Assembly: GCF_009363055.1 (NCBI RefSeq)
Contig: NZ_CP045292.1
Span: forward strand, 1,240,001 to 1,304,000
Direction: 5' to 3'
Origin: Flavobacterium haoranii
GTDB taxonomy: Bacteria > Bacteroidota > Bacteroidia > Flavobacteriales > Flavobacteriaceae
Length of the DNA: 64,000 nt
Shown here: piece by piece, positions 1 to 64,000 of the stretch
Layout of the letters: the number at the start of each line of letters is the position of its first letter
How positions within the stretch are numbered: the first letter of the stretch is position 1
Position numbers and translations under genes: made by a program
Notes under the pieces: model-generated
What the model was told of the DNA's origin: nothing
Databases searched by the model: none
What the model saw: only the letters and a program-made list of their open reading frames with translations

Positions 1-39
1 AAAGATGGCAAAGAAGGTACTACCTTTAGTGTTAATTAA
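1..39 (+). CDS. C-terminal tail of an upstream gene (partial)
   Basis: An open frame enters from the window edge and ends in TAA at 37-39, giving a last stretch [13 protein letters not shown] Gly-rich segment followed by TTF is common at the end of histidine-kinase ATPase domains, but twelve residues cannot identify the gene. The stop lies two bases before the yidD start, so the two genes are probably co-transcribed. Confidence 0.35.
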
Positions 40-41
40 GC

Positions 42-272
42 ATGAAATGGATAACCAAAATATTAGCATATCCTTTTATTTTCTTGGTTAGATTCTATCA
101 AGTAGCTATTTCACCTTACACACCAGCAGCATGTCGTTATCAACCCACTTGCTCTCATTATACTGTAGAAGCATTAAAAAAGCATGGATTTTTTAAAGGC
201 GGTTGGTTAGCAATTAAAAGAATTGCAAGTTGCCATCCTTGGGGCGGCAGTGGTTACGATCCAGTACCATAA
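42..272 (+). CDS. yidD: YidD, membrane protein insertion efficiency factor
   Basis: This 76-residue protein is the usual length for YidD, a small membrane-associated protein that helps YidC insert inner-membrane proteins. The family signature is complete: an amphipathic N-terminus (residues 1-24), [10 protein letters not shown] at 31-40, an EA..KHG segment at 43-49, [17 protein letters not shown] at 60-76. The cysteines and the final DPVP match the family. The ATG follows the preceding stop by two bases, so it probably sits at the end of an operon. The downstream spacer holds a dispersed repeat and then lgt on the same strand. Confidence 0.93.
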
Positions 273-280
273 AATTAAGG

Positions 281-366
281 GCATTACCACGCACAGCGCG
301 GTCAGGCTTTTCGCACTCGCTTCACAAAATTGTGAGAGCTCAAACAATGCTACAATCCTTAATGCA
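281..366. repeat. dispersed flavobacterial intergenic repeat
   Basis: The yidD-lgt spacer holds an unusually GC-rich block in AT-rich surroundings. It begins with GCATTACC, continues through GGTCAGGCTTTTCGC and ends near CTACAATCCTTAATGC. From memory, many Flavobacterium genomes carry intergenic blocks with this layout (a GGGCGTTACC start, a CGGGCTTTTCGC core and a CAATCCCTAACGC end). An inner CACAA/TTGTG pair could form a small hairpin. The family assignment is from recall and was not searched. Confidence 0.5.
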
Positions 367-434
367 AAAAGTTGGTTATTTTTTAACATCAATATAAATT
401 ATTATAAGTATTTTTAGGCACAAATTAAAAATAT

Positions 435-1352
435 ATGCACGTATTAAATATCGTTTGGAATCCTTCAGAGGGGATAGATTTAGGCTTTTTCATGGTTCGT
501 TATTACAGCTTAATGTTTGTAATTGCATTCGGACTAGGCTGGTATGTTATGAAAGCAATATATCAACGTGAAGGAGAATCATTAGAAAAATTAGACAACC
601 TTTTTGTTTATACTGTTTTAGCGACTTTAATTGGCGCTAGACTAGGACACGTTTTCTTTTACGATTGGGCTTATTTTAAAAATCATTTAGCAGAAATACT
701 TTTGCCTATAAAAGAAACGCCAAACGGCTGGGAATTTACAGGTTTTGCAGGTTTAGCAAGTCATGGCGCAGCAATTGCTATTATTTTAGTCATGTATTTT
801 TACAGTAAAAAAGTAGTTCAAAAACCAATTCTTTGGATTTTAGATAGAATTGTACTTCCAGTTTCTTTAGGTGCTATTTTTGTTCGTTTAGGTAACTTTT
901 TCAATTCTGAAATTGTAGGCCATAAAACTACATCACCTTTCGGAATTAAGTTCATTCGCGACTTCTATTCTCCACGTGAAGCAGTAGAACAAACCGGAAT
1001 TCAAAACGTTAATGACGCTTATAATGATATCGCTTCAAACCCTCAATTTACGCAATTATTAGAGAATGTTTCACCTAAACATCCTGCTCAATTATATGAA
1101 GCAATTGGTTATGTTTTTGTGTTTCTTATTCTTTACTTTTTATATTGGAAAACCGATGCTCGAAATAAATTAGGTTACATTTTCGGAGTTTTCTTAGTTT
1201 TACTATGGACTGTTCGTTTTCTAGTAGAATTTGTTAAAGAAAGTCAAGGTGGTTTTGAAAGTGCATTGGGTTTATTTTCAACCGGACAATGGCTAAGTAT
1301 TCCTTTTATAATTGCTGGTTTTTATTTCATATTTAGAGCCAAAAAAGCATAA
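435..1352 (+). CDS. lgt: Prolipoprotein diacylglyceryl transferase
   Basis: Lgt transfers a diacylglyceryl group from phosphatidylglycerol to the lipobox cysteine of prolipoproteins in the inner membrane. The 305-residue protein has about seven hydrophobic segments. It carries the family motifs: a conserved His in GLASHG (His110), RLGNFFNSE at 151-159 (the Lgt signature arginine and Asn/Glu) and HPAQLYEA at 216-223. It is slightly longer than the E. coli enzyme because of a periplasmic insertion around residues 170-215, as is usual in Bacteroidetes. A strong hairpin terminator follows within 30 bases. The neighbouring lipoprotein gene on the other strand would be one of its substrates. Confidence 0.96.
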   Translation: MHVLNIVWNPSEGIDLGFFMVRYYSLMFVIAFGLGWYVMKAIYQREGESLEKLDNLFVYTVLATLIGARLGHVFFYDWAYFKNHLAEILLPIKETPNGWEFTGFAGLASHGAAIAIILVMYFYSKKVVQKPILWILDRIVLPVSLGAIFVRLGNFFNSEIVGHKTTSPFGIKFIRDFYSPREAVEQTGIQNVNDAYNDIASNPQFTQLLENVSPKHPAQLYEAIGYVFVFLILYFLYWKTDARNKLGYIFGVFLVLLWTVRFLVEFVKESQGGFESALGLFSTGQWLSIPFIIAGFYFIFRAKKA

Positions 1353-1378
1353 AAATCATTTAAAATATAAAAAAAAAT

Positions 1379-1400
1379 AAATCGGGCAAAAGCCCGATTT
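1379..1400. terminator. Bidirectional hairpin terminator between lgt and the GldH-like gene
   Basis: A perfect 9-bp inverted repeat (AAATCGGGC, loop AAAA, GCCCGATTT) has a T-run on its right and an A-run on its left, so it can terminate both convergent genes. Its right arm overlaps the stop codon of the minus-strand gene. Confidence 0.85.
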
Positions 1401-1842
1401 ATTTTTTTATCCTTACTCCTATTCCTAAAACATTAGGCAAATATTCTCTATCAAATTTGTTTTCTATCTGCAAACTATACAAACCTTTATCTAAATTGTA
1501 ATCTTGTTTTAAAACAGCATATAAATCACAAATATCTCCCACACATTCTCCTAAATCCTTTCCATTTTCTTTGACCTTCACATCTATTGTTTCTTGAAAC
1601 AAAATTTGCTCATCTTTAAACAAAGTAACTTGCAAAGGAATTACATCAAACTGATACTCATAAATGTGACCTAAATGCAAATCTATATCATAATTAGCTG
1701 TTTCTTCAATTGAAAATGTAAGTCGTTTTAAATCATTTTTAGACCATCTATTTTCTTTAAAATCTTTTTGAAATATATCAACTGTATTACTGGAATTACA
1801 ACTTACCAAACCTAAGAATAAAACAATTATAAACTTTTTCAT
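1399..1842 (-). CDS. GldH-like lipoprotein
   Basis: A secreted lipoprotein of 147 residues when started at the ATG at 1842. That start gives a clean lipoprotein signal, MKKFIIVLFLGLVSC, with the lipobox cysteine at position 15; the 13 codons upstream would spoil it. The C-terminal half has the GldH pattern: GECVGDICD, an aromatic/Leu turn, LDKGLYSLQIENK and the closing LPNVLGIGVRIKK. GldH is an outer-membrane-associated lipoprotein needed for flavobacterial gliding and T9SS function. Sequence similarity is by eye, and the neighbourhood (lgt, secDF) is not one I recall for the canonical gldH, so this could be a paralogue. Confidence 0.62.
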   Translation of the reverse strand: MKKFIIVLFLGLVSCNSSNTVDIFQKDFKENRWSKNDLKRLTFSIEETANYDIDLHLGHIYEYQFDVIPLQVTLFKDEQILFQETIDVKVKENGKDLGECVGDICDLYAVLKQDYNLDKGLYSLQIENKFDREYLPNVLGIGVRIKK

Positions 1843-1950
1843 CTGTACAAAATATTTTAATGAAATTTCTAATTTAAACATCTTCGATTGATTTGCAAAT
1901 TATATCAATATGCATTTTATATCAACTATTTATAAAAATATCAAGATACA

Positions 1951-1983
1951 AAAAAAAGTCCTGAATAAATTCAGGACTTTTTT
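1951..1983 (-). terminator. Terminator after secDF
   Basis: A perfect 9-bp stem (GTCCTGAAT/ATTCAGGAC) with a two-base loop is flanked by an A-run on the left and a T-run on the right. It lies just past the secDF stop and reads as a strong intrinsic terminator for that gene. Confidence 0.85.
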
Positions 1984-2005
1984 AATTTATATAAAACTAT
2001 AATTA

Positions 2006-4942
2006 TTAGTCTTCTTTTTTGAATTCAGCCATTTTCTTAGCCTCTTTATCACTCATAGTGTCATTCATAATTGGTGTTGCCACAAATAATGATGAATAAG
2101 TACCTACTAAAATACCCACTAAGATAGCGAATACGAAACCTCTAATAGTTTCTCCACCTAAAGCAAAAATTGCAACTAATACCACTAATGTTGTAGCTGA
2201 AGTATTAATAGTTCTACTTAATGTAGAGTTTAACGCTTTATTTACTAAACCTTTGAAATCTGGTGAAGAGTTGTAATCTAAATACTCTCTTACACGGTCA
2301 AACACAATTACTGTATCATTTAACGAGTAACCAATTACTGTTAAGATTGCCGCAATGAATGCTTGGTCAATTTCCATGTTGAATGGTAAAATTGTATAGA
2401 AGAATGAGAAAATACCTAATACAATGATAACGTCATGAGCAACAGCAACTACAGCACCAAGACCAAACTGCCATTTACGGAACGAAATCATTAAGTAAAC
2501 AAAAACAATAAACAACGAACCTAAAACTGCCCAAATAGAGTTTGTTTTAATGTCTTTAGAAATAGTTCCAGAAACTTTAGAAGCTTGCATAATTCCATAC
2601 TTTTTACCTTCATAAGAAGTCACGAAATCTTTGTATTCTAAATTAGCTGGTAAATATTTCTTTAAACTTTCGTATAATTTTTCATTTACTTCTTTATCTA
2701 CTCCTTCTCCTTCTTCGTCAACTTTGTATTTAGTTGTAATTTTCAACTGATTATCGTTACCAAAAACTTTTGCTTCAGCACTTCCAAAAGTAGCTACTAA
2801 ATCATTTGTAACCTCAGAAGCTACAACTGGTTTTTCGAAACGAACTTGGAATGTTCTACCTCCAACAAAGTCAACACCTTGATTTAAACCTTTAGTAAAG
2901 ATTGAGAATAAACTTAATGCTACTAAAATACCTGAAACAGTATAAGCAATTTTACGTTTTCCTAAGAAATCGAAGTTTAAGTTTTTAAACCAATTTTTAG
3001 TAATAGAAGTTGAGAATACTATATTTTCATTTCTAGTTAAACTCCAATCTAATAATAATCTTGTGATAAATACAGCAGTAAATACTGAAGTAATTACACC
3101 AATAATTAATGTTGTAGCGAAACCTTTAATTGGTCCTGTACCAAAAACGAATAAGATAACTGCTGTTAATAAAGTTGTAACGTTAGCATCAACAATTGAT
3201 GACATTGCACCTTTCCAAGTATATGCATAATTTACAGCTTCATTTACCGGCATACCAGAATCTAATTCTTCTTTTGCTCTTTCGTAAATAATTACGTTAG
3301 CATCTACCGCCATACCAATTGTTAATACGATACCTGCGATACCTGGTAATGTTAATACAGCTCCGAAAGAAGCTAAAATTCCGAAAATGAATAAGATATT
3401 TACTAATAACGCTAAGTTTGCATAGAAACCTGCTTTACCATAGTAAACTACCATCCATAAAAGTACTAAAGCAAAACCTAAGATAAATGACACTAAACCA
3501 TTATCAATAGCTTCTTGTCCTAATGAAGGACCAACAACATCTGACTGAACAATTTCTGCAGCTGCAGGTAATTTACCAGCTCTTAAAATGTTTGCTAAGT
3601 CTTTTGTTTCGTTGATTGTAAAACTTCCTGAAATTTCTGATTGACCACCAGAAATAGCTCCTCTACTTACACCCGGAGCAGAATATACAATATTATCTAA
3701 AACAATTGCAATAGCATTACCTTGTTGAGAAACTTTACCCGTTAACTCTTCCCAAGCTTTTGCACCAGCACCATTCATTTGCATTGAAACAGCTGGTTTA
3801 CCCATTTGGTCATAAGTGTCTCTTGCTTCAACAATAACACCACCACTTAACGGCGCTTTATTTTCTCTATTTCCTTTGATAGCATATAATTCAACTACAT
3901 CTCCAGATTTTTCGTTCTCTTTACCCCAATTGAATCTTACGAACGCTAATTCATTTGGTAATAAAGCTTGAATATCACTTCTATTTAAGAAAGAGTTGAT
4001 TTTAGCTGTATCTTTAGTTTGAGCATATCCTATAACTGAAAAACCTTGTTGTTGTGTAGGTTGTAAAATATCGAATAAAGGATTTTTTTGAACTTTAGTT
4101 GTATCTGCTTTATCTGTTAATAAAGAATCGATACCGGAAGCAGATGCTTCTTTAACTTCAGCAACTTCTGTAGTAACTTCAGTTTTCTTTAAAGTTTCAT
4201 TTGCTTGAATTAAGAAAGGAAATACTTCATCATTCTTGTAAGTTTCCCAAAACTCTAATTGAGCAGTAGATTGTAATAATTTTTTAATACGGTCTACGTC
4301 TTTAGCTCCAGGTAATTCTACTAAAATTCTACCTGAACTTCCTAATAATTGAATATTAGGTTGTGTAACACCAAACTTGTCAATACGCTCACGTAATACT
4401 TTGAATGCAGACTCTACAGACTCTTGAACTTTTCTTTTAATAATTGGTTCAACTTGAGCATTTGTCATACCCATGTTGATTTCAGTTTCTAAATTTCTGT
4501 TACCAAAAATTTCTACTCCTGATAATTTTACATTTGCTTTATTCGCTTCGTTAAAGAAAGCATCGATATAATCTTGATTTCCTTGTTGATTAGCTTTAGC
4601 ATCTGCAAGCGCTTTGTTAAAAGCAGGGTCTTTAGATCCGTTGGCCAAACCTTTTAAAATGTCTTTAACAGAGATTTGTAACATTACGTTAATACCTCCC
4701 TCTAAGTCAAGACCTTTATTGATTTGATTATTTCTAACAAAATCATAAGTATATCCAAATAATGGATAAACTGGTTGTTTAGAAATTGAATCTAAATACG
4801 CAACCTCTTTTTTGAAGTCTCCTTTTGCAAAAGCTTTTGCGTCTTTCTCAACTCCATTTGCAACGAATGTAAACGATAACTGGTAAAAACATACCAATGC
4901 AAATATTATTGCGAAAAATTTAATTAGTCCTCTATTCTGCAT
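2006..4942 (-). CDS. secDF: SecDF fused protein translocase subunit
   Basis: SecD and SecF in one 978-residue chain, the usual Bacteroidetes arrangement. The protein uses the proton motive force to complete export through SecYEG. An N-terminal membrane anchor (about residues 7-28) is followed by the SecD motif GLDLEGG at 77-83 and a large periplasmic P1 region. Six membrane segments then carry a DANVIIYERAKEEL segment of the RND type. The SecF half starts near residue 650, with GVDFVGG and a second segment, YSLNDTVIVFDRVRE. The C-terminus is basic and cytoplasmic. The gene stands alone between its own promoter and terminator. Confidence 0.96.
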   Translation of the reverse strand: MQNRGLIKFFAIIFALVCFYQLSFTFVANGVEKDAKAFAKGDFKKEVAYLDSISKQPVYPLFGYTYDFVRNNQINKGLDLEGGINVMLQISVKDILKGLANGSKDPAFNKALADAKANQQGNQDYIDAFFNEANKANVKLSGVEIFGNRNLETEINMGMTNAQVEPIIKRKVQESVESAFKVLRERIDKFGVTQPNIQLLGSSGRILVELPGAKDVDRIKKLLQSTAQLEFWETYKNDEVFPFLIQANETLKKTEVTTEVAEVKEASASGIDSLLTDKADTTKVQKNPLFDILQPTQQQGFSVIGYAQTKDTAKINSFLNRSDIQALLPNELAFVRFNWGKENEKSGDVVELYAIKGNRENKAPLSGGVIVEARDTYDQMGKPAVSMQMNGAGAKAWEELTGKVSQQGNAIAIVLDNIVYSAPGVSRGAISGGQSEISGSFTINETKDLANILRAGKLPAAAEIVQSDVVGPSLGQEAIDNGLVSFILGFALVLLWMVVYYGKAGFYANLALLVNILFIFGILASFGAVLTLPGIAGIVLTIGMAVDANVIIYERAKEELDSGMPVNEAVNYAYTWKGAMSSIVDANVTTLLTAVILFVFGTGPIKGFATTLIIGVITSVFTAVFITRLLLDWSLTRNENIVFSTSITKNWFKNLNFDFLGKRKIAYTVSGILVALSLFSIFTKGLNQGVDFVGGRTFQVRFEKPVVASEVTNDLVATFGSAEAKVFGNDNQLKITTKYKVDEEGEGVDKEVNEKLYESLKKYLPANLEYKDFVTSYEGKKYGIMQASKVSGTISKDIKTNSIWAVLGSLFIVFVYLMISFRKWQFGLGAVVAVAHDVIIVLGIFSFFYTILPFNMEIDQAFIAAILTVIGYSLNDTVIVFDRVREYLDYNSSPDFKGLVNKALNSTLSRTINTSATTLVVLVAIFALGGETIRGFVFAILVGILVGTYSSLFVATPIMNDTMSDKEAKKMAEFKKED

Positions 4943-4987
4943 TACTTCTAAAAATTAATTATTCTATATATTTTTTTAAAAAACGGA

Positions 4988-5018
4988 CAAATATATAATT
5001 TACAATAGGATTAACCAA
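4988..5018 (-). promoter_or_regulatory. Bacteroidetes-type promoter for secDF
   Basis: On the minus strand a TTG (complement of 5016-5018) is followed after 20 bases by TATATTTG (complement of 4988-4995), about 45 bases before the secDF start. This fits the TTG / TAnnTTTG consensus known for Bacteroidetes housekeeping promoters. Confidence 0.6.
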
Positions 5019-5076
5019 TTTTATTTTAAATTAAAATTGGTTTTTTTTAAACATTTGTATATTGAAAAGTGCCCAT

Positions 5077-5109
5077 AAAAAAACTGCCAAAGAAACTTTG
5101 ACAGTTTTT
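5077..5109 (-). terminator. Terminator after mdh
   Basis: Two 14-base arms (5079-5092 and 5096-5109) around a 3-base loop pair fully on the minus strand, with one G-U wobble. On the plus strand the same position is a mismatch, which fits use by the minus-strand mdh transcript. A U-run follows. Confidence 0.82.
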
Positions 5110-5129
5110 CATATCTAAATTTTATTTTA

Positions 5130-6062
5130 TTAAAGTACCGATTTCAAATCAGCATTCATATTACGAACCGCATCTGCACTTTTTGCAAATAATGCTTTTT
5201 CAGCATCATTTAACTGAACATCAACAATTTGCTCAATTCCATTTTTACCAATAATACATGGAACACCTATACAAATATCGTTTTGACCATATTCTCCTTC
5301 TAAATAAACAGAACAAGGAATCATACGTTTTTGATCATTTAAAATAGAATCTACTAAATATGCAACAGAGGCACCAGGAGCATACCAAGCAGAAGTTCCT
5401 AATAATCCAGTTAAAGTAGCACCACCTACCATTGTAGAAGCAGCAACTTTTTCTAATTCTTCTTGAGATAAGAAATTAGATACAGGTGAACCGTTATAAG
5501 AAGCTAATCTTGTTAAAGGAATCATTGTTGTATCTCCGTGACCACCAATTACCATTCCTTGAATATCGTTAGATGGTTTTTGTAATGCTTGAGATAAATA
5601 GTATTTAAAACGAGAACTATCTAATGCTCCACCCATACCAATAACTCTGTTTTTTGGTAAACCTGTAGCTTTTAAAGTTAAGTAAGTCATTGTATCCATT
5701 GGATTCGAAACAACAACAATAATAGCATTAGGTGAATGAGCTAATACATTATCAGCAACTGATTTTACAATTCCTGCGTTAATACCAATTAACTCTTCAC
5801 GAGTCATACCTGGTTTTCTTGGAATTCCTGAAGTAATTACAACTACATCACTTCCTGCAGTTTTAGAATAATCATTTGTACTTCCCGAAACTCTTGTATT
5901 AAATCCTGTTGTAGTAGCACATTGCATGATATCCATAGCTTTACCTTCAGCAAAACCTTCTTTAATGTCTAACAATACTACTTCACTTGCAATTCCTCTG
6001 TACGAAATAACGTCTGCACATGTTGCACCTACATTACCCGCACCAACTATAGTTACTTTCAT
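5130..6062 (-). CDS. mdh: Malate dehydrogenase
   Basis: NAD-dependent malate dehydrogenase of the LDH-like group, 310 residues, a TCA-cycle enzyme that interconverts malate and oxaloacetate. It has the Rossmann signature GAGNVGA at 7-13 and an Asp at 32 that favours NAD over NADP. The substrate arginines are present (Arg82 and Arg88 in GIPRKPGMTREE), with Asn120, Arg151 and the catalytic His175 in GGHGD. The Arg-Lys pair in the active-site loop marks malate rather than lactate specificity. The gene lies 13 bases after the DUF6588-type gene and ends at a strong terminator, so gyrB, that gene and mdh may form one transcript. Confidence 0.96.
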   Translation of the reverse strand: MKVTIVGAGNVGATCADVISYRGIASEVVLLDIKEGFAEGKAMDIMQCATTTGFNTRVSGSTNDYSKTAGSDVVVITSGIPRKPGMTREELIGINAGIVKSVADNVLAHSPNAIIVVVSNPMDTMTYLTLKATGLPKNRVIGMGGALDSSRFKYYLSQALQKPSNDIQGMVIGGHGDTTMIPLTRLASYNGSPVSNFLSQEELEKVAASTMVGGATLTGLLGTSAWYAPGASVAYLVDSILNDQKRMIPCSVYLEGEYGQNDICIGVPCIIGKNGIEQIVDVQLNDAEKALFAKSADAVRNMNADLKSVL

Positions 6063-6080
6063 TATGTAAAATTTAAATTA

Positions 6081-9003
<2,923 letters not shown>

Positions 9004-9036
9004 TTAAATGCTTATACTATCAATTTTATTAACAAA

Positions 9037-9069
9037 CAAATATAACCAATTAGATAGAGAAAAGTCAAA
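9037..9069 (-). promoter_or_regulatory. Promoter for gyrB
   Basis: On the minus strand TTG (complement of 9067-9069) precedes TATATTTG (complement of 9037-9044) by 22 bases, about 40 bases before the gyrB ATG. This matches the Bacteroidetes TTG / TAnnTTTG promoter type, though the spacer is at the long end. Confidence 0.55.
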
Positions 9070-9254
9070 AATTAAGCGCAAAAAGACTTAAAGTTATCAA
9101 CATTTGTTAATTTCTTGAAACTGTCTTAAATCAATTGAAAATAGCTTTAAATTGAATTTTGATTGTTTTTTTACTTCTCGCCAAAATGTATTTTTACAAA
9201 AGTGTCTTAAAATTCGTTATTTAAAGCCGTTTTTTTTAGTAATTTTCGTTCTTA

Positions 9255-9282
9255 AAATAAAAAGAGGCTTTAATAAGCCTCT
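9255..9282 (-). terminator. Terminator overlapping the end of asnB
   Basis: Arms AGAGGCTT (9263-9270) and AAGCCTCT (9275-9282) with a 4-base loop form a hairpin that includes the last codons and stop of asnB. An A/T-rich run follows on the minus strand. Confidence 0.75.
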
Positions 9283-10934
9283 ACATGAACTTTTGCTACT
9301 GCTCTTCCAGATGGATCATTTAAGTTTTTAAACGCTTCATCCCATTCAAGAGCCACTTTTGTACTACAAGCTACACTTGCTTCTTGCGGAACGCTTAAAG
9401 CCGCTGCATCGCTTGGAAAATGCTCTGTAAAAATTGAGCGATAATAATATTCTTCTTTTGATGTAGGAGTTTGAATTGGGAATCTAAATTTTGCATTTGC
9501 CAATTGTTCGTCTGATACTTCTTTAGCAACAATTTCTTTCAAAGTATCAATCCAACTGTAACCAACTCCATCACTAAATTGCTCTTTTTGGCGCCAAGCT
9601 ACGCTTTCAGGCAACATTTCTTCAAAAGCTTTACGCAAAACCCATTTTTCCATTCTTTCACCATTTATCATCTTGTCTTGTGGATTAATACGCATGGCTA
9701 CATCCATAAATTCTTTATCTAAGAAAGGTACTCGTCCTTCAATTCCCCAAGCGGCTAAACTTTTATTAGCACGAAGACAATCATACATGTGTAATTTACT
9801 TAATTTACGCACAGTTTCTTCGTGAAATTCTCTAGCATTTGGTGCTTTATGGAAATATAAATAGCCACCAAACAACTCATCTGAACCTTCTCCAGAAAGT
9901 ACCATTTTAATTCCCATTGATTTAATTACACGCGCCATTAAATACATAGGCGTTGAAGCACGAATTGTAGTTACATCATAGGTTTCAATGTTATAAATTA
10001 CATCGCGAATGGCATCTAAACCTTCCTGAATTGTAAATTTTATTTCGTGGTGAATGGTTCCGATATGATCGGCTACTTTTTTTGCTGCAGCTAAGTCTGG
10101 AGAACCTTCTAGACCTACTGCAAATGAATGTAATTGTGGATACCAAGCATCTTGTTGGTCACCCGATTCAATTCTTTTTTGAGCAAACTTTTTAGCAACT
10201 GCAGAAGTAATTGATGAGTCTAAACCTCCAGAAAGTAAAACTCCATAAGGAACATCACTCATTAATTGTCTTTTAACGGCTGCCTCTAAAGCATCTTTTA
10301 AAACTTGAATGTTTGTTTCATTGTCTTTTACCGCATCAAATTCTGTCCACTCGCGGTTGTACCATTTTACTAATTCTCCGTCTTTACTTGACATGTAATG
10401 TCCTGGAGGAAATAATTCAATTTTTGTACAATATCCTTCTAATGCTTTTAGTTCTGAAGCAACATAAAAAGTTCCAAATTGATCCCAACCAATGTATAAC
10501 GGAATAATTCCCATGTGGTCGCGAGCAATGAAATATTCATCTTTTTCTACATCATAAATAGCAAATCCAAAAATTCCGTTTAATTCGTCAACAAAACTTG
10601 TCCCTTTTGCTTGGTATAATGCTAGAATTACTTCGCAATCGCTTTCTGTTTGAAATTCGAATTTTCCTTCAAACTGTTTGCGTAAATTTCTATGGTTATA
10701 TATTTCTCCGTTTGCTGCTAGAACTAAACTTTTATCTTTTGTAAATAAAGGTTGTTTCCCAGAAGCTGGATCTACAATAGCAAGACGTTCATGCGCTAAT
10801 ATTGCCTTTTCATTACTAAAAACTCCACTCCAATCTGGACCGCGATGACGAATTTTCTTTGCCATTTCTAAAACCTGAGGTCTTAAAGTTTCTGTTTTTT
10901 GCTTTACATCAAATGCACATACAATTCCACACAT
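9270..10934 (-). CDS. asnB: Asparagine synthetase B (glutamine-hydrolysing)
   Basis: Makes asparagine from aspartate, ATP and glutamine. The 554-residue protein begins MCGIVCAF, so Cys2 is the glutaminase nucleophile after Met removal. The N-terminal domain has RHRGPDW and LAANGEIYNH. The synthetase domain has the ATP P-loop SGGLDSS at 235-241 and, later, LSGEGSDELFGGY. Length and motifs match the E. coli AsnB type. The gene has its own terminator and no close co-directional partner. Its upstream 394-base spacer contains inverted repeats but no convincing promoter with both elements. Confidence 0.95.
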   Translation of the reverse strand: MCGIVCAFDVKQKTETLRPQVLEMAKKIRHRGPDWSGVFSNEKAILAHERLAIVDPASGKQPLFTKDKSLVLAANGEIYNHRNLRKQFEGKFEFQTESDCEVILALYQAKGTSFVDELNGIFGFAIYDVEKDEYFIARDHMGIIPLYIGWDQFGTFYVASELKALEGYCTKIELFPPGHYMSSKDGELVKWYNREWTEFDAVKDNETNIQVLKDALEAAVKRQLMSDVPYGVLLSGGLDSSITSAVAKKFAQKRIESGDQQDAWYPQLHSFAVGLEGSPDLAAAKKVADHIGTIHHEIKFTIQEGLDAIRDVIYNIETYDVTTIRASTPMYLMARVIKSMGIKMVLSGEGSDELFGGYLYFHKAPNAREFHEETVRKLSKLHMYDCLRANKSLAAWGIEGRVPFLDKEFMDVAMRINPQDKMINGERMEKWVLRKAFEEMLPESVAWRQKEQFSDGVGYSWIDTLKEIVAKEVSDEQLANAKFRFPIQTPTSKEEYYYRSIFTEHFPSDAAALSVPQEASVACSTKVALEWDEAFKNLNDPSGRAVAKVHVEAY

Positions 10935-11131
10935 ATTTTTTAATTTAGAATTATGAATTTAGAATTCAAAATATTTTACTTTTTATTATGAAGCAAAGTT
11001 GAAGATTTTAGTTTAAAGTTTAAACTATAATTTTATTTTTAATTACAATTTAAAACATAATATTTTAATTTTATTTTAAAATGAAATGTAAATTAAGTTT
11101 TTTGATGTAAAAAAGTTAGAGATTGTAATAT

Positions 11132-11163
11132 TAACTTTTCTTTACTCGCATAAAGAAAAGTTA
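11132..11163. repeat. 13-bp perfect inverted repeat
   Basis: TAACTTTTCTTTA at 11132-11144 and its exact complement at 11151-11163 enclose a 6-base loop. The unit followed by CAAAAGAAAT resembles a dispersed Bacteroidetes spacer repeat with a CTTTTCTTT/AAAGAAAAG hairpin that I recall from other genomes. It has no T-run placed for a terminator. Confidence 0.6.
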
Positions 11164-11282
11164 CAAAAGAAATGCGTTTTTCACTTTTATAGGTATTTCT
11201 GCAAGCAGAACCAACTTTTAAAAACTAAAAACACTACAAGGATTCGTGTTTTATTAACGTTTTTAAAAGTTTATACTGATAA

Positions 11283-11306
11283 AAGCTTTGCAAAGCTTCG
11301 CTTTGC
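11283..11306. repeat. Compact overlapping palindromes
   Basis: AAGCTTTG/CAAAGCTT (11283-11298) is a perfect 16-base palindrome. It overlaps a hairpin GCAAAGC-TTC-GCTTTGC (11290-11306). Either fold is possible but not both. It lies just past the end of the minus-strand GreA-like gene and could serve in its termination. Confidence 0.55.
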
Positions 11307-11328
11307 TAGGTTTTTAGAACTAATAAAT

Positions 11329-11798
11329 TTATTGAATGATGTAATTAATTCCGTTGAAGGAAAAGGAATCGTTTGTAGTTTTACCTTTCATCGCAACACC
11401 AAGTGGTGATTGCAGTGATAATGCAATAATTTCTTGATTATCGATACTTATTTTCGGTAATGCGGATGAAATATAAAATGTAAATTTATTGGTAATTACT
11501 ATACTTCCTAAAGTGACAATTGAATTTTGCTTTGAACTATCAATAGATTCTAATAAGGTTAGTTGGTCTAAATTTTCTTTTAGTTTTTGGTTGAGTTTTT
11601 CTTGTTCGAGATGCATCATAGACAAAGCAGTTTGCTTCGCCAGTTCGCCTAAAGGCTCGGGTCGTGCTTATCGCCTGCTGAACCTTTTGCATCGTTTTGT
11701 GCATCTTCGGCCAAATCGTTAATTTGAATACGAAGCGTTTTGATTTTTTCTTCAAGTAAATGAATATAATGGGAATGGATTTTGGGTTTGGAAATCAT
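11329..11798 (-). pseudogene. GreA/GreB-like protein, interrupted by an inserted sequence
   Basis: The frame from ATG 11798 encodes MISKPKIHSHYIHLLEEKIK and continues to GSAGDKHDPSL, then meets TAG at 11649-11651. The rest lies in another frame: TALSMMHLEQEKLNQKLKE, then a beta-rich C-terminal domain ending NGINYIIQ. Relatives I remember read GDKHETALSMMHLEQEK without a gap, so about 29 extra bases are present. One added base in the TTT at 11651-11653 would make the extra segment 30 bases and in frame, giving a protein of about 156 residues. The coiled-coil start and C-terminal fold resemble Gre-type transcript cleavage factors; some databases label such proteins 3-oxoacyl-ACP synthase, which this sequence does not support. 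Confidence 0.62.
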
Positions 11799-11801
11799 TT
11801 A

Positions 11802-12665
11802 TTAATGCATAGTATTTTTATCTCTAATTTCAGCACCTACTCTATTAAATTCTAACCTTAATTCAGGTGATAATTGTCCCCAAGTAACTGCTCCATCAGA
11901 TAACTTCTTAAATAAATAATAATAATCTTCTTCAGAAAGTGGCAATTTTATTTTCAAAAAATTATTTTTATCAATTTTTGTATTTTTTTTCTTTTCCTTT
12001 TCTCTTTTAATTAACACATTTAATAATATCCTTTGACCTCGTGTAAAATTTTCATTTTTGAAAGTTGTTTCATCTTGTATTTCATCATTATTATTACTAA
12101 AAACCTTTTCTATATTTTTAAATGATGATTCGTTTTTGTAATCATTTATAATATCAAGCTCTCGCTTCTCTTTTTCATAAATTTTAATGCTTAAATAATA
12201 TAAATAAAAAGTGAAAACTAAACCTAAAATTCCAAACATAAAATTTGAAAAAAGCCAATTGAAAAAACTTACTCTTTCATTGAAATCAAAATCATATTCA
12301 ACCTTACTAATATTCGGTTTGTCTTTTACATATTCTATCTTAATAAAATCATCTTTAGAGAATTTTTTATTTACATAAGTACTATCTTCTATATTGAAAC
12401 CATCAAAGGTTTTAAATTGATAAACAATATGATATATATCCAATTCATGATAACTAATTTTCCCACTATAATTATCAGTTTCTGTTTCAAATTTTTCATA
12501 TTTGGAACTTATAACTTTCCCATTAGTAGACAATTTATCTTTAGTTAAAAAATGAAACTCTTCTGAAGCTTTCTTTCCTTTTTCACTTATATTCCACAAC
12601 AACAATAAAATTCCTAATATTGGATAAATTGTTGATTTATTAAAAATATATTTTTTTAAAAACAT
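11802..12665 (-). CDS. Uncharacterised membrane protein
   Basis: I do not recognise this 287-residue protein. It has a hydrophobic segment at about 13-26, an extracytoplasmic region of about 110 residues and a second membrane helix near 140-162. The middle region is beta-rich and contains YHIVYQFKTFDGFNIED, a KDDFIKIEYVKDKPNISKV segment and a charged tail. The layout, with a V-Y-F strand and a D-x-I-x-V-x-Y-x-x-x-x-P segment, recalls the DUF3592 type. A lysine-rich cytoplasmic region follows, then a short conserved-looking end (LPLSEEDYYYLFKKLSDG). It ends three bases before the GreA-like start on the same strand. Confidence 0.6.
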   Translation of the reverse strand: MFLKKYIFNKSTIYPILGILLLLWNISEKGKKASEEFHFLTKDKLSTNGKVISSKYEKFETETDNYSGKISYHELDIYHIVYQFKTFDGFNIEDSTYVNKKFSKDDFIKIEYVKDKPNISKVEYDFDFNERVSFFNWLFSNFMFGILGLVFTFYLYYLSIKIYEKEKRELDIINDYKNESSFKNIEKVFSNNNDEIQDETTFKNENFTRGQRILLNVLIKREKEKKKNTKIDKNNFLKIKLPLSEEDYYYLFKKLSDGAVTWGQLSPELRLEFNRVGAEIRDKNTMH

Positions 12666-12702
12666 AAAATGAAAAATTACACTTTAATTAAATTGTAAAC
12701 TT

Positions 12703-12733
12703 GATGAGATTTCTCACTTTGTTCGAAATGACA
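12703..12733. repeat. Dispersed repeat (ATTTCGAAC / GAGAAATCTC type)
   Basis: The spacer reads GATGAGATTTCTCACTTTG then TTCGAAATGACA. In the other direction this is TGTCATTTCGAACAAAGTGAGAAATC, a variant of the short repeat with TGTCATTTCGA and GAGAAATCT ends that I recall from many Bacteroidetes spacers. It is related in layout to the elements at 51650, 51897, 62472 and inside the gene at 25678. Confidence 0.5.
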
Positions 12734-12745
12734 AAAAATTAAAAA

Positions 12746-14503
12746 TTAAAAATCAAACTTGTAATTAGCTCCGCCTAAAACTTGTACACCTTGAACTGGG
12801 AAATTTGCCCAACGGTTGTATTGTTGGTTTGCTAAATTATTTCCTCTTAAGAAAAATGACAATCTTTCGCTAAAATTGTAACCAACGTGCGCATTTAAAT
12901 CGAAATAACTATCTAAAGTAATAGTCTTTTGTTCAAATGCTGATAAAGGAAATTGCATAATTTGAATTGTAACTATATCTTTACGTTCGCCTACAAAGAA
13001 AATATTTGTTCCTGCATGCCATTTGTCGGTAATATCGAAATCTAAATTAGCTCCAATTTTTAATTGTGGTAAATTCCATGCTTCAGCTTGTAAATCTGTT
13101 GAATAATTATTGTAAGTTCCGTTTAAAGCTAAACTTATACTTTTAGAAAAATCGGCTTTAATTTCTCCAAAAATACTCATCGTTTTTACATTATCGTAAA
13201 CTACATCAAATGAATTTCCGTATGCGTAACCTTCAGTGTTATTAGTTACTGAATTGTGTTGATAAGGATTACTCACAAAAAGCGCTTTATTATCGTCGTT
13301 GTTATAAGAGCCTTTTACATTAAAAGAAACCGAACTTGCTAATTTACCTTTTAAACCAACATAAATATCATATTTATTATCTGTTGGCGCTATGTATAAT
13401 GTTGGTGAGATAAAAGGATTTTGATCAACAAAATCGGCATACGAATTTTGATTTAATCCACCTTCTGCTCCAGCATAACCTATTAATACATCTTCAACAA
13501 TTTTATATGATGCTTTTACATTTGGATACACAAAAATTTTACTATCAGTTTCGCCATTAAACTTTCCTGTTGTATAGAAAACTCCCGCTCCAATTAAAAC
13601 CGATAAATCGTCTTGTTGATACAAGAAATTTGGTTTTGTTCCAAAAATTACATTACTATATTTTAATTCGCTATCTACTGCATACATTCTATCAAAAGAA
13701 CCTCCAACATAGTCTACAACAAAATCAGCATTTACTTTACTATCCATTACTTCAAAATCAAAATTTGGTTTAATCCAAAAACGATTTTCTCCTGAACCAA
13801 AATCGTCAGAAAAACGTTTAAATTGCATCGTTAATTCGCTAAAAAAACTGTCTTTTAAACCCACTTTTCCACCTAGAGCAATTGTATTGTAAATTTGTTT
13901 CTCTTCAATACTTTCAATTGTTGGCGCATCGAAGACTATATTATCATAAGGCAAACCATACCAATTATTCATTTGGCGCTTTACACCTAAATCTACATTC
14001 CAATTTAAATCGCGATTACGTGAACCATAGGTTACATCTAAACCTGTTGTTGCATAATTATCGTCTAACTTTGCATCTTTGATACCACCTTGAGACGATA
14101 AATGACGTAACATTGCCCCTAAATAACTGTCGCGCCCAAAATTATGTGTTACATACAATTCGCCATTAACTGTACCATAATTTCCTACACCTAAAGTAGC
14201 ATAATTACTAAAAATGCGTTCTTTTTTCTCTTTATCTACAGCTGCAGCTTGTCCTTTAGCAGGAGTAAATGTTGACGCTACCGGAAACGAAAAAATATTG
14301 TATTTAATTTCTTCTTTTTGAGTATTATCTTCATCATCGATAACAGGAGATTCCTTTACTTTAAAAGCATCAGAAATTGTTGGCGTATAAGGCTTTACTA
14401 CATTTACAACTTCAGAACCAATGTTTTCATCTTCTTGACCAAATGAAAATTGAGACGCTAATGCTGTAATAACTATTGGGAAATATATCTTTAAATTCTT
14501 CAT
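12746..14503 (-). CDS. Outer-membrane beta-barrel protein (TonB-receptor-like, no plug)
   Basis: A 585-residue exported protein with signal peptide MKNLKIYFPIVITALASQFSFGQ. A conserved-looking segment follows (EVVNVVKPYTPTISDAFKVK, about 31-50). From about residue 95 onward it consists of alternating strands typical of an outer-membrane barrel, with FFLRGNNLANQQYNRW near the end as in TonB-dependent receptors, and a final strand ending KFDF. It is too short for a full receptor, and I see no plug domain or TonB box. It lies 76 bases after the large TPR gene on the same strand, so the two are probably expressed together. The substrate is unknown. Confidence 0.75.
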   Translation of the reverse strand: MKNLKIYFPIVITALASQFSFGQEDENIGSEVVNVVKPYTPTISDAFKVKESPVIDDEDNTQKEEIKYNIFSFPVASTFTPAKGQAAAVDKEKKERIFSNYATLGVGNYGTVNGELYVTHNFGRDSYLGAMLRHLSSQGGIKDAKLDDNYATTGLDVTYGSRNRDLNWNVDLGVKRQMNNWYGLPYDNIVFDAPTIESIEEKQIYNTIALGGKVGLKDSFFSELTMQFKRFSDDFGSGENRFWIKPNFDFEVMDSKVNADFVVDYVGGSFDRMYAVDSELKYSNVIFGTKPNFLYQQDDLSVLIGAGVFYTTGKFNGETDSKIFVYPNVKASYKIVEDVLIGYAGAEGGLNQNSYADFVDQNPFISPTLYIAPTDNKYDIYVGLKGKLASSVSFNVKGSYNNDDNKALFVSNPYQHNSVTNNTEGYAYGNSFDVVYDNVKTMSIFGEIKADFSKSISLALNGTYNNYSTDLQAEAWNLPQLKIGANLDFDITDKWHAGTNIFFVGERKDIVTIQIMQFPLSAFEQKTITLDSYFDLNAHVGYNFSERLSFFLRGNNLANQQYNRWANFPVQGVQVLGGANYKFDF

Positions 14504-14552
14504 GTTCTTTTTAAATTACGAATTTTAAATTTTAGTAATTTGGTTTAATATA

Positions 14553-14579
14553 GACACTTCGACAAGCTCAGTGTGACAA
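14553..14579. repeat. Dispersed repeat (CTTCGACAAGCTCAGTGTGACA type)
   Basis: The spacer between the TPR and barrel genes contains ACTTCGACAAGCTCAG followed by TGTGACA. This is a very common short repeat in Bacteroidetes spacers, from memory, with the outer bases CACT/AGTG complementary. The copies at 51841 and 52832 are diverged relatives. Confidence 0.55.
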
Positions 14580-17500
14580 TTAATTTGTAATTGATGAATT
14601 AGTTTTTGCTTCTTCGGCTTTAATTTTCTCTAATTCGGCTTTTGCTTCTTCTACAACATCCGGATAATCAGTAAAGTTTTTAATAACACTTTCTAAAATG
14701 TAAGTTGCTTGGAAACTATCTTTTAGTCCGTAGAAGTTTTTAGCCATAACCACTAACCCTTTTGCTCCGTAGTATTTATAACCCGAATAATCTTTGGCTA
14801 TTTTTTGAACTATTTTATTAGAATCTTCAAATTTTCCATCTTTATTTTTGAAATACGCATCGTAAAATAAAGCTTCAGCTGCTAATTCTCCTTTGGCAAT
14901 TTTTAATAAATCGGCATAAGCTTGACGCGCTTTTGGTTCGTTACCCGTTTTCATTGCCGAACGCGCTACGATAATTTGAGCATCACTCTTAATTCTATCG
15001 TCTACTTTATTATTTGCCAAAACTTTATCAGCATAAACTACCGCATTTGCATAATCTTCTTTTTCGTAATATGCTTTCATTAAATTAGATTGCGCATAAG
15101 TTATGTTTTGAGGAAACTCAGCTTCTGTTTCTAATCGTTTTAAAACTGGAATTGCACTTTGATAATCTTTCGCTTTTAAATGTACTTGACATAAACGAGC
15201 CAAAGCTTGTTCTGTAAACTCATTACGAGCTTGATTTATAACAAAATCATAATGTTTAACTGAATTACTTTCTAAACCATCGGCAAAATATAATTGAGCT
15301 AAATAGAAATTTGCTTTTAAAGCATGTAACCCATTTGGAAATTTAGCTACATAACTACTAAATCCAGAAATTGCTTGCTTTGTATTATTCATTAAATATT
15401 GTTTCTCTGCAGATTCGTAAGTTGTATTATCTAAATCGGCATTTGAAACCTCAACATAACTTAATGTTTTAACCCATTCTGTATATTCATCGATACGACC
15501 ATTATCAACATAAATTAAACGCGCTGTCGCAACCGCTTGTAATGCTTCTGGTGAATTAGGGAAATCGGCAGCCACTTTTTTGAATTTCACTAAAGCAGGC
15601 TCGCTTTTGTTATTGTTGTAATAAATTAAACCTTGTTTTAAAATTGATTTCGATTTATATGAACTACTTGAATAATTAGCAATTAACTTATCGTAAGTAG
15701 CAATTGCTTTAGATTCGTTATTTTCATTAGTGTACGTATTTCCTAATTCATATAAAGCATCATCAGCATATTGAGAATTTGGATATTTTTTAGCAAATGC
15801 TTCTAAATCTTCAATTTTTCTATCGTTTTTACCTACAAATCCGTAGCTAATTCCTTTTTGGAACGCCGCATAATCACTATGCGCTCCGTTCATGTCGATT
15901 GCTTTGTTATAAGCATCCATTGCTGGCCAATATTTAGCCGAAATAAAATTACAATCTCCTAAACGTAAATAAGCATCCGTTTTACGAACATTATCATTTT
16001 TAACGGTTGCTAAAAAGTCGGTAAAATGTTTAATTGCATTATCATATTCTTTCAATTTGAAATAAGAATATGCTAAATTGTAATTCACATTTGCAAATTC
16101 AGGAGTTGAAGCCGCTTCATTATAACCCATAAATTGTTTAAAACTCAACATAGCTTCGTTGTATTGTTCTAAATTGTATTCGGTTTCAGCTTTCCAAAAT
16201 GTAGCACGAGCCGTGAATTTTTGATCTTTATTTTCTGAAATTGATTTTTTAAATAAATTGTAAGCTCCTTGATAATCGCCATCAGTATATAACTCTAAAC
16301 CTCTATAAAAAGCTACTTTTTGGTAGGCCAAGCGATTTTCGGCAGTTTTATTTTTTTCTAATAAAGCTAAAGCTTCTGTGTAGTTTTTTGACGTGATATA
16401 AGAACTAATTAATAAATTATTGATTTCTTGTTTATAAGCTGTATTTGGATATTTCGCTAAATAAGCATTTAACACTTCAGGAACCGATTGGTATGGATTT
16501 CCTAATTCGTAACTCAACTTTGCATAATTTAAAAACGCATCTTCTTGAATTTTTAAATCGAACTCCATTTCTGAAGCAGTTTTAAATGCGTTTAACGCTT
16601 CTTGTTTACGATCTGTTTTTAAATAACATTCTGCTAAATGATAATAAGCATTTTGAGCCACGCTATCTTGTCCGTTAATAATTTTATTAAACTGACTTAT
16701 AGCATTTTCATAATCTCCATTTTTATAATACGTATAACCTAATTGGTAAAAATCAGTGTTATTCCATTTTCCTTTTTTTCCTCTATAATCAAGTAAATAA
16801 GGTAACGCTTTATCGTACTGTTTTAAATTAAAATAACTTTCTCCAATAATTTTAGACAATTCACTTTTTTCAACTGCATTAGACTTTGGCAATTGTGCCA
16901 AACCTAAATCGATAGCTTTTTGAAAATTTCCAAGCTTAAAGTTCATATCAGCTTGAAAATAGCCCATTTTTTCTTTGTACTTATCTTGGTCAGAAACTTG
17001 ATCAAAATATTGGTTAGCACTATTATAATCATCCGTCTCGTAAGACATATAACCTAAATAATATTTTGCCTGACTTCCGTAAGTTTGAGAGTTAACAACT
17101 TTATTTAAATATTTTTTTGATTCTTTTGTATTCTTAATGGTAAAATAAGCATATCCTTTTTGGAAATTATAGCGTTCTAAATCGGCTTGTGACATAGAAG
17201 AAGTACTTGCTTTATCGAACCATTCAATAGATTTAGGATAATTTCCTTGATCGAAATAATAATGCGCAACTTCAATATAAGCTTGGTTTTGTTTTGGACT
17301 TGTAGGATAGTCTTCTACAAATTGTTCTACCATAGCATCGGCTCCAAATTGATTTAAACGGATAGCACAATTTGCAATATAATAAGCACAATCTGCTTTT
17401 ACTTCATTATTATTTGTTGAAGCTTTTACCTTATCGAAAATAATTTGTGCTGATTGATATTGCTTGTCTTTATAAAGCGCTTCGGCTTTTTCAAACTCTT

Positions 17501-17594
17501 TTAAATCGTGTGTGTATATTGAGGTTTGTTGTGCATAAACAACTACCGGACTAGCTGAAAGTAAAAACAAGGATAATTTGAATGCTTTTATCAT
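14580..17594 (-). CDS. Large periplasmic TPR repeat protein
   Basis: A 1004-residue exported protein made almost entirely of tetratricopeptide repeats. The signal peptide MIKAFKLSLFLLSASPVVVYAQ is obtained with the ATG at 17594. A TTG 27 bases upstream is rejected because it lies inside the probable promoter element at 17619-17626. Repeats with the A..Y..A.P pattern run from about residue 25 to the end (for example YYKNGDYENAISQFNKII and YELGNTYTNENNESKAIATY). The last residues are Glu/Lys-rich. The protein is probably periplasmic and may scaffold or assemble its barrel neighbour; that link is inferred from adjacency. Confidence 0.85.
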   Translation of the reverse strand: MIKAFKLSLFLLSASPVVVYAQQTSIYTHDLKEFEKAEALYKDKQYQSAQIIFDKVKASTNNNEVKADCAYYIANCAIRLNQFGADAMVEQFVEDYPTSPKQNQAYIEVAHYYFDQGNYPKSIEWFDKASTSSMSQADLERYNFQKGYAYFTIKNTKESKKYLNKVVNSQTYGSQAKYYLGYMSYETDDYNSANQYFDQVSDQDKYKEKMGYFQADMNFKLGNFQKAIDLGLAQLPKSNAVEKSELSKIIGESYFNLKQYDKALPYLLDYRGKKGKWNNTDFYQLGYTYYKNGDYENAISQFNKIINGQDSVAQNAYYHLAECYLKTDRKQEALNAFKTASEMEFDLKIQEDAFLNYAKLSYELGNPYQSVPEVLNAYLAKYPNTAYKQEINNLLISSYITSKNYTEALALLEKNKTAENRLAYQKVAFYRGLELYTDGDYQGAYNLFKKSISENKDQKFTARATFWKAETEYNLEQYNEAMLSFKQFMGYNEAASTPEFANVNYNLAYSYFKLKEYDNAIKHFTDFLATVKNDNVRKTDAYLRLGDCNFISAKYWPAMDAYNKAIDMNGAHSDYAAFQKGISYGFVGKNDRKIEDLEAFAKKYPNSQYADDALYELGNTYTNENNESKAIATYDKLIANYSSSSYKSKSILKQGLIYYNNNKSEPALVKFKKVAADFPNSPEALQAVATARLIYVDNGRIDEYTEWVKTLSYVEVSNADLDNTTYESAEKQYLMNNTKQAISGFSSYVAKFPNGLHALKANFYLAQLYFADGLESNSVKHYDFVINQARNEFTEQALARLCQVHLKAKDYQSAIPVLKRLETEAEFPQNITYAQSNLMKAYYEKEDYANAVVYADKVLANNKVDDRIKSDAQIIVARSAMKTGNEPKARQAYADLLKIAKGELAAEALFYDAYFKNKDGKFEDSNKIVQKIAKDYSGYKYYGAKGLVVMAKNFYGLKDSFQATYILESVIKNFTDYPDVVEEAKAELEKIKAEEAKTNSSITN

Positions 17595-17618
17595 GTTAAG
17601 TTCTTTTTTTAGTGTCTT

Positions 17619-17626
17619 CAAAGATA
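17619..17626 (-). promoter_or_regulatory. Promoter -7 element for the TPR-barrel pair
   Basis: The complement reads TATCTTTG, a match to TAnnTTTG, 25 bases before the ATG at 17594. No good upstream TTG is visible at the expected distance. Confidence 0.4.
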
Positions 17627-17787
17627 AGGTTTACTTCTTCTAATAACGAAGATACTTAACATAATATTGTAATATTTTTAAACAAGTTTATTAACCTTAC
17701 AATTCACTTTTTATTTAATAATACTTGGAAAAATAAATTTTGTGAAGGAAAATTTAGTTATTACTTTTACAACATATTCCATTTATT

Positions 17788-18471
17788 ATGTCATCAACAA
17801 TTTTATCGTTAAAAGCTGTAAATATTTATCAAGAAAAGAATCCTGTTTTAACCAATGTTAATTTAGAAGTTAACAGAGGAGAGTTTATTTACTTAATAGG
17901 AAAAACGGGAGCTGGTAAAAGTAGCTTTTTGAAAACGTTGTATGCTGATTTACCTTTAACCGAAGGTGAAGGAACCATTGTTGATTATGATTTAGGGTCT
18001 TTAAAAGAAAAAGACATTCCATATTTAAGAAGAAAATTAGGTGTTGTTTTTCAAGATTTTAAATTACTCCCTGATAGAAATGTGAAAGAGAATTTACTTT
18101 TTGTTTTAAAAGCAACTGGTTGGACAGCTAAAGAAGAAATGAATGTAAAAATTGATGAAGTTTTGGATAAAGTTGGGATGAAAAACTACCAAACCAAAAT
18201 GCCGCATCAACTTTCTGGTGGAGAACAACAACGTATTGCTATTGCACGTGCACTTTTAAACGACCCAGAATTAATCTTAGCCGATGAACCTACAGGAAAT
18301 TTGGACCCACAAACAAGTGTTGAAATTATGGAAGTTTTACGCAAAATTAATGCAAATGGTAAAACAATCGTGATGGCAACTCATGATTATGCTTTGTTAT
18401 TAAAATATCCTTCAAAAACTTTAAAGTTTGACGAAGGAAAAGTTTTTGAAGTAGTTCAAAGAACAGTTTAA
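17788..18471 (+). CDS. ftsE: FtsE-type ABC transporter ATP-binding protein
   Basis: A 227-residue ABC ATPase of the FtsE/LolD class. The Walker A motif is GKTGAGKSS (38-46), the Q-loop FQDFKLL (88-94), the signature LSGGEQQ (142-148) and Walker B ILADEPTG (163-170) with catalytic Glu167; the switch His is in MATHDYA. With FtsX, FtsE couples ATP use to cell-wall hydrolase activation at the division site. No ftsX lies beside it, so the assignment rests on the FtsE-like [11 protein letters not shown] segment and length. A glycosyltransferase gene follows after two bases, but the shared strand may be incidental. Confidence 0.85.
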
Positions 18472-18473
18472 AC

Positions 18474-19351
18474 ATGTTATCTATTTTAATTCCTACTTAC
18501 AATTACAATACTTTACCTCTTGTTAAGGAATTAAAGCAACAATTAGACATCAGTAATGTCGTTTATGAAATACTTGTTCAAGACGATGCAGGTTCACTTT
18601 TTTTAAATGAGAATTCAGAAATTAATAATTTGGGAAATTGTTCATTTAATAGAAATATAGAAAATTTAGGTAGAAGTAGAAACAGGAATTTATTAATTAA
18701 AAAATCTAAATATAATTTTTATTGATTTTAGATTGTGATGTTATTCCAAAAAAATCAGATTTTATTACAAAATACATAAATGAAATTTCAGAAAATTTAG
18801 AGTTTGTTTATGGTGGAATTTCTTATAATGAAAATATAAAACCAAATAATGATGCTGTCTTAAGATGGAAATATGGGATAAAAAGAGAAGCAATTACTCT
18901 TGAAAAAAGACTTCAGGAACCATTTAGACATTTACTAACATCAAACATTTTAATAAATAAAGAGAAATTAAGAAATCCTTTATTTAATGAAAGTATTACT
19001 ATGTATGGTTATGAAGATTTAGAATTAGCTATTTGGTTAAAAAGACATAACAAAAGTGTAAAACATATTGATAATTATGTTTACCATATAAATCTTGAAA
19101 CTTCAGAGAAATTTATTTTAAAAACTGAAGAAGCTCTTCAAAACTTAAAACAACTTGAAAATAATAGAATTTTACCAAAAGGTTCAACACAAATAAGTTC
19201 AACTTACAACAAAAGCATCTTTTTAAAACCTATATTTAAGAAACTTTCATATTTTCTTTTAAAGAAAATTAAATCTAATTTGACTTCTAAAAATCCAAAT
19301 TTATTGCTTTTTGACTTATATAAACTTTTATATTTTTTTAAAATTTCTTAA
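18474..19351 (+). pseudogene. Family 2 glycosyltransferase, frameshifted at a T-run
   Basis: The first frame (18474-18725) gives the GT2 nucleotide-binding start MLSILIPTYNYNTLPLVK, QDDAGS and NLGRSRNRNLL, then stops. A second frame supplies LDCDVIPKK (the metal-binding acidic motif) and the rest through YGYEDLELAIWL to 19351. The run of five T at 18716-18720 is one short: with six, the reading becomes KYNFLLILDCDV without a break and yields 292 residues. Both halves are conserved in quality, so I read this as one intact gene with a one-base contraction, probably a sequencing artefact. The protein would transfer a sugar in surface-glycan synthesis. Confidence 0.8.
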
Positions 19352-20284
19352 ATGCCGAAAATTTCCATTGTCATACCGCTTTACAATAAAGGTTCTATCG
19401 TAAGAAAAACACTTGAATCTGTCATTAATCAAACTTTTTCAGATTTTGAGATCATCATTGCTAATGACGGATCAACTGACGATTCGGTTGCTATTGTTGA
19501 GAGTTTTAAAGATAAAAGGATTCTTTTGTTTCACCAAGAAAACAAAGGTGCAGCAGCGGCTCGAAATTTTGGAATTGAAAAAGCAAGTGGCGAGTTAATA
19601 GCTTTTTTAGATGCTGATGACATTTGGAAAAACAATCATTTGGAAGAAATATTTCAACTTTACAATGATTTTCCTTGTTGTGGCATGTATTGCAGTCGGT
19701 ACGCCATGAAAATTTCCAACAACAAAATAATTCCTATTGATTATTTACCGGAACTCAAAAATGATTTTAGAGGTGTTATCCCCGATTATTTTAGAGCGAG
19801 TTTGCATTATAGAGTTGGACTAACTTCTGCGGTTAGCATTCCTAAATCTATTCTAGAAAAGTATAATTTTAACACTGAAGTTTCAAGTGGACAAGACACA
19901 GAGCTTTTTACAAAAATCGCAATTCATTTTCCTGTTGCAATTACCGATAAGGTTACGATGCAATATGATTTTTCAACCAATAATCATTTGTCTAAAACTC
20001 CAATTACCAAAAAGAAACTTTTTGACTTTAGTCAGTTTGCTAAATTTGAAAGCAAAAATCCAAGTTTAAAATCCTTTTTAGATTTATACAGAATAGAATA
20101 TGCTTTAAATTTTAGAGTTTTAGGTGCGATTAAAAAATCGAATGCGTATTTAAAAGATGTAACAACAGAAATTCCGTTTAAAACTCGATTACTATTAAAA
20201 CTTCCACCTTTTATTTTACGTAGTTTATTAAAATTAAAACATTGGTTACGAAGTAAAGGAATAGATTTTACTGTTTATCATTGA
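19352..20284 (+). CDS. Family 2 glycosyltransferase
   Basis: A 310-residue GT-A fold glycosyltransferase. It opens with PKISIVIPLYNKGSIVRKTL, then IIIANDGSTDDS (UDP-sugar binding) and LIAFLDADDIW (the DxD metal site), all within the first 95 residues. No membrane segment is clear until a basic, weakly hydrophobic C-terminal stretch that may bind the membrane. The ATG directly follows the stop of the preceding glycosyltransferase (TAAATG), so the two are coupled. It converges on the FdtA-like gene, overlapping it by seven bases. The donor and acceptor sugars cannot be told from sequence. Confidence 0.88.
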   Translation: MPKISIVIPLYNKGSIVRKTLESVINQTFSDFEIIIANDGSTDDSVAIVESFKDKRILLFHQENKGAAAARNFGIEKASGELIAFLDADDIWKNNHLEEIFQLYNDFPCCGMYCSRYAMKISNNKIIPIDYLPELKNDFRGVIPDYFRASLHYRVGLTSAVSIPKSILEKYNFNTEVSSGQDTELFTKIAIHFPVAITDKVTMQYDFSTNNHLSKTPITKKKLFDFSQFAKFESKNPSLKSFLDLYRIEYALNFRVLGAIKKSNAYLKDVTTEIPFKTRLLLKLPPFILRSLLKLKHWLRSKGIDFTVYH

Positions 20285-20676
20285 TTTTTCCAAGAGCGAA
20301 ATTCGTCAAAATCTCTAATATAATCTTCTTCTTCAAAAACTTCAGAAGCAACAACTAAACAGACAGCTCCTGAAGAAAAATTTTTCAATTCACGCCAAGT
20401 TTCGTTTTCTATTAAAAGTCCTTGAAAAGGTTTGCTTAGCGTAATTGTTTCTGTTTTAGCTCCAGTGTGCAAAACAACATCAAAACTACCTGAAAGTGCC
20501 ACTAAAAATTGTTGGAGTTTTTTATGCGCATGACCGCCACGTTCAGCTCCAGCAGGAACATCATACAAATAATAAACGCGCTTTATATCAAACGGAACTA
20601 AATCTTTTTCAATTACAGATAAGTTTCCTCTACGCTCTTCTATTTTTGGTATATCTATTAATTTTCCTATTTCCAT
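20278..20676 (-). CDS. fdtA: FdtA/QdtA-type sugar 3,4-ketoisomerase
   Basis: A 132-residue single-domain cupin of the FdtA/QdtA/WxcM C-terminal family. These enzymes isomerise dTDP-4-keto-6-deoxyglucose to the 3-keto sugar. Visible family features are the start IDIPKIEERRGNLSVIE, the catalytic pair of histidines in RGGHAHKKLQQ and the barrel segment SGSFDVVLHTG. The FdtA versus QdtA distinction (galacto or gluco product) cannot be made by eye. The partner aminotransferase and an acyltransferase lie at 25-27 kb on the same strand, which together suggest synthesis of a dTDP-3-acylamino-3,6-dideoxyhexose. Confidence 0.85.
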   Translation of the reverse strand: MEIGKLIDIPKIEERRGNLSVIEKDLVPFDIKRVYYLYDVPAGAERGGHAHKKLQQFLVALSGSFDVVLHTGAKTETITLSKPFQGLLIENETWRELKNFSSGAVCLVVASEVFEEEDYIRDFDEFRSWKNQ

Positions 20677-20685
20677 TTTGATATT

Positions 20686-21777
20686 TTAATTTATCAAATT
20701 TACCCAATTTTCTCTGATATTTTCAAATGAAAATTTTTGGATACTTTCAAACGTATTAGATTTACACTTTTGGTATAACTTTTCATCTTCAATAAATCTA
20801 TTCATTTCTTGAGTTAGAGCTTCAAAGTTTTGATTTTCTAATAACAACCCATTTTCTTCATGGTTGACAATCTCCTTTGTTCCAGATAATAAATCAAAAC
20901 TCACAACTGGAGTTTTACATGCCAATGATTCTAATAGAACATTAGGAAAACCTTCATACAAACTACAAAGAACTAAAAATTTTGCTTTTTTTATATAATT
21001 AAACGGATTGCTTTGGTAATTCATAAAAACAACTTTCTCTTGTGCCTTATTTTCTTTTACTATTTGTATTAAATTTGCTTCTTCTTCTCCATTTCCTAAT
21101 AATACTAATTTTATATTCTTTTTAGATAAATTTGATTTTAAATACGAATGAATTAGTTTATCAAACTGCTTTATTTTTCTAAAAGTTCCTACTGCAATAA
21201 TATAATCAAAATTGAGTTCTAAAGGTTCATTGTTTAATTGCTCAATTTTTTCAAAATCTATTCCATTGTTAATAGTTATTGCGTTTTTAAAGCTATATTC
21301 ATGCTTTATCATTTGAGTAATATAACTAGAAACTCCAACAATTTTATAGGCGTTTTTATATAAGAATCGTGCTATCTTTCTATTCTTTGTGAAATACGTT
21401 TCTAAGTTTGAACTTGCTACTCTATAAATTACTTTTGAGTTTCTATAAATCCATCTTGTAAAAACAAATTCAGCAAATACATTTAATCTATATCTGAAAT
21501 CAATTATGTAATCGAACTCATTTAATTCAATATGTTTTTTAAGTAAATAATATTTTTTTACTTTTTTACTCCAAAATGATTTTCCTAAAGTTCCTAAATT
21601 TAGTAAGCTTCCGTTATAGTCATATTCTATGTTGTCTTCTAAAACAACTAAGTGAACTTCATAATTCTCCTTTGAGTTAAGCATTATTGATATATTAGCC
21701 ATAGAACGTTCAAGTCCTCCACCGGCTAAATGATAACCCACTAATAGAATTTTATTTTTCGGCTTTTGGTCGCTCAC
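20686..21777 (-). CDS. Family 4 glycosyltransferase
   Basis: A 363-residue GT-B fold glycosyltransferase. The N-terminal domain begins KILLVGYHLAGGGLERSMAN, a typical GT4 acceptor-side start. The C-terminal donor domain has IIAVGTFRKIKQFDKLI, a KLVLLGNGEEE strand and the E-x7-E motif region CSLYEGFPNVLLESLACKTP followed by VVSFD. These are standard for GT4 enzymes that use activated nucleotide sugars. It lies nine bases before fdtA on the same strand. A divergent GT2 gene starts 49 bases away. Confidence 0.88.
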   Translation of the reverse strand: MSDQKPKNKILLVGYHLAGGGLERSMANISIMLNSKENYEVHLVVLEDNIEYDYNGSLLNLGTLGKSFWSKKVKKYYLLKKHIELNEFDYIIDFRYRLNVFAEFVFTRWIYRNSKVIYRVASSNLETYFTKNRKIARFLYKNAYKIVGVSSYITQMIKHEYSFKNAITINNGIDFEKIEQLNNEPLELNFDYIIAVGTFRKIKQFDKLIHSYLKSNLSKKNIKLVLLGNGEEEANLIQIVKENKAQEKVVFMNYQSNPFNYIKKAKFLVLCSLYEGFPNVLLESLACKTPVVSFDLLSGTKEIVNHEENGLLLENQNFEALTQEMNRFIEDEKLYQKCKSNTFESIQKFSFENIRENWVNLIN

Positions 21778-21826
21778 AAATGTTTACTTATTTTAGCAAC
21801 AAATATAACAACTCTGTTTGTACTTT

Positions 21827-22702
21827 ATGCAACACTCTCCTTTAGTATCTGTTATTTGTTTATGTTATAACCACGAAAAATATGTAGAAGAATCTTTAGA
21901 GTCGGTTATAAATCAGTCATATACAAATATCGAACTTATAATTATAGATGATTGCAGCACTGATAATTCAAAAAAAGTAATTGAAAAATGGTTGTTAAAA
22001 CATCCAACTATAACATTTATTTCTAATAACCGAAATTTAGGTAATACCACTTCTTTTAACAAAGCTGTCAAATTTTCAAAAGGTGAATACATTATTGATT
22101 TAGCTACCGATGATATTTTATTAAAAGATTGTGTAGCAACTCAAATTGAAACTTTTAAAAATTCAACGTATAAAAATTTAGGAATTGTTTATGGAAACGT
22201 TTCTATAATTGATGAAAACAACAACTTCATAACTAATTATTATACGGAAGAAGATTTTCCGCAAAGTGGCGATATTTATAAAATGGTAATTAGTAGAAGC
22301 GCAAAGATTTGTTCGGTAAGTTCTATGGTGAAAAAAAAGGTTTTTGATACGATAGGGTTTTACAATGAAAAATTGGCTTATGAAGATTTAGACATTTGGG
22401 TAAAAGCTTCTCGTATTTTTGATTTTGAATATATACCAAAAATTTTAGTTCAAAAAAGAGAAACTAAAACCAACTTAACTAGTCATTTTTATAAAAAATT
22501 AAACCGAAAAACTAGAAAACTAAATAATTCGAGTTATTTAATTTTAAAAAACGCTTTTAAGCTGAATAAAACCAAACAAGAACATAAAGCTTTACTCAAA
22601 AGAATTAATTATTTATCTGGTGTTACTTTTCGAAATTTGAATTTTGATATTACATTAAAACTTCAACTTCTAAAATTGAAAACATTTTTTAAAAGTTTAT
22701 AA
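21827..22702 (+). CDS. Family 2 glycosyltransferase
   Basis: A 291-residue GT2 enzyme starting at the ATG at 21827 (a TTG three codons earlier is possible but less likely). The GT-A motifs are VSVICLCYNHEKYVEESL, LIIIDDCSTDNS and YIIDLATDDILL in place of the usual DxD. The C-terminal part is rich in Lys and Leu and may lie on the membrane. It is the only gene of this stretch on the plus strand, placed between minus-strand glycan genes. It overlaps the flippase end by six bases, so an inversion or insertion in the cluster is likely. Confidence 0.85.
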   Translation: MQHSPLVSVICLCYNHEKYVEESLESVINQSYTNIELIIIDDCSTDNSKKVIEKWLLKHPTITFISNNRNLGNTTSFNKAVKFSKGEYIIDLATDDILLKDCVATQIETFKNSTYKNLGIVYGNVSIIDENNNFITNYYTEEDFPQSGDIYKMVISRSAKICSVSSMVKKKVFDTIGFYNEKLAYEDLDIWVKASRIFDFEYIPKILVQKRETKTNLTSHFYKKLNRKTRKLNNSSYLILKNAFKLNKTKQEHKALLKRINYLSGVTFRNLNFDITLKLQLLKLKTFFKSL

Positions 22703-24124
22703 ACGCTTTTTTAGCTGAACATAAGAATAAAGTAAAGAAAATAACAAAGTTGTAATTAAAATAGGATTATAAACCGAAAAGCTTTTAAAGTAAATTCCTA
22801 TAATTCCCATAATACTAATTGCTAACGAAACAAAAATTACTTTTAAAGTATTGGCTCTAAATTTGAATCCATAAGTTGTGGAAACACCCCAATATGTATA
22901 AACGCTAGAAATTAAAAACATTAAAGTAATTGAAATTCCCAAACCGAAAAGATCTAAATAATGATATAATATTATAGAAAATAGAATATTTAACGCATCA
23001 CCTAAAATATTTTGTTTAAAATACATTTTCTTGTTTCCTTTCGCTAAAGCAATATAACCTATTGACCACGCAATCCCTTTTAAGACAACTGACAACAGTC
23101 CAATATGTAAAATTTCTAAAACAGGTAAAAAGTCTTTAGTATATAAAATTGGAATTAAAATTGGAGCTAAGATATATAATATCAAAACTGCAGGAACTAT
23201 AATAAAAAGTGCTGTTTCGGTTTGATCATTAACCAAATTATTAAAGCTTTTCTTATCAGACTCAAAGTTTGTTAATCTCGGATAAAAATCTTTAGACATC
23301 GCTACAAAAACAAGCCCTAAATAACTAACTAAAAACGTATTACTGACTTGATAAATCCCTAAAATTTCATTGGACTCACGATTTAAAAACCATCGGATTC
23401 CATAATAACATAATTGTCCAAAAATCCCATTTATTGAAAGTAACAAACCTAAAACAATAACAGGTTTTAATTCAGTAAAAAACACTTTATATGGAATTTT
23501 TTCTTGTAAAACTTTTATATTTCTAGTAAAATACAAACTCAACAAAAAACCAATAAAAGCTGTAGCTATAAATGAAGGAATAATACCTTTTTCATAGAAA
23601 AAATAATATAAACCAACTGTTATTACTGCAGAAAAAACAGCTAAAACAATTTGATAAATAACTACGCTTTTTATTTTTCGTTTTCCTGTTAAAACTGCAA
23701 GTCGAATAGACGAAATTGATGAAAATAAAAAATAAAAACTTAAAGCTAAAAACCACTGCCAATAATTTGATGTATTAAAAACAGCCTGACTTAATTGTTT
23801 TGCAAAAACAGTACAAATTATTAAACCTGCTAGTCCTGAAATCCAAGCCCATTTATACAAAATTTGCAACAACCTTTGCTCTTTTTCGCTTTCATTTAAA
23901 ACTGCAACTTCCCTTACACTGCTTTGAGTAACTCCTAAACTAATAATACTTTGTTTTAAATTTAAGATGTTTTCAATATATCCAACAGTACCAACACCAG
24001 CAACGCCTATAAAGATAGCCGCAACTTTATTTACTATTACTCGTAATAGCATAGCTATTACTTTTGACACACCAAAAAGTCCAGTACTTTTAAAAATGGT
24101 TCTATGAAAACTTTGTTGGCTCAT
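22697..24124 (-). CDS. O-antigen / polysaccharide flippase (Wzx-like)
   Basis: A 475-residue inner-membrane protein with about twelve hydrophobic helices, of the MOP/polysaccharide transporter superfamily. The start has the WzxE-type pattern TGLFGVSKVIAMLLRVIVNK and GVAGVGTVGYIENI. Such proteins move undecaprenyl-linked glycan units to the periplasmic face. It overlaps the upstream gene by four bases (ATGA), typical of translational coupling. Its presence shows that the cluster makes a lipid-linked glycan that is exported, rather than only modifying sugars in the cytoplasm. Confidence 0.88.
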   Translation of the reverse strand: MSQQSFHRTIFKSTGLFGVSKVIAMLLRVIVNKVAAIFIGVAGVGTVGYIENILNLKQSIISLGVTQSSVREVAVLNESEKEQRLLQILYKWAWISGLAGLIICTVFAKQLSQAVFNTSNYWQWFLALSFYFLFSSISSIRLAVLTGKRKIKSVVIYQIVLAVFSAVITVGLYYFFYEKGIIPSFIATAFIGFLLSLYFTRNIKVLQEKIPYKVFFTELKPVIVLGLLLSINGIFGQLCYYGIRWFLNRESNEILGIYQVSNTFLVSYLGLVFVAMSKDFYPRLTNFESDKKSFNNLVNDQTETALFIIVPAVLILYILAPILIPILYTKDFLPVLEILHIGLLSVVLKGIAWSIGYIALAKGNKKMYFKQNILGDALNILFSIILYHYLDLFGLGISITLMFLISSVYTYWGVSTTYGFKFRANTLKVIFVSLAISIMGIIGIYFKSFSVYNPILITTLLFSLLYSYVQLKKRL

Positions 24125-25125
24125 TCTGTTTTACAACCTAACTTTATATATTGATTTTTGAAATTAAAATGCCATTTTTTCCATTCAGAAGTTAGATTTC
24201 CAGTTTTGTCAGCGTTATTTAATATTTGTTCAATTTCAGTTTCTAAAATGTCTTTTGGTAAACTCAAAGCAACATCAAATTTATTATTAAACCAAGCTTC
24301 ATTTAAAAATTTGTTGACTTCAAAAATATCAAGATTTATTCCTTCATATTTTTTATGAGTTAAAGTTGCCGCAGTTGAAAATCCGGTTTGAAAATACTCT
24401 TTTTTTGAATGTGCAATTTTACTATTTGAATTTGATTTTAAATATTCTAACGCATTTTGAATTTGCAAACCTTCATTAACTTTTCCGTTGTTTTTTTTCC
24501 AAAGTGAAACAAAATAATCTTTTTTAAAAATAGAGCCTGCAACCGAATAAATGTGATAATAGGCTAAATTTCTTTCTGTTGTGTATAAACCTAAAAACTT
24601 CATTAAATCGTTAAATCTAAAACCATAGGTTTTAAATATTTTTTTGTACAAAAACGGATTTGAAGTAAATAATTTAGGCTTTATAATATTATAAAGTGTT
24701 CTACTTTCAATAATATTTGAAGAAGTTAATTTAGAATTTCCTAACCAAAAAAGCTTCAAGAAAACTAAATTATCTTTAATTGTTTCTTTTTCTAATACTA
24801 CCAAGTCTAAATCTTCTGTAAACCAAAAATCATCTTCAATTAACAAAAAATAATTACTTAATTTTTCTGCCGATTTAACCCAAAAATCTATTGGAATTTC
24901 TCCGTTATAACTTTCGGTTAAATTAGAACTCTTCTTATCGTATAAATCTGATTTAATAATTTCAACTTGAGGATATTTTTCTTGAATTTTGTCTAAATAT
25001 TGCTGTGGAGTTCCATCATCTAACACAACAATTCTTTCAAATGAATTTTTAGCATGTTTTTCAATACTAAACAAACATCTATCGAGATAATATGGACGAT
25101 TAAACGATTTAATTAAGATGTCCAT
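24121..25125 (-). CDS. Glycosyltransferase-like protein (GT-A fold)
   Basis: A 334-residue protein that begins MDILIKSFNRPYYLDRCLFS and then IVVLDDGTPQQYLDKI, a nucleotide-sugar binding start as in family 2 enzymes. An acidic motif, LIEDDFWF, sits near residue 97, at the position of the usual DxD metal site. The rest is unlike common GT2 enzymes and I cannot name the family or the sugar. It overlaps the aminotransferase end by 13 bases and the flippase start by four bases, so it is firmly part of this operon. Confidence 0.72.
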   Translation of the reverse strand: MDILIKSFNRPYYLDRCLFSIEKHAKNSFERIVVLDDGTPQQYLDKIQEKYPQVEIIKSDLYDKKSSNLTESYNGEIPIDFWVKSAEKLSNYFLLIEDDFWFTEDLDLVVLEKETIKDNLVFLKLFWLGNSKLTSSNIIESRTLYNIIKPKLFTSNPFLYKKIFKTYGFRFNDLMKFLGLYTTERNLAYYHIYSVAGSIFKKDYFVSLWKKNNGKVNEGLQIQNALEYLKSNSNSKIAHSKKEYFQTGFSTAATLTHKKYEGINLDIFEVNKFLNEAWFNNKFDVALSLPKDILETEIEQILNNADKTGNLTSEWKKWHFNFKNQYIKLGCKTE

Positions 25126-26261
25126 CCGTTCAAAACTTTAATAATTTTTGAAACCTCATCATCAGTCAAAACTCCATTTAATGGCAAACTTAACACTTCA
25201 TTGTGAATTTTCTCAGTTATGGGAAAAGACAAATGATTCCAATCTTTCATTGCTCTTTGCTTATGAGGCGGAATTGGATAATGAATCATAGTTTCAATTC
25301 CTTTCGAACTTAAATAACTTTTTAATTCGTCTCTATTTTCTGTTCGAATAACAAATAAATGAAATACATGATTATGAGTTCCGTCCCAAAATGGTAAAAC
25401 AATTTTTGGATTGTTTATTTCGTTTAAAAAGCGTTTTGCTATATTTCTTCTTGTGTTGTTTTCTTTTATTAAAAACGGAAGTTTTATATTTAAAAATGCG
25501 GCTTGTAATTCATCTAATCTTGAATTTACACCTTGCAATTCATTATAATATTTCTTTTCAGAACCATAATTTCTAAGCTTTTTAATGGTTTCTGCTAATT
25601 GCAAATCATTTGTAACTACTGCACCACCATCGCCTAAACAACCTAAATTTTTTCCAGGATAAAAGCTAAACGCTTGAGTTCTCGAATCCGCTCGAACTGA
25701 CAATTCATTAGTTGAAAGATTTTTATCTGTAAACTGTGACTGCGACTGAAAACTATAACTAGCTCCATGAGCTTGAGCAGCATCTTCCACTATTAATAAA
25801 TTGTGTTTGAGAGCAATTTCAATTATTATATCCATTTCACAAATTTGTCCGTACAAATGAACTGGTAAAATTGCCTTAGTATTAGAAGTTATTTTAGCTT
25901 CAATTAAATCGGGATTGATGTTATAAGTTTCTAATTTTGGTTCAACTAAAACAGGAATTAAATCGGCTTGTAAAACCGCTAAAATAGAAGCGATATAAGT
26001 ATTTGCTGGAACAATAACCTCATCTCCTTTTTGAAGATATCCTAATTCGATGTAAGCTTTAAATATTAAAACTAAAGCATCAAGTCCGTTACCAACACCA
26101 ACACAATATTTTGAATTGCAAAAACTTGCAAAATCAGCTTCGAATTGTTGTACTTCATTACCCAAAATATACCAACCTTTATCTAAAAATTGCTGAAATT
26201 TTAATTGAAAGTCGGTCTCAAATGGCTTATTAATTTTATGTAAATCGAGAAACTTTATCAT
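25113..26261 (-). CDS. fdtB: DegT/DnrJ/EryC1 aminotransferase, probable dTDP-3-keto-sugar aminotransferase (FdtB-like)
   Basis: A 382-residue PLP enzyme that would aminate the 3-keto sugar made by FdtA. Motifs are GVGNGLDAL (phosphate binding), VPANTYIAS, EDAAQAHGA with Asp160, and FSFYPGKNLG with the PLP lysine at 204, then GDGGAV. Between AHGASY and AFSF, relatives have about a dozen residues (GKR.GNLGDAA type). Here there are about 27 (positions 170-196), rich in Ser, Gln, Thr and Asn, and the DNA underneath matches dispersed intergenic repeats. The frame stays open. The insertion lies directly before the active-site lysine, so activity is uncertain. Confidence 0.85.
   Translation of the reverse strand: MIKFLDLHKINKPFETDFQLKFQQFLDKGWYILGNEVQQFEADFASFCNSKYCVGVGNGLDALVLIFKAYIELGYLQKGDEVIVPANTYIASILAVLQADLIPVLVEPKLETYNINPDLIEAKITSNTKAILPVHLYGQICEMDIIIEIALKHNLLIVEDAAQAHGASYSFQSQSQFTDKNLSTNELSVRADSRTQAFSFYPGKNLGCLGDGGAVVTNDLQLAETIKKLRNYGSEKKYYNELQGVNSRLDELQAAFLNIKLPFLIKENNTRRNIAKRFLNEINNPKIVLPFWDGTHNHVFHLFVIRTENRDELKSYLSSKGIETMIHYPIPPHKQRAMKDWNHLSFPITEKIHNEVLSLPLNGVLTDDEVSKIIKVLNGWTS
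25674..25756. repeat. Dispersed repeat inserted in frame in the aminotransferase gene
   Basis: Plus-strand bases 25678-25703 read GTTCTCGAATCCGCTCGAAC then TGACAA, and 25736-25750 read GTGACTGCGACTGAA. The spacer copies at 51650 and 51897 share TTCTCGA, CTCGAACTGACGACTGCGA and the CTGAA-type end. The inserted block is about 81 bases, a multiple of three, and translates without a stop on the coding strand. Confidence 0.7.
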
Positions 26262-27238
26262 ATAAAAACCGAATTTAATTTCTCAAAACTTTTCGTTTCA
26301 AATTGGTAAAAACTTTGCACAATTGTTCTGGCTCCAAAACTTTCTTTCCAATAAGACAGCCCTTCGTTAATGTTTTTACCTTCATTTTCATTTGAAATAC
26401 CAAAATCAAAATATTTTTTAACGGCAAAAACCTCTGTTATTAAAAAATCATGGAGAATATCTAAACTTCCTAGTTTATTCTTTTCACTGTTTCCTGAAAT
26501 ATATTGAGAATGTGCAACATTTTTTGTCTCAAAAATAGTTGTCCCTGCTACAATTTTTGAATCCTTATAAACATTAAACTGGCGAATGTTTTTTGGAAAT
26601 TTATTCTTCAATTGGGTAATTTCTTGTAGGCTATGAACTGGTTTAGTTTGATGTTTCTGCAATAAATTAGAAATTAAAATTTGGTTCCAAAATTCTTCAA
26701 AACTCTCAACTTCTTTTATTAATAAATCATTTTTAATTCCTTTTTTTATGGCTTGTTTTCTATCTGTCGAATAGTTTTTTTTATACTCTAAATTTATAAC
26801 TGATAACGAATCTCGTCTCTTCAATTTTGCTTCACATAAAAAAGCTAAATATTCTAACTCATCTGCGGGAGAATCATTATAAATTGAAGGGAGAACTTTA
26901 ACGTCTAGATTTTCAATTCCATTCAGTTTTAAAAATGATAGAATTTCTCTAAAAATTGAAATCGCTTCTACAAGTTTCGTTTTTTGAGTTAAAACTAATC
27001 CACCATAAGTTAATCCTTGATGTGAATAAACATTATTTTCTACTCTATTTGCAGGTAAAATTGCACATACATTTTCTTTATCATCAAAAATTAATAGGGA
27101 ATAATCTTCAAAACGATTACTGTGATATTCCATAAAATCGCGATGAAACAAAAAGGTAGCATTTTTAGATTGGGAAACAAATTTGTTCCAAATAGTATAG
27201 TGTAGGGAAGAATATTTTACTACAGTATATTTTTTCAA
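26258..27238 (-). CDS. GNAT/FemAB-like acyltransferase
   Basis: A 326-residue protein resembling the FemAB/GNAT-type acetyltransferases found in sugar-nucleotide clusters. It has the segments FLFHRDFMEYHSNRFEDYSL, an AILPANR strand, LTYGGLVL and, late, SLDILHDFLITEVFAVKKYF and DFGISNENEG. The last is a typical family end motif. It would acylate the amino sugar made by the FdtA/FdtB pair, the usual third step of the pathway. It overlaps the aminotransferase start by four bases. The acyl donor cannot be determined from sequence. Confidence 0.72.
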   Translation of the reverse strand: MKKYTVVKYSSLHYTIWNKFVSQSKNATFLFHRDFMEYHSNRFEDYSLLIFDDKENVCAILPANRVENNVYSHQGLTYGGLVLTQKTKLVEAISIFREILSFLKLNGIENLDVKVLPSIYNDSPADELEYLAFLCEAKLKRRDSLSVINLEYKKNYSTDRKQAIKKGIKNDLLIKEVESFEEFWNQILISNLLQKHQTKPVHSLQEITQLKNKFPKNIRQFNVYKDSKIVAGTTIFETKNVAHSQYISGNSEKNKLGSLDILHDFLITEVFAVKKYFDFGISNENEGKNINEGLSYWKESFGARTIVQSFYQFETKSFEKLNSVFI

Positions 27239-27344
27239 ATGAGTAGAATTAATGCCGCAAATTACTAATAATAAACTGAGTAGTAAAACGAAAATCTTAA
27301 AATATTATTTTATTTACTATCTTGGTACTGACAATTATTGCATT

Positions 27345-29159
27345 ATGCGAAAAAAAATTAACCTACTCATTTACTTTTTCTGCTTATTTACATTCCAAAT
27401 TATAATTGGGCAAGATGTAACTTTATTTTCGCAATGGAATGGTAGATATGATTTTACATTTGTAGGAAACACATTGAATCCATCAGAAAATACAAGTTAC
27501 TCGCCATCTTTTCTCTACCGCACATCCTCTTCCACTTTAACATTACAACCAAATGACAATGTTGTTGCAGCTTATTTATATTGGGCAGGAATGGGAACTG
27601 GAGATATCGATATAAAATTAAATAATGTTGATTTTACTGCTGATATTTTATACAATACGGTAGGAACTGCTGATAGTCTAAATTATTTCAGTGCATATAA
27701 AGACATTACCGCTTTCGTTCAAACTACAGGAAATGGAACTTATACTTTATCCGAATTGGACTTAAATTATTTAATTCCTCAATATTGGCATAATGGAACC
27801 CATTTTGCTGGTTGGTCTATTTTAGTAATTTATGAAAATCCAAGTTTAACGCTAAATCAAATTAATATTTATCAAGGTTTAGAAACCTTATCTCCCAATC
27901 GTCCATTAGGAATTTTAGATTCAAAAACGATTGATTTAAACAATCTCTATTTGATTAGTAATACAGGAGCCAAAATAGGTTTTGTGGCTTGGGAAGGTGA
28001 TCGCGGTATTCAACATTTAGAAAGTCTAAAGTTTAGTGCAAATGGTATTACTAATACTTTAAGTAATAGTTTGAATCCTTCTTATAATGCTTTTAATGGC
28101 ACTAATACAGAAACGAACTCATCTGTTTTATACAATATGGATTTAGACGTCTATTCCATTGAAAACTATATTGTTCCAGGCACAGCTTCAGCATCGGTTT
28201 CGCTTGAATCGGGTCAAGATTATGTAATGTTAAATACAATTATTACTAAATTAAATAGTCAATTACCTGATGCTACAATTGAAATAAACAATTATACTAC
28301 AAGCTGTAATTCTGGTAACATTTTAGTAGATTATACAGTGTTTAATGTAAATAGTACTGAAGTTTTACCCGCCAATACACAAATTGGATTCTACATTGAC
28401 AATCAACTCATAACTACGGCTTCTACAGTAAACGAAATTCCTATTGGAGGTAATGAATCTGGTAGTATTTTAATTAATTTACCTGCTTCAACTACTGAAA
28501 TTTTCGATTTAATTGCAATAGTAGATTATAATTTAGCTGTAACTGAAATAAATGAAACTAACAATAGTAGTACTTTTGAAATCATGCAGTGGCTTTCGCC
28601 AAATGTAAATTCTCTTGAAAATTTATTAAGTTGTAATCTTGGTTTTACAAGAGGAATTTTTGATTTTTCGGAATATGAACTTTTAGTCAAAACAAATGAA
28701 GCGCAAATTGTTTCTTTTCATGAAACTCAAGATGAAGCGGAACAAGACATAAATGAAATACTGAATACTAATAATTATGAAGCACAAACTACTCCTAAGG
28801 AAATTTTTGTAAGAGTAGAAAATGATTTAGGCTGCTACACTATAACTTCTTTTCAATTACTTACAGAGAACTGTCCACCAATTATTTACAACGCTGTTTC
28901 TGCTGATAATGACGGAATTAATGAAACGTTTTTTATTGAAGGATTACATGATATTTTTGTAGATTATAAACTCGAAATTTACAACCGCTGGGGAAGATTA
29001 ATTTGGACTGGAAATAATTCTAAACCAGATTGGAACGGATATATTGAAGAAGGAATTGGAACTAAACTAGCTCCAGATGGTACTTATTTTTATGTATTAC
29101 ATTTAAACGATGAAAAATATCCTAATGCGCTAACAGGCTATTTATATTTAACGCATTAA
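27345..29159 (+). CDS. T9SS cargo protein with gliding-motility-type C-terminal domain
   Basis: A 604-residue secreted protein. The ATG at 27345 gives a signal peptide, MRKKINLLIYFFCLF and so on to IGQ; the 31 codons upstream would bury it. The N-terminal 270 residues form a beta-rich module (YLYWAGMGTGD, HFAGWSILVIYENPS, IGFVAWEGDRG) like the DUF3344-type surface domain. Next comes a CARDB-like domain with INETNNSS. The end carries the type B sorting domain: ISPNNDGINE-like SADNDGINETFFIEG, YKLEIYNRWGRLIW, PDGTYFYVL and GYLYLTH. This domain is recognised by the type IX secretion system, with likely delivery to the cell surface or medium. Confidence 0.85.
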   Translation: MRKKINLLIYFFCLFTFQIIIGQDVTLFSQWNGRYDFTFVGNTLNPSENTSYSPSFLYRTSSSTLTLQPNDNVVAAYLYWAGMGTGDIDIKLNNVDFTADILYNTVGTADSLNYFSAYKDITAFVQTTGNGTYTLSELDLNYLIPQYWHNGTHFAGWSILVIYENPSLTLNQINIYQGLETLSPNRPLGILDSKTIDLNNLYLISNTGAKIGFVAWEGDRGIQHLESLKFSANGITNTLSNSLNPSYNAFNGTNTETNSSVLYNMDLDVYSIENYIVPGTASASVSLESGQDYVMLNTIITKLNSQLPDATIEINNYTTSCNSGNILVDYTVFNVNSTEVLPANTQIGFYIDNQLITTASTVNEIPIGGNESGSILINLPASTTEIFDLIAIVDYNLAVTEINETNNSSTFEIMQWLSPNVNSLENLLSCNLGFTRGIFDFSEYELLVKTNEAQIVSFHETQDEAEQDINEILNTNNYEAQTTPKEIFVRVENDLGCYTITSFQLLTENCPPIIYNAVSADNDGINETFFIEGLHDIFVDYKLEIYNRWGRLIWTGNNSKPDWNGYIEEGIGTKLAPDGTYFYVLHLNDEKYPNALTGYLYLTH

Positions 29160-29879
29160 TTACATATTTTGAGTATAAAAATTGTAATCTTTTAAAAGAG
29201 TTCTAATAAAATCTTGATCGTTACCCGAAACATTTTTTATTCCTGTAACCTGAATCACTTTCTCACGAAGTTTTATTAAAGTTGCATAATCTCTCGTAGC
29301 AACAGCTGTTTCAAAGGTTTCTTTTACAATGCGCACATCGTTATCTGATAATTTTATAACCAAAGGATACGTTGGAACATAGTCATTATTTACTTCTTGC
29401 AAAATGGTATGATTAATATTGATATTATTTTTTAAAGAAATAACCGCTGTTCCTGCAGCCATATCGCCTAGTCTTTGATTGGTTTTACTAAAAATTAAAG
29501 CTAACAAACCTATAATAGCAATATTAAATTCGATAATTCTAAACATCCATCTAATTAAATAATCTACAAAAGAAGCTTGATAACCGTCAATTTTGATAAC
29601 CTTTATCTTCATTAGCTTTTTACCAAATGTTTGTCCTTCCCATAAACTTTCTAAAACAAGTGAGTAAATTAAAATAGGAGAATATACCACAATTTCCACA
29701 GCCATAACTTCCCAACCGTCATTTGAAGGTAAAAAATCTAGAACTCCAGATAAGTTTATGACAAAAACATAAGCCAAACGAATTAAGGTATCGATAACTT
29801 GCGCTAAAATTCTATCACCAACAGAGGCTACTTGAAAATTTAATGTAACATTTTGGGTTGTATTGATTGCTAATTGCAT
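29160..29879 (-). CDS. RDD family membrane protein
   Basis: A 239-residue protein with the RDD domain: GDRILAQVIDTLIR (the first Arg-Asp), a second membrane helix, LWEGQTFGKKLMKIKVI and a final RWMFRIIEF segment. The start at 29879 gives MQLAINTTQNVTLNFQVAS. The longer frame to 29960 would overlap the divergent gene and adds no family sequence. RDD proteins are multi-helix membrane proteins of poorly known function, some linked to transport. A cytoplasmic tail of about 100 residues follows the helices. It is transcribed away from the SpoIIM-like gene; the two starts are only 24 bases apart. Confidence 0.85.
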   Translation of the reverse strand: MQLAINTTQNVTLNFQVASVGDRILAQVIDTLIRLAYVFVINLSGVLDFLPSNDGWEVMAVEIVVYSPILIYSLVLESLWEGQTFGKKLMKIKVIKIDGYQASFVDYLIRWMFRIIEFNIAIIGLLALIFSKTNQRLGDMAAGTAVISLKNNININHTILQEVNNDYVPTYPLVIKLSDNDVRIVKETFETAVATRDYATLIKLREKVIQVTGIKNVSGNDQDFIRTLLKDYNFYTQNM

Positions 29880-29903
29880 CTTAATTTCTATTTTAGCAAT
29901 TCC

Positions 29904-30881
29904 ATGAGAGAAGTTGCTTTTATTAAACAAAATAAGGAAAAATGGCTTGAATTTGAACAAGCTATTTATGGCAAAACTAAAAAAAATCCTGATGATTTGG
30001 CCAGTTTATACATTCATTTAATGAATGACTTGTCGTATGCACAAACTTATTATCCAAAAAGTAAAACAACTGTTTACTTAAATCATCTTGGCTCCCAAAC
30101 TTATCAAAAAATTTATAAAACGAAGAGAACTGAAACTAATCGTTTAAAATATTTTTTTAAAACCGAGGTTCCTTTATTAGTTTATCAATATCGTCGTTAC
30201 ATTCTATATGCTTTTATTGCCTTTACATTGCTTACTCTTATTGGTGTTGTTTCAGCACAAAACGATGAAAGTTTTGTTAGAGTAATTCTTGGCGATCAAT
30301 ATGTAAACTTGACATTGGAAAACATTAAAGAAGGAGATCCTGTTGCGGTTTACAAAAGTAGTAGCGATTGGGCAAGTTTTATTGGCATTACTATAAATAA
30401 CCTGAAAGTTGGTACATTTTCTTATTTCTCAGGAATTTTAGTAGGAATCGGAACTTTTTATTCCATGTTTAACAATTGCATCATGTTAGGTTCGTTCCAA
30501 TATTTCTTTTATCAAGAAGGTGTTTTTTGGGAAAGTGTTCGTGGCATTTGGATACATGGTTCTATGGAAATTTTTGCTATGGTTATTGAAGCTGCAGCTG
30601 GTTTTATTTTAGGAGCTAGTATACTGTTTCCTAAAACACTATCGAGAATGAATTCTTTTAAAATTGGCTTTAAAGAAAGTTTCAAAATCTTTATCAGTAC
30701 GATGCCTTTTACATTTGCTGCCGGATTTTTAGAAGGTTATATAACCCGATTTTCAAAAGCAATGCCTACATTTTTGAGTGTAGCAATTATACTTATAACT
30801 TTATCAATTATAAGTTTTTATTATTTAGTTTATCCATTTATTGTTCATAAAAAATTAAAAACAAATGTTTCAACTTTATAA
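29904..30881 (+). CDS. SpoIIM-like (stage II sporulation protein M family) membrane protein
   Basis: A 325-residue protein, started at the ATG at 29904 (MREVAFIKQNKEKWLEFEQA). A helical N-terminal region of about 90 residues precedes four or five membrane helices. It carries the SpoIIM-type pattern: a conserved NNCIMLGSFQYFF segment, IWIHGSMEIFAMVIEAAAG and an FKESFKIFISTMPFTFAAGFLEGYITR end. Its relatives in Bacillus act in sporulation, but the family is common in non-sporulating Bacteroidetes beside MoxR and DUF58 genes, as here. It overlaps the next gene by 17 bases. Confidence 0.85.
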   Translation: MREVAFIKQNKEKWLEFEQAIYGKTKKNPDDLASLYIHLMNDLSYAQTYYPKSKTTVYLNHLGSQTYQKIYKTKRTETNRLKYFFKTEVPLLVYQYRRYILYAFIAFTLLTLIGVVSAQNDESFVRVILGDQYVNLTLENIKEGDPVAVYKSSSDWASFIGITINNLKVGTFSYFSGILVGIGTFYSMFNNCIMLGSFQYFFYQEGVFWESVRGIWIHGSMEIFAMVIEAAAGFILGASILFPKTLSRMNSFKIGFKESFKIFISTMPFTFAAGFLEGYITRFSKAMPTFLSVAIILITLSIISFYYLVYPFIVHKKLKTNVSTL

Positions 30882-31806
30882 AAAAAGAGATTTTAGCCAA
30901 TTTATTAGTGATACTATCAGCTTTTTTAAAATTGAAGGAAAAAATTATTTTAAAAGTTATTTCACTATAAATGGAGGTTTATTACTTATTCTTGTTGTTC
31001 TAATTTCTCTTTTTGTTAAAATATTTTTTGAAGGCATGTTTTCTGCAATTCAAAACAATGAAAATCCTAACTTTTTTGTAGAACAAATGTTTTCTAATTT
31101 AGGTTTGTTCATCGGATTAGGATTTCTAATGTTCTTTGCAATTATTTTGGTAAGTGTAATCAATTATACATTTCCAGTAATTTATTTAAAAATATTAGAA
31201 GAAGGAAAAACTCCTACAACTAAAGAAATTATTGACCGATTAAAATTAAAAGCAGGACGTTCCATCTTGTTTTTTATCATTTCAATTTTTGTACTGATTC
31301 CGGTTTTTATGATCTTGTTTTTCATAACTTTTTTACTCATAATGGTTATCATTGGTTTTCCATTATTATTCATTTTAATTCCAGCTGTTTCTAGTTGGAT
31401 TGCGCAAAGTTATTATCACTATATAAATACTAATTCAGGTTATTTTGATGCTCTTTTTAAAGGTTATGAAATAATCGGCAAGAAGTTTTGGCCTATAATT
31501 GGTTCAACCGCAATTATGTATGTTATTGTACAAATAATATTAACGCTAATTACATTTATTCCTTATATTTTTGGATTAATGACTATGTTTACAAATCCAG
31601 ATTTAAATGAAACTAATACTCAAGAAACATTTGGATTTATCATGATATTTGTAACTGTGCTAATGGCTATATCCATATTATTCAATTACACATTACAGAA
31701 TTTAATATTAATTAATCAAGGTATTATTTATTACAGCATTAAAGAAGCTGACGAAAATATTTCTGTTAATAATGAAATAGAAAGCATTGGTTCAAATGAA
31801 GAATAA
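30865..31806 (+). CDS. Membrane protein of the MoxR/DUF58 locus (DUF4013-like)
   Basis: A 313-residue protein with at least five hydrophobic segments (about 40-65, 95-120, 140-170, 210-235 and 255-285). Short cytoplasmic loops include an EEGKTPTTKEI stretch. It resembles the glycerophosphoryl diester phosphodiesterase membrane-domain and DUF4013 types, but the assignment is by layout only. Its place between the SpoIIM-like and DUF4129 genes, overlapping both, shows that it belongs to the same operon. I cannot give a function. Confidence 0.7.
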   Translation: MFQLYKKRDFSQFISDTISFFKIEGKNYFKSYFTINGGLLLILVVLISLFVKIFFEGMFSAIQNNENPNFFVEQMFSNLGLFIGLGFLMFFAIILVSVINYTFPVIYLKILEEGKTPTTKEIIDRLKLKAGRSILFFIISIFVLIPVFMILFFITFLLIMVIIGFPLLFILIPAVSSWIAQSYYHYINTNSGYFDALFKGYEIIGKKFWPIIGSTAIMYVIVQIILTLITFIPYIFGLMTMFTNPDLNETNTQETFGFIMIFVTVLMAISILFNYTLQNLILINQGIIYYSIKEADENISVNNEIESIGSNEE

Positions 31807-32497
31807 ACGTTCAACTTTACTTCTATCGATACTAACTCCTTTTTCAGTTTTTGCTGTAAAAAGCAACGATTCTATTGTTTATTTACAACGAAAATTTGAA
31901 GAAAACTTTCAAGACAAATACAAAGGAAGCGATTTTCAATATGAAACCGTTACTAAAACTGATCTCTCGGCTTGGGAAAGATTTTGGGCTGCCGTGTGGA
32001 GAAAACTTGGCGACCTTTTTAGTTTTGCTGATACTGGCGGAGCTTTAAATGGATTAGAAATTGTTTTCAAAATAGTAGCTTTTGCCATAATTGGACTTGT
32101 TATTTATTTAATAGTTCGCATTATTCTTAAAAAAGAAGGACGATGGATTTTTGGAAAATCGGCTAAAAAAATATTGGTTACCGAAAATGTGGAAGAAAAC
32201 ATTCACACTATCGATTTTAATACCATTATTAAAAATGCTACATCACAAAAAGATTATCGTGTTGCGGTTCGTTATTACTATTTATGGTTACTAAAAACAT
32301 TGTCTGATAAAAACATCATTGAATGGGATATCGAAAAAACAAATAGCGATTATTTAAGAGAAATTTCAAATAGCGAACTTAAGAAAGAATTTCGCTTTTT
32401 GTCTTATATCTACGAATACAGTTGGTATGGTGAGTTTGAATTAAATGAAGAAGATTTTTCAAAAGCGCAAAATGCTTTTATCAAAAACATTAAATAA
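31796..32497 (+). CDS. DUF4129 domain membrane protein
   Basis: A 233-residue protein with a signal-like N-terminus (KNKRSTLLLSILTPFSVFA), an extracytoplasmic segment with a Trp-rich patch (SAWERFWAAVWRKLGDLF) and one strong membrane helix near 88-112. The C-terminal cytoplasmic domain has DYRVAVRYYYLWLLKTLSD and FRFLSYIYEYSWYGEF, the hallmarks of DUF4129. DUF4129 domains are usually encoded beside DUF58 and transglutaminase-type genes. The ATG at 31796 overlaps the preceding gene by 11 bases. Confidence 0.85.
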   Translation: MKNKRSTLLLSILTPFSVFAVKSNDSIVYLQRKFEENFQDKYKGSDFQYETVTKTDLSAWERFWAAVWRKLGDLFSFADTGGALNGLEIVFKIVAFAIIGLVIYLIVRIILKKEGRWIFGKSAKKILVTENVEENIHTIDFNTIIKNATSQKDYRVAVRYYYLWLLKTLSDKNIIEWDIEKTNSDYLREISNSELKKEFRFLSYIYEYSWYGEFELNEEDFSKAQNAFIKNIK

Positions 32498-32500
32498 CGC

Positions 32501-33691
32501 ATGTCTAGAAGTTTAAAAGTATATATCGGAATTTTAATTGTCATCTTGATTGGTATAATCATGATTGATGCCAACCGACCTAAACCTATAGATTGGACAC
32601 CAACTTTTTCTATTAAAGATAAAATTCCATTTGGTTTATATGTTTTCAATAACGAATCAGATGCTTTTTTTAAACCACAAAAAGTCACTCAATTTGGCAA
32701 AAGTCCATATGAATTTTTTGATTCAAAATACAGTTATATTGATACTACTTACTCTATAAAAGGAAACTTTTTATACATCAATGGAAACTTCGACATCGAT
32801 GAAGAATCTGTTGAAGAGCTTTTATATTTTGCAGAACATGGCAATAATATCTTTTTAAGTTCTAGTGACTTCCCTTCTATTTTTGCTGATACTTTACATT
32901 TTAAAATGGAATATGATAATTCTTTTACCGATTCGCTTCAAATGAATGTCGAGTTCAAACAAAAGAAAAATTCGTTCTACTTTAATAAAGGAATAAACGC
33001 ATCATATTTTACTGAAATTGATAGTACTTCAAAAGTTTTAGGAACTCAAAAAAGAAGCAATGGTAAAGTTCAAAGTAATTTTATAAAAATCCCTTACGGG
33101 AAAGGAAATTTCTACCTTCATTGCCAACCTATTGCCTTTACAAATTATTATTTATTAAAAGAAAATCAGTCTTATGCTGCTGATGTTTTAAGTAATTTAC
33201 CAAATGAAAATGAAGTGTTTTGGAAAATAAAACGCTACGAAAGTGACGGATTAGAACAATCACCATTACGCTTTTGGTTCAGTCAACCTGCGTTAAAATC
33301 GGCTTGGCTACTTGCTATTTATGCTTTAATTGTTTTCATGATTTTTAATGCTAAAAGAAAACAACGCGTAATTCCAATTATTACACCACTTAAAAACACC
33401 ACTATCGAGTTCACCAAAACCATTGGTAACCTTTATTATCAGGAAAAAGATTATTTGAATATCATTGATAAAAAAATTATTTTCTTCCTTGAAAAAGTAA
33501 GAAACGATTATTATTTAGATACTTTTAATTTAGACGAAACGTTTTGCAAGCGATTACAACAAAAAAGTGGTAAGAATTTACAGGACATCGAAAAATTAGT
33601 TCAACTTATAAAACAATTAAGAACTCAATCTTCTGCTACCGAAACAGATGTAATTGAGTTAAACAATTTAATAGAAAAATTTTATTCGTAA
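32501..33691 (+). CDS. DUF4350 domain membrane protein
   Basis: A 396-residue protein with an N-terminal membrane helix (about 6-23). A periplasmic DUF4350 domain follows, with [10 protein letters not shown], a [19 protein letters not shown] segment, an [12 protein letters not shown] strand and [14 protein letters not shown] second helix lies near residue 268, with [20 protein letters not shown], and the cytoplasmic tail is about 110 residues. DUF4350 proteins occur in MoxR/DUF58/DUF4129 operons. The fold resembles a glutamine-amidotransferase-like domain, but no catalytic residues are evident. The TAA overlaps the MoxR ATG by one base. Confidence 0.85.
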
Positions 33692-34697
33692 TGGAAAATA
33701 CATTTGAACAAAACGAACAGCAAGAAAGTGTAAACTTTCAATCTAGAATAAATTTACAGCCTTTACAAGAAAGTGTAGATAAATTAAAAGACGAAATAGC
33801 AAAAGTAATTGTAGGCCAGCACGAAATGATTGACCAATTATTGGTTTCTATTTTAGCAAATGGTCATGTTTTATTAGAAGGAGTTCCTGGAGTTGCTAAA
33901 ACCATAACCGCAAAATTATTAGCAAAAACTTTGGACTTAGATTTCAGTCGAATTCAATTTACTCCAGATTTAATGCCTTCAGATATCATTGGAACATCAG
34001 TTTTTGATTTATCAAAATCTACTTTCGAATTCAAAAAAGGTCCTATTTTCTCAAATTTTGTATTAATTGATGAAATAAATCGTGCGCCAGCTAAAACACA
34101 AGCTGCACTTTTTGAAGTAATGGAAGAAAGACAAATTACTGCTGATGGTACTACTTATAAATTAGAACAGCCTTTTTAGTAATTGCTACACAAAATCCTA
34201 TTGAACAAGAAGGAACTTACAGATTACCTGAAGCACAATTAGACCGATTTTTATTTAAAATTAATGTTGGCTATCCAAACCTTCAGCAAGAAATTGATAT
34301 TATTCAAAAAGAGAACGAATTACAAAGTCGTGATAAATTTGAAAACATTATTTCTATTATTTCTCAAAGTAACATTATTGAGTTCCAAAAACTCGTAAAA
34401 CAAATCATCATAGAACCAAATTTAGTAGAATACATTGCTAAAATTGTTATAAATACTCGTGAAAATGCCTTTTTATATTTAGGTGCTTCTCCGCGTGCTT
34501 CAATTGCAATTTTGAATGCTGCTAAAGGTTTTGCTGCGTTAAAAGCACGCGATTTTGTAACGCCAGATGATATTAAACAAGCCGCAATTCCAGTTTTACA
34601 ACACCGTGTAGTGGTAACTCCAGAACGCGAAATGGAAGGTATTAGTAGTACTGAAATCATCAAACAAATAGTGGATGCTGTTGAAATTCCGAGATAA
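33691..34697 (+). pseudogene. MoxR-family AAA ATPase, frameshifted at a T-run
   Basis: The first frame shows a MoxR ATPase: [20 protein letters not shown], Walker [29 protein letters not shown], Walker [21 protein letters not shown] and [15 protein letters not shown], then a stop. After one extra T in the run at 34173-34177 the frame continues [20 protein letters not shown] through [15 protein letters not shown] to 34697. The joined protein has 335 residues, the normal size. Conservation is perfect across the join, so I read this as a sequencing contraction rather than decay. MoxR proteins are chaperone-like ATPases for partner proteins containing VWA or DUF58 domains, here the next gene. Confidence 0.88.
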
Positions 34698-34711
34698 AAA
34701 TTAAATTATTG

Positions 34712-36045
34712 ATGAAGAACTTTTTCAAACAATTATACCTAAACAACTTTTTCTTTTACTGCCTTATGGGAATTATCTTCTTATTCCTATTGGCATTCTT
34801 TTTCCCTATGTTTTATAGTGCAAGTTGGTATTTATTGTTTGTACTTTTAACCTTTACAGTAATTGATGTTATTTTACTTTTTAGCTCAAAAAACGCTGTA
34901 ACAGGAATACGAAATACACCCGAAAAATTATCAAATGGTGATGAAAATGATGTAACCATCTATTTACAAAATAAATATTCATTTCCGGTTTGGGTAAAAG
35001 TAATTGATGAAATTCCTTTTCAGTTTCAAAAAAGAGATTTTGAAGTAAAACGAAAAGTTAATGCTAATGAAAAAGATTCTTTTAAATACTTTTTAAGACC
35101 AACAGAACGTGGGGAGTATCTTTTTGGAAAACTAAACGTTTATGCAGCTTCACCATTACGATTAATAAGCCGTCGGTTTGTATATGAAGATCAAAAAATG
35201 GTTCCTACCTACCCTTCTTATGTACAATTAAGAAAGCATGATTTAATGGCGTTTTCAAACCATTTATTTCAATACGGATTAAAAAAGATAAGAAGAATTG
35301 GTCATACTATGGAATTTGAACAAATTAAAGAATATGTTCAAGGCGACGATTTAAGAACTATTAACTGGAAAGCTACCGCTAAAAAAATCAGTTAATGGTG
35401 AAGCAATACCAAGATGAGAAATCTCAAAATGTGTATATGGTAATCGATAAAGGTCGTGTTATGAAAATGCCTTTTAACGGTTTAAGTTTATTAGATTATG
35501 CCATTAATGCTACTTTAGTTTTATCGAATGTAATCTTGAAAAAAGGCGATAAAGCCGGAATGTTTGCTTTTTCTAAGAAAGTTGAAAACAGAATTGTTGC
35601 AGAAAAACGTTTGAGTCAAATGCAACAAATCATGGAAAATTTGTACAACATAAAAACCGATTTCTTTGAAAGTGATTTTAGCCGATTGTATGTTGATGTA
35701 AAAAAACATATTAACCAACGTAGTTTAATTATTTTGTACACTAATTTTGAAACGCTCGATGGTTTACACCGACAACTTCCTTATTTAAAAGGAATTGCTA
35801 AAAGTCACTTGTTGGTAGTTGTTTTTTTCAATAATACTGAATTAAACGACCTAATCCAGAAGAAAGCTACCAATATTCAGGAAGTCTATGATAAAGTTAT
35901 TGCTGAAAAGTTTGCTTTCGAAAAACGTCTTATTGTAAACGAATTAAAGAAATATGGTATTTATTCTGTTTTAACACAACCCGAAAATTTAACTTTAGAT
36001 ACTATCAATAAATATTTAGAAATTAAAGCAAGAGGAATTTTATAA
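34712..36045 (+). pseudogene. DUF58 domain protein, frameshifted at an A-run
   Basis: Two hydrophobic segments (about 14-52) precede a beta-rich region. Then comes the DUF58 signature RRIGHTMEFEQIKEYVQGDD followed by LRTINWKATAK, where the frame ends. One more A in the run at 35381-35387 restores TAKKNQLMVKQYQDEKSQNVYMV and the rest of the von Willebrand-like part to 36045 (444 residues). The raw sequence would otherwise give a second protein starting at 35395. DUF58 proteins are the usual partners of MoxR ATPases. Start chosen at ATG 34712. The last base overlaps the next gene (TAATG). Confidence 0.86.
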
Positions 36046-37001
36046 TGCTAACAAATATAAAAATCGATAAACTAAATATTTTTTTGATGTCGTTATCAGC
36101 TTTGTTAGCTTTTTTTATTCCATTCGAATTATTTCTGTTAGTTTATGCTTTCTTGGGACCATTACATTATCTAACAGAAATTAATTGGTTACATCAAAAA
36201 AACTATTACACTACAAGCAAAAATGATTATTGGCTTTTAATAGCAATTCTATTATTCATTGGACTTATAGTTTTTAGTCCATTACGAAATTATGGTCGCA
36301 GTTTTCTACCTGTTTTTATAGCATTTGCATTCTTTTCAGCATTTGTAATGCAATTTTATGAAACTAAAAAAAGTAAATTTATAGGTTACATAATCAGTTT
36401 AATAATCAGTATTTTATTATTTGTTTTAGTCCAATAAAAAACTGAAATTGTGTTTTCTATTTTCTTACCAAGTTTAATTCACGTTTTTATTTTTACAGGA
36501 TTATTCATCTTAATTGGTGCTCTAAAAACTAAAAGTTTATGGGCTAAAATTTCTCTTGTCGCTTTTATATTATGTGCAATTTCATTAATCTTCTTACCAG
36601 TTCATTCAGAATTCAATTTCATTACTAATTTAAAACTTCAAGAAAATTATCATTCATTTGAAAAGATCAATCAAACTTTAATTAACTTTTTTTCAGACAA
36701 TTCAAATACTGTTTTTACCTCTACAATTGGTATCCAAATTATGCGATTTATCGCTTTTGCTTACACTTATCATTATTTAAATTGGTTTTCTAAAACATCT
36801 ATTATTCAGTAGCATAAAACAACGAAATTAAAAATGATTGCAATTATTACCATTTGGATAATTTCTGTAGCTCTTTATATCTACAATTACAATTTAGGAT
36901 TAAAATGGTTGTATTTATTAAGCCTCGCTCATGTATTTTTAGAGTTTCCTCTAAATTTCACTACTTTTAGAATGTTATTTTCAAGTGTAAAGAATAAATA
37001 A
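36045..37001 (+). pseudogene. Multi-pass membrane protein with two in-frame stop codons
   Basis: One frame runs from ATG 36045 to TAA 36999-37001 and would encode 318 residues with about eight hydrophobic segments, but it has TAA at 36435-36437 and TAG at 36810-36812. No frame change is needed to cross either stop. Downstream sequence remains hydrophobic and protein-like (FLPSLIHVFIFTGLFILIGA, then HVFLEFPLNFTTF). The second stop sits where I remember Trp in relatives (SIIxWHK), so TGG to TAG is a simple explanation. Unlike the frameshifted neighbours this needs base changes. The early segment LGPLHYLTEINWL is a family mark, but the function is unknown. Confidence 0.68.
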
Positions 37002-37008
37002 TTAAAAG

Positions 37009-37016
37009 TATCTTTG
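37009..37016 (+). promoter_or_regulatory. Promoter -7 element for the rRNA methyltransferase gene
   Basis: TATCTTTG, matching TAnnTTTG, ends 14 bases before the ATG at 37031. No TTG lies at the usual distance upstream, so only half of the promoter is evident. Confidence 0.45.
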
Positions 37017-37030
37017 CATAAATTTTCAAT

Positions 37031-37818
37031 ATGAAAAAAATAGAATCGGTTCAAAATTCGTTTATCAAATCATTAGTTCAACTTCAAGAAAAAGCCAAAG
37101 TTCGTAAACAAGAAGGAAAATTTTTAATTGAAGGAAAACGCGAAATAGAATTGGCTTTAAAAGGCGGTTATGAAATTGAAACTATTTTATTTTTACCCGA
37201 AATTATTTCTGAAAATCAACTAAGCGAATTAACTACTAAACATCTAAACGTTATAAAAATTTCAAAAGAAGTCTATCAAAAACTAGCTTATCGTGATACT
37301 ACTGAAGGTTTATTGGCTGTGGCTAAAACAAAAAATTAAATTTATCCGAATTAAAGCTTTCTAAAAATCCGTTAATTCTTGTTGCAGAAGCAATTGAAAA
37401 ACCTGGTAATCTAGGTGCTATTTTAAGAACTGCTGATGCTGCCAATATTGATGCTGTTATTATTGCAAATCCAAAAACCGATTTATACAATCCTAACATT
37501 GTGCGTTCGAGTGTCGGTTGTTTGTTTACGAGACAAATTGCAACTGGAACATCTGAAGAAGTGGTACAATTTTTAAAAGAAAATAACATTAACTTTTACA
37601 GCGCTACGCTTCAAAATTCGAATTCGTATCATGTTGAAGATTATACACAACCCACAGCACTTGTTGTAGGAACTGAAGCAACAGGTTTAACAGAAATTTG
37701 GAGAACAGAAAGTACTCAAAACATTGTTATTCCAATGCAAGGTGAAATTGATTCAATGAATGTTTCGGTAGCAGCTGCAATTTTACTTTTTGAAGCAAAA
37801 AGACAACGCGGTTTATAA
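37031..37818 (+). pseudogene. SpoU/TrmH-family RNA 2'-O-methyltransferase, frameshifted at an A-run
   Basis: The N-terminal RNA-binding domain (SVQNSFIKSLVQLQEKAKVR, FLIEGKREIELAL) reads to TTEGLLAVAKTKN and stops. With one more A in the run at 37330-37335 it continues KKLNLSELKLSKNPLILVAE, then EKPGNLGAILRTADA, the SpoU motif 1, and later VVGTEATGL and IPMQGEIDSMNVSVAAAI, motifs 2 and 3 of the knot fold. The joined length is 262 residues, normal for this family. The Asn-Arg-Glu/Ser residues of the SAM knot are intact. It probably methylates rRNA or tRNA ribose; the exact target is not predictable. The break looks like a sequencing contraction. Confidence 0.88.
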
Positions 37819-38580
37819 TTATTTATTCCAAATTTTCCACGCTTTCTCAGCTTGAAAAACTAGCATTTCATATCCGTTTTGAACCTTAGCACCATTTTCT
37901 TTAGCTTGCTTCATAAAAGTTGTTTCTTCTGGATTATAAACTAAATCGAAAGCAATGTGCTTATTAGTAAATAAATCATAATCTAAAGGAGGACAAGATT
38001 CAATATTGGGATGTGTTCCTAGTGGAGTTGTATTAATAATAATTTGGTAATCATTAAAAACCTCAGCATTTAATTCTTCATAAGAAAACTCATATTCTGT
38101 TGGGTTTCTAGACACAAAATCAAATTCAATTTTTAATTTTCTTAGAGCATAAGCAATTGCTTTACTAGCACCACCAGTTCCTAATATCAATGCTTTTTTA
38201 TGATGATTTTCTAAAAGTGGAACCAATGCTTTTTTAAAACCATAATGATCAGTATTGTGTCCTTTTAGTTGCTTTTTTTTCGATATAGAAATGGTATTAA
38301 CTGCACCAATTTTTCGAGCAGTTTTTGAAAGTCCATCTAAATAAGGAATAATTTCTTCTTTATACGGAATAGTAACATTCATTCCTTTTAAACCTTTTGT
38401 TTCACTAATAACATTAGGAAACTCTTTAATAGTTTGAATATCAAAATTTAAATATTCGCAATTATCAAAATGTAAAAGAGAAAACTTTTCATTAAAATAC
38501 TTTCTAGAAAATGAGTACGAAATATTTCTACCCACTAACCCATATTTTATCTGCTTTTTATGTTTTTTATTTTTCCCCAT
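37819..38580 (-). CDS. aroE: Shikimate dehydrogenase
   Basis: Reduces 3-dehydroshikimate with NADPH in the shikimate pathway. The 253-residue protein has SYSFSRKYF (substrate binding Ser), NVTIPYKEEI with the catalytic Lys74, and NTDHYGF with Asp111 as the second catalytic residue. The Rossmann turn is LGTGGASKAI and the end is the usual GYEMLVFQAEKAW. The length is slightly below the E. coli enzyme. It converges with the methyltransferase gene with no spacer. Its start follows directly on the DUF368 stop, so the two are probably one transcript. Confidence 0.93.
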   Translation of the reverse strand: MGKNKKHKKQIKYGLVGRNISYSFSRKYFNEKFSLLHFDNCEYLNFDIQTIKEFPNVISETKGLKGMNVTIPYKEEIIPYLDGLSKTARKIGAVNTISISKKKQLKGHNTDHYGFKKALVPLLENHHKKALILGTGGASKAIAYALRKLKIEFDFVSRNPTEYEFSYEELNAEVFNDYQIIINTTPLGTHPNIESCPPLDYDLFTNKHIAFDLVYNPEETTFMKQAKENGAKVQNGYEMLVFQAEKAWKIWNK

Positions 38581-39560
38581 TACGAATTGGTTTTACCTAA
38601 TTTAAAAGCTAATTTTTCGAGTCCAAAAATTAAGAAAAATCCAATTAATGCCATAATAATTGCACCAAAAATTTTAGGCTCGCCAACAAACTCAATTGGT
38701 AAAATACTTCGCTCTATAAAAGGAACTGTTTCTCCATGGCTGTTTACTCTTGTTTCTAAGACTTCTTTCCAAGGCCATATTTTATTTAAAGATCCTATCA
38801 TAAAACCAATTAACATTGCCAAAGTTGTATTCTTATGATGTGCAAACATCCAAGTTAATACTCTCGAGAAAAGCTTTAAACCTAAAATAGCACCTCCAGC
38901 AAATACAGCTAATTTTGTAAATGCTTGCAATAACAAATCGGTATTCATTTGTGTCAAACCTTCACGTAATTGGTTAATTGTTCCAATAACAGTTTGATAA
39001 GACCCCATTAACAGTAAGATAAATGCTCCTGAAACACCTGGCAAAATCATTGCAATTATCGCTAAAAAACCAGATAAAAATAAATATGGATAACTATCTG
39101 GTGAGCTTGTTGGCTCAGCAATTGTAATGTAATAAGATAAAATAGTTCCTATTAATAACGCTATTATTCCTTTTAAATGCCAATGCGTTATTTCTTTCCA
39201 AATGAAAACAATACTTGCAATTACTAATCCGAAGAAGAATGACCAAACTAAAATAGGTTGTGTTTCTAAAAGATGGGTAATAATCTTTGAAAAAGTTAAA
39301 ACACTAATTGCAATTCCGGATAATAAAGCTAACAAAAAATTGCCGTTTACGGATCCCCAAGCTGCTTTAAAACCATTGTTTTTTAGAGTCTTAAGTGTAC
39401 CAATGTTAATTTTATTTATACTGTCAATTAACTCTTGATAAATACCTGAAATAAATGCAATTGTTCCTCCTGAAACTCCAGGAACAACATCGGCAGCTCC
39501 CATAGCTATACCTTTTAAGGTAATCAATAAATAATCTGGAAATATTTTTCTCATAGTCAT
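38580..39560 (-). CDS. DUF368 membrane protein (PopT-type undecaprenyl-phosphate flippase family)
   Basis: A 326-residue polytopic protein of the DUF368 family. The start LKGIAMGAADVVPGVSGGTI is its clear mark, repeated in the middle as MILPGVSGAFILLLMGSYQT. Both repeats lie in re-entrant-type glycine-rich helices. Members of this family (PopT) have been reported to return undecaprenyl phosphate across the inner membrane, which would support cell-wall and surface-glycan synthesis. That function is transferred by family. I use the ATG at 39560 rather than 39572 because the promoter element at 39580-39587 would leave almost no leader for the latter; 39554 is also possible. Confidence 0.85.
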   Translation of the reverse strand: MTMRKIFPDYLLITLKGIAMGAADVVPGVSGGTIAFISGIYQELIDSINKINIGTLKTLKNNGFKAAWGSVNGNFLLALLSGIAISVLTFSKIITHLLETQPILVWSFFFGLVIASIVFIWKEITHWHLKGIIALLIGTILSYYITIAEPTSSPDSYPYLFLSGFLAIIAMILPGVSGAFILLLMGSYQTVIGTINQLREGLTQMNTDLLLQAFTKLAVFAGGAILGLKLFSRVLTWMFAHHKNTTLAMLIGFMIGSLNKIWPWKEVLETRVNSHGETVPFIERSILPIEFVGEPKIFGAIIMALIGFFLIFGLEKLAFKLGKTNS

Positions 39561-39579
39561 AAAAAAAGTCATTCTAAAA

Positions 39580-39587
39580 CAAAAATA
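39580..39587 (-). promoter_or_regulatory. Promoter -7 element for DUF368/aroE
   Basis: The complement reads TATTTTTG (TAnnTTTG type), about 20 bases before the chosen start at 39560. Confidence 0.4.
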
Positions 39588-39620
39588 GTTAAAGAATGAC
39601 TCTTGTACTAGTATTAAAAG

Positions 39621-41017
39621 TTATTTTAATCTAAACTTTTCAATTTGTGCTTGAACTTCTTCACTTCCCCAAGCAAATGGGAAGTTTTCTTCTAAAATAG
39701 TATGATTTGCAAAATTTAATCGTAAACCATTACTTAAGTGAAACTTACCTTTATCATTTTCTCCTAAAAGATAATATAATCCTGCCAATCGATATTCTAT
39801 TTCAAATTCATCTGGAAATACATCTGAAGCCTGTAATAAAATTTCTATTCCATTTTCAAATTCTCCTAAAAATTGCAACATATTAGACCATAATATAAAT
39901 GTATCTAAATTAATATCGCCACTTTCAAAGGCTCTACGATATCCTAACTCGGCTTCTTCATAGAAATTTAAAGCTTCATTAATAGCAGCATATCGTTTCC
40001 AATAAAAACTATTTTCACCATCAATACCAATAGCTTTGTTAACATAATACAATGCTTTTTGGAAGTTTTTTTGACGAATATAAAAATCAGTAATTGCAAT
40101 CCAACCTTTATCTAAAAGTGGATCCTCGTGAACTGTTTTATGGTAATATTTAAGTGCTTTTTCTCTGTTTCCTAAACGCTCATAGCATTTTCCAATTCGC
40201 AACAAAGCAAATGATGTTGGATCGTCTAGTTCAATAGTAGTTTTAAAACTTTCGATTGCCTCTTCATAACGTTTTAGTTTTTCGAGTGACTTTCCTTTTT
40301 CCATAAAAGCACCCAAAAAAGTATCATCAATTATAGTAGCATAATCGAATGCCCAAACAGCTTTTTCATAATTTTTTAAAGCATAATACTGACGTCCTAA
40401 TTGATGCCAAGCTACTTCGCTGTAGGGATTTCGATTAATAAAACTTTCTAAATACTCAATAGCTTTTTCATTTTGTTCCAAAAAATCATAACAATAAACC
40501 ACATTATATAATGCCGAATAATCTTGATCGTCCTCTTCTAAACATAATATAAAATAATCTTTAGCCTTTTCCAGATCATCCATAAATAGATATTCCATTC
40601 CTATCATAGAATAAACATCGGCTAAATCATCGGTATACTTCAAGGCAAGTTTTAAAGTTTCGATAGCTTTTTCATGCTGATCTCGCTTCGAATGAATTTG
40701 AGCTTGCTGTATATAAATTTCTTCATTGGTTGGTTCTATTGCATACAATTCTTGCAATAATCTTTCCGCTAAATCTAGTTTATCTTCGTAAACCAACATT
40801 TCTACTTGAACTAATCTTAATCCTGTAGATTTTGGATGTTGCTCTAGCCCTAATTTTAAAGCTCTTTTAGCTAAATTCATTCGGCCTGTATCCATATAGT
40901 GAAGAATAATATCTTCAAACTCTTCTGAATCAAAAAGAAAACTTTATTGGTTTTCAACATCGATTCAAATTTGGATAACGAAAGGTTGTTTTCTTCTTCA
41001 TCGTGACTCAATCTCAT
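39621..41017 (-). pseudogene. TPR protein, frameshifted at an A-run near the N-terminus
   Basis: The long frame (to 40895) starts mid-protein. A second frame upstream, from ATG 41017 (MRLSHDEEENNLSLSKFESM), runs LKTNKVFF and then needs one more T on the gene strand at the run 40932-40936 to read FDSEEFEDIILHYMDTGRMN and join it. The joined protein has 465 residues. It consists of tetratricopeptide repeats (for example AWHQLGRQYYALKNYEKAVW and LGAFMEKGKSLEKLKRYEEA) with no signal peptide, so it is probably cytoplasmic. Function is unknown; TPRs usually mediate protein contacts. The join has no loss of similarity, so the frame break is probably a sequencing contraction. Confidence 0.8.
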
Positions 41018-41196
41018 AGCTACTTCAGTTTATGGTTTTGTCCTTATTAAAATTAAGGATTTTAAAAGGGCATAATTTTTATATAACAAATTGTTTTAAA
41101 CAATTTAATTAACAATTTTGATTTGGGTAAAAGGTGACAGGTTAAAGGTTTTGTTTAATTGTATATTTTTTTTCTTTTACCATTTACCTTACACCA

Positions 41197-42375
41197 CTAA
41201 CCTATACTATTTAATACGTCAATAATAATGCCACAACCTTTTCTAATTTCGTCTTTACTAATCGTTAGCGGTGGAGTAATACGAATAGCCTTTCCTTCAA
41301 ATAAAAGCCAGAATAAAATAACGCCTCGTTTATGACACTCTAAAATAACATGGTTTGTTATTTCCAGACTTTCTGTCATAGCTGCAAGCATTAATCCTTT
41401 TCCTCTAACTTCTTTTATAAGTGGATGTACTAATAATTCTCTAAATAATGCTTCTTTTTCTAAAGCTTCTTGCATTAAATTAGATTCCGTTATTTCTTGT
41501 AATGTTGCTAATGATGCCGCAGCAATTACGGGATGTCCTCCAAAAGTGGTAATGTGACCTAATTTAGGATCGTGGCTCAACAAATCCATCATTTCTGCTG
41601 AAGCTGTAAACGCACCAACAGGCATTCCACTAGCCATTCCTTTTCCCATCACGACAACATCTGGAACAATGTCGTAATTTTGGAAACCAAATAATTTTCC
41701 TGTACGGCCAAAACCAGGTTGAATTTCATCTAGAATCATAACAGCACCAACTTCCGTACAACGTTCACGTACTTTCTTAAGAAAATCGTTCTCAGGTTGT
41801 ATAAATCCAGCTCCTCCTTGAATGGTTTCTAATAAAACTCCCGCTGTTTTAGTAGTTATTTTCTCTAAATCGGCTTCGTTATTAAAAGTTATAAAGTCGA
41901 CATCTGGAATTAAAGGCCGAAAAATTTGTTTGCGTTCTTCAAAGCCCATAACACTCATACTTCCCATTGTATTTCCGTGGTAAGCATTGTAACATGAAAT
42001 CCATTGACTTCTTCCAGTTACTCTACGAGCTAATTTTAAAGCACCTTCAATTGCCTCTGTACCAGAATTTACCAAATAAGTTTTAGTCAACGGAGCTGGC
42101 ATGTGAGCAGCCAATAATTTACAAAACTCGGTAGCTGGATGTTGCGCATATTCGCCATAAACCATTACATGTGAATATTTATCGAGCTGCGCTTTAATAG
42201 CATCATTAACTCTTTTAGGTTGGTGACCTAATGTATTTGCAGATACTCCAGCAACAAAATCTAGATAAGCATTATTATTAGTATCGTAAATATAACTTCC
42301 TTCTGCTCTAGAAATTTCCGTTGCTAATGGATGCGGAGAAGTTTGGGCTTGATATTCAAAAAAATCTTTAAGCAT
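41197..42375 (-). CDS. Class III (acetylornithine/ornithine-type) aminotransferase
   Basis: A 392-residue PLP-dependent class III aminotransferase. Motifs are VNSGTEAIEGALKLAR, YHGNTMGS, LDEIQPGFGRTGKLFGF with Asp216, and the PLP lysine 245 in VMGKGMASGMPVG. It is distinct from argD at 57 kb, which has the arginine-pathway context. The substrate cannot be read from sequence; relatives include ornithine and 4-aminobutyrate aminotransferases. Its start is five bases after the OstA-like stop on the same strand, so both are likely one transcript. Confidence 0.82.
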   Translation of the reverse strand: MLKDFFEYQAQTSPHPLATEISRAEGSYIYDTNNNAYLDFVAGVSANTLGHQPKRVNDAIKAQLDKYSHVMVYGEYAQHPATEFCKLLAAHMPAPLTKTYLVNSGTEAIEGALKLARRVTGRSQWISCYNAYHGNTMGSMSVMGFEERKQIFRPLIPDVDFITFNNEADLEKITTKTAGVLLETIQGGAGFIQPENDFLKKVRERCTEVGAVMILDEIQPGFGRTGKLFGFQNYDIVPDVVVMGKGMASGMPVGAFTASAEMMDLLSHDPKLGHITTFGGHPVIAAASLATLQEITESNLMQEALEKEALFRELLVHPLIKEVRGKGLMLAAMTESLEITNHVILECHKRGVILFWLLFEGKAIRITPPLTISKDEIRKGCGIIIDVLNSIG

Positions 42376-42380
42376 GTAAT

Positions 42381-44048
42381 TTATTCTGATTGTAAATCGG
42401 GAATTACTTTCGGTTTTGGATTATTTTTATCGTAATCTAAAGTTTCAGGCAGAACTTCCATTGGAACGTCTTCTTCTTCAGATTTTTTCTTGCTTTCGAT
42501 TAAAATTTGTTCGTGAATAATGTTTTCTTCCTCTGGAAAAATATCTTCTTTTGAACGAATTCGCTCATCTCCTCTCCAAATAAAACCTCTTAGTTTTCTA
42601 ACATTTTCTGGAAATTCATTTTCTGGATGTAAAAGACTTTCTACATCTTTTTTTGCAGTAACCGTTTCAATTTGATTATCTACAATTTCCATTGTAATTT
42701 CGCTACACTTCTTTTTATCTATACCTATTAATTGATTATCATCGTCATACATATAATAAATAACCTCAGCATTACGCTTTACATCAACTTGGCTCAACTT
42801 ATTATCTCTAAATTTTCCAAACAAATCGATTCCTTTAATTTGGTTATAACCATTTTCACTTAATGTATCTTTTTGAATTAAAAAAGCATTGTTAAGCACT
42901 TTTAAAGAGTCTAATTTTTGTGTAGTATTATCTCCAACTAAATGCATTACATCTCCTGTCATTTGATTGTCTTGATTCCAAATTACTGGTTTTCCAATCA
43001 ATTGTGTTAACGCTGTTTTGTTATTAGAATGAATCGAATCGCATTTTCCACTCATATCAGTTTTATAAAACCTTACATTATTGAAAGCTCTAATCGTTCT
43101 ATCTTCTGGCGGACCAGTTACCAAAATCTTTTTGCCATGCATAAACAAAGAATCATTTTCGACTTTTGTTACAACAACTGCCCTTTTTGTTAATATAATA
43201 GAATCTTTTCGAGTTGCTGCATCGCGCCACATTTCTGCATAATGACCTCGAGCAACCATATTATTTATAGTATCTGTAATTTTTACATTGTTGATGGCCC
43301 TTGAGAAATTCTTAGATTGATCGTAATACAAATCGTCTCCTTCAATAATTTTATTATCGTAAGTTATTTTAGAATTCTTCTGAAGCTTCCCTACATTATT
43401 CTTTGTATCGTAAAAACCATTTTCGGTATAAATTACATTTCCTTGATTGGTTATCGTTGAAGGTCCAAAAACATAAGCATGTCCCGAATTTTCGTAAAAA
43501 TCTAAATGATTTGTTTCAATTTTTGCTTTTGGATTTGTAACTACAACTTTAGTATTAAATTGATACTTTTTTGAAGCTACGTAATATCTTCCTGATTTAC
43601 TTTTTAACGTATTATCTTTATTAATTATGGTTCCGTAACTGTTATAAAAAGCTACTTGATTTTTTTTATCGAAATAGATTGTATCTGTAGTTAAAGTAGA
43701 TTCTGGTGAACGCAAAAAAACATCGCCAGTTGCAAAAGCTAATTCTTTTTTACCGTCATATTCTGCATAGCGACTGTTCATTTGAACGGTATCACCTTGA
43801 TTTATTCGAACATTACCAAAAGCTTTAATATAGTTTTCTGCATCAAAATAGTAAACCTTATTACAATTGATTTTAACTCCGTTGTGTAATACTCTAACAT
43901 TACCTGTAAAAACTGTAGCTCCAGGAATTTCGTTTTGATTTCTGTCAACAAAATCAGAATTCTCAACAATAATTTTTTTGTTTTCTTGAGCCACAACTAC
44001 TTGTAAAGCAGTAAGTATAAAAATTATATATGTTATTATATTTTTCAA
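42381..44048 (-). CDS. OstA-like (LptA/LptD N-terminal type) periplasmic protein
   Basis: A 555-residue secreted protein with signal peptide MKNIITYIIFILTALQVVVA. The repeats alternate short strands as in OstA/LptA: VFTGNVRVLHNGVKINCNKV, YFDAENYIKAFGNVRINQGD, FATGDVFLRSPES and DGKKELA. Such beta-jellyroll modules bind lipopolysaccharide during transport to the outer membrane. There is no C-terminal barrel, and the last 100 residues are charged and proline-rich. It probably belongs to the LPS transport route; which Lpt component it replaces is not clear. It lies upstream of the aminotransferase and downstream of the purA terminator. Confidence 0.85.
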   Translation of the reverse strand: MKNIITYIIFILTALQVVVAQENKKIIVENSDFVDRNQNEIPGATVFTGNVRVLHNGVKINCNKVYYFDAENYIKAFGNVRINQGDTVQMNSRYAEYDGKKELAFATGDVFLRSPESTLTTDTIYFDKKNQVAFYNSYGTIINKDNTLKSKSGRYYVASKKYQFNTKVVVTNPKAKIETNHLDFYENSGHAYVFGPSTITNQGNVIYTENGFYDTKNNVGKLQKNSKITYDNKIIEGDDLYYDQSKNFSRAINNVKITDTINNMVARGHYAEMWRDAATRKDSIILTKRAVVVTKVENDSLFMHGKKILVTGPPEDRTIRAFNNVRFYKTDMSGKCDSIHSNNKTALTQLIGKPVIWNQDNQMTGDVMHLVGDNTTQKLDSLKVLNNAFLIQKDTLSENGYNQIKGIDLFGKFRDNKLSQVDVKRNAEVIYYMYDDDNQLIGIDKKKCSEITMEIVDNQIETVTAKKDVESLLHPENEFPENVRKLRGFIWRGDERIRSKEDIFPEEENIIHEQILIESKKKSEEEDVPMEVLPETLDYDKNNPKPKVIPDLQSE

Positions 44049-44120
44049 TCTACTAAAATTTTGTCAAAAATAATTAAAAAGAACTATTGCCTTTTATTAT
44101 TAAGAATATTTTATAAATAA

Positions 44121-44146
44121 AAAACGCTCTAGTTAGAGCGTTTTTT
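44121..44146 (-). terminator. Terminator after purA
   Basis: Perfect 11-bp arms AAAACGCTCTA (44121-44131) and TAGAGCGTTTT (44134-44144) with a 2-base loop, next to the purA stop; A and T runs flank it. Confidence 0.87.
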
Positions 44147-44149
44147 CAA

Positions 44150-45421
44150 TTATTTTATAATTGTTTGTGTTCTATCTGGACCAACCGATACTACTTTAAT
44201 TGGTACTTCTAATTCTTGTTCAATAAAAGTAATGTATTCTTTTAATTCTTGTGGTAATTCTTCATAAGAAGACATTCCTGTTAAATCAGCTTTCCAACCT
44301 TTCATTTCTGTGTAAACTGGTTCCACATTTTCTGGTTCAATATTGTAAGGAAGATGCTTAATTTCTTGACCTTTGTATTGATAAGCTGTACAAACTTTTA
44401 AAGTATCAAAACCAGAAAGCACATCACCTTTCATCATGTATAATTCTGTTACTCCGTTTACTTGTACTGCATACTTTAATGCTACTAAATCTAACCAACC
44501 ACAGCGACGAGGACGACCAGTTACTGAACCAAATTCGTTACCTACTTTTGCCATTGTTTGTCCTATTTCATCAAATAATTCTGTTGGAAATGGACCAGAA
44601 CCTACACGAGTTGTGTATGCTTTAAAAATTCCGAATACTTCTTTTACTTTATTTGGTGCAATTCCTAAACCAGTACAAGCACCTGCAGCAGTAGTATTTG
44701 ACGATGTTACAAACGGATATGTTCCAAAATCTACATCTAATAATGAACCTTGAGCACCTTCTGCTAAAATAGATTTTCCTTCTTTTAAAGCATTGTTCAA
44801 AAATTCTTCACTATCAATAAAAGTAAGGGTTTTAAGTGCTTTAACAGCTTCAAAAAACTCTTCTTCCATTTCTTTTAAATCGTATTGTAAATCTACATCG
44901 TAGAAAGCAATCATTGCTTCATGTTTATCTGCTAATGAACGGTATCTTTCTTTAAAATCAGCTAATTCAATATCTCCAACACGTAAACCGTTTCTACCTG
45001 TTTTATCCATGTAAGTTGGCCCGATACCTTTTAAAGTTGAACCAATTTTAGCTTTTCCTTTTGAAGCTTCAGACGCTGCATCCAATAAACGATGTGTAGG
45101 TAAAATTAAGTGTGCTTTACGAGAAATAAACAATTTAGAAGTAATATCCATATTGAATTTCGCTAATCCTTCGATTTCTTTTTGAAAAACCACAGGATCC
45201 ATTACCACACCGTTTCCGATAATATTGATAGCATTTTTATGGAAAATACCAGAAGGTATAGTTCTTAAAACGTGTTTAATTCCGTCAAATTCTAATGTAT
45301 GTCCCGCATTTGGTCCACCTTGGAAACGAGCGATGATATCGTATTTAGAAGTTAATACATCTACAATTTTTCCTTTTCCTTCGTCACCCCATTGAAGACC
45401 TAACAGTAAATCTACAGTCAT
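44150..45421 (-). CDS. purA: Adenylosuccinate synthetase
   Basis: Makes adenylosuccinate from IMP, aspartate and GTP, the first step from IMP to AMP. Starting at the ATG at 45421, the 423-residue protein opens [18 protein letters not shown], with the GDEGKGK P-loop at 12-18. It has GGPNAGHT, the RTIPSGI segment, [12 protein letters not shown], and [12 protein letters not shown], and ends [10 protein letters not shown]. This is the usual full length. In the raw sequence the frame is open upstream into the Fur gene, so an automatic call would give one 579-residue protein, but I take these as two genes. A strong terminator follows. Confidence 0.93.
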
Positions 45422-45457
45422 TGTGTTGTTTGTTGTTTTAGTTGAGTTGTTTTTATT

Positions 45458-45889
45458 ATTTTTTGTTCCGTAAAAATATAGAGAGTGATTTTGGATTTCA
45501 ATACCAAATATCTCTTCCATTGTCTTTTTAATTTGTTCGATTCTAGGATCACAAAATTCGATTACTTCACCAGAATCGGTTAAAATAATATGATCGTGTT
45601 GCTTATCAAAATAAGATTTTTCGTAATGCGCTTGATTTTGTCCAAATTGATGGCGTCTTACTAATCCACAATCTAAAAGTAATTCGATTGTATTGTATAA
45701 AGTAGCTCGACTAACGCGGTAGTTTTTATTTTTCATCTTGATGTACAATGATTCTATATCAAAATGCTCATTTGAATTGTAAATTTCCTGAAGAATTGCA
45801 TATCGCTCAGGTGTTTTACGATGTGCTTTCTCTTCCAAATATTTGGTAAATACATTTTTTACAATTTCTTGATTATTGCTGCTATCCAT
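45458..45889 (-). CDS. Fur-family transcriptional regulator (read-through into purA in the raw sequence)
   Basis: A winged-helix repressor of the Fur/PerR/Zur family. It shows [20 protein letters not shown], the helix-turn-helix [20 protein letters not shown] and the metal site [15 protein letters not shown], with an FCDPRIEQI tail. The C-terminal CxxC zinc pair is absent. After YFYGTK the frame continues through a low-complexity Asn/Thr/Lys linker into purA. The A-run at 45459-45464 (on the gene strand) is one short: with seven A the reading would be GTKK followed by tandem stops, a 144-residue repressor. I annotate that end. Which metal or signal it senses is not clear. Confidence 0.82.
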
Positions 45890-45911
45890 CTGATATTAAA
45901 TAAAAACGTTG

Positions 45912-45919
45912 CAAAGATA
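45912..45919 (-). promoter_or_regulatory. Promoter -7 element for fur-purA
   Basis: The complement is TATCTTTG (TAnnTTTG type), 22 bases before the Fur start. No TTG is clear at the usual distance. Confidence 0.45.
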
Positions 45920-45996
45920 ATTAAAGTAGATTGTTTAGTCTTATAAGTTATTATAATTTTTCAACAATTAGTTTTGATAAACTCGGGTAACTTTGT

Positions 45997-48189
45997 CTAC
46001 TCCGTCAACTTTTTTATGTTTTCTATTAGTTTTTTCAAAACTACATTATTAGGCACAACTACAGTAATTTTCCCATTAAAGATACCCGCATCGCCACTTA
46101 ATGCTAAACTTTGAATGTTTACATGCATTTGACTCGAAATAACTTTTGTTAGTTCATTTGCTAAACCAAGTGTATCTAATCCTGTAATTTCTAAAATGGC
46201 TTTAAACTCTTCTTGTGTTGAATCTATCCATTTAGCAGGAATTACACGATATGCATAATTTGATCGCATACTTATAGCATTTGGACAATCTTTCCGGTGC
46301 ACTTTTATACCTTCGTTAATTGTTATAAAACCAAAAACATCATCACCAGGAATTGGGTTGCAACAATTAGAAAGTTTATAATCTAACCTTTCTTGCTCGT
46401 TGCCAAATACCAATAAATCGTATTTTTTACTAATTTCATTTTTATTAATCTGCTCAGTAGGCTGAGTGTTTGGCGCCCTTTTAATGGTTTTCTTAAAGAA
46501 ATTAACCAGCGTGTTATTCTTTTGAGCTGCAAAATCTTTTAACTGCTGATTTTCAATTACTCCTACTCCTACTCTATAAAACAAATCTAAACTGGTTTGC
46601 AATTTAAAATAGTTAACCAATTCGTTTACTACTGTTTCATTTAAAGTAATTTTTAAATGACGAAGCTTTCTGGTGAGTAGTTCTTTTCCTTCTTCGGCTA
46701 TTTTTTTGGTATTTTCGTTTAGAACATTTTTAATTTTGGTTTTAGCTCTCGAAGTTGTAACATAATCGAGCCATTGCATAGTAGGTTTTTGATGAGGAGA
46801 AGTTATTACTTCTACCTGATCGCCACTGTTTAATACGTGATTTAACTGAACTAATTTTCCATTTACTCGAGTTCCTCTTGTTCTAATTCCAATTTCTGAG
46901 TGAATGGCAAAGGCAAAATCTAATGAAGTAGCTCCTTTTGGTAACGATTTAATATCTCCTTTTGGTGTAAAGACATAAATTTCTTTAGAATAAAGATTAA
47001 GTTTAAAATCTTCAACAAAATCTACTGCACTAGAAGTTTGATTTTCTAGAGCCTCTTTCAATTGATTTAACCAAACCTCTAAGGTGTGTTCTTCGGTGTC
47101 GCCGTTTTTGTATTTATAGTGAGCCGCGTATCCTTTTTCAGCAATTTCGTCCATTCGTTCGCTTCGCACCTGAATTTCAACCCAGCGTCCCTTTGGTCCC
47201 ATAACCGTTATGTGCAATGCTTCGTAACCAGTAGATTTGGGCGAAGAAATCCAGTCTCTTAAACGACTAGGACTAGGACGATAATGATCCGTTACAACTG
47301 AATAAATTTTCCAAGCTAAGAATTTCTCGTCATGCTGATTAGATTTATAAATAATACGAAGTGCAAACTTGTCGTAAACCTCTTCAAAAGTGACGTTTTG
47401 CGCGCGCATTTTTCTTCGTATCGAATAAATCGATTTTGGACGTCCTTTTATAATAAAATCTACTCCTTCATCTTGTAAAGATTTACTCAAAACATCTGAA
47501 ATTGATTTTATGTAAGCATCTTGCTCTTGCTTGGTTTCTTTTATTTTACTTACAATTTGATTATAAACTTCTGGCTCAGTATACTTTAAACCTAAATCTT
47601 CTAATTGTGTTTTAATGTTATAAAGTCCTAATCTGTGTGCAAGTGGCGCATAGATGTATAATGTTTCCGAAGCAATCTTGGCTTGCTTATAATCGGCCAT
47701 ACTTTCCATAGTTTGCATATTATGCAATCTATCGGCTATTTTTATTAAAATTACACGAACATCTTCATTTAGTGTAAGCAACATTTTTCTAAAATTCTCT
47801 GCTTGTAATGAAATATCTTGTTCGGTTTTAACTTTGGCAATTTTAGTTAATCCTTCAACAATTTTAGCAATTTTAGGATTAAACATTTTTTCTAAGTCTT
47901 CAACAGTGATATCTGTATCTTCAACTACATCATGCATTAAAGCTGCCGCAATAGAAGTAGCACCTAAACCAATTTCTGAAGCTACAATTTTAGCCACAGC
48001 AATAGGATGAAAAATATAAGCTTCACCCGATTTTCTTCTTTGGTCTTTATGTGCTTCAACTGCAACATCAAAAGCTTTACGAATTAATTTTTTATCTTCA
48101 TCTGTTAAAGATTGATAACTAATTCGTAGCAACTCTTTATATTCTTGTGCAATTGCTTTATTTTCTGCTTCTAAGTCGATTTCCGTCAT
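45997..48189 (-). CDS. Bifunctional (p)ppGpp synthetase/hydrolase (RelA/SpoT family)
   Basis: Makes or degrades the stringent-response alarmone. The 730-residue protein has the hydrolase HD domain (His61, His-Asp at 86-87 in MHDVVED, Glu-Asp at 90-91) and the synthetase domain (GRPKSIYSIRRKM, FALRIIYKS, STGYEALHITV). A TGS domain follows (VFTPKGDIKSLPKGATSLDF), then a helical domain, a Cys-rich segment (NCCNPIPGDDV) and a C-terminal ACT/RAM domain. Both active sites look intact, which is consistent with a long Rel/SpoT-type bifunctional protein. The upstream spacer has a TAACTTTG element. Confidence 0.94.
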   Translation of the reverse strand: MTEIDLEAENKAIAQEYKELLRISYQSLTDEDKKLIRKAFDVAVEAHKDQRRKSGEAYIFHPIAVAKIVASEIGLGATSIAAALMHDVVEDTDITVEDLEKMFNPKIAKIVEGLTKIAKVKTEQDISLQAENFRKMLLTLNEDVRVILIKIADRLHNMQTMESMADYKQAKIASETLYIYAPLAHRLGLYNIKTQLEDLGLKYTEPEVYNQIVSKIKETKQEQDAYIKSISDVLSKSLQDEGVDFIIKGRPKSIYSIRRKMRAQNVTFEEVYDKFALRIIYKSNQHDEKFLAWKIYSVVTDHYRPSPSRLRDWISSPKSTGYEALHITVMGPKGRWVEIQVRSERMDEIAEKGYAAHYKYKNGDTEEHTLEVWLNQLKEALENQTSSAVDFVEDFKLNLYSKEIYVFTPKGDIKSLPKGATSLDFAFAIHSEIGIRTRGTRVNGKLVQLNHVLNSGDQVEVITSPHQKPTMQWLDYVTTSRAKTKIKNVLNENTKKIAEEGKELLTRKLRHLKITLNETVVNELVNYFKLQTSLDLFYRVGVGVIENQQLKDFAAQKNNTLVNFFKKTIKRAPNTQPTEQINKNEISKKYDLLVFGNEQERLDYKLSNCCNPIPGDDVFGFITINEGIKVHRKDCPNAISMRSNYAYRVIPAKWIDSTQEEFKAILEITGLDTLGLANELTKVISSQMHVNIQSLALSGDAGIFNGKITVVVPNNVVLKKLIENIKKLTE

Positions 48190-48219
48190 AAAAATAAGTT
48201 AACTTTTTGAAAGTTAATA

Positions 48220-48227
48220 CAAAGTTA
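48220..48227 (-). promoter_or_regulatory. Promoter -7 element for the RelA/SpoT gene
   Basis: The complement reads TAACTTTG, fitting TAnnTTTG, 30 bases before the start at 48189. A TTG is only nine bases further upstream, too close for the usual spacing, so this is tentative. Confidence 0.35.
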
Positions 48228-48363
48228 CGAAATCTGCAAGTAAATTATTTTGGCACTACTACTTTTAAGCATTACTTAATTGAAAATGAAATCGCTTTTA
48301 TTTGAACCAATTTTAATATTGTATTAATTATCGTTAAAAAAGGATACATTTAACGGTTTTTCT

Positions 48364-48393
48364 TTGAATTCTCGAGGCGCTTTATTATCTTCG
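48364..48393 (+). promoter_or_regulatory. Promoter for the DUF349 gene
   Basis: TTG at 48364-48366 is followed after 19 bases by TATCTTCG at 48386-48393, one base off TAnnTTTG, 31 bases before the ATG. Spacing is as expected for a Bacteroidetes promoter. Confidence 0.45.
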
Positions 48394-48424
48394 GGCTCAA
48401 TTAGTAACCTTAAGCATTTATATA

Positions 48425-50310
48425 ATGTTAGAAGAAATGAATGATAACCTGCATGAAGCAGATGGACAAGAACAATTTGAGTCGCAAGAAGATGTTGTTG
48501 TAAAAAACCAATCTGCACAAGACGTAATCGATGATTCGAATGCAGAAGAAAATGAAGACGACTCAATTAGTGATAAACACGACATTCCGCTTTTAGACTA
48601 CGAACAGATGTCTATGGAAGAGTTAGTTGCTGAACTTGACAATTTGGTTAAAAACCATAAAGTTATGGCAATTAAAGACCACGTAGAAGAAATTCGTAAG
48701 GCTTTTATGAATCACTATCATCATTTAATTGATGAAAAACGTGATGAGTTTAATGCCGAAAATCATGATGAAAACGTGGAGTTTGAATATCATTTCCCTT
48801 TAAAAAACAAATTTGAAGCGGTTTACGATGATTATAAATCTAAACGTAATAATCATTACAACCAATTACAAAAGAATCTAAAATCTAACTTAAATAAAAG
48901 AACAGAGTTAATTGAAGAACTTAAAAATCTTGTAGATAATACAGATGAAAGTTTAACAATTGCCGATATGTTCAAAAAGTTAAATGATATTCGTGAGCAA
49001 TGGAAATCGGCTGGAGCAATTCCAAGAGATAAATACAACATTGTTTGGAACAACTATCATTTCCACGTTGAACGTTTTTACGATTTAATTCACTTAGATA
49101 AAGAAGCTAGAGATCAAGACTTTAAATTAAATTTAGAGCAAAAATTAGCCATTATTGAAAGAGGAAAAGAATTGTTAAACGATAGCGACATTGCAAAAGC
49201 TTTCCGTGAATTACAATTATTACACCGCGTTTGGAAAGAAGAAATTGGTCCGGTTGCTAGAGAACAAAGAGAAGCCATTTGGAACGAGTTTAGTGAAATT
49301 ACTAAACAAATGCACGACAAAAGAGAAGCTTTCTTTGCTAATGCAAAAGCTAGAGAAGAAGATAATTTAGCTAATAAAAATAATATTATTCGCGCAATTG
49401 ATGCTTTAGGAGACGAAGAAATTAGTTCGCACAACGGATGGCAAAACCAAATTAAAAAGATGGAAGCCTTACGAGAGCAATTCTTTAAAGCAGGTCGCGT
49501 TCCTGCTGAAGTAAACGAGGCAACTTGGGATGCTTTTAAAACTGCTGTTCGCGGATTTAACGCTAAAAAGAACAATTTCTACAAAGAAATAAAGCACGAA
49601 CAACAAGAAAATCTAAACAAAAATTAGCTTTAGTTGAAAAAGCCGAGTCTTTAAAAGACAACGAAGATTTCAACATGGTTACGCCAATAATGAAGCAAAT
49701 TCAGGATGAGTGGAAACAAATTGGCCATGTTCCTAGAAAATATTCCGATAAAGTTTGGGCAGATTTTAAAAACGCTTGTAATCATTATTTTGATCGTTTA
49801 CACAAAGTAAGAAATCAAGAAAACAAAGTTGAAGTTGAAGCTTTTGATAAGAAAAAAGCGTACTTAGAAGATTTAAAATCTTTTGAGTTAACAGGAGAAC
49901 ACAAAACTGATTTAGATGCTATAAAAGCACATATTGAAGCTTGGAAAGCAATTGGAAAAGTTCCTTTTAACCGTCGCCATATTGAAGGCAAATTCAATAA
50001 AATTTTAGATGCTTTATTCGAAAAATTAAGTTTATCTAAAAAAGATACTGAAATGATGAAGTTTGATGCCAAATTAGAACAAATGGTTGAAAACGAAGAC
50101 GGAAGAGCATTAGAAAAAGAACAATTCTTTATTCGTAAGAAAATTGATGAAGTACAAAATGAGATTTTCCAGTTAGAAAACAACATTCAGTTTATTACAA
50201 ATGCTAAAAAAGACAATCCTTTCTTAAAAGAAGTTCAAAAGAACATTGATCGCCACAAAGACGAATTGAAATTGTGGAAGGAAAAACTAAGCAAATTAAG
50301 AGAAATTTAA
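48425..50310 (+). pseudogene. DUF349 repeat protein, frameshifted at an A-run
   Basis: An acidic N-terminus of about 70 residues is followed by repeated DUF349 helical units. Each has the W-K-x-x-G-x-x-P-R-x pattern: REQWKSAGAIPRDKYNIVW, HRVWKEEIGPVAREQREAIW, REQFFKAGRVPAEVNEATW, then after the break DEWKQIGHVPRKYSDKVW and EAWKAIGKVPFNRRHIEGKF. The first frame stops after LNKN. One more A in the run at 49619-49623 gives LNKKLALVEKAESLKDNEDF and reaches 50310 (628 residues). The repeats are regular across the join, so this is one intact gene in all likelihood. DUF349 proteins are long coiled helical proteins of unknown function. Confidence 0.88.
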
Positions 50311-50314
50311 TACC

Positions 50315-50346
50315 AAACCCCAAGTGAAAGCTTGGGGTTTGTTTTA
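50315..50346 (+). terminator. Terminator after the DUF349 gene
   Basis: Perfect 10-bp arms AAACCCCAAG and CTTGGGGTTT around a 6-base loop, followed by a T-rich run. This shows that the transcription unit ends before 50346. Confidence 0.88.
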
Positions 50347-50380
50347 TAAAAATTTTAATCTAAATCATTCTTCAATAAAT

Positions 50381-51103
50381 ATGAAATCTATAAAACTTGT
50401 CATTTTATTATTATCTCTAAGTTTTTCTTGCTACTCACAAAAGAAAGAAACTATTAAAATTCCTGAAGGAATAGTTTACAAATACAGTAATCCAAAGATT
50501 GTTGAAAAAGCTAAATTATTAATTCAGGAAAACTTAATTAATAATTCAAAATATGATCTAGCAGATACGAATCTTATTATTGGACCTATTTTGTGGAGAA
50601 GATTCAAAGAATATGAAAAAATTAATACAATTGAAGGTGGAAACGTAGAGTTTCATGTTGACAATCTAGTTTTAAAAGGAAAAATTAGCAAAAGTATTGA
50701 AGATTCAAAAATCATTTGGGATGTTTTTAGAGATGAAATAAAATCTGATTTTAAAATTAGAAAAGCAACTGAATTTGAATTAACATATTACTGGACTGTA
50801 ATTTCTTTTGATATTGAAGAACCACTTTTAATTGTTGAAACCAAAGAACACAATTACATTTTAAATTTAGATCCAAAAGGTTTAAAATTATTTTGGCTTG
50901 ATGAAGTTCCAAATAATAACAAGAATTTTGTTCAATATAGAAATGGTGAAGAAGTTAAAGATATTCCTAAAGGCGAAAAAGAAACTGCTATAGAAAGTAT
51001 TACACTTTTAAATACCGATGAAGAACTTCGAGAAAATACATCTGTTGAAGATTTAACAGAAATAATAAATGAAACTAAAAAGATTTTGAAGATTTATTTA
51101 TGA
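50381..51103 (+). CDS. Uncharacterised secreted protein
   Basis: I do not recognise this 240-residue protein. The ATG at 50381 gives a signal peptide, MKSIKLVILLLSLSFSCYSQ. Earlier in-frame codons would lie within the terminator hairpin and are rejected. The Cys near the signal end sits in FSCYSQ, which is not a standard lipobox but could act as one. The mature part is mixed alpha/beta with an EFELTYYWTVISFDIEEPLL strand cluster and an acidic C-terminus. It overlaps the next gene by four bases, so the two are expressed together. Confidence 0.7.
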   Translation: MKSIKLVILLLSLSFSCYSQKKETIKIPEGIVYKYSNPKIVEKAKLLIQENLINNSKYDLADTNLIIGPILWRRFKEYEKINTIEGGNVEFHVDNLVLKGKISKSIEDSKIIWDVFRDEIKSDFKIRKATEFELTYYWTVISFDIEEPLLIVETKEHNYILNLDPKGLKLFWLDEVPNNNKNFVQYRNGEEVKDIPKGEKETAIESITLLNTDEELRENTSVEDLTEIINETKKILKIYL

Positions 51104-51318
51104 ATTCAGATAAATCTGGTAAAATTATGGTTCATTTCGAATTAAAAAAAGATACCAATGAAGTTAATTTTGCAGTAAAAGATGATGTTGATTTAATTCT
51201 AATGAAAGAATTTGAGAATAGAGTTTTATCACTAAAATTACCAAAATCTAAAAAGGAATCTATTCAGTTTAAAATTCTATTTAAAATAAATTCATTTAAT
51301 GAAACTAATGAAAATTAA
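51100..51318 (+). CDS. Small uncharacterised protein
   Basis: A 72-residue protein with no recognised domain and no signal. Residues 9-30 form strand-like pairs (IMVHFELKKDTNEVNFAVK), and the rest alternates charged and hydrophobic residues. It starts with an ATGA overlap on the preceding gene, which supports that it is real and co-translated. It is Lys/Glu/Asn-rich and probably cytoplasmic. It might be a truncated end of the preceding gene, but no frame repair joins the two in an obvious way. Confidence 0.5.
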   Translation: MNSDKSGKIMVHFELKKDTNEVNFAVKDDVDLILMKEFENRVLSLKLPKSKKESIQFKILFKINSFNETNEN

Positions 51319-51326
51319 TTAAAAAA

Positions 51327-51614
51327 CTAAAACTCATATTCGCGTTCTACTTTTGCAATGCGTACTTTGTAGTTTTTATACCAGGTAGATTTTCCTTTTT
51401 CTTGAGCAAAAAGATGTTCGGTGTTTGCTTTCCAAGTTTTTATAGCTTCTAAACTTTCCCAATAGGAAACCGTAATACCCATTTCATTTCGTGCACTTTC
51501 TACACCTATAAAACCAGGTTGCTGTTTTGCTAATTCCATCATTCGTATAGCGGTTTCGGCATAGCCTTCTTCTACTTCGGTTCTTCTTGATGTAAAAATT
51601 ACGGCGTAGTACAT
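51327..51614 (-). CDS. Antibiotic biosynthesis monooxygenase (ABM) domain protein
   Basis: A 95-residue dimeric alpha+beta barrel (ABM fold) protein. Signature parts are YYAVIFTSRR, MMELAKQQPGFIGVESAR, ITVSYWESLEAIKTWK, and HLFAQEKGKSTWYKNYKVRI. ABM proteins are often quinone- or heme-active oxygenases, but many have no known substrate. This one resembles the general-stress-type members with an N-terminal tyrosine pair. It converges with the small plus-strand gene and is separated from mazG by a repeat-rich spacer. Confidence 0.82.
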   Translation of the reverse strand: MYYAVIFTSRRTEVEEGYAETAIRMMELAKQQPGFIGVESARNEMGITVSYWESLEAIKTWKANTEHLFAQEKGKSTWYKNYKVRIAKVEREYEF

Positions 51615-51649
51615 TTAAATTATGAATTAAAAATTACGAATTATGAATT

Positions 51650-51710
51650 GTTCTCGATACTATTTCTTCGAAATCACTCGAACTGACGACTGCGACAGAA
51701 GACTATAGCT
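51650..51710. repeat. Dispersed repeat, copy 1 (TTCTCGA...CGAACTGACGACTGCGAC)
   Basis: Reads GTTCTCGATACTATTTCTTC, then GAAATCACTCGAACTGACGA, then CTGCGACAGAAG. It is nearly the same as the copy at 51897 (differences at a few bases) and shares the core with the insert in the aminotransferase at 25678. Confidence 0.65.
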
Positions 51711-51840
51711 TATTGTTCAAAATTAAACATTTAAGTCATATAAGATCATTTTAGAACTATGTAAACTATGTTAAATGAAATGCCTAAAATCAACACAATG
51801 CAATACTAATGTGGCTATGTGTTTAGAAAAGAGATATTAA

Positions 51841-51884
51841 AATCGAGATTCAACGAAGTTAAACAAGTTCAGTATGACAAATTA
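51841..51884. repeat. Dispersed repeat (GAAGTTAAACAAGTTCAG type), copy 1
   Basis: AATCGAGATTCAACGAAG then TTAAACAAGTTCAGTATGACA. The copy at 52832 differs at only a few bases, and both resemble the CTTCGACAAGCTCAG repeat at 14553 with an insertion. Confidence 0.6.
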
Positions 51885-51895
51885 GGAATTGTTAG

Positions 51896-51955
51896 TTCTC
51901 GATACAATTTCTTCGAAATCACTTGAACTGACGACTGCGACTGCAACTGAACACT
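51896..51955. repeat. Dispersed repeat, copy 2 (TTCTCGA...TGAACTGACGACTGCGAC)
   Basis: TTCTCGATACAATTTCTTCG, then AAATCACTTGAACTGACGAC, then TGCGACTGCAACTGAACAC. It has the same layout as 51650, in the same orientation, with a longer GACTGCAACTGAA end that matches the end of the coding insert. Confidence 0.65.
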
Positions 51956-52011
51956 ACAACTTCTTCGCTTCTTCCCTTTTTGAATTTGAAAATCAAAGAT
52001 TTTCCAATTAC

Positions 52012-52791
52012 TTATTTTGGTAATCGCTTCGCTTCTTCCCAAAAAACATCCATTTCAGCTAAGGTCATGTCGGCTAAAGATTTTCCTAATTCGGAAGCTT
52101 TGCTTTCTAAATACTGAAAACGCTTTATGAATTTTTTATTGGTGTGTTCCAAAGCATCTTCAGGATTCACTTTTAAAAATCGGGCATAATTAATCATCGA
52201 AAATAACACATCGCCAAACTCGGCTTCTATTTTATCCTGATTTCCTTCATTAACCTCAACTTGAAGTTCTTGTAATTCTTCTTGAACTTTATCCCAAACT
52301 TGATGCGGCTCTTCCCAATCAAAACCTACGCCTTTTACTTTATCTTGAATGCGACTTGCTTTTACTAATGCTGGTAAACTTTTGGGCACTCCTTCTAAAA
52401 CTGATTTTTTACCTTCTTTTAGTTTTAACTTTTCCCAATTTTGTTTTACTTGCTCTTCATTCTCTACCACTACATCGCCGTAAATATGCGGATGTCTATC
52501 TATTAACTTATCACAAATTGAGTTTGCTACATCGGCTATATCAAAATCATTAGTTTCGCTACCTATTTTAGCATAAAACACAATGTGTAGCAACAAATCG
52601 CCCAACTCTTTTTTAATTTCCATCAAATCATTATCTAAAATGGCATCGCCTAGTTCATAGGTTTCTTCAATGGTAAGATGACGTAAACTTTCTAAAGTTT
52701 GCTTTTTATCCCACGGACATTTTTCACGTAAATCGTCCATGATGTCTAATAATCTATTAAAAGCGTCGAGTTGTTGTTGGCGAGAGTTCAT
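52012..52791 (-). CDS. mazG: Nucleoside triphosphate pyrophosphohydrolase
   Basis: MazG cleaves NTPs to NMPs and pyrophosphate, removing damaged or excess nucleotides and influencing ppGpp levels. The 259-residue protein has the two-domain MazG layout: KCPWDKKQTLESL, the metal-binding EETYELGDAI with E-L-G-D-L-L-L at about 37-70, and a second copy near the C-terminus with KIEAEFGDVLFSMINYARFL. Length is that of the E. coli enzyme. It follows DUF5606 on the minus strand, separated by a repeat and a terminator, so it may have its own promoter. Confidence 0.93.
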   Translation of the reverse strand: MNSRQQQLDAFNRLLDIMDDLREKCPWDKKQTLESLRHLTIEETYELGDAILDNDLMEIKKELGDLLLHIVFYAKIGSETNDFDIADVANSICDKLIDRHPHIYGDVVVENEEQVKQNWEKLKLKEGKKSVLEGVPKSLPALVKASRIQDKVKGVGFDWEEPHQVWDKVQEELQELQVEVNEGNQDKIEAEFGDVLFSMINYARFLKVNPEDALEHTNKKFIKRFQYLESKASELGKSLADMTLAEMDVFWEEAKRLPK

Positions 52792-52831
52792 ATTGAAAGT
52801 TTATGGTTTATGGTTTGTAGTTAGATGCTAA

Positions 52832-52873
52832 AAATCGAAGATTCAAAGAAGTTAAACAAGTTCAGCATGACAA
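52832..52873. repeat. Dispersed repeat (GAAGTTAAACAAGTTCAG type), copy 2
   Basis: AAATCGAAGATTCAAAGAAG then TTAAACAAGTTCAGCATGAC and AAAT. It is close to the copy at 51841 and in the same orientation. Confidence 0.6.
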
Positions 52874-52882
52874 ATACAATTG

Positions 52883-52920
52883 TAAAAATAAAAAATCCCA
52901 CGTGGAAAACGCAGGATTTT
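52883..52920 (-). terminator. Terminator after the DUF5606 gene
   Basis: Arms AAAATCC (52892-52898) and GGATTTT (52914-52920) extend on the minus strand to 11 pairs with two G-U pairs. An A/T run follows. It ends the DUF5606 transcript. Confidence 0.65.
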
Positions 52921-52940
52921 ATATATAATTAGAAAACTTT

Positions 52941-53366
52941 TTATTCAGCAGTTTCTTCTTTAGATTCTTTTGGAGTTAAAGCTTCAACAGTTACAAAACC
53001 TTTTGGCTGTAATAAGTTGTACCAATTTAAAACCTTTTTAATATCTGATGTATATACTCTATCTTCATCAAACTCAGGTAAAATTTCTCTAAAATAATCT
53101 CTAATTTTAGCTTCGTCTTCTTTGTGAGATAATGCTAAACCGTCATTTTCTTTTGTAGCAATAGCTTTAAATACTTCACTTAAACGAACTTCTTCTGTAT
53201 AGGTATATACTGCTATTTCAGATAATAAACTAACATTACTTCTTAAACCAACTGTTATTTTTTTACCATCAATTAAAGATTCAGCAACAAAACCAGTTCT
53301 CGTTTGTAATTTTAATTCATATAATCCTGGCTTACCAGAAATAGCTAATATTTTTTGAACACTCAT
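52941..53366 (-). CDS. DUF5606 family protein
   Basis: A 141-residue protein of a Bacteroidetes-specific family. The ATG at 53366 gives MSVQKILAISGKPGLYELK, the typical start; nine codons upstream are rejected. The N-terminal 60 residues form a small beta-rich domain (TRTGFVAESLIDGKKITVGL). A charged helical stretch follows, and a final part with VYTSDIKKVLNWYNLLQPKG, which is conserved in the family. No function is known. It lies between def and mazG, on the same strand. Confidence 0.85.
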   Translation of the reverse strand: MSVQKILAISGKPGLYELKLQTRTGFVAESLIDGKKITVGLRSNVSLLSEIAVYTYTEEVRLSEVFKAIATKENDGLALSHKEDEAKIRDYFREILPEFDEDRVYTSDIKKVLNWYNLLQPKGFVTVEALTPKESKEETAE

Positions 53367-53491
53367 AACATTAATTTTATTAAAGGATGGCAAATATATT
53401 ATTTAAAGTGAAAAGTGAAAAGTGAAATGTAAAAAAGTTTCTTTAAAATCAGTACTTGCTAATTACTAGTCCCTTTTTACTAATTACCTTT

Positions 53492-54079
53492 TTAACGTCC
53501 TTTTTTATTTGCAAATTTCATTTTATAGTCAGGTCTTGCTTTACCTTCCATAATATTCATTAATTTTTTTCCAACCAATTTCTTTTTCAAAGTAGATAAA
53601 TGGTCCGTAAACAAAATTCCTTCAATATGATCATATTCATGCTGAATTACACGAGCAATCAATCCATCAAATTCTTCTGTCTTTTTATTAAATTCTTCGT
53701 CAAAATATTCAATTGTAATTTTTTCGTGTCTAAAAACATCTTCTCTTACATCTGGAATACTTAAACAACCTTCATTAAATCCCCAAACATCACCTTCTTC
53801 TTTTAAAATTTTAGCATTAATAAAAGTCTTTTTAAATCCTTTTAACTCAGCAGCTTCTTCTTTAGAAACATCATCACTATCAGCAAAAGGCTCCGTGTCT
53901 ATTACAAATAAACGAATTGCTAAACCAACTTGTGGCGCCGCTAAACCAACTCCATGAGCATGATACATGGTTTCAAACATATTAGCAATTGTCTCTTTTA
54001 AATTTGGATAATCTTTAGATATTTCGGCTCCCATTTTTCTTAAAACAGGTTCTCCGTATCCATATATTGGTAAAATCAT
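53492..54079 (-). CDS. def: Peptide deformylase
   Basis: Removes the N-terminal formyl group from nascent proteins. The 195-residue enzyme (ATG at 54079; a GTG two codons upstream is also possible) has all three metal and catalytic motifs: GVGLAAPQVG at 43-52, EGCLS at 103-107 with the metal-binding Cys105, and HEYDH at 147-151 with the catalytic Glu. It is of the gram-negative type I class. The gene would normally be close to fmt or ruvX; here the arginine cluster starts about 200 bases upstream on the other strand. Confidence 0.96.
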   Translation of the reverse strand: MILPIYGYGEPVLRKMGAEISKDYPNLKETIANMFETMYHAHGVGLAAPQVGLAIRLFVIDTEPFADSDDVSKEEAAELKGFKKTFINAKILKEEGDVWGFNEGCLSIPDVREDVFRHEKITIEYFDEEFNKKTEEFDGLIARVIQHEYDHIEGILFTDHLSTLKKKLVGKKLMNIMEGKARPDYKMKFANKKGR

Positions 54080-54238
54080 ATTCACATTTATTTTTCGAAT
54101 GCAAAATTACGTAATTAAATTATATGTTTTTATAGATTTTTTAAACACAAAATAAATAAAATATCTTAAATAGTTCTTTAAAAAAAATATTTTATCCAAA
54201 TTAACATTTAATCAGGTTAATTTATCCTTAATTTTAAA

Positions 54239-54266
54239 TTGATAACAAATTTTGTATCTATATTTG
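54239..54266 (+). promoter_or_regulatory. Promoter of the arginine operon
   Basis: TTG at 54239-54241, 17 bases, then TATATTTG at 54259-54266. Both boxes match the Bacteroidetes consensus exactly. The first ATG of the operon is 15 bases further on. Confidence 0.65.
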
Positions 54267-54281
54267 TCGCCTTATTTGGAT

Positions 54282-54982
54282 ATGAACTCTATGGTATTTA
54301 AAATTGAACAAGCTTCAGAAAAACATTTACAATATGCTGAAACTATTTGTAACGAAATGGAAGCCTCAGCTAAAGTGAGAGGCACTGGCATTGCAAAACG
54401 TTCACCCGAATATTTAGAAAAAAAAATGTTGCAGGGAAACGCCATTATTGCTCTTACCGAAAAAGGTGATTGGGCTGGATTTTGTTATATCGAAACGTGG
54501 AGCCACGAAAAATTTGTAGCCAATTCTGGTTTAATTGTATCCCCGAATACCGTCAGTTTGGTTTGGCAAAAAAAATCAAACAAGCTGTTTTTAATCTTTC
54601 AAGAACCAAATATCCTGATTCTAAAATCTTTGGTTTAACCACAGGCTTAGCAGTTATGAAAATCAATAGCGATTTAGGTTACGAACCTGTCACCTATTCT
54701 GAATTAACGCAAGATGAAGATTTCTGGAAAGGCTGTTCTTCTTGTGTCAATTTCGAAATCCTAAAAAGCAAAGACCGCAAAAACTGTATGTGTACCGCTA
54801 TGCTGTGGGATCCCGCTGAAAAAGAAAAAGAAAAACGATTAAAAATTGAACAGAAATCGTTAGCCAAAGAAAGATTAAGAAATATGAAAAAGAAACAATC
54901 CTTATTCAAGATTATTTCGCAAAAATTAAAAGGAAACAAAAAATCATTACGTTATTTTTTAACTATTAAAATCAAAAATTAA
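54282..54982 (+). pseudogene. GNAT acyltransferase of the arginine cluster, frameshifted at a C-run
   Basis: First gene of the arg operon. The start part (MVFKIEQASEKHLQYAETIC, EKGDWAGFCYIETWSHEKFV) reads to SGLIVSPN and then leaves the frame. With one more C in the run at 54541-54544, it continues VSPEYRQFGLAKKIKQAVFN, the acetyl-CoA-binding GNAT motif, to 54982 (233 residues). A cysteine cluster follows (GCSSCVNFE, then KNCMC) and a very basic tail. In Bacteroidetes such enzymes at this place are thought to make the N-acylglutamate that starts arginine synthesis. ATG 54282 is preferred; 54291 also possible. The break is most likely a sequencing contraction. Confidence 0.82.
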
Positions 54983-54983
54983 A

Positions 54984-56186
54984 ATGAAAAAGAAGGTAGT
55001 ATTAGCATTTAGTGGAGGATTAGATACTTCATTTTGTGCTATTTATTTAACCAAAACTTTAGGATACGAAGTTCACGCTGTGACTGTAAACACTGGTGGT
55101 TTTTCGGATGAAGAAATCCAACAAATCGAAACTCGAGCATTGGCTTTAGGCGTTGACTCCTACCATTGTGTAGATGCTGTAAAAAGCTATTATGAAAGTT
55201 GCATTAAATATTTGGTTTTTGGTAATGTTTTAAAAAATAACACCTATCCGTTATCGGTTAGTGCCGAAAGAACTATTCAGGCGACCAGTATTGCCAATTA
55301 TGCATTACAAATTAATGCCGATGCTGTAGCACACGGAAGTACCGGAGCAGGAAATGATCAAGTGCGTTTTGATGTGATCTTTTCGGTAATTTGTCCGCAA
55401 ATTGAAATCATTACACCTATTCGTGATTTAAAATTATCGCGTGAAGCCGAAATTGAATTCTTAAAAGAAAATGGTGTGGAAATGAATTTCGAAAAAGCCT
55501 TATATTCTATCAATAAAGGACTTTGGGGAACTTCTGTTGGTGGAAAAGAGACACTGACTTCTCACGAATATTTACCGGAAGACGCTTTTCCTTCTCCATT
55601 GGAAAAAACAGAAGCAGAAAAAATCAATTTGACTTTCAGACAAGGAGAATTAGTAGGCATTAACGGATTTGAATTCCCTCATCCATCAGAAGCTATTCAA
55701 CATTTAGAAAAAATAGCCGCTCCGTTTGCTATTGGTCGTGATATTCACGTGGGCGAAACGATAATCGGAATCAAAGGGCGTGTGGGTTTTGAAGCGGCTT
55801 CAGCTTTAATTACGTTAAAAGCACATCATTTATTAGAAAAACATACGCTTTCTAAATTTCAATTGAGCATGAAAGCACAATTATCAGAATGGTATGGCAG
55901 TTGGTTACACGAAGGTTTATTTCTTGATCCTGCCATGCGCGATATTGAAGCTTTTTTACAAAATTCTCAAAAGATGGTAAGCGGAAAAGTTTTCGTCACT
56001 TTATTACCGTACCGATTTATTTTAAATGGAATTGTATCGGAACACGATTTAATGGCTTCTAAATTTGGCAGCTATGGCGAAATGAATAATGCTTGGACTG
56101 GAGAGGACGTAAAAGGTTTCTCCAAAATTGTAAGCAACTCACTTTCTATTTATTACCAAGTAAACAAAGAGAAGCAAAACCTTTAG
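54984..56186 (+). CDS. argG: Argininosuccinate synthase
   Basis: Joins citrulline and aspartate with ATP. The 400-residue protein has the PP-loop FSGGLDTSF at 9-17, HGSTGAGNDQVRFD (substrate and nucleotide binding) and the late TLLPYRFILNGI segment. It is of the shorter Bacteroidetes type. It starts one base after the preceding stop, and argC starts nine bases after its own stop, so it is an operon member. Not followed by argH directly, as in many bacteria; here argH is the last gene. Confidence 0.95.
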   Translation: MKKKVVLAFSGGLDTSFCAIYLTKTLGYEVHAVTVNTGGFSDEEIQQIETRALALGVDSYHCVDAVKSYYESCIKYLVFGNVLKNNTYPLSVSAERTIQATSIANYALQINADAVAHGSTGAGNDQVRFDVIFSVICPQIEIITPIRDLKLSREAEIEFLKENGVEMNFEKALYSINKGLWGTSVGGKETLTSHEYLPEDAFPSPLEKTEAEKINLTFRQGELVGINGFEFPHPSEAIQHLEKIAAPFAIGRDIHVGETIIGIKGRVGFEAASALITLKAHHLLEKHTLSKFQLSMKAQLSEWYGSWLHEGLFLDPAMRDIEAFLQNSQKMVSGKVFVTLLPYRFILNGIVSEHDLMASKFGSYGEMNNAWTGEDVKGFSKIVSNSLSIYYQVNKEKQNL

Positions 56187-56195
56187 AAATCTAAT

Positions 56196-57155
56196 ATGGT
56201 TACAGTTGGAATTATAGGCGCAGCCGGCTATACGGGTGGAGAATTGATTCGTTTGTTACAAATTCATCCCAAAGCGAAATTACAATTCGCATTGAGTCGC
56301 ACGTACAGTGGGAAATTGGTTTCAGATATTGATACGGATTTGGTTGGCGAAACAGATTTAACTTTTACAGATGCTGTTGAAAAAACCGATGTGCTTTTTT
56401 TGTGTTTACCGCATAAAGAAAGTAAAACTTGGTTACAAGAAAACCCGTTGGATACCAATACAAAAATTATCGATTTAGGAAATGATTTCCGTTTAGACGG
56501 CACTTTTGAATTAGGCGAATTTGTTTACGGTTTACCAGAATTTCAAAAAGAAGCCATCAAAAAAGCACAATATATTGCTAATCCGGGTTGTTTTGCCACT
56601 GCAATTCAGTTGGCGTTATTACCATTGGCACAAAAAAATATGTTGAGTGAAGTCTATACCACGGGAATTACAGGTTCAACCGGTGCCGGACAATCGCTAT
56701 CACCTACTTCGCACTTTAGTTGGAGAGCCAATAATATTTCGGCTTATAAAACCTTAACGCATCAGCATTTGGGCGAAATTAAAAAAACGCTAAATAGCTA
56801 TAACAACACAATTCAAATTCAGTTTGTGCCTTGGCGTGGCGATTTTACGCGTGGAATTTACACGAGTTCCACAATTAAAGCAACGTTGAGTTTAGACGAA
56901 TTATATACTTTTTACGAATCGTTTTATGCAGATGCACCGTTTGTTGCCGTTTCTAAAAATAGGATTGATTTAAAACAAGTAGTAAATACAAACAAAGCGC
57001 TTGTACATATTGAAAAACAAGATGATTTTGTGGTAATTCACTCGGCTATAGATAATTTATTAAAAGGTGCTTCAGGCCAAGCCATTCAAAACATGAATTT
57101 GATGATGGGTTGGGAAGAAAACACCGGATTACAACTTAAAGCAAACGCTTTTTAA
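56196..57155 (+). CDS. argC: N-acetyl-gamma-glutamyl-phosphate reductase
   Basis: Reduces N-acylglutamyl phosphate to the semialdehyde with NADPH. The 319-residue protein has IGAAGYTGGELIRLL (dinucleotide binding, 7-21), the catalytic cysteine 132 in ANPGCFATA and a TGITGSTGAG motif. The His general base lies in a HLGEI segment near residue 190. Length and order match the ArgC family. It is one of the tightly packed operon genes: nine bases from argG and 12 from argD. Confidence 0.95.
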   Translation: MVTVGIIGAAGYTGGELIRLLQIHPKAKLQFALSRTYSGKLVSDIDTDLVGETDLTFTDAVEKTDVLFLCLPHKESKTWLQENPLDTNTKIIDLGNDFRLDGTFELGEFVYGLPEFQKEAIKKAQYIANPGCFATAIQLALLPLAQKNMLSEVYTTGITGSTGAGQSLSPTSHFSWRANNISAYKTLTHQHLGEIKKTLNSYNNTIQIQFVPWRGDFTRGIYTSSTIKATLSLDELYTFYESFYADAPFVAVSKNRIDLKQVVNTNKALVHIEKQDDFVVIHSAIDNLLKGASGQAIQNMNLMMGWEENTGLQLKANAF

Positions 57156-57167
57156 ATTTTTATACAG

Positions 57168-58304
57168 ATGAAATTATTTGATGTTTATCCGTTATTTGAT
57201 GTAACACCTGTAAAAGCTTCAGGAAGCTATCTTTGGGACGAAAACGGAACAAAATATTTAGATTTATATGGTGGTCACGCTGTCATTTCAGTAGGTCACT
57301 CGCATCCGCATTATGTAAAAAGAATCACCGAACAATTGCAAAACATCGGTTTTTATTCAAATTCGGTTCAAATCCCGATTCAAAACCAATTGGCTGAAAA
57401 ATTAGGACAATTGAGCGGTTACGAAGCGTACCATTTCTTCATGTGTAATTCGGGGGCAGAAGCCAATGAAAATGCATTAAAACTAGCTTCTTTCCACACC
57501 GGAAGAAAAAAAGTAATTTACTTTTCAAAAGCTTTCCACGGAAGAACTTCGGCTGTTGTTGCCGCAACGGATAATCCAAGTATTGTGGCTCCGGTAAACG
57601 AATCGGATAATTTCATTTTACTGCCATTCAATGATGAAAACGCTTTAGCAGAAGCTTTTCAACAACATGAAATTGCAGCAGTAATTATCGAAGGTATTCA
57701 AGGTGTGGGGGGCGTTCAAATTCCGACTACAGCTTTTATGCAAAAAATAAGAACACTTTGTACCGAATTTGGTGCTGTTTTTATTTGCGACGAAATCCAA
57801 TCGGGTTACGGAAGAACCGGAAAATTCTTTGCACATCAATTTGCAAATGTCACACCTGATGTCATCACTGTTGCTAAAGGAATGGGCAACGGTTTTCCCG
57901 TTGGTGGCGTACTAATCGCCCCTTCAATACAAGCAAAATATGGCATGTTGGGTACAACTTTCGGCGGAAATTATTTGGCTTGTGCTGCTTCTTTGGCAGT
58001 TTTGGAAATCATGGAAGATGAAAGCTTAATTAAAAACACTGCTGAAATGGGCAATTATTTGGTTGCCCAATTAAAAGACAACAGTGCTATTCAAGAAATT
58101 CGTTATCAAGGTTTAATGATCGGCATCGAATTGAAATCGCCTTGTGCTCCTATTCGTAAAAAACTATTAGAGGAATACAAAATGTTAACCGGAAATGCTT
58201 CGAACCCAAATACACTACGCATTCTTCCGGCTTTAACAATCAGTAAAACAGAAATTGATGAGTTTGTCATAGCTTTTGAAGCGCTAACAGCTGTTAACGT
58301 ATAA
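57168..58304 (+). CDS. argD: N-acetyl(succinyl)ornithine aminotransferase
   Basis: Converts the N-acyl semialdehyde to N-acylornithine with glutamate. The 378-residue class III enzyme has NSGAEANENALKLA, the aromatic FHGRTSAVVA turn, ICDEIQSGYGRTGKFFAH with Asp208, and the PLP lysine 237 in VAKGMGNGFPVGG. It is distinct from the class III enzyme at 41 kb in sequence and context. Position in the operon supports the arginine role. It is followed by 28 bases before argF-prime. Confidence 0.94.
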   Translation: MKLFDVYPLFDVTPVKASGSYLWDENGTKYLDLYGGHAVISVGHSHPHYVKRITEQLQNIGFYSNSVQIPIQNQLAEKLGQLSGYEAYHFFMCNSGAEANENALKLASFHTGRKKVIYFSKAFHGRTSAVVAATDNPSIVAPVNESDNFILLPFNDENALAEAFQQHEIAAVIIEGIQGVGGVQIPTTAFMQKIRTLCTEFGAVFICDEIQSGYGRTGKFFAHQFANVTPDVITVAKGMGNGFPVGGVLIAPSIQAKYGMLGTTFGGNYLACAASLAVLEIMEDESLIKNTAEMGNYLVAQLKDNSAIQEIRYQGLMIGIELKSPCAPIRKKLLEEYKMLTGNASNPNTLRILPALTISKTEIDEFVIAFEALTAVNV

Positions 58305-58332
58305 TTTTAAAAACAATTTATAACCATAAAAA

Positions 58333-59283
58333 ATGAAACAATTTATTTCAGTTAAGGATGTAACCAATTTAAACGAATTGGTAAATGAAGCCTTAGCTTT
58401 AAAAGAAAATCCATTCGCATTTGAAACTTTAGGCAAAGGAAAAACTATAGGTTTGGTCTTTTTAAACTCAAGTTTGCGTACGAGGATGAGTTCGCAAAAA
58501 GCAGCTCAAAACTTGGGAATGGAGGTTATGGTTTTAAATGCCGGACAAGATGCTTGGAATTGGGAATTTGAAGAAGGAGCTATCATGAACGGCACAACGG
58601 TTGAACACATTAAAGATGCGGCTCGTGTTTTAAGCGAATATTGCGATATCATTGGCATTCGTTGTTTTGCCGGATTGAAAAATAAAGAAGAAGACATTCA
58701 GGAAAAAACCTTGAGTTTGTTTATGAAATACGCTACTGTTCCGGTGGTTTCGTTAGAATCGGCGACTTTGCATCCGTTGCAAAGTTTAGCCGATTGTATC
58801 ACGATAGCCGAACATCCGTTAGCAAAACCAAAACCCAAAGTAGTGTTGACTTGGGCACCGCATATTAAATCGATTCCGCATGCTGTTGCCAATTCTTTTA
58901 GCGAATGGATGCAGGCAAGCGATGTAGATTTCGTTATCACACATCCCAAAGGGTATGAATTAGATGAAAAATACACTCAAAATGCTGTGGTAACGACTAA
59001 TCAGGAAGAAGCTTTGAAAGATGCCGATTTCGTTTACGTCAAAAACTGGTCTTCTTTTACCGATTATGGACAAGTATTGCCAACAGAAGAAGAATGGATG
59101 TTAACTCCTGAGAAACTAACGGTAACCAATAGTGCAAAAATTATGCATTGCCTTCCGGTGAGACGAAATGTTGAAGTAAGTGATGCTGTTTTAGATAGCG
59201 AAAATTCATTGATTTACGAACAAGCCAAAAACCGAATCTATTCGGCACAAGTTGTTTTCAAGAAAATTTTGGAACAATTATGA
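58333..59283 (+). CDS. argF': N-succinyl/acetylornithine carbamoyltransferase
   Basis: Transfers carbamoyl phosphate to N-acylornithine, before deacylation, unlike classical ArgF. The 316-residue protein has SLRTRMSSQ at 47-55 (carbamoyl phosphate), the WNWEFEEG loop near 76-82, HPLQSLAD and the late MHCLPVRRN. In the related Bacteroides enzyme Pro90 marks N-succinylornithine and in Xanthomonas Glu92 marks N-acetylornithine. The matching residue here is Val90 in GTTVEHI, which points to N-succinylornithine as substrate. That reading is from alignment by eye. The stop overlaps argB by four bases. Confidence 0.92.
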   Translation: MKQFISVKDVTNLNELVNEALALKENPFAFETLGKGKTIGLVFLNSSLRTRMSSQKAAQNLGMEVMVLNAGQDAWNWEFEEGAIMNGTTVEHIKDAARVLSEYCDIIGIRCFAGLKNKEEDIQEKTLSLFMKYATVPVVSLESATLHPLQSLADCITIAEHPLAKPKPKVVLTWAPHIKSIPHAVANSFSEWMQASDVDFVITHPKGYELDEKYTQNAVVTTNQEEALKDADFVYVKNWSSFTDYGQVLPTEEEWMLTPEKLTVTNSAKIMHCLPVRRNVEVSDAVLDSENSLIYEQAKNRIYSAQVVFKKILEQL

Positions 59284-60089
59284 GTACAGAACCAATTAAC
59301 ATCATAAAAATAGGCGGAAATGTCATTGACAATCCAGATACTTTAGCCCAATTCCTAACTGATTTTGCTCAGGTAAAAGGGCTAAAAATATTGGTACACG
59401 GCGGTGGAAAATTGGCTACAAAAATGGCTGAAGGTTTACATATTTCGCAACAAATGATTGATGGAAAACGCATTACCGATGCCGAAACCTTAAAAATCGC
59501 AACTATGGTTTATGCTGGTTATATCAACAAAAATATGGTAGCCCAATTGCAAAAATTAGGTTGTAATGCTATGGGGTTATCCGGTGCTGACGGAAATGCA
59601 ATCCAAACTACTAAACGCACAATTGAGCCAATTGATTTTGGTTTCGTTGGCGATATGACTGAAAAAAGTATTAATACCGAATTAATTGAAATCCTTTTAA
59701 AACATACACTTGTCCCCGTTTTCTGTGCAATAACTCACGATGCAAATGGACAGTTATTAAACACCAATGCCGATACTATTGCACAATCATTAGCGGTTTC
59801 ACTTTCTGAAAAATATGATGTAAATTTGATTTACTCTTTCGAAAAAAAAGGCGTTTTGACCAATATTGAAGACGACAACTCTTTTATTCCTGAAATCAAT
59901 TATAACTATTTTTTAGAGTTAAAGGAAAAAGGAATCATCAACAAAGGCATGTTGCCAAAATTACAAAATGCTTTTACCGCTATTGAAAATGGTGTTAAAA
60001 ATGTATTTATAATCAAAGAAGATGCGATGCTTTCGCTCTTAAATAAAAACTCGTATGAAGGTACTCGAATTACAAACGGAACAACATAA
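59280..60089 (+). CDS. argB: N-acylglutamate kinase
   Basis: Phosphorylates N-acylglutamate in the arginine pathway. The 269-residue amino-acid kinase has IIKIGGNVID at 8-17, VHGGGKLATKMAEGL at 39-53 (the glycine-rich loop), NTNADTIAQSLA and KGMLPKLQNAFTAIENG. Length is normal. It lies between argF-prime (4-base overlap) and argE (35-base overlap). As for the other steps, the acyl group could be acetyl or succinyl. Confidence 0.94.
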   Translation: MSTEPINIIKIGGNVIDNPDTLAQFLTDFAQVKGLKILVHGGGKLATKMAEGLHISQQMIDGKRITDAETLKIATMVYAGYINKNMVAQLQKLGCNAMGLSGADGNAIQTTKRTIEPIDFGFVGDMTEKSINTELIEILLKHTLVPVFCAITHDANGQLLNTNADTIAQSLAVSLSEKYDVNLIYSFEKKGVLTNIEDDNSFIPEINYNYFLELKEKGIINKGMLPKLQNAFTAIENGVKNVFIIKEDAMLSLLNKNSYEGTRITNGTT

Positions 60090-61140
60090 TATTTTATATC
60101 AAAACGCTTTAGATTTATTAAAGAAATTAATTGCTACGCAATCTTTTAGTAAGGAAGAAGAACAAACCGCTTTACTCATTGAAGATTTCTTTAAACAACA
60201 TCAAATTCCATATCAAAGAGAACAAAATAACATTTGGGCTTTCAACAAATTTTACGATGAAAGTAAGCCTACCATTTTGTTGAATTCGCACCACGATACC
60301 GTAAAACCAAACAAAAGTTATACTTTAAATCCGTTTGAGCCTATTGAAAAAGACGGGAAACTATTCGGATTAGGCAGTAATGATGCCGGAGGTGCCTTGG
60401 TTTCGCTATTGGCTACTTTTGTGTATTTCTACGACAAAGAAAACCTCAACTATAATTTAGTAATGACCGCTACTGCTGAAGAAGAAATTTCGGGAGTTAA
60501 TGGTGTCGAATCTATTTATTCCAAATTAGGTGCTATTGAATTTGCAATTGTAGGCGAGCCAACCGAAATGCATTTGGCCATTGCCGAAAAAGGATTATTA
60601 GTTTTAGACTGTTTAGCCAAAGGAACGCCTTCGCACGCGGCACATTCGAATAATGACAACGCTTTACTAAATGCTGTAGACGATATTTTGTGGTTCAGAT
60701 CGTATTCGTTTCCTAAAAAATCGGAATTATTAGGCGAAGTAAAAATGACTGTTACCGTGATTCATGCCGGCGAGCAGCACAATGTAGTTCCCGATAAATG
60801 CCAGTTTACCGTTGACGTTCGCACTACAGAAAACTATTCGAATACAGAAGTTTACGAAATCATACAACAACACGTAAAAAGTGAAGTTACACCAAGGTCG
60901 TTGCGATTAAATTCGTCTTCGATTCCTTTGGAACATCCGTTTGTTCAGGCCGGAATTGCTTACGGACGAAAAACCTACGGCTCTCCAACTTCATCCGACC
61001 AAGCGGTAATTCCTTGTGCTTCTTTAAAAATGGGACCAGGATTATCGACACGTTCGCATAGCGCTGACGAATACATTTTTTTGGACGAAATTAAAGACGG
61101 AATATCCATTTACATCAACGTACTTTCTAAAATTTTATAA
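60055..61140 (+). CDS. argE: N-acylornithine/citrulline deacylase, M20 peptidase family
   Basis: Removes the acyl group from N-acylcitrulline or N-acylornithine. The 361-residue M20 metallohydrolase has LLNSHHDTVKP (metal-binding His-Asp, around 80), GLGSNDAGGAL with the bridging Asp110, TATAEEEISG with the catalytic Glu pair near 142, VGEPTEMHLA and AKGTPSHAAHS. The only ATG that keeps the whole domain is at 60055, 35 bases inside argB; no ATG is near the argB stop. This long overlap is unusual but frame and fit are clear. Confidence 0.92.
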   Translation: MKVLELQTEQHNILYQNALDLLKKLIATQSFSKEEEQTALLIEDFFKQHQIPYQREQNNIWAFNKFYDESKPTILLNSHHDTVKPNKSYTLNPFEPIEKDGKLFGLGSNDAGGALVSLLATFVYFYDKENLNYNLVMTATAEEEISGVNGVESIYSKLGAIEFAIVGEPTEMHLAIAEKGLLVLDCLAKGTPSHAAHSNNDNALLNAVDDILWFRSYSFPKKSELLGEVKMTVTVIHAGEQHNVVPDKCQFTVDVRTTENYSNTEVYEIIQQHVKSEVTPRSLRLNSSSIPLEHPFVQAGIAYGRKTYGSPTSSDQAVIPCASLKMGPGLSTRSHSADEYIFLDEIKDGISIYINVLSKIL

Positions 61141-61142
61141 CA

Positions 61143-62453
61143 ATGGGAAATAAAATTTGGCAAAAAAAATCAACTGAAAACTTAGATCATGCTGCCATTA
61201 TCGAAAAATTCACTGTAGGTAATGATACTGATTTCGATATGTTATTGGCTGAATTTGACGTTTTAGGTTCATTGGCACATACCAAAATGCTCAACAGCAT
61301 CGGGTTGATTTCGGATGAAGAATGGATTATTCTAGAAAAAGAACTCAACACCATTCTAGGCGAAATTGAATTGGGTAAATTCCAAATAGAAGAAGGAATT
61401 GAAGATATTCATTCGCAAATAGAATTTATGCTGACGCAACGCATTGGCGAAATCGGAAAGAAAATCCACAGCGGACGTTCGAGAAACGATCAGGTTTTAA
61501 CCGATTTAAAATTGTTTTTAAAGCACGAATTAGGCGAAGTTGCCCAACTTACCACCAATTTATTCGAACAATTAATTGCGTTGAGTGACCAATATAAAAA
61601 AGTGCTTTTGCCTGGTTATACGCATTTGCAAATTGCTATGCCGTCGTCATTTGGTTTATGGTTTAGTGCTTACGCCGAAGCTTTAACTGACGATATGGAA
61701 TTTTTAGTAGCTGCATATAATGTGACCAATAAGAATTCGTTGGGTTCTGGTGCGGGTTATGGTTCTTCTTTTCCTTTGAATCGAGAAATGACAACTGAAT
61801 TACTCAACTTTGCTGATTTGAATTACAATGTGGTTTATGCGCAAATGACACGTGGAAAATCAGAAAAAGCAGTTGCAGTGGCACTATCAAGTATCGCTGC
61901 AACACTGAGTAAATTTTCGTATGACGTTTGTTTGTATATGAATCAAAATTTTGGTTTTTTATCCTTTCCTGATTCGTTAACCACCGGAAGCAGCATAATG
62001 CCACATAAAAAAAATCCGGATGCATTTGAATTGATTCGCGCAAAATGCAACCGAATTCAAGCCATTCCGAACGAATTAGCGCTTTTGACCAATAATTTAC
62101 CTTCAGGGTATCACAGAGACTCGCAATTGACCAAAGAATGTTTATTTCCGGGTATTGAAGCCTTAAAAGACTGTTTATCAATTTGTCAATTCATGCTGAA
62201 CCATATCATCATTAAAGACAATATTTTGGATGACGAAAAATACAAATACTTATTCAGCGTGGAAAACGTAAACCAAGAAGTTTTAAACGGCATGTCGTTT
62301 AGAGAAGCCTATAAAAAAATTGGTTTGGAAATTGAAAATAATACTTACAAACCTGAAACCAATTTACATCACACACACGAAGGTAGCATAGGAAATTTGT
62401 GTCTTGATGAAATCAAAAACGCATTTTATAAAGTTAGAAATAAGGTTGTATAA
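61143..62453 (+). CDS. argH: Argininosuccinate lyase
   Basis: Last step of arginine synthesis, splitting argininosuccinate into arginine and fumarate. The 436-residue protein has the superfamily signature GSSIMPHKKNPD, HSGRSRNDQVLTDLKLF (substrate binding), and GYTHLQIAMPSSFG with the catalytic His. It is the end of the operon. A short spacer with a repeat separates it from the convergent Lrp-type gene. The N-terminal KIWQKKSTENLDHAAIIEKF is the short Bacteroidetes form. Confidence 0.95.
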   Translation: MGNKIWQKKSTENLDHAAIIEKFTVGNDTDFDMLLAEFDVLGSLAHTKMLNSIGLISDEEWIILEKELNTILGEIELGKFQIEEGIEDIHSQIEFMLTQRIGEIGKKIHSGRSRNDQVLTDLKLFLKHELGEVAQLTTNLFEQLIALSDQYKKVLLPGYTHLQIAMPSSFGLWFSAYAEALTDDMEFLVAAYNVTNKNSLGSGAGYGSSFPLNREMTTELLNFADLNYNVVYAQMTRGKSEKAVAVALSSIAATLSKFSYDVCLYMNQNFGFLSFPDSLTTGSSIMPHKKNPDAFELIRAKCNRIQAIPNELALLTNNLPSGYHRDSQLTKECLFPGIEALKDCLSICQFMLNHIIIKDNILDDEKYKYLFSVENVNQEVLNGMSFREAYKKIGLEIENNTYKPETNLHHTHEGSIGNLCLDEIKNAFYKVRNKVV

Positions 62454-62470
62454 ATATTCTTAATTTAAAA

Positions 62471-62498
62471 AACATCTCGACTCCGCTCGATGTAACAA
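62471..62498. repeat. Dispersed repeat (ACATCTCGACTCCGCTCGATGTAACA)
   Basis: In the argH-lrp spacer, ACATCTCGACTCCGCTCGAT then GTAACA. Outer ACATC and GATGT are complementary and an inner TCGA...TCGA pair is present. It is a common Bacteroidetes spacer unit from memory and may act as a weak hairpin terminator here. Confidence 0.5.
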
Positions 62499-62501
62499 AC
62501 A

Positions 62502-62972
62502 TTATTTAGGAATTTTAAAAGCTGTTTCTTTTTTTACCTCATTTAGGACGATACTACTGTGATATTGTCCTATGTTTGGTATGTTAGAAACTACATTTAC
62601 CACGAAATTATTATAACTTCCAATATCTGTTGAAACAATCTTCATAACATAATCGTAAGTACCAGACAAACTGATTAATTCTTGAATTTCAGGAATAGAA
62701 ACCGCTATTCGCTCAAAATCCATTAAAGCTTCTTTAGACTGTTCTTTTAAGGTAATATAACAATACACCACAATATCTAATCCAACTTGAACACGATCAA
62801 CAAGAGCAACATATTTTTTTATAATTCCTCTACGTTCTAAACTTTTAATGCGTTCGTAAGTTGGCGTAAAAGAAAGTCCAATTTGTTCGCCAATATCTTT
62901 TACAGAAAGTGTAGAATCACTTTGTAATATATCAAGAATTTTTAAATCTTTATCGTCTAGCGTTGCTTTCAT
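62502..62972 (-). CDS. Lrp/AsnC-family transcriptional regulator
   Basis: A 156-residue feast/famine regulator. The N-terminal winged helix reads DLKILDILQSDSTLSVKDIG and IGLSFTPTYERIKSLERRG. The RAM domain ends with LSGTYDYVMKIVSTDIGSYN and NIPNIGQYHSSIVL. Such regulators bind amino acids and often control amino-acid genes. Its place beside argH suggests arginine control, but that is inference; no operator was recognised at the arg promoter. It precedes ruvX by 19 bases on the same strand. Confidence 0.9.
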   Translation of the reverse strand: MKATLDDKDLKILDILQSDSTLSVKDIGEQIGLSFTPTYERIKSLERRGIIKKYVALVDRVQVGLDIVVYCYITLKEQSKEALMDFERIAVSIPEIQELISLSGTYDYVMKIVSTDIGSYNNFVVNVVSNIPNIGQYHSSIVLNEVKKETAFKIPK

Positions 62973-62991
62973 ATACCACTAAATTACAGAA

Positions 62992-63405
62992 TTATTTTTT
63001 AAAATTTAGATAATCTTGCAGAAGAATTGTTGCAGCAATTTCGTCAATTAAACCTTTGTTTTGACGTTGTTTTTTCTTTAATCCACTATCAATCATGGTT
63101 TGAAAGGCCATTTTAGAAGTAAAACGTTCATCCATTCGTTCCAAACTTATTATTGGAAATTCTTTTTGGAACTGAACCACAAATTTTTCAATTATTTCAG
63201 CACTTTCTGAAGCAGAACCATCCATTTGTTTTGGTTCACCTATAATCGCTTTTTCAACTTTATGTTTTGAAAAATAATCTTTTAAGAAAGGAATCAATTT
63301 ATCTGTATCAACAGTTGTTAATCCCGATGCTATAATTTGCATATCATCAGTAATAGCAATTCCTGTTCTTTTTTTCCCGTAATCTATTGCTAAAATTTGT
63401 CCCAT
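62992..63405 (-). CDS. ruvX: RuvX/YqgF putative Holliday junction resolvase
   Basis: A 137-residue RNase-H-fold protein. The start at 63405 gives MGQILAIDYGKKRTGIAITD with the first acidic catalytic residue. A longer frame to 63453 would run through the mqo terminator and is rejected. The later motifs are AIIGEPKQMDG, LERMDERFTSKMA and DEIAATILLQDYL. It is the family otherwise called YqgF, which is tied to 16S rRNA maturation. It lies on the minus strand between the mqo terminator and the Lrp-type gene. Confidence 0.93.
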   Translation of the reverse strand: MGQILAIDYGKKRTGIAITDDMQIIASGLTTVDTDKLIPFLKDYFSKHKVEKAIIGEPKQMDGSASESAEIIEKFVVQFQKEFPIISLERMDERFTSKMAFQTMIDSGLKKKQRQNKGLIDEIAATILLQDYLNFKK

Positions 63406-63434
63406 AAAAAGATTAAAGAACAAATTTAAAAATA

Positions 63435-63460
63435 AAAAAGTGGGAAACCCCACTTTTTTT
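63435..63460 (-). terminator. Terminator of mqo
   Basis: AAAAAGTGGG (63435-63444), a 4-base loop and CCCACTTTTT form a hairpin with A and T runs on both sides. It lies at the mqo stop and upstream of the true ruvX start. Confidence 0.82.
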
Positions 63461-64000
63461 ATGCTTCTAAATGTAAAACTTCGGTTGTCATCTTTTTTAC
63501 CGACTCAAAAACTGCTTCGTTTTCATTTAATTTTATTCCGTATGAAGGAATTATTACTTTCATCTTCTCTTGCCATTCTGCTGACCTCATTTTCTCACAA
63601 AAACATCTTTCTAACAATTCAATCATAATAGAAACTGCAGTTGATGCGCCAGGAGAAGCTCCTAATAATGCCGCAATCGAACAATCAGAAGCACTTACAA
63701 TTTCAGTTCCGAATTGTAAAACTCCTTTTCCATCTTTATCTTTCTTTATAATTTGAACACGTTTTCCAGCTTCTTCTAAAACCCAATCTTCCGATTTTGC
63801 ATCGGGATAATATAATTTTAAATCGGCCATTCGTTCTTCTTGAGAATGCATCACTTGTTCGATTAAATATTTCGTTAAAGGAATATTGTGAGCTCCGGCA
63901 TAAAGCATAGGCCAAATATTATTTGTTTTTATCGATTTTAATAAATCAAAATATGAACCTTTTTTAAGAATTTGGTTGTAAATCCGGCATAAGGTCCAAA
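63459..64000 (-). pseudogene. mqo: Malate:quinone oxidoreductase, C-terminal part (partial, frameshifted)
   Basis: The gene leaves the window at 64000. The C-terminal 149 residues (LYAGAHNIPLTKYLIEQ, FGTEIVSASDCSIAALLGAS and PGASTAVSIMIELLERC, VIIPSYGIKL) match membrane-bound malate:quinone oxidoreductase, an FAD enzyme that feeds electrons from malate to quinone. Upstream, FGPYAGFTTKFL is in another frame. The run of six T at 63960-63965 (A on the gene strand) is one short; with seven it reads FLKKGSYFDLLKSIKTNNIW and joins. The break is probably an artefact. Together with mdh at 5 kb the organism has both malate-oxidising routes. Confidence 0.85.

Follow-up and report, generated by a model that had tools for sequence, protein, structure and literature searches.

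Spacer-like repeats recur in a variable loop beside the predicted PLP lysine of FdtB-type aminotransferases in Flavobacterium

Introduction

Rickettsia palindromic elements (RPE), described by Ogata and Claverie, are reported to sit, in frame, inside genes whose proteins are probably functional. The Flavobacterium repeat studied here is likewise palindromic and in frame within genes, and we liken it to RPE by mode and not by membership. RPE-1 is longer and belongs to obligate intracellular hosts, whereas in Flavobacterium we find a 26-nt element together with non-palindromic repeats.

A second described group comprises the REPs of the CGTC superfamily. Parts of the article by Di Nocera et al. 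(2013; PMC3733652) describe them as located mostly in spacers and in some cases in frame within genes, with a stem of 8-9 bp, A-T in the first two pairs, a loop of 4-5 and a CCA-like tail. In these parts TGTC is stated as a variant of the tag, and Bacteroidetes is one of the five phyla for which CGTC repeats are reported. RPE-4 and RPE-6 are identified there with CGTC REPs, and different REPs are placed at about one recB site in two Xanthomonas species. The parts compared describe no loop into which a variety of unrelated repeat families has been taken up, and the string "flavobact" is absent from the main text of that article. The enterobacterial spacer repeats RU-1/2/3, whose reading frames occur in annotated genes, are in the compared parts of Delihas (2007; PMC2759123) MITE-like elements of 103-168 bp and single gene cases, not a recurrent filling of one loop.

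Intragenic insertion of REPs or RPE is already known, and what appears to be new is that several repeat families recurrently fill the same loops. Among open-licence papers in PMC we found no report of such recurrent filling, no mention of the loop peptide described below and no report of intragenic repeat insertion in Flavobacterium, consistent with the original prediction for this locus, which knew of none in Flavobacteriaceae.

Results

The FdtB/QdtB-Type Enzyme of the Window Carries a Long Loop

The window, i.e., the whole stretch of 64,000 nucleotides of Flavobacterium haoranii DNA that was analyzed, contains at 25113..26261 on the minus strand an open reading frame of 382 aa that matches the DegT/DnrJ/EryC1/StrS family (E 5.7e-95). 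Its closest solved structures are 7n63, WlaRG (5u1z) and QdtB (3frk), 3-aminotransferases of the FdtB/QdtB/WlaRG type with the same enzyme family and fold, to which it aligns with TM-scores of 0.87-0.89 by query length. Both the family fold and the conserved lysine of SFYPGKN are present. By profile and structure matches the protein is an FdtB/QdtB-type sugar aminotransferase, as had been predicted, with a putative 3-keto sugar specificity. The conserved lysine, K204 by alignment (25650..25652, minus strand), would be the PLP lysine by homology; we take this role from family knowledge, the equivalent lysine being the K184A mutant site in the title of 5u21. In the neighborhood we find a gene of polysaccharide flippase type as well as a glycosyltransferase match that is weak and does not reach its cut-off.

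Between AQAHG and FSFYPGKN lies a hypervariable loop of 31 residues (residues 167-197, ASYSFQSQSQFTDKNLSTNELSVRADSRTQA; 25671..25763, minus strand), which is 15 residues longer than that of 7n63 and lacks its GNLGD-type motif. The segment is an open, in-frame and stop-free part of the FdtB reading frame and adjoins the lysine that by homology would bind PLP; both properties agree with the original prediction. That prediction had set about 27 codons against about a dozen in relatives. The loop is indeed longer, but the native length is 16: among 63 non-Flavobacterium loci within the best 80 of a scan with conserved FdtB peptides, 62 were parsed, and the loop measured 16 residues in 46/62, 17 in 10/62 and 18-27 in 6/62. 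Since no close relative has kept the native loop, a clean insert of measurable length is not definable. Outside Flavobacterium, the FdtB loop of Gelidibacter japonicus (L075) has 25 residues and a tandem-like look, and that of a Prevotella sp. (L132) has 27; loop filling may therefore reach beyond the genus. At second and third FdtB sites, the alignment shows apparent additions in one sequence each, P0014 (near LPNLSLRGTKQSHNH) and P0079 (near ALSPETSGWNH).

An AlphaFold2 model of the protein, built with 57 sequences, reached a mean pLDDT of 85.3 and a pTM of 0.87. Only at residues 170-191, inside the loop, do three or more consecutive residues fall below a pLDDT of 50, and the poor alignability of the loop may contribute to this low confidence. 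A sequencing artefact in the loop was ruled out, the same loop being present in protein clusters P0001 (7 members) and P0002 (3 members).

Two Repeat Families of the Own Genome Meet in the Loop

We searched the 83-nt loop segment against its own genome (G000; 2.87 Mb, one contig) and obtained 10 other places at E<=0.01. These fall into two groups: positions 1-35 of the segment correspond to a CAGTCG-type repeat and positions 50-81 to a palindrome, while positions 36-49 had no match elsewhere in G000 at this threshold. The first family (TTTTCAGTCGCAG type) occupies 25724..25756 (minus strand) and recurs with 91% identity at 2249491-2249523 and with 90% at 1428249-1428278 of G000. The second is a TGTC-tagged palindromic repeat (REP) at 25677..25702 (minus strand), read LSVRADSRT, whose 23-nt core (25679-25701) differs from the 23-mer GTCANTTCGAGCGNAGTCGAGAA by one mismatch. 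Allowing up to three mismatches, this 23-mer has 48 copies in G000 and the reversed pattern none, and the claim that a dispersed spacer repeat lies within the loop was thus borne out by a near-perfect copy.

The words on which that claim had been based match the spacers near 51650 and 51897 in part. TTCTCGA occurs at 25679 and in both spacers (51651, 51896), as well as at 48369; CTCGAACTGAC occurs only at 25691 and in one spacer (51677); the full GACTGCGACTGAA is confined to 25738, the spacers carrying its first nine letters (51688, 51933). These spacer copies (51650..51696 and 51895..51941, both minus strand and 96% identical) do belong to the repeat family, but represent a long form with an inner hairpin. 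The closest relatives of the FdtB copy are of the short form and lie, for example, at 46291, 1419490 and 1484690 of G000. A further short-form copy with three mismatches is found at 62474..62496 (minus strand), outside ORFs of >=120 aa (L376). A different spacer repeat of 37 nt, with AACAAGTTCAGTATGACA, is present at 51846-51882 and 52839-52875 of the window (95% identical) and resembles, on the opposite strand, the CHAELVSAS-type element treated below.

The 48 copies begin with TGTC (42), CGTC (3), TGTT (2) or TTGC (1) and measure 26-27 nt, so that both the end motif (CGTC/TGTC/CCTC) and the size of a high-copy palindrome (20-40 nt) agree with the CGTC superfamily. For the 43 distinct sequences we compared a stem drawn by hand from the consensus with shuffles. 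Doubly changed cells numbered 34 against 8.0 +/- 2.4 in shuffles (0/500 as high), 92.4% of the stem cells were paired against 80.2 (0/500), and the covariation score was 0.333, compared with at most 0.074 once the stem partner was slid; pairs with a double change (3 vs 2.1; 61/500) and further pair types (10 vs 9.1; 167/500) were not above shuffles. Stem covariation is supported on the first three of these five measures, and since the stem covaries across copies, the repeat is a palindromic element. Its stem has 5 bp, a 2-nt bulge and 2 bp with a loop of 6, the first pair being A-T in 29/43 sequences and the second variable. The repeat resembles the CGTC REPs in its tagged short palindrome, spacer bias and in-frame gene copies, whereas its stem and tail are unlike those of the four CGTC families as described in the compared text of PMC3733652; because stem, loop and tail deviate, we class it as CGTC-like and outside the four families. 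Among the 48 copies, opposite-strand pairs within ~60 nt occur at 19454/19531, 414176/414232, 568075/568115 and 2287428/2287484, given here as a plain tally.

Copies of the Palindrome Are in Frame Within Unrelated Genes

The original prediction had proposed a genome search for repeats inside ORFs. Fifteen of the 48 copies lie within ORFs of >=120 aa, three of them near the ORF start and doubtful (L182, L369 and L372, which we read as MurB, BatD and HAD). The other 12 are in frame inside 11 genes, namely those for PrmC (two copies), a YggS-like protein, 2-oxoacid dehydrogenase E2, methylmalonyl-CoA mutase, RmlD, DHFR, FdtB, NamZ, dihydroorotate dehydrogenase (PyrD), Kdo transferase and a primase/VapE-like ORF. 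Eight of these hosts were placed by Pfam, FdtB by its family match and PrmC by the names of homologues; the primase/VapE-like ORF is presumably such by reading.

In-frame presence within unrelated, apparently functional genes, a feature of RPE, thus applies to this repeat, with the DHFR gene possibly broken. The DHFR ORF (L187; copy at ~2611391-2611413 of G000:C1) already stops at residue 138, and the residues that usually form its C-terminus are encoded in another frame; hence a broken or misread gene is possible. In both the mutase (residue 21) and NamZ (residue 46) the copy precedes the Pfam domain. At the repeat site, DHFR is 6 residues longer than the solved structure 8f09, and dihydroorotate dehydrogenase is 3 residues longer than 1f76. 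The suggested parallel to Rickettsia holds in the sense that here, too, a dispersed spacer repeat is read in frame and free of stops.

The 12 copies are read as S[S/N]GVE (5), RAxSR (3), SARxD (3) and STPLEM (1), i.e., in four frames and on both strands, which argues that DNA rather than peptide is the recruited unit. On inspection, one of the six frames of the repeat consensus always contains TGA.

The Same FdtB Loop Holds Different Repeats Across the Genus

FdtB matches were found in 345 of 398 genomes. From the best-scoring 90 genes, including that of the window, 83 loops could be parsed (the others being L153, L170, L211, L215, L217, L230 and L241). By 15 repeat classes, which were defined by eye after the loops had been seen, 57 loops carry one of the classes, 25 none, and 1 is short. 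The prediction of one repeat in one enzyme was accordingly right about the repeat, but not about a single event, as the phenomenon recurs in the genus with several repeat families and proteins.

Palindrome-type loops make up 13 of the 57 classed loops. This count bears on the idea that the repeat is kept for a role as DNA or RNA, such as a hairpin acting in mRNA decay or binding gyrase or another protein, with the peptide as a tolerated by-product. REPs elsewhere have such roles, according to parts of PMC3733652, and the outer stem is retained in the FdtB copy. However, palindromes account for just 13 of all 83 loops, most others being tandem-type or unclassed, and the folding energy is ordinary: folded alone as DNA, the FdtB copy reaches -1.7 kcal/mol (z 0.45), no better than shuffles. 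We regard a DNA or RNA role as highly improbable compared with an origin of the loops from spacer repeats.

On a tree of the 83 proteins without their loops, at least 44 changes of the loop label (17 states) are required, against a mean of 54.8 after shuffling, indicating that the loop class is partly inherited. The tree is weak, with 15/80 inner branches starred and 36 open, and the starred branches alone force fewer changes. The class of the window loop forms one clade of three genomes (G000, G122 and G134; SH-aLRT 99). Among the 83 genomes the peptide SVRA[D/Q]SR is confined to these three, and it is also found in clusters P0001, P0002 and P0004. The 23-mer has 48 copies in G000, 55 in G134, 59 in G302 and 17 in G122 (79% complete), compared with 0-8 in ten more distant chosen species, whose FdtB loops differ; the reversed control gave 0-1 across genomes, which equals the count of G292. 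The peptide is found in genomes with an amplified repeat, although the near relative G302, with its 59 copies, has a short FdtB loop without it. The original prediction would have been given up for a native loop had homologues from repeat-free genomes carried the peptide; among the 83 genomes it was found in one repeat-rich clade.

Loops Differ Between Close Relatives, and PrmC and RmlD Sites Behave Alike

Among 202 sequences, pairs with 90-95% identity outside the loop have equal loop lengths in 31% of 341 cases, and pairs with 95% to <100% identity in 94% of 158, such pairs not being independent of each other. P0021 and P0073 are 98.3% identical outside the loop and have unrelated loops, while P0031 and P0083 (94% identical) differ by an in-frame gain of 10 residues inside the loop.

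Homologues of PrmC and RmlD (120 each) were parsed at site 1 and site 2 in 100 and 78 cases for PrmC and in 21 and 119 cases for RmlD. Peptides derived from palindromes alternate with tandem-type or other peptides at the two PrmC sites and RmlD site 2; at RmlD site 1 the alternation is among several palindrome-derived peptides and others. At PrmC site 1, P0127 and P0134, which are not close relatives, differ by 8 residues, with NVTSSGVEMS for IN after a common SQKSKVKSQK. In a PrmC model both sites lie, at moderate confidence, outside helices of >=4 and strands of >=3 residues; the model shows no disorder at the two sites (block means ~71-86), its low stretch being at residues 202-228.

Such patterns could also arise if ready-made FdtB alleles were mainly recombined between lineages, with spacer insertion being rare and old. 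Polysaccharide loci are often exchanged, and one pair, chosen from 225 with >=85% identity and different loops, shows what recombination would leave, namely divergence concentrated in a short tract that stops at the loop: L216 and L247 differ at 6/42 4-fold sites far upstream, at 7/12 over the 40 codons that precede the loop, and at 0/18 and 1/35 after it. On the other hand, all three loops of the window type in the genome set belong to a clade in which that very repeat is amplified, and the 10-residue gain of P0031/P0083 as well as the PrmC pair P0127/P0134 look like direct insertions. Allele recombination is hence unlikely to be the main cause of the distribution, and it complements spacer insertion rather than excluding it.

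Loop DNA Matches Spacer DNA

Local BLAST was run against a genus sample of 864 kb, consisting of the FdtB-masked window and 80 kb from each of ten genomes. Matches at E<=1e-3 were obtained for 18/83 loops, 26/1304 segments of the same length from the same genes and 4/830 shuffles; at E<=1e-5 for 5/83, 0/1304 and 0/830, respectively. The window's own loop (L141) had no match in this sample at 1e-3. Loop matches lie outside ORFs in 30 of 32 cases, though ORFs cover 86%, while control matches lie inside ORFs in 24 of 26.

The loop might instead be a native hypervariable segment under diversifying selection for substrate or partner specificity, its repeat likeness being compositional only. Strong variation in length and sequence between conserved flanks and the position near the active site would fit. 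Such a segment would not explain why loop DNA matches the genus sample about 10 times as often as the remaining stretches of these genes do, nor why one and the same DNA element is translated in four frames across different genes; the low model confidence at the loop and the like behavior of the PrmC and RmlD loops speak against it as well. We consider this reading extremely unlikely, and a spacer origin accounts better for the matches.

Own-genome searches were added for five loops (G000, G240, G312, G164 and G237). At E<=0.01 we found 60 further places that match the G240 loop; one of them, in a spacer (L304), does so over 62 nt at 87% and spans both repeat parts. Of 29 other places retrieved, one lies in an ORF, which we take to be AroA-like by reading. 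The CHAELVSAS-type element of G240 folds with an 8 bp stem and a 5-nt loop, and dense arrays of palindromes of this type were seen in two short regions with many copies (G240:C1 909831-912299 and 920848-921847). With 40 candidates scored per genome and FdtBs included, the G312 loop gave at E<=1 at least 57 matches in G312, 64 in G340, 48 in G394 and 61 in G281. The LEAGS-type loop of G164 has 7 other places at E<=0.01 and 8 at E<=0.1; four of the 8 are in ORFs, one of these probably being a chance 17-mer and another a PrmC-like gene (L402) with an antisense reading of the LEAGS unit. For G237, 3 other places were found at E<=0.01 and 6 at E<=0.1. Repeat-like segments were also seen in ORFs of other Flavobacterium genomes: L343 and L406 are presumably glycosyltransferase-like and MetH-like by reading, and L413 is an ORF without assignment.

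Many loops consist of short-period tandem sequences, which would be expected if strand slippage had expanded the native loop locally (NNQQSTINNQQS, LEAGSWKLE etc.) and the simple repeats of spacers were independent. Slippage cannot, however, yield the palindrome-derived peptides SVRADSR, CHAELVSAS and VTLSEVE or the 62-nt composite spacer match of G240, and the antisense reading of LEAGS in L402 is not easily explained by it. Slippage as the general source of the loops is very unlikely, and we continue to favor the spacer origin.

Discussion

We conclude with considerable confidence that spacer DNA has been turned into protein in the FdtB loop, and that this is part of a general process in Flavobacterium. 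In the enzyme of the window, a TGTC-tagged palindromic REP, preceded by a CAGTCG-type repeat, sits in the loop before the putative PLP lysine. It is part of an open reading frame and is probably translated. On the one tree available, the repeat-bearing loop arose in or before the common ancestor of G000, G122 and G134. Across Flavobacterium, such repeats would copy themselves, or be copied, into new places, and arrivals within genes would survive if they are in frame, free of stops and in a tolerant loop, as suggested by the spacer bias, the in-frame survival and the loop position. The conserved residues around the loop suggest that FdtB stays active.

Loops would then turn over by new insertions, by short-tandem slippage and by recombination between lineages within the gene. 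We observed a single pair that looks like an insertion and a single recombination-like tract; slippage and the rates of turnover are presumed.

The repeats might be copied by template switching, or a Y1/HUH (RAYT-like) enzyme might transpose them as single strands. G000 has two Y1_Tnp (PF01797) matches. The first is an intact ORF of 149 aa (L201, G000:C1:727493-727834) with no repeat copy within its 3.3-kb locus, situated between two genes that, on our reading, look like R and M of a type I restriction system. The second (L202/L367, G000:C1:2141854-2142580) has an internal TAA and scores 23.2 bits (cut-off 23); a repeat copy 378 bp away is the sole hint of a transposase link, and from these two matches no transposase tied to the repeat was established. 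An active DNA-level process might even write many unrelated spacer repeats, palindromic as well as tandem, into the same few core-enzyme loops, which would then be replaceable cassettes drawn from the current repeats of the own genome; we propose this tentatively, as a possibility that falls somewhat short of an even chance.

An origin of protein from noncoding DNA is usually inferred from single old events, while here one loop requires, on a weak tree, at least 44 class changes. Several genomes keep donor-like repeats and some relatives differ by one addition. It becomes possible to measure the rate, the choice of donor, the selection for frame and the functional cost. The findings also carry a warning: where such loops differ in length, the difference can be a repeat, and in Flavobacterium REP-like elements are not limited strictly to extragenic DNA.
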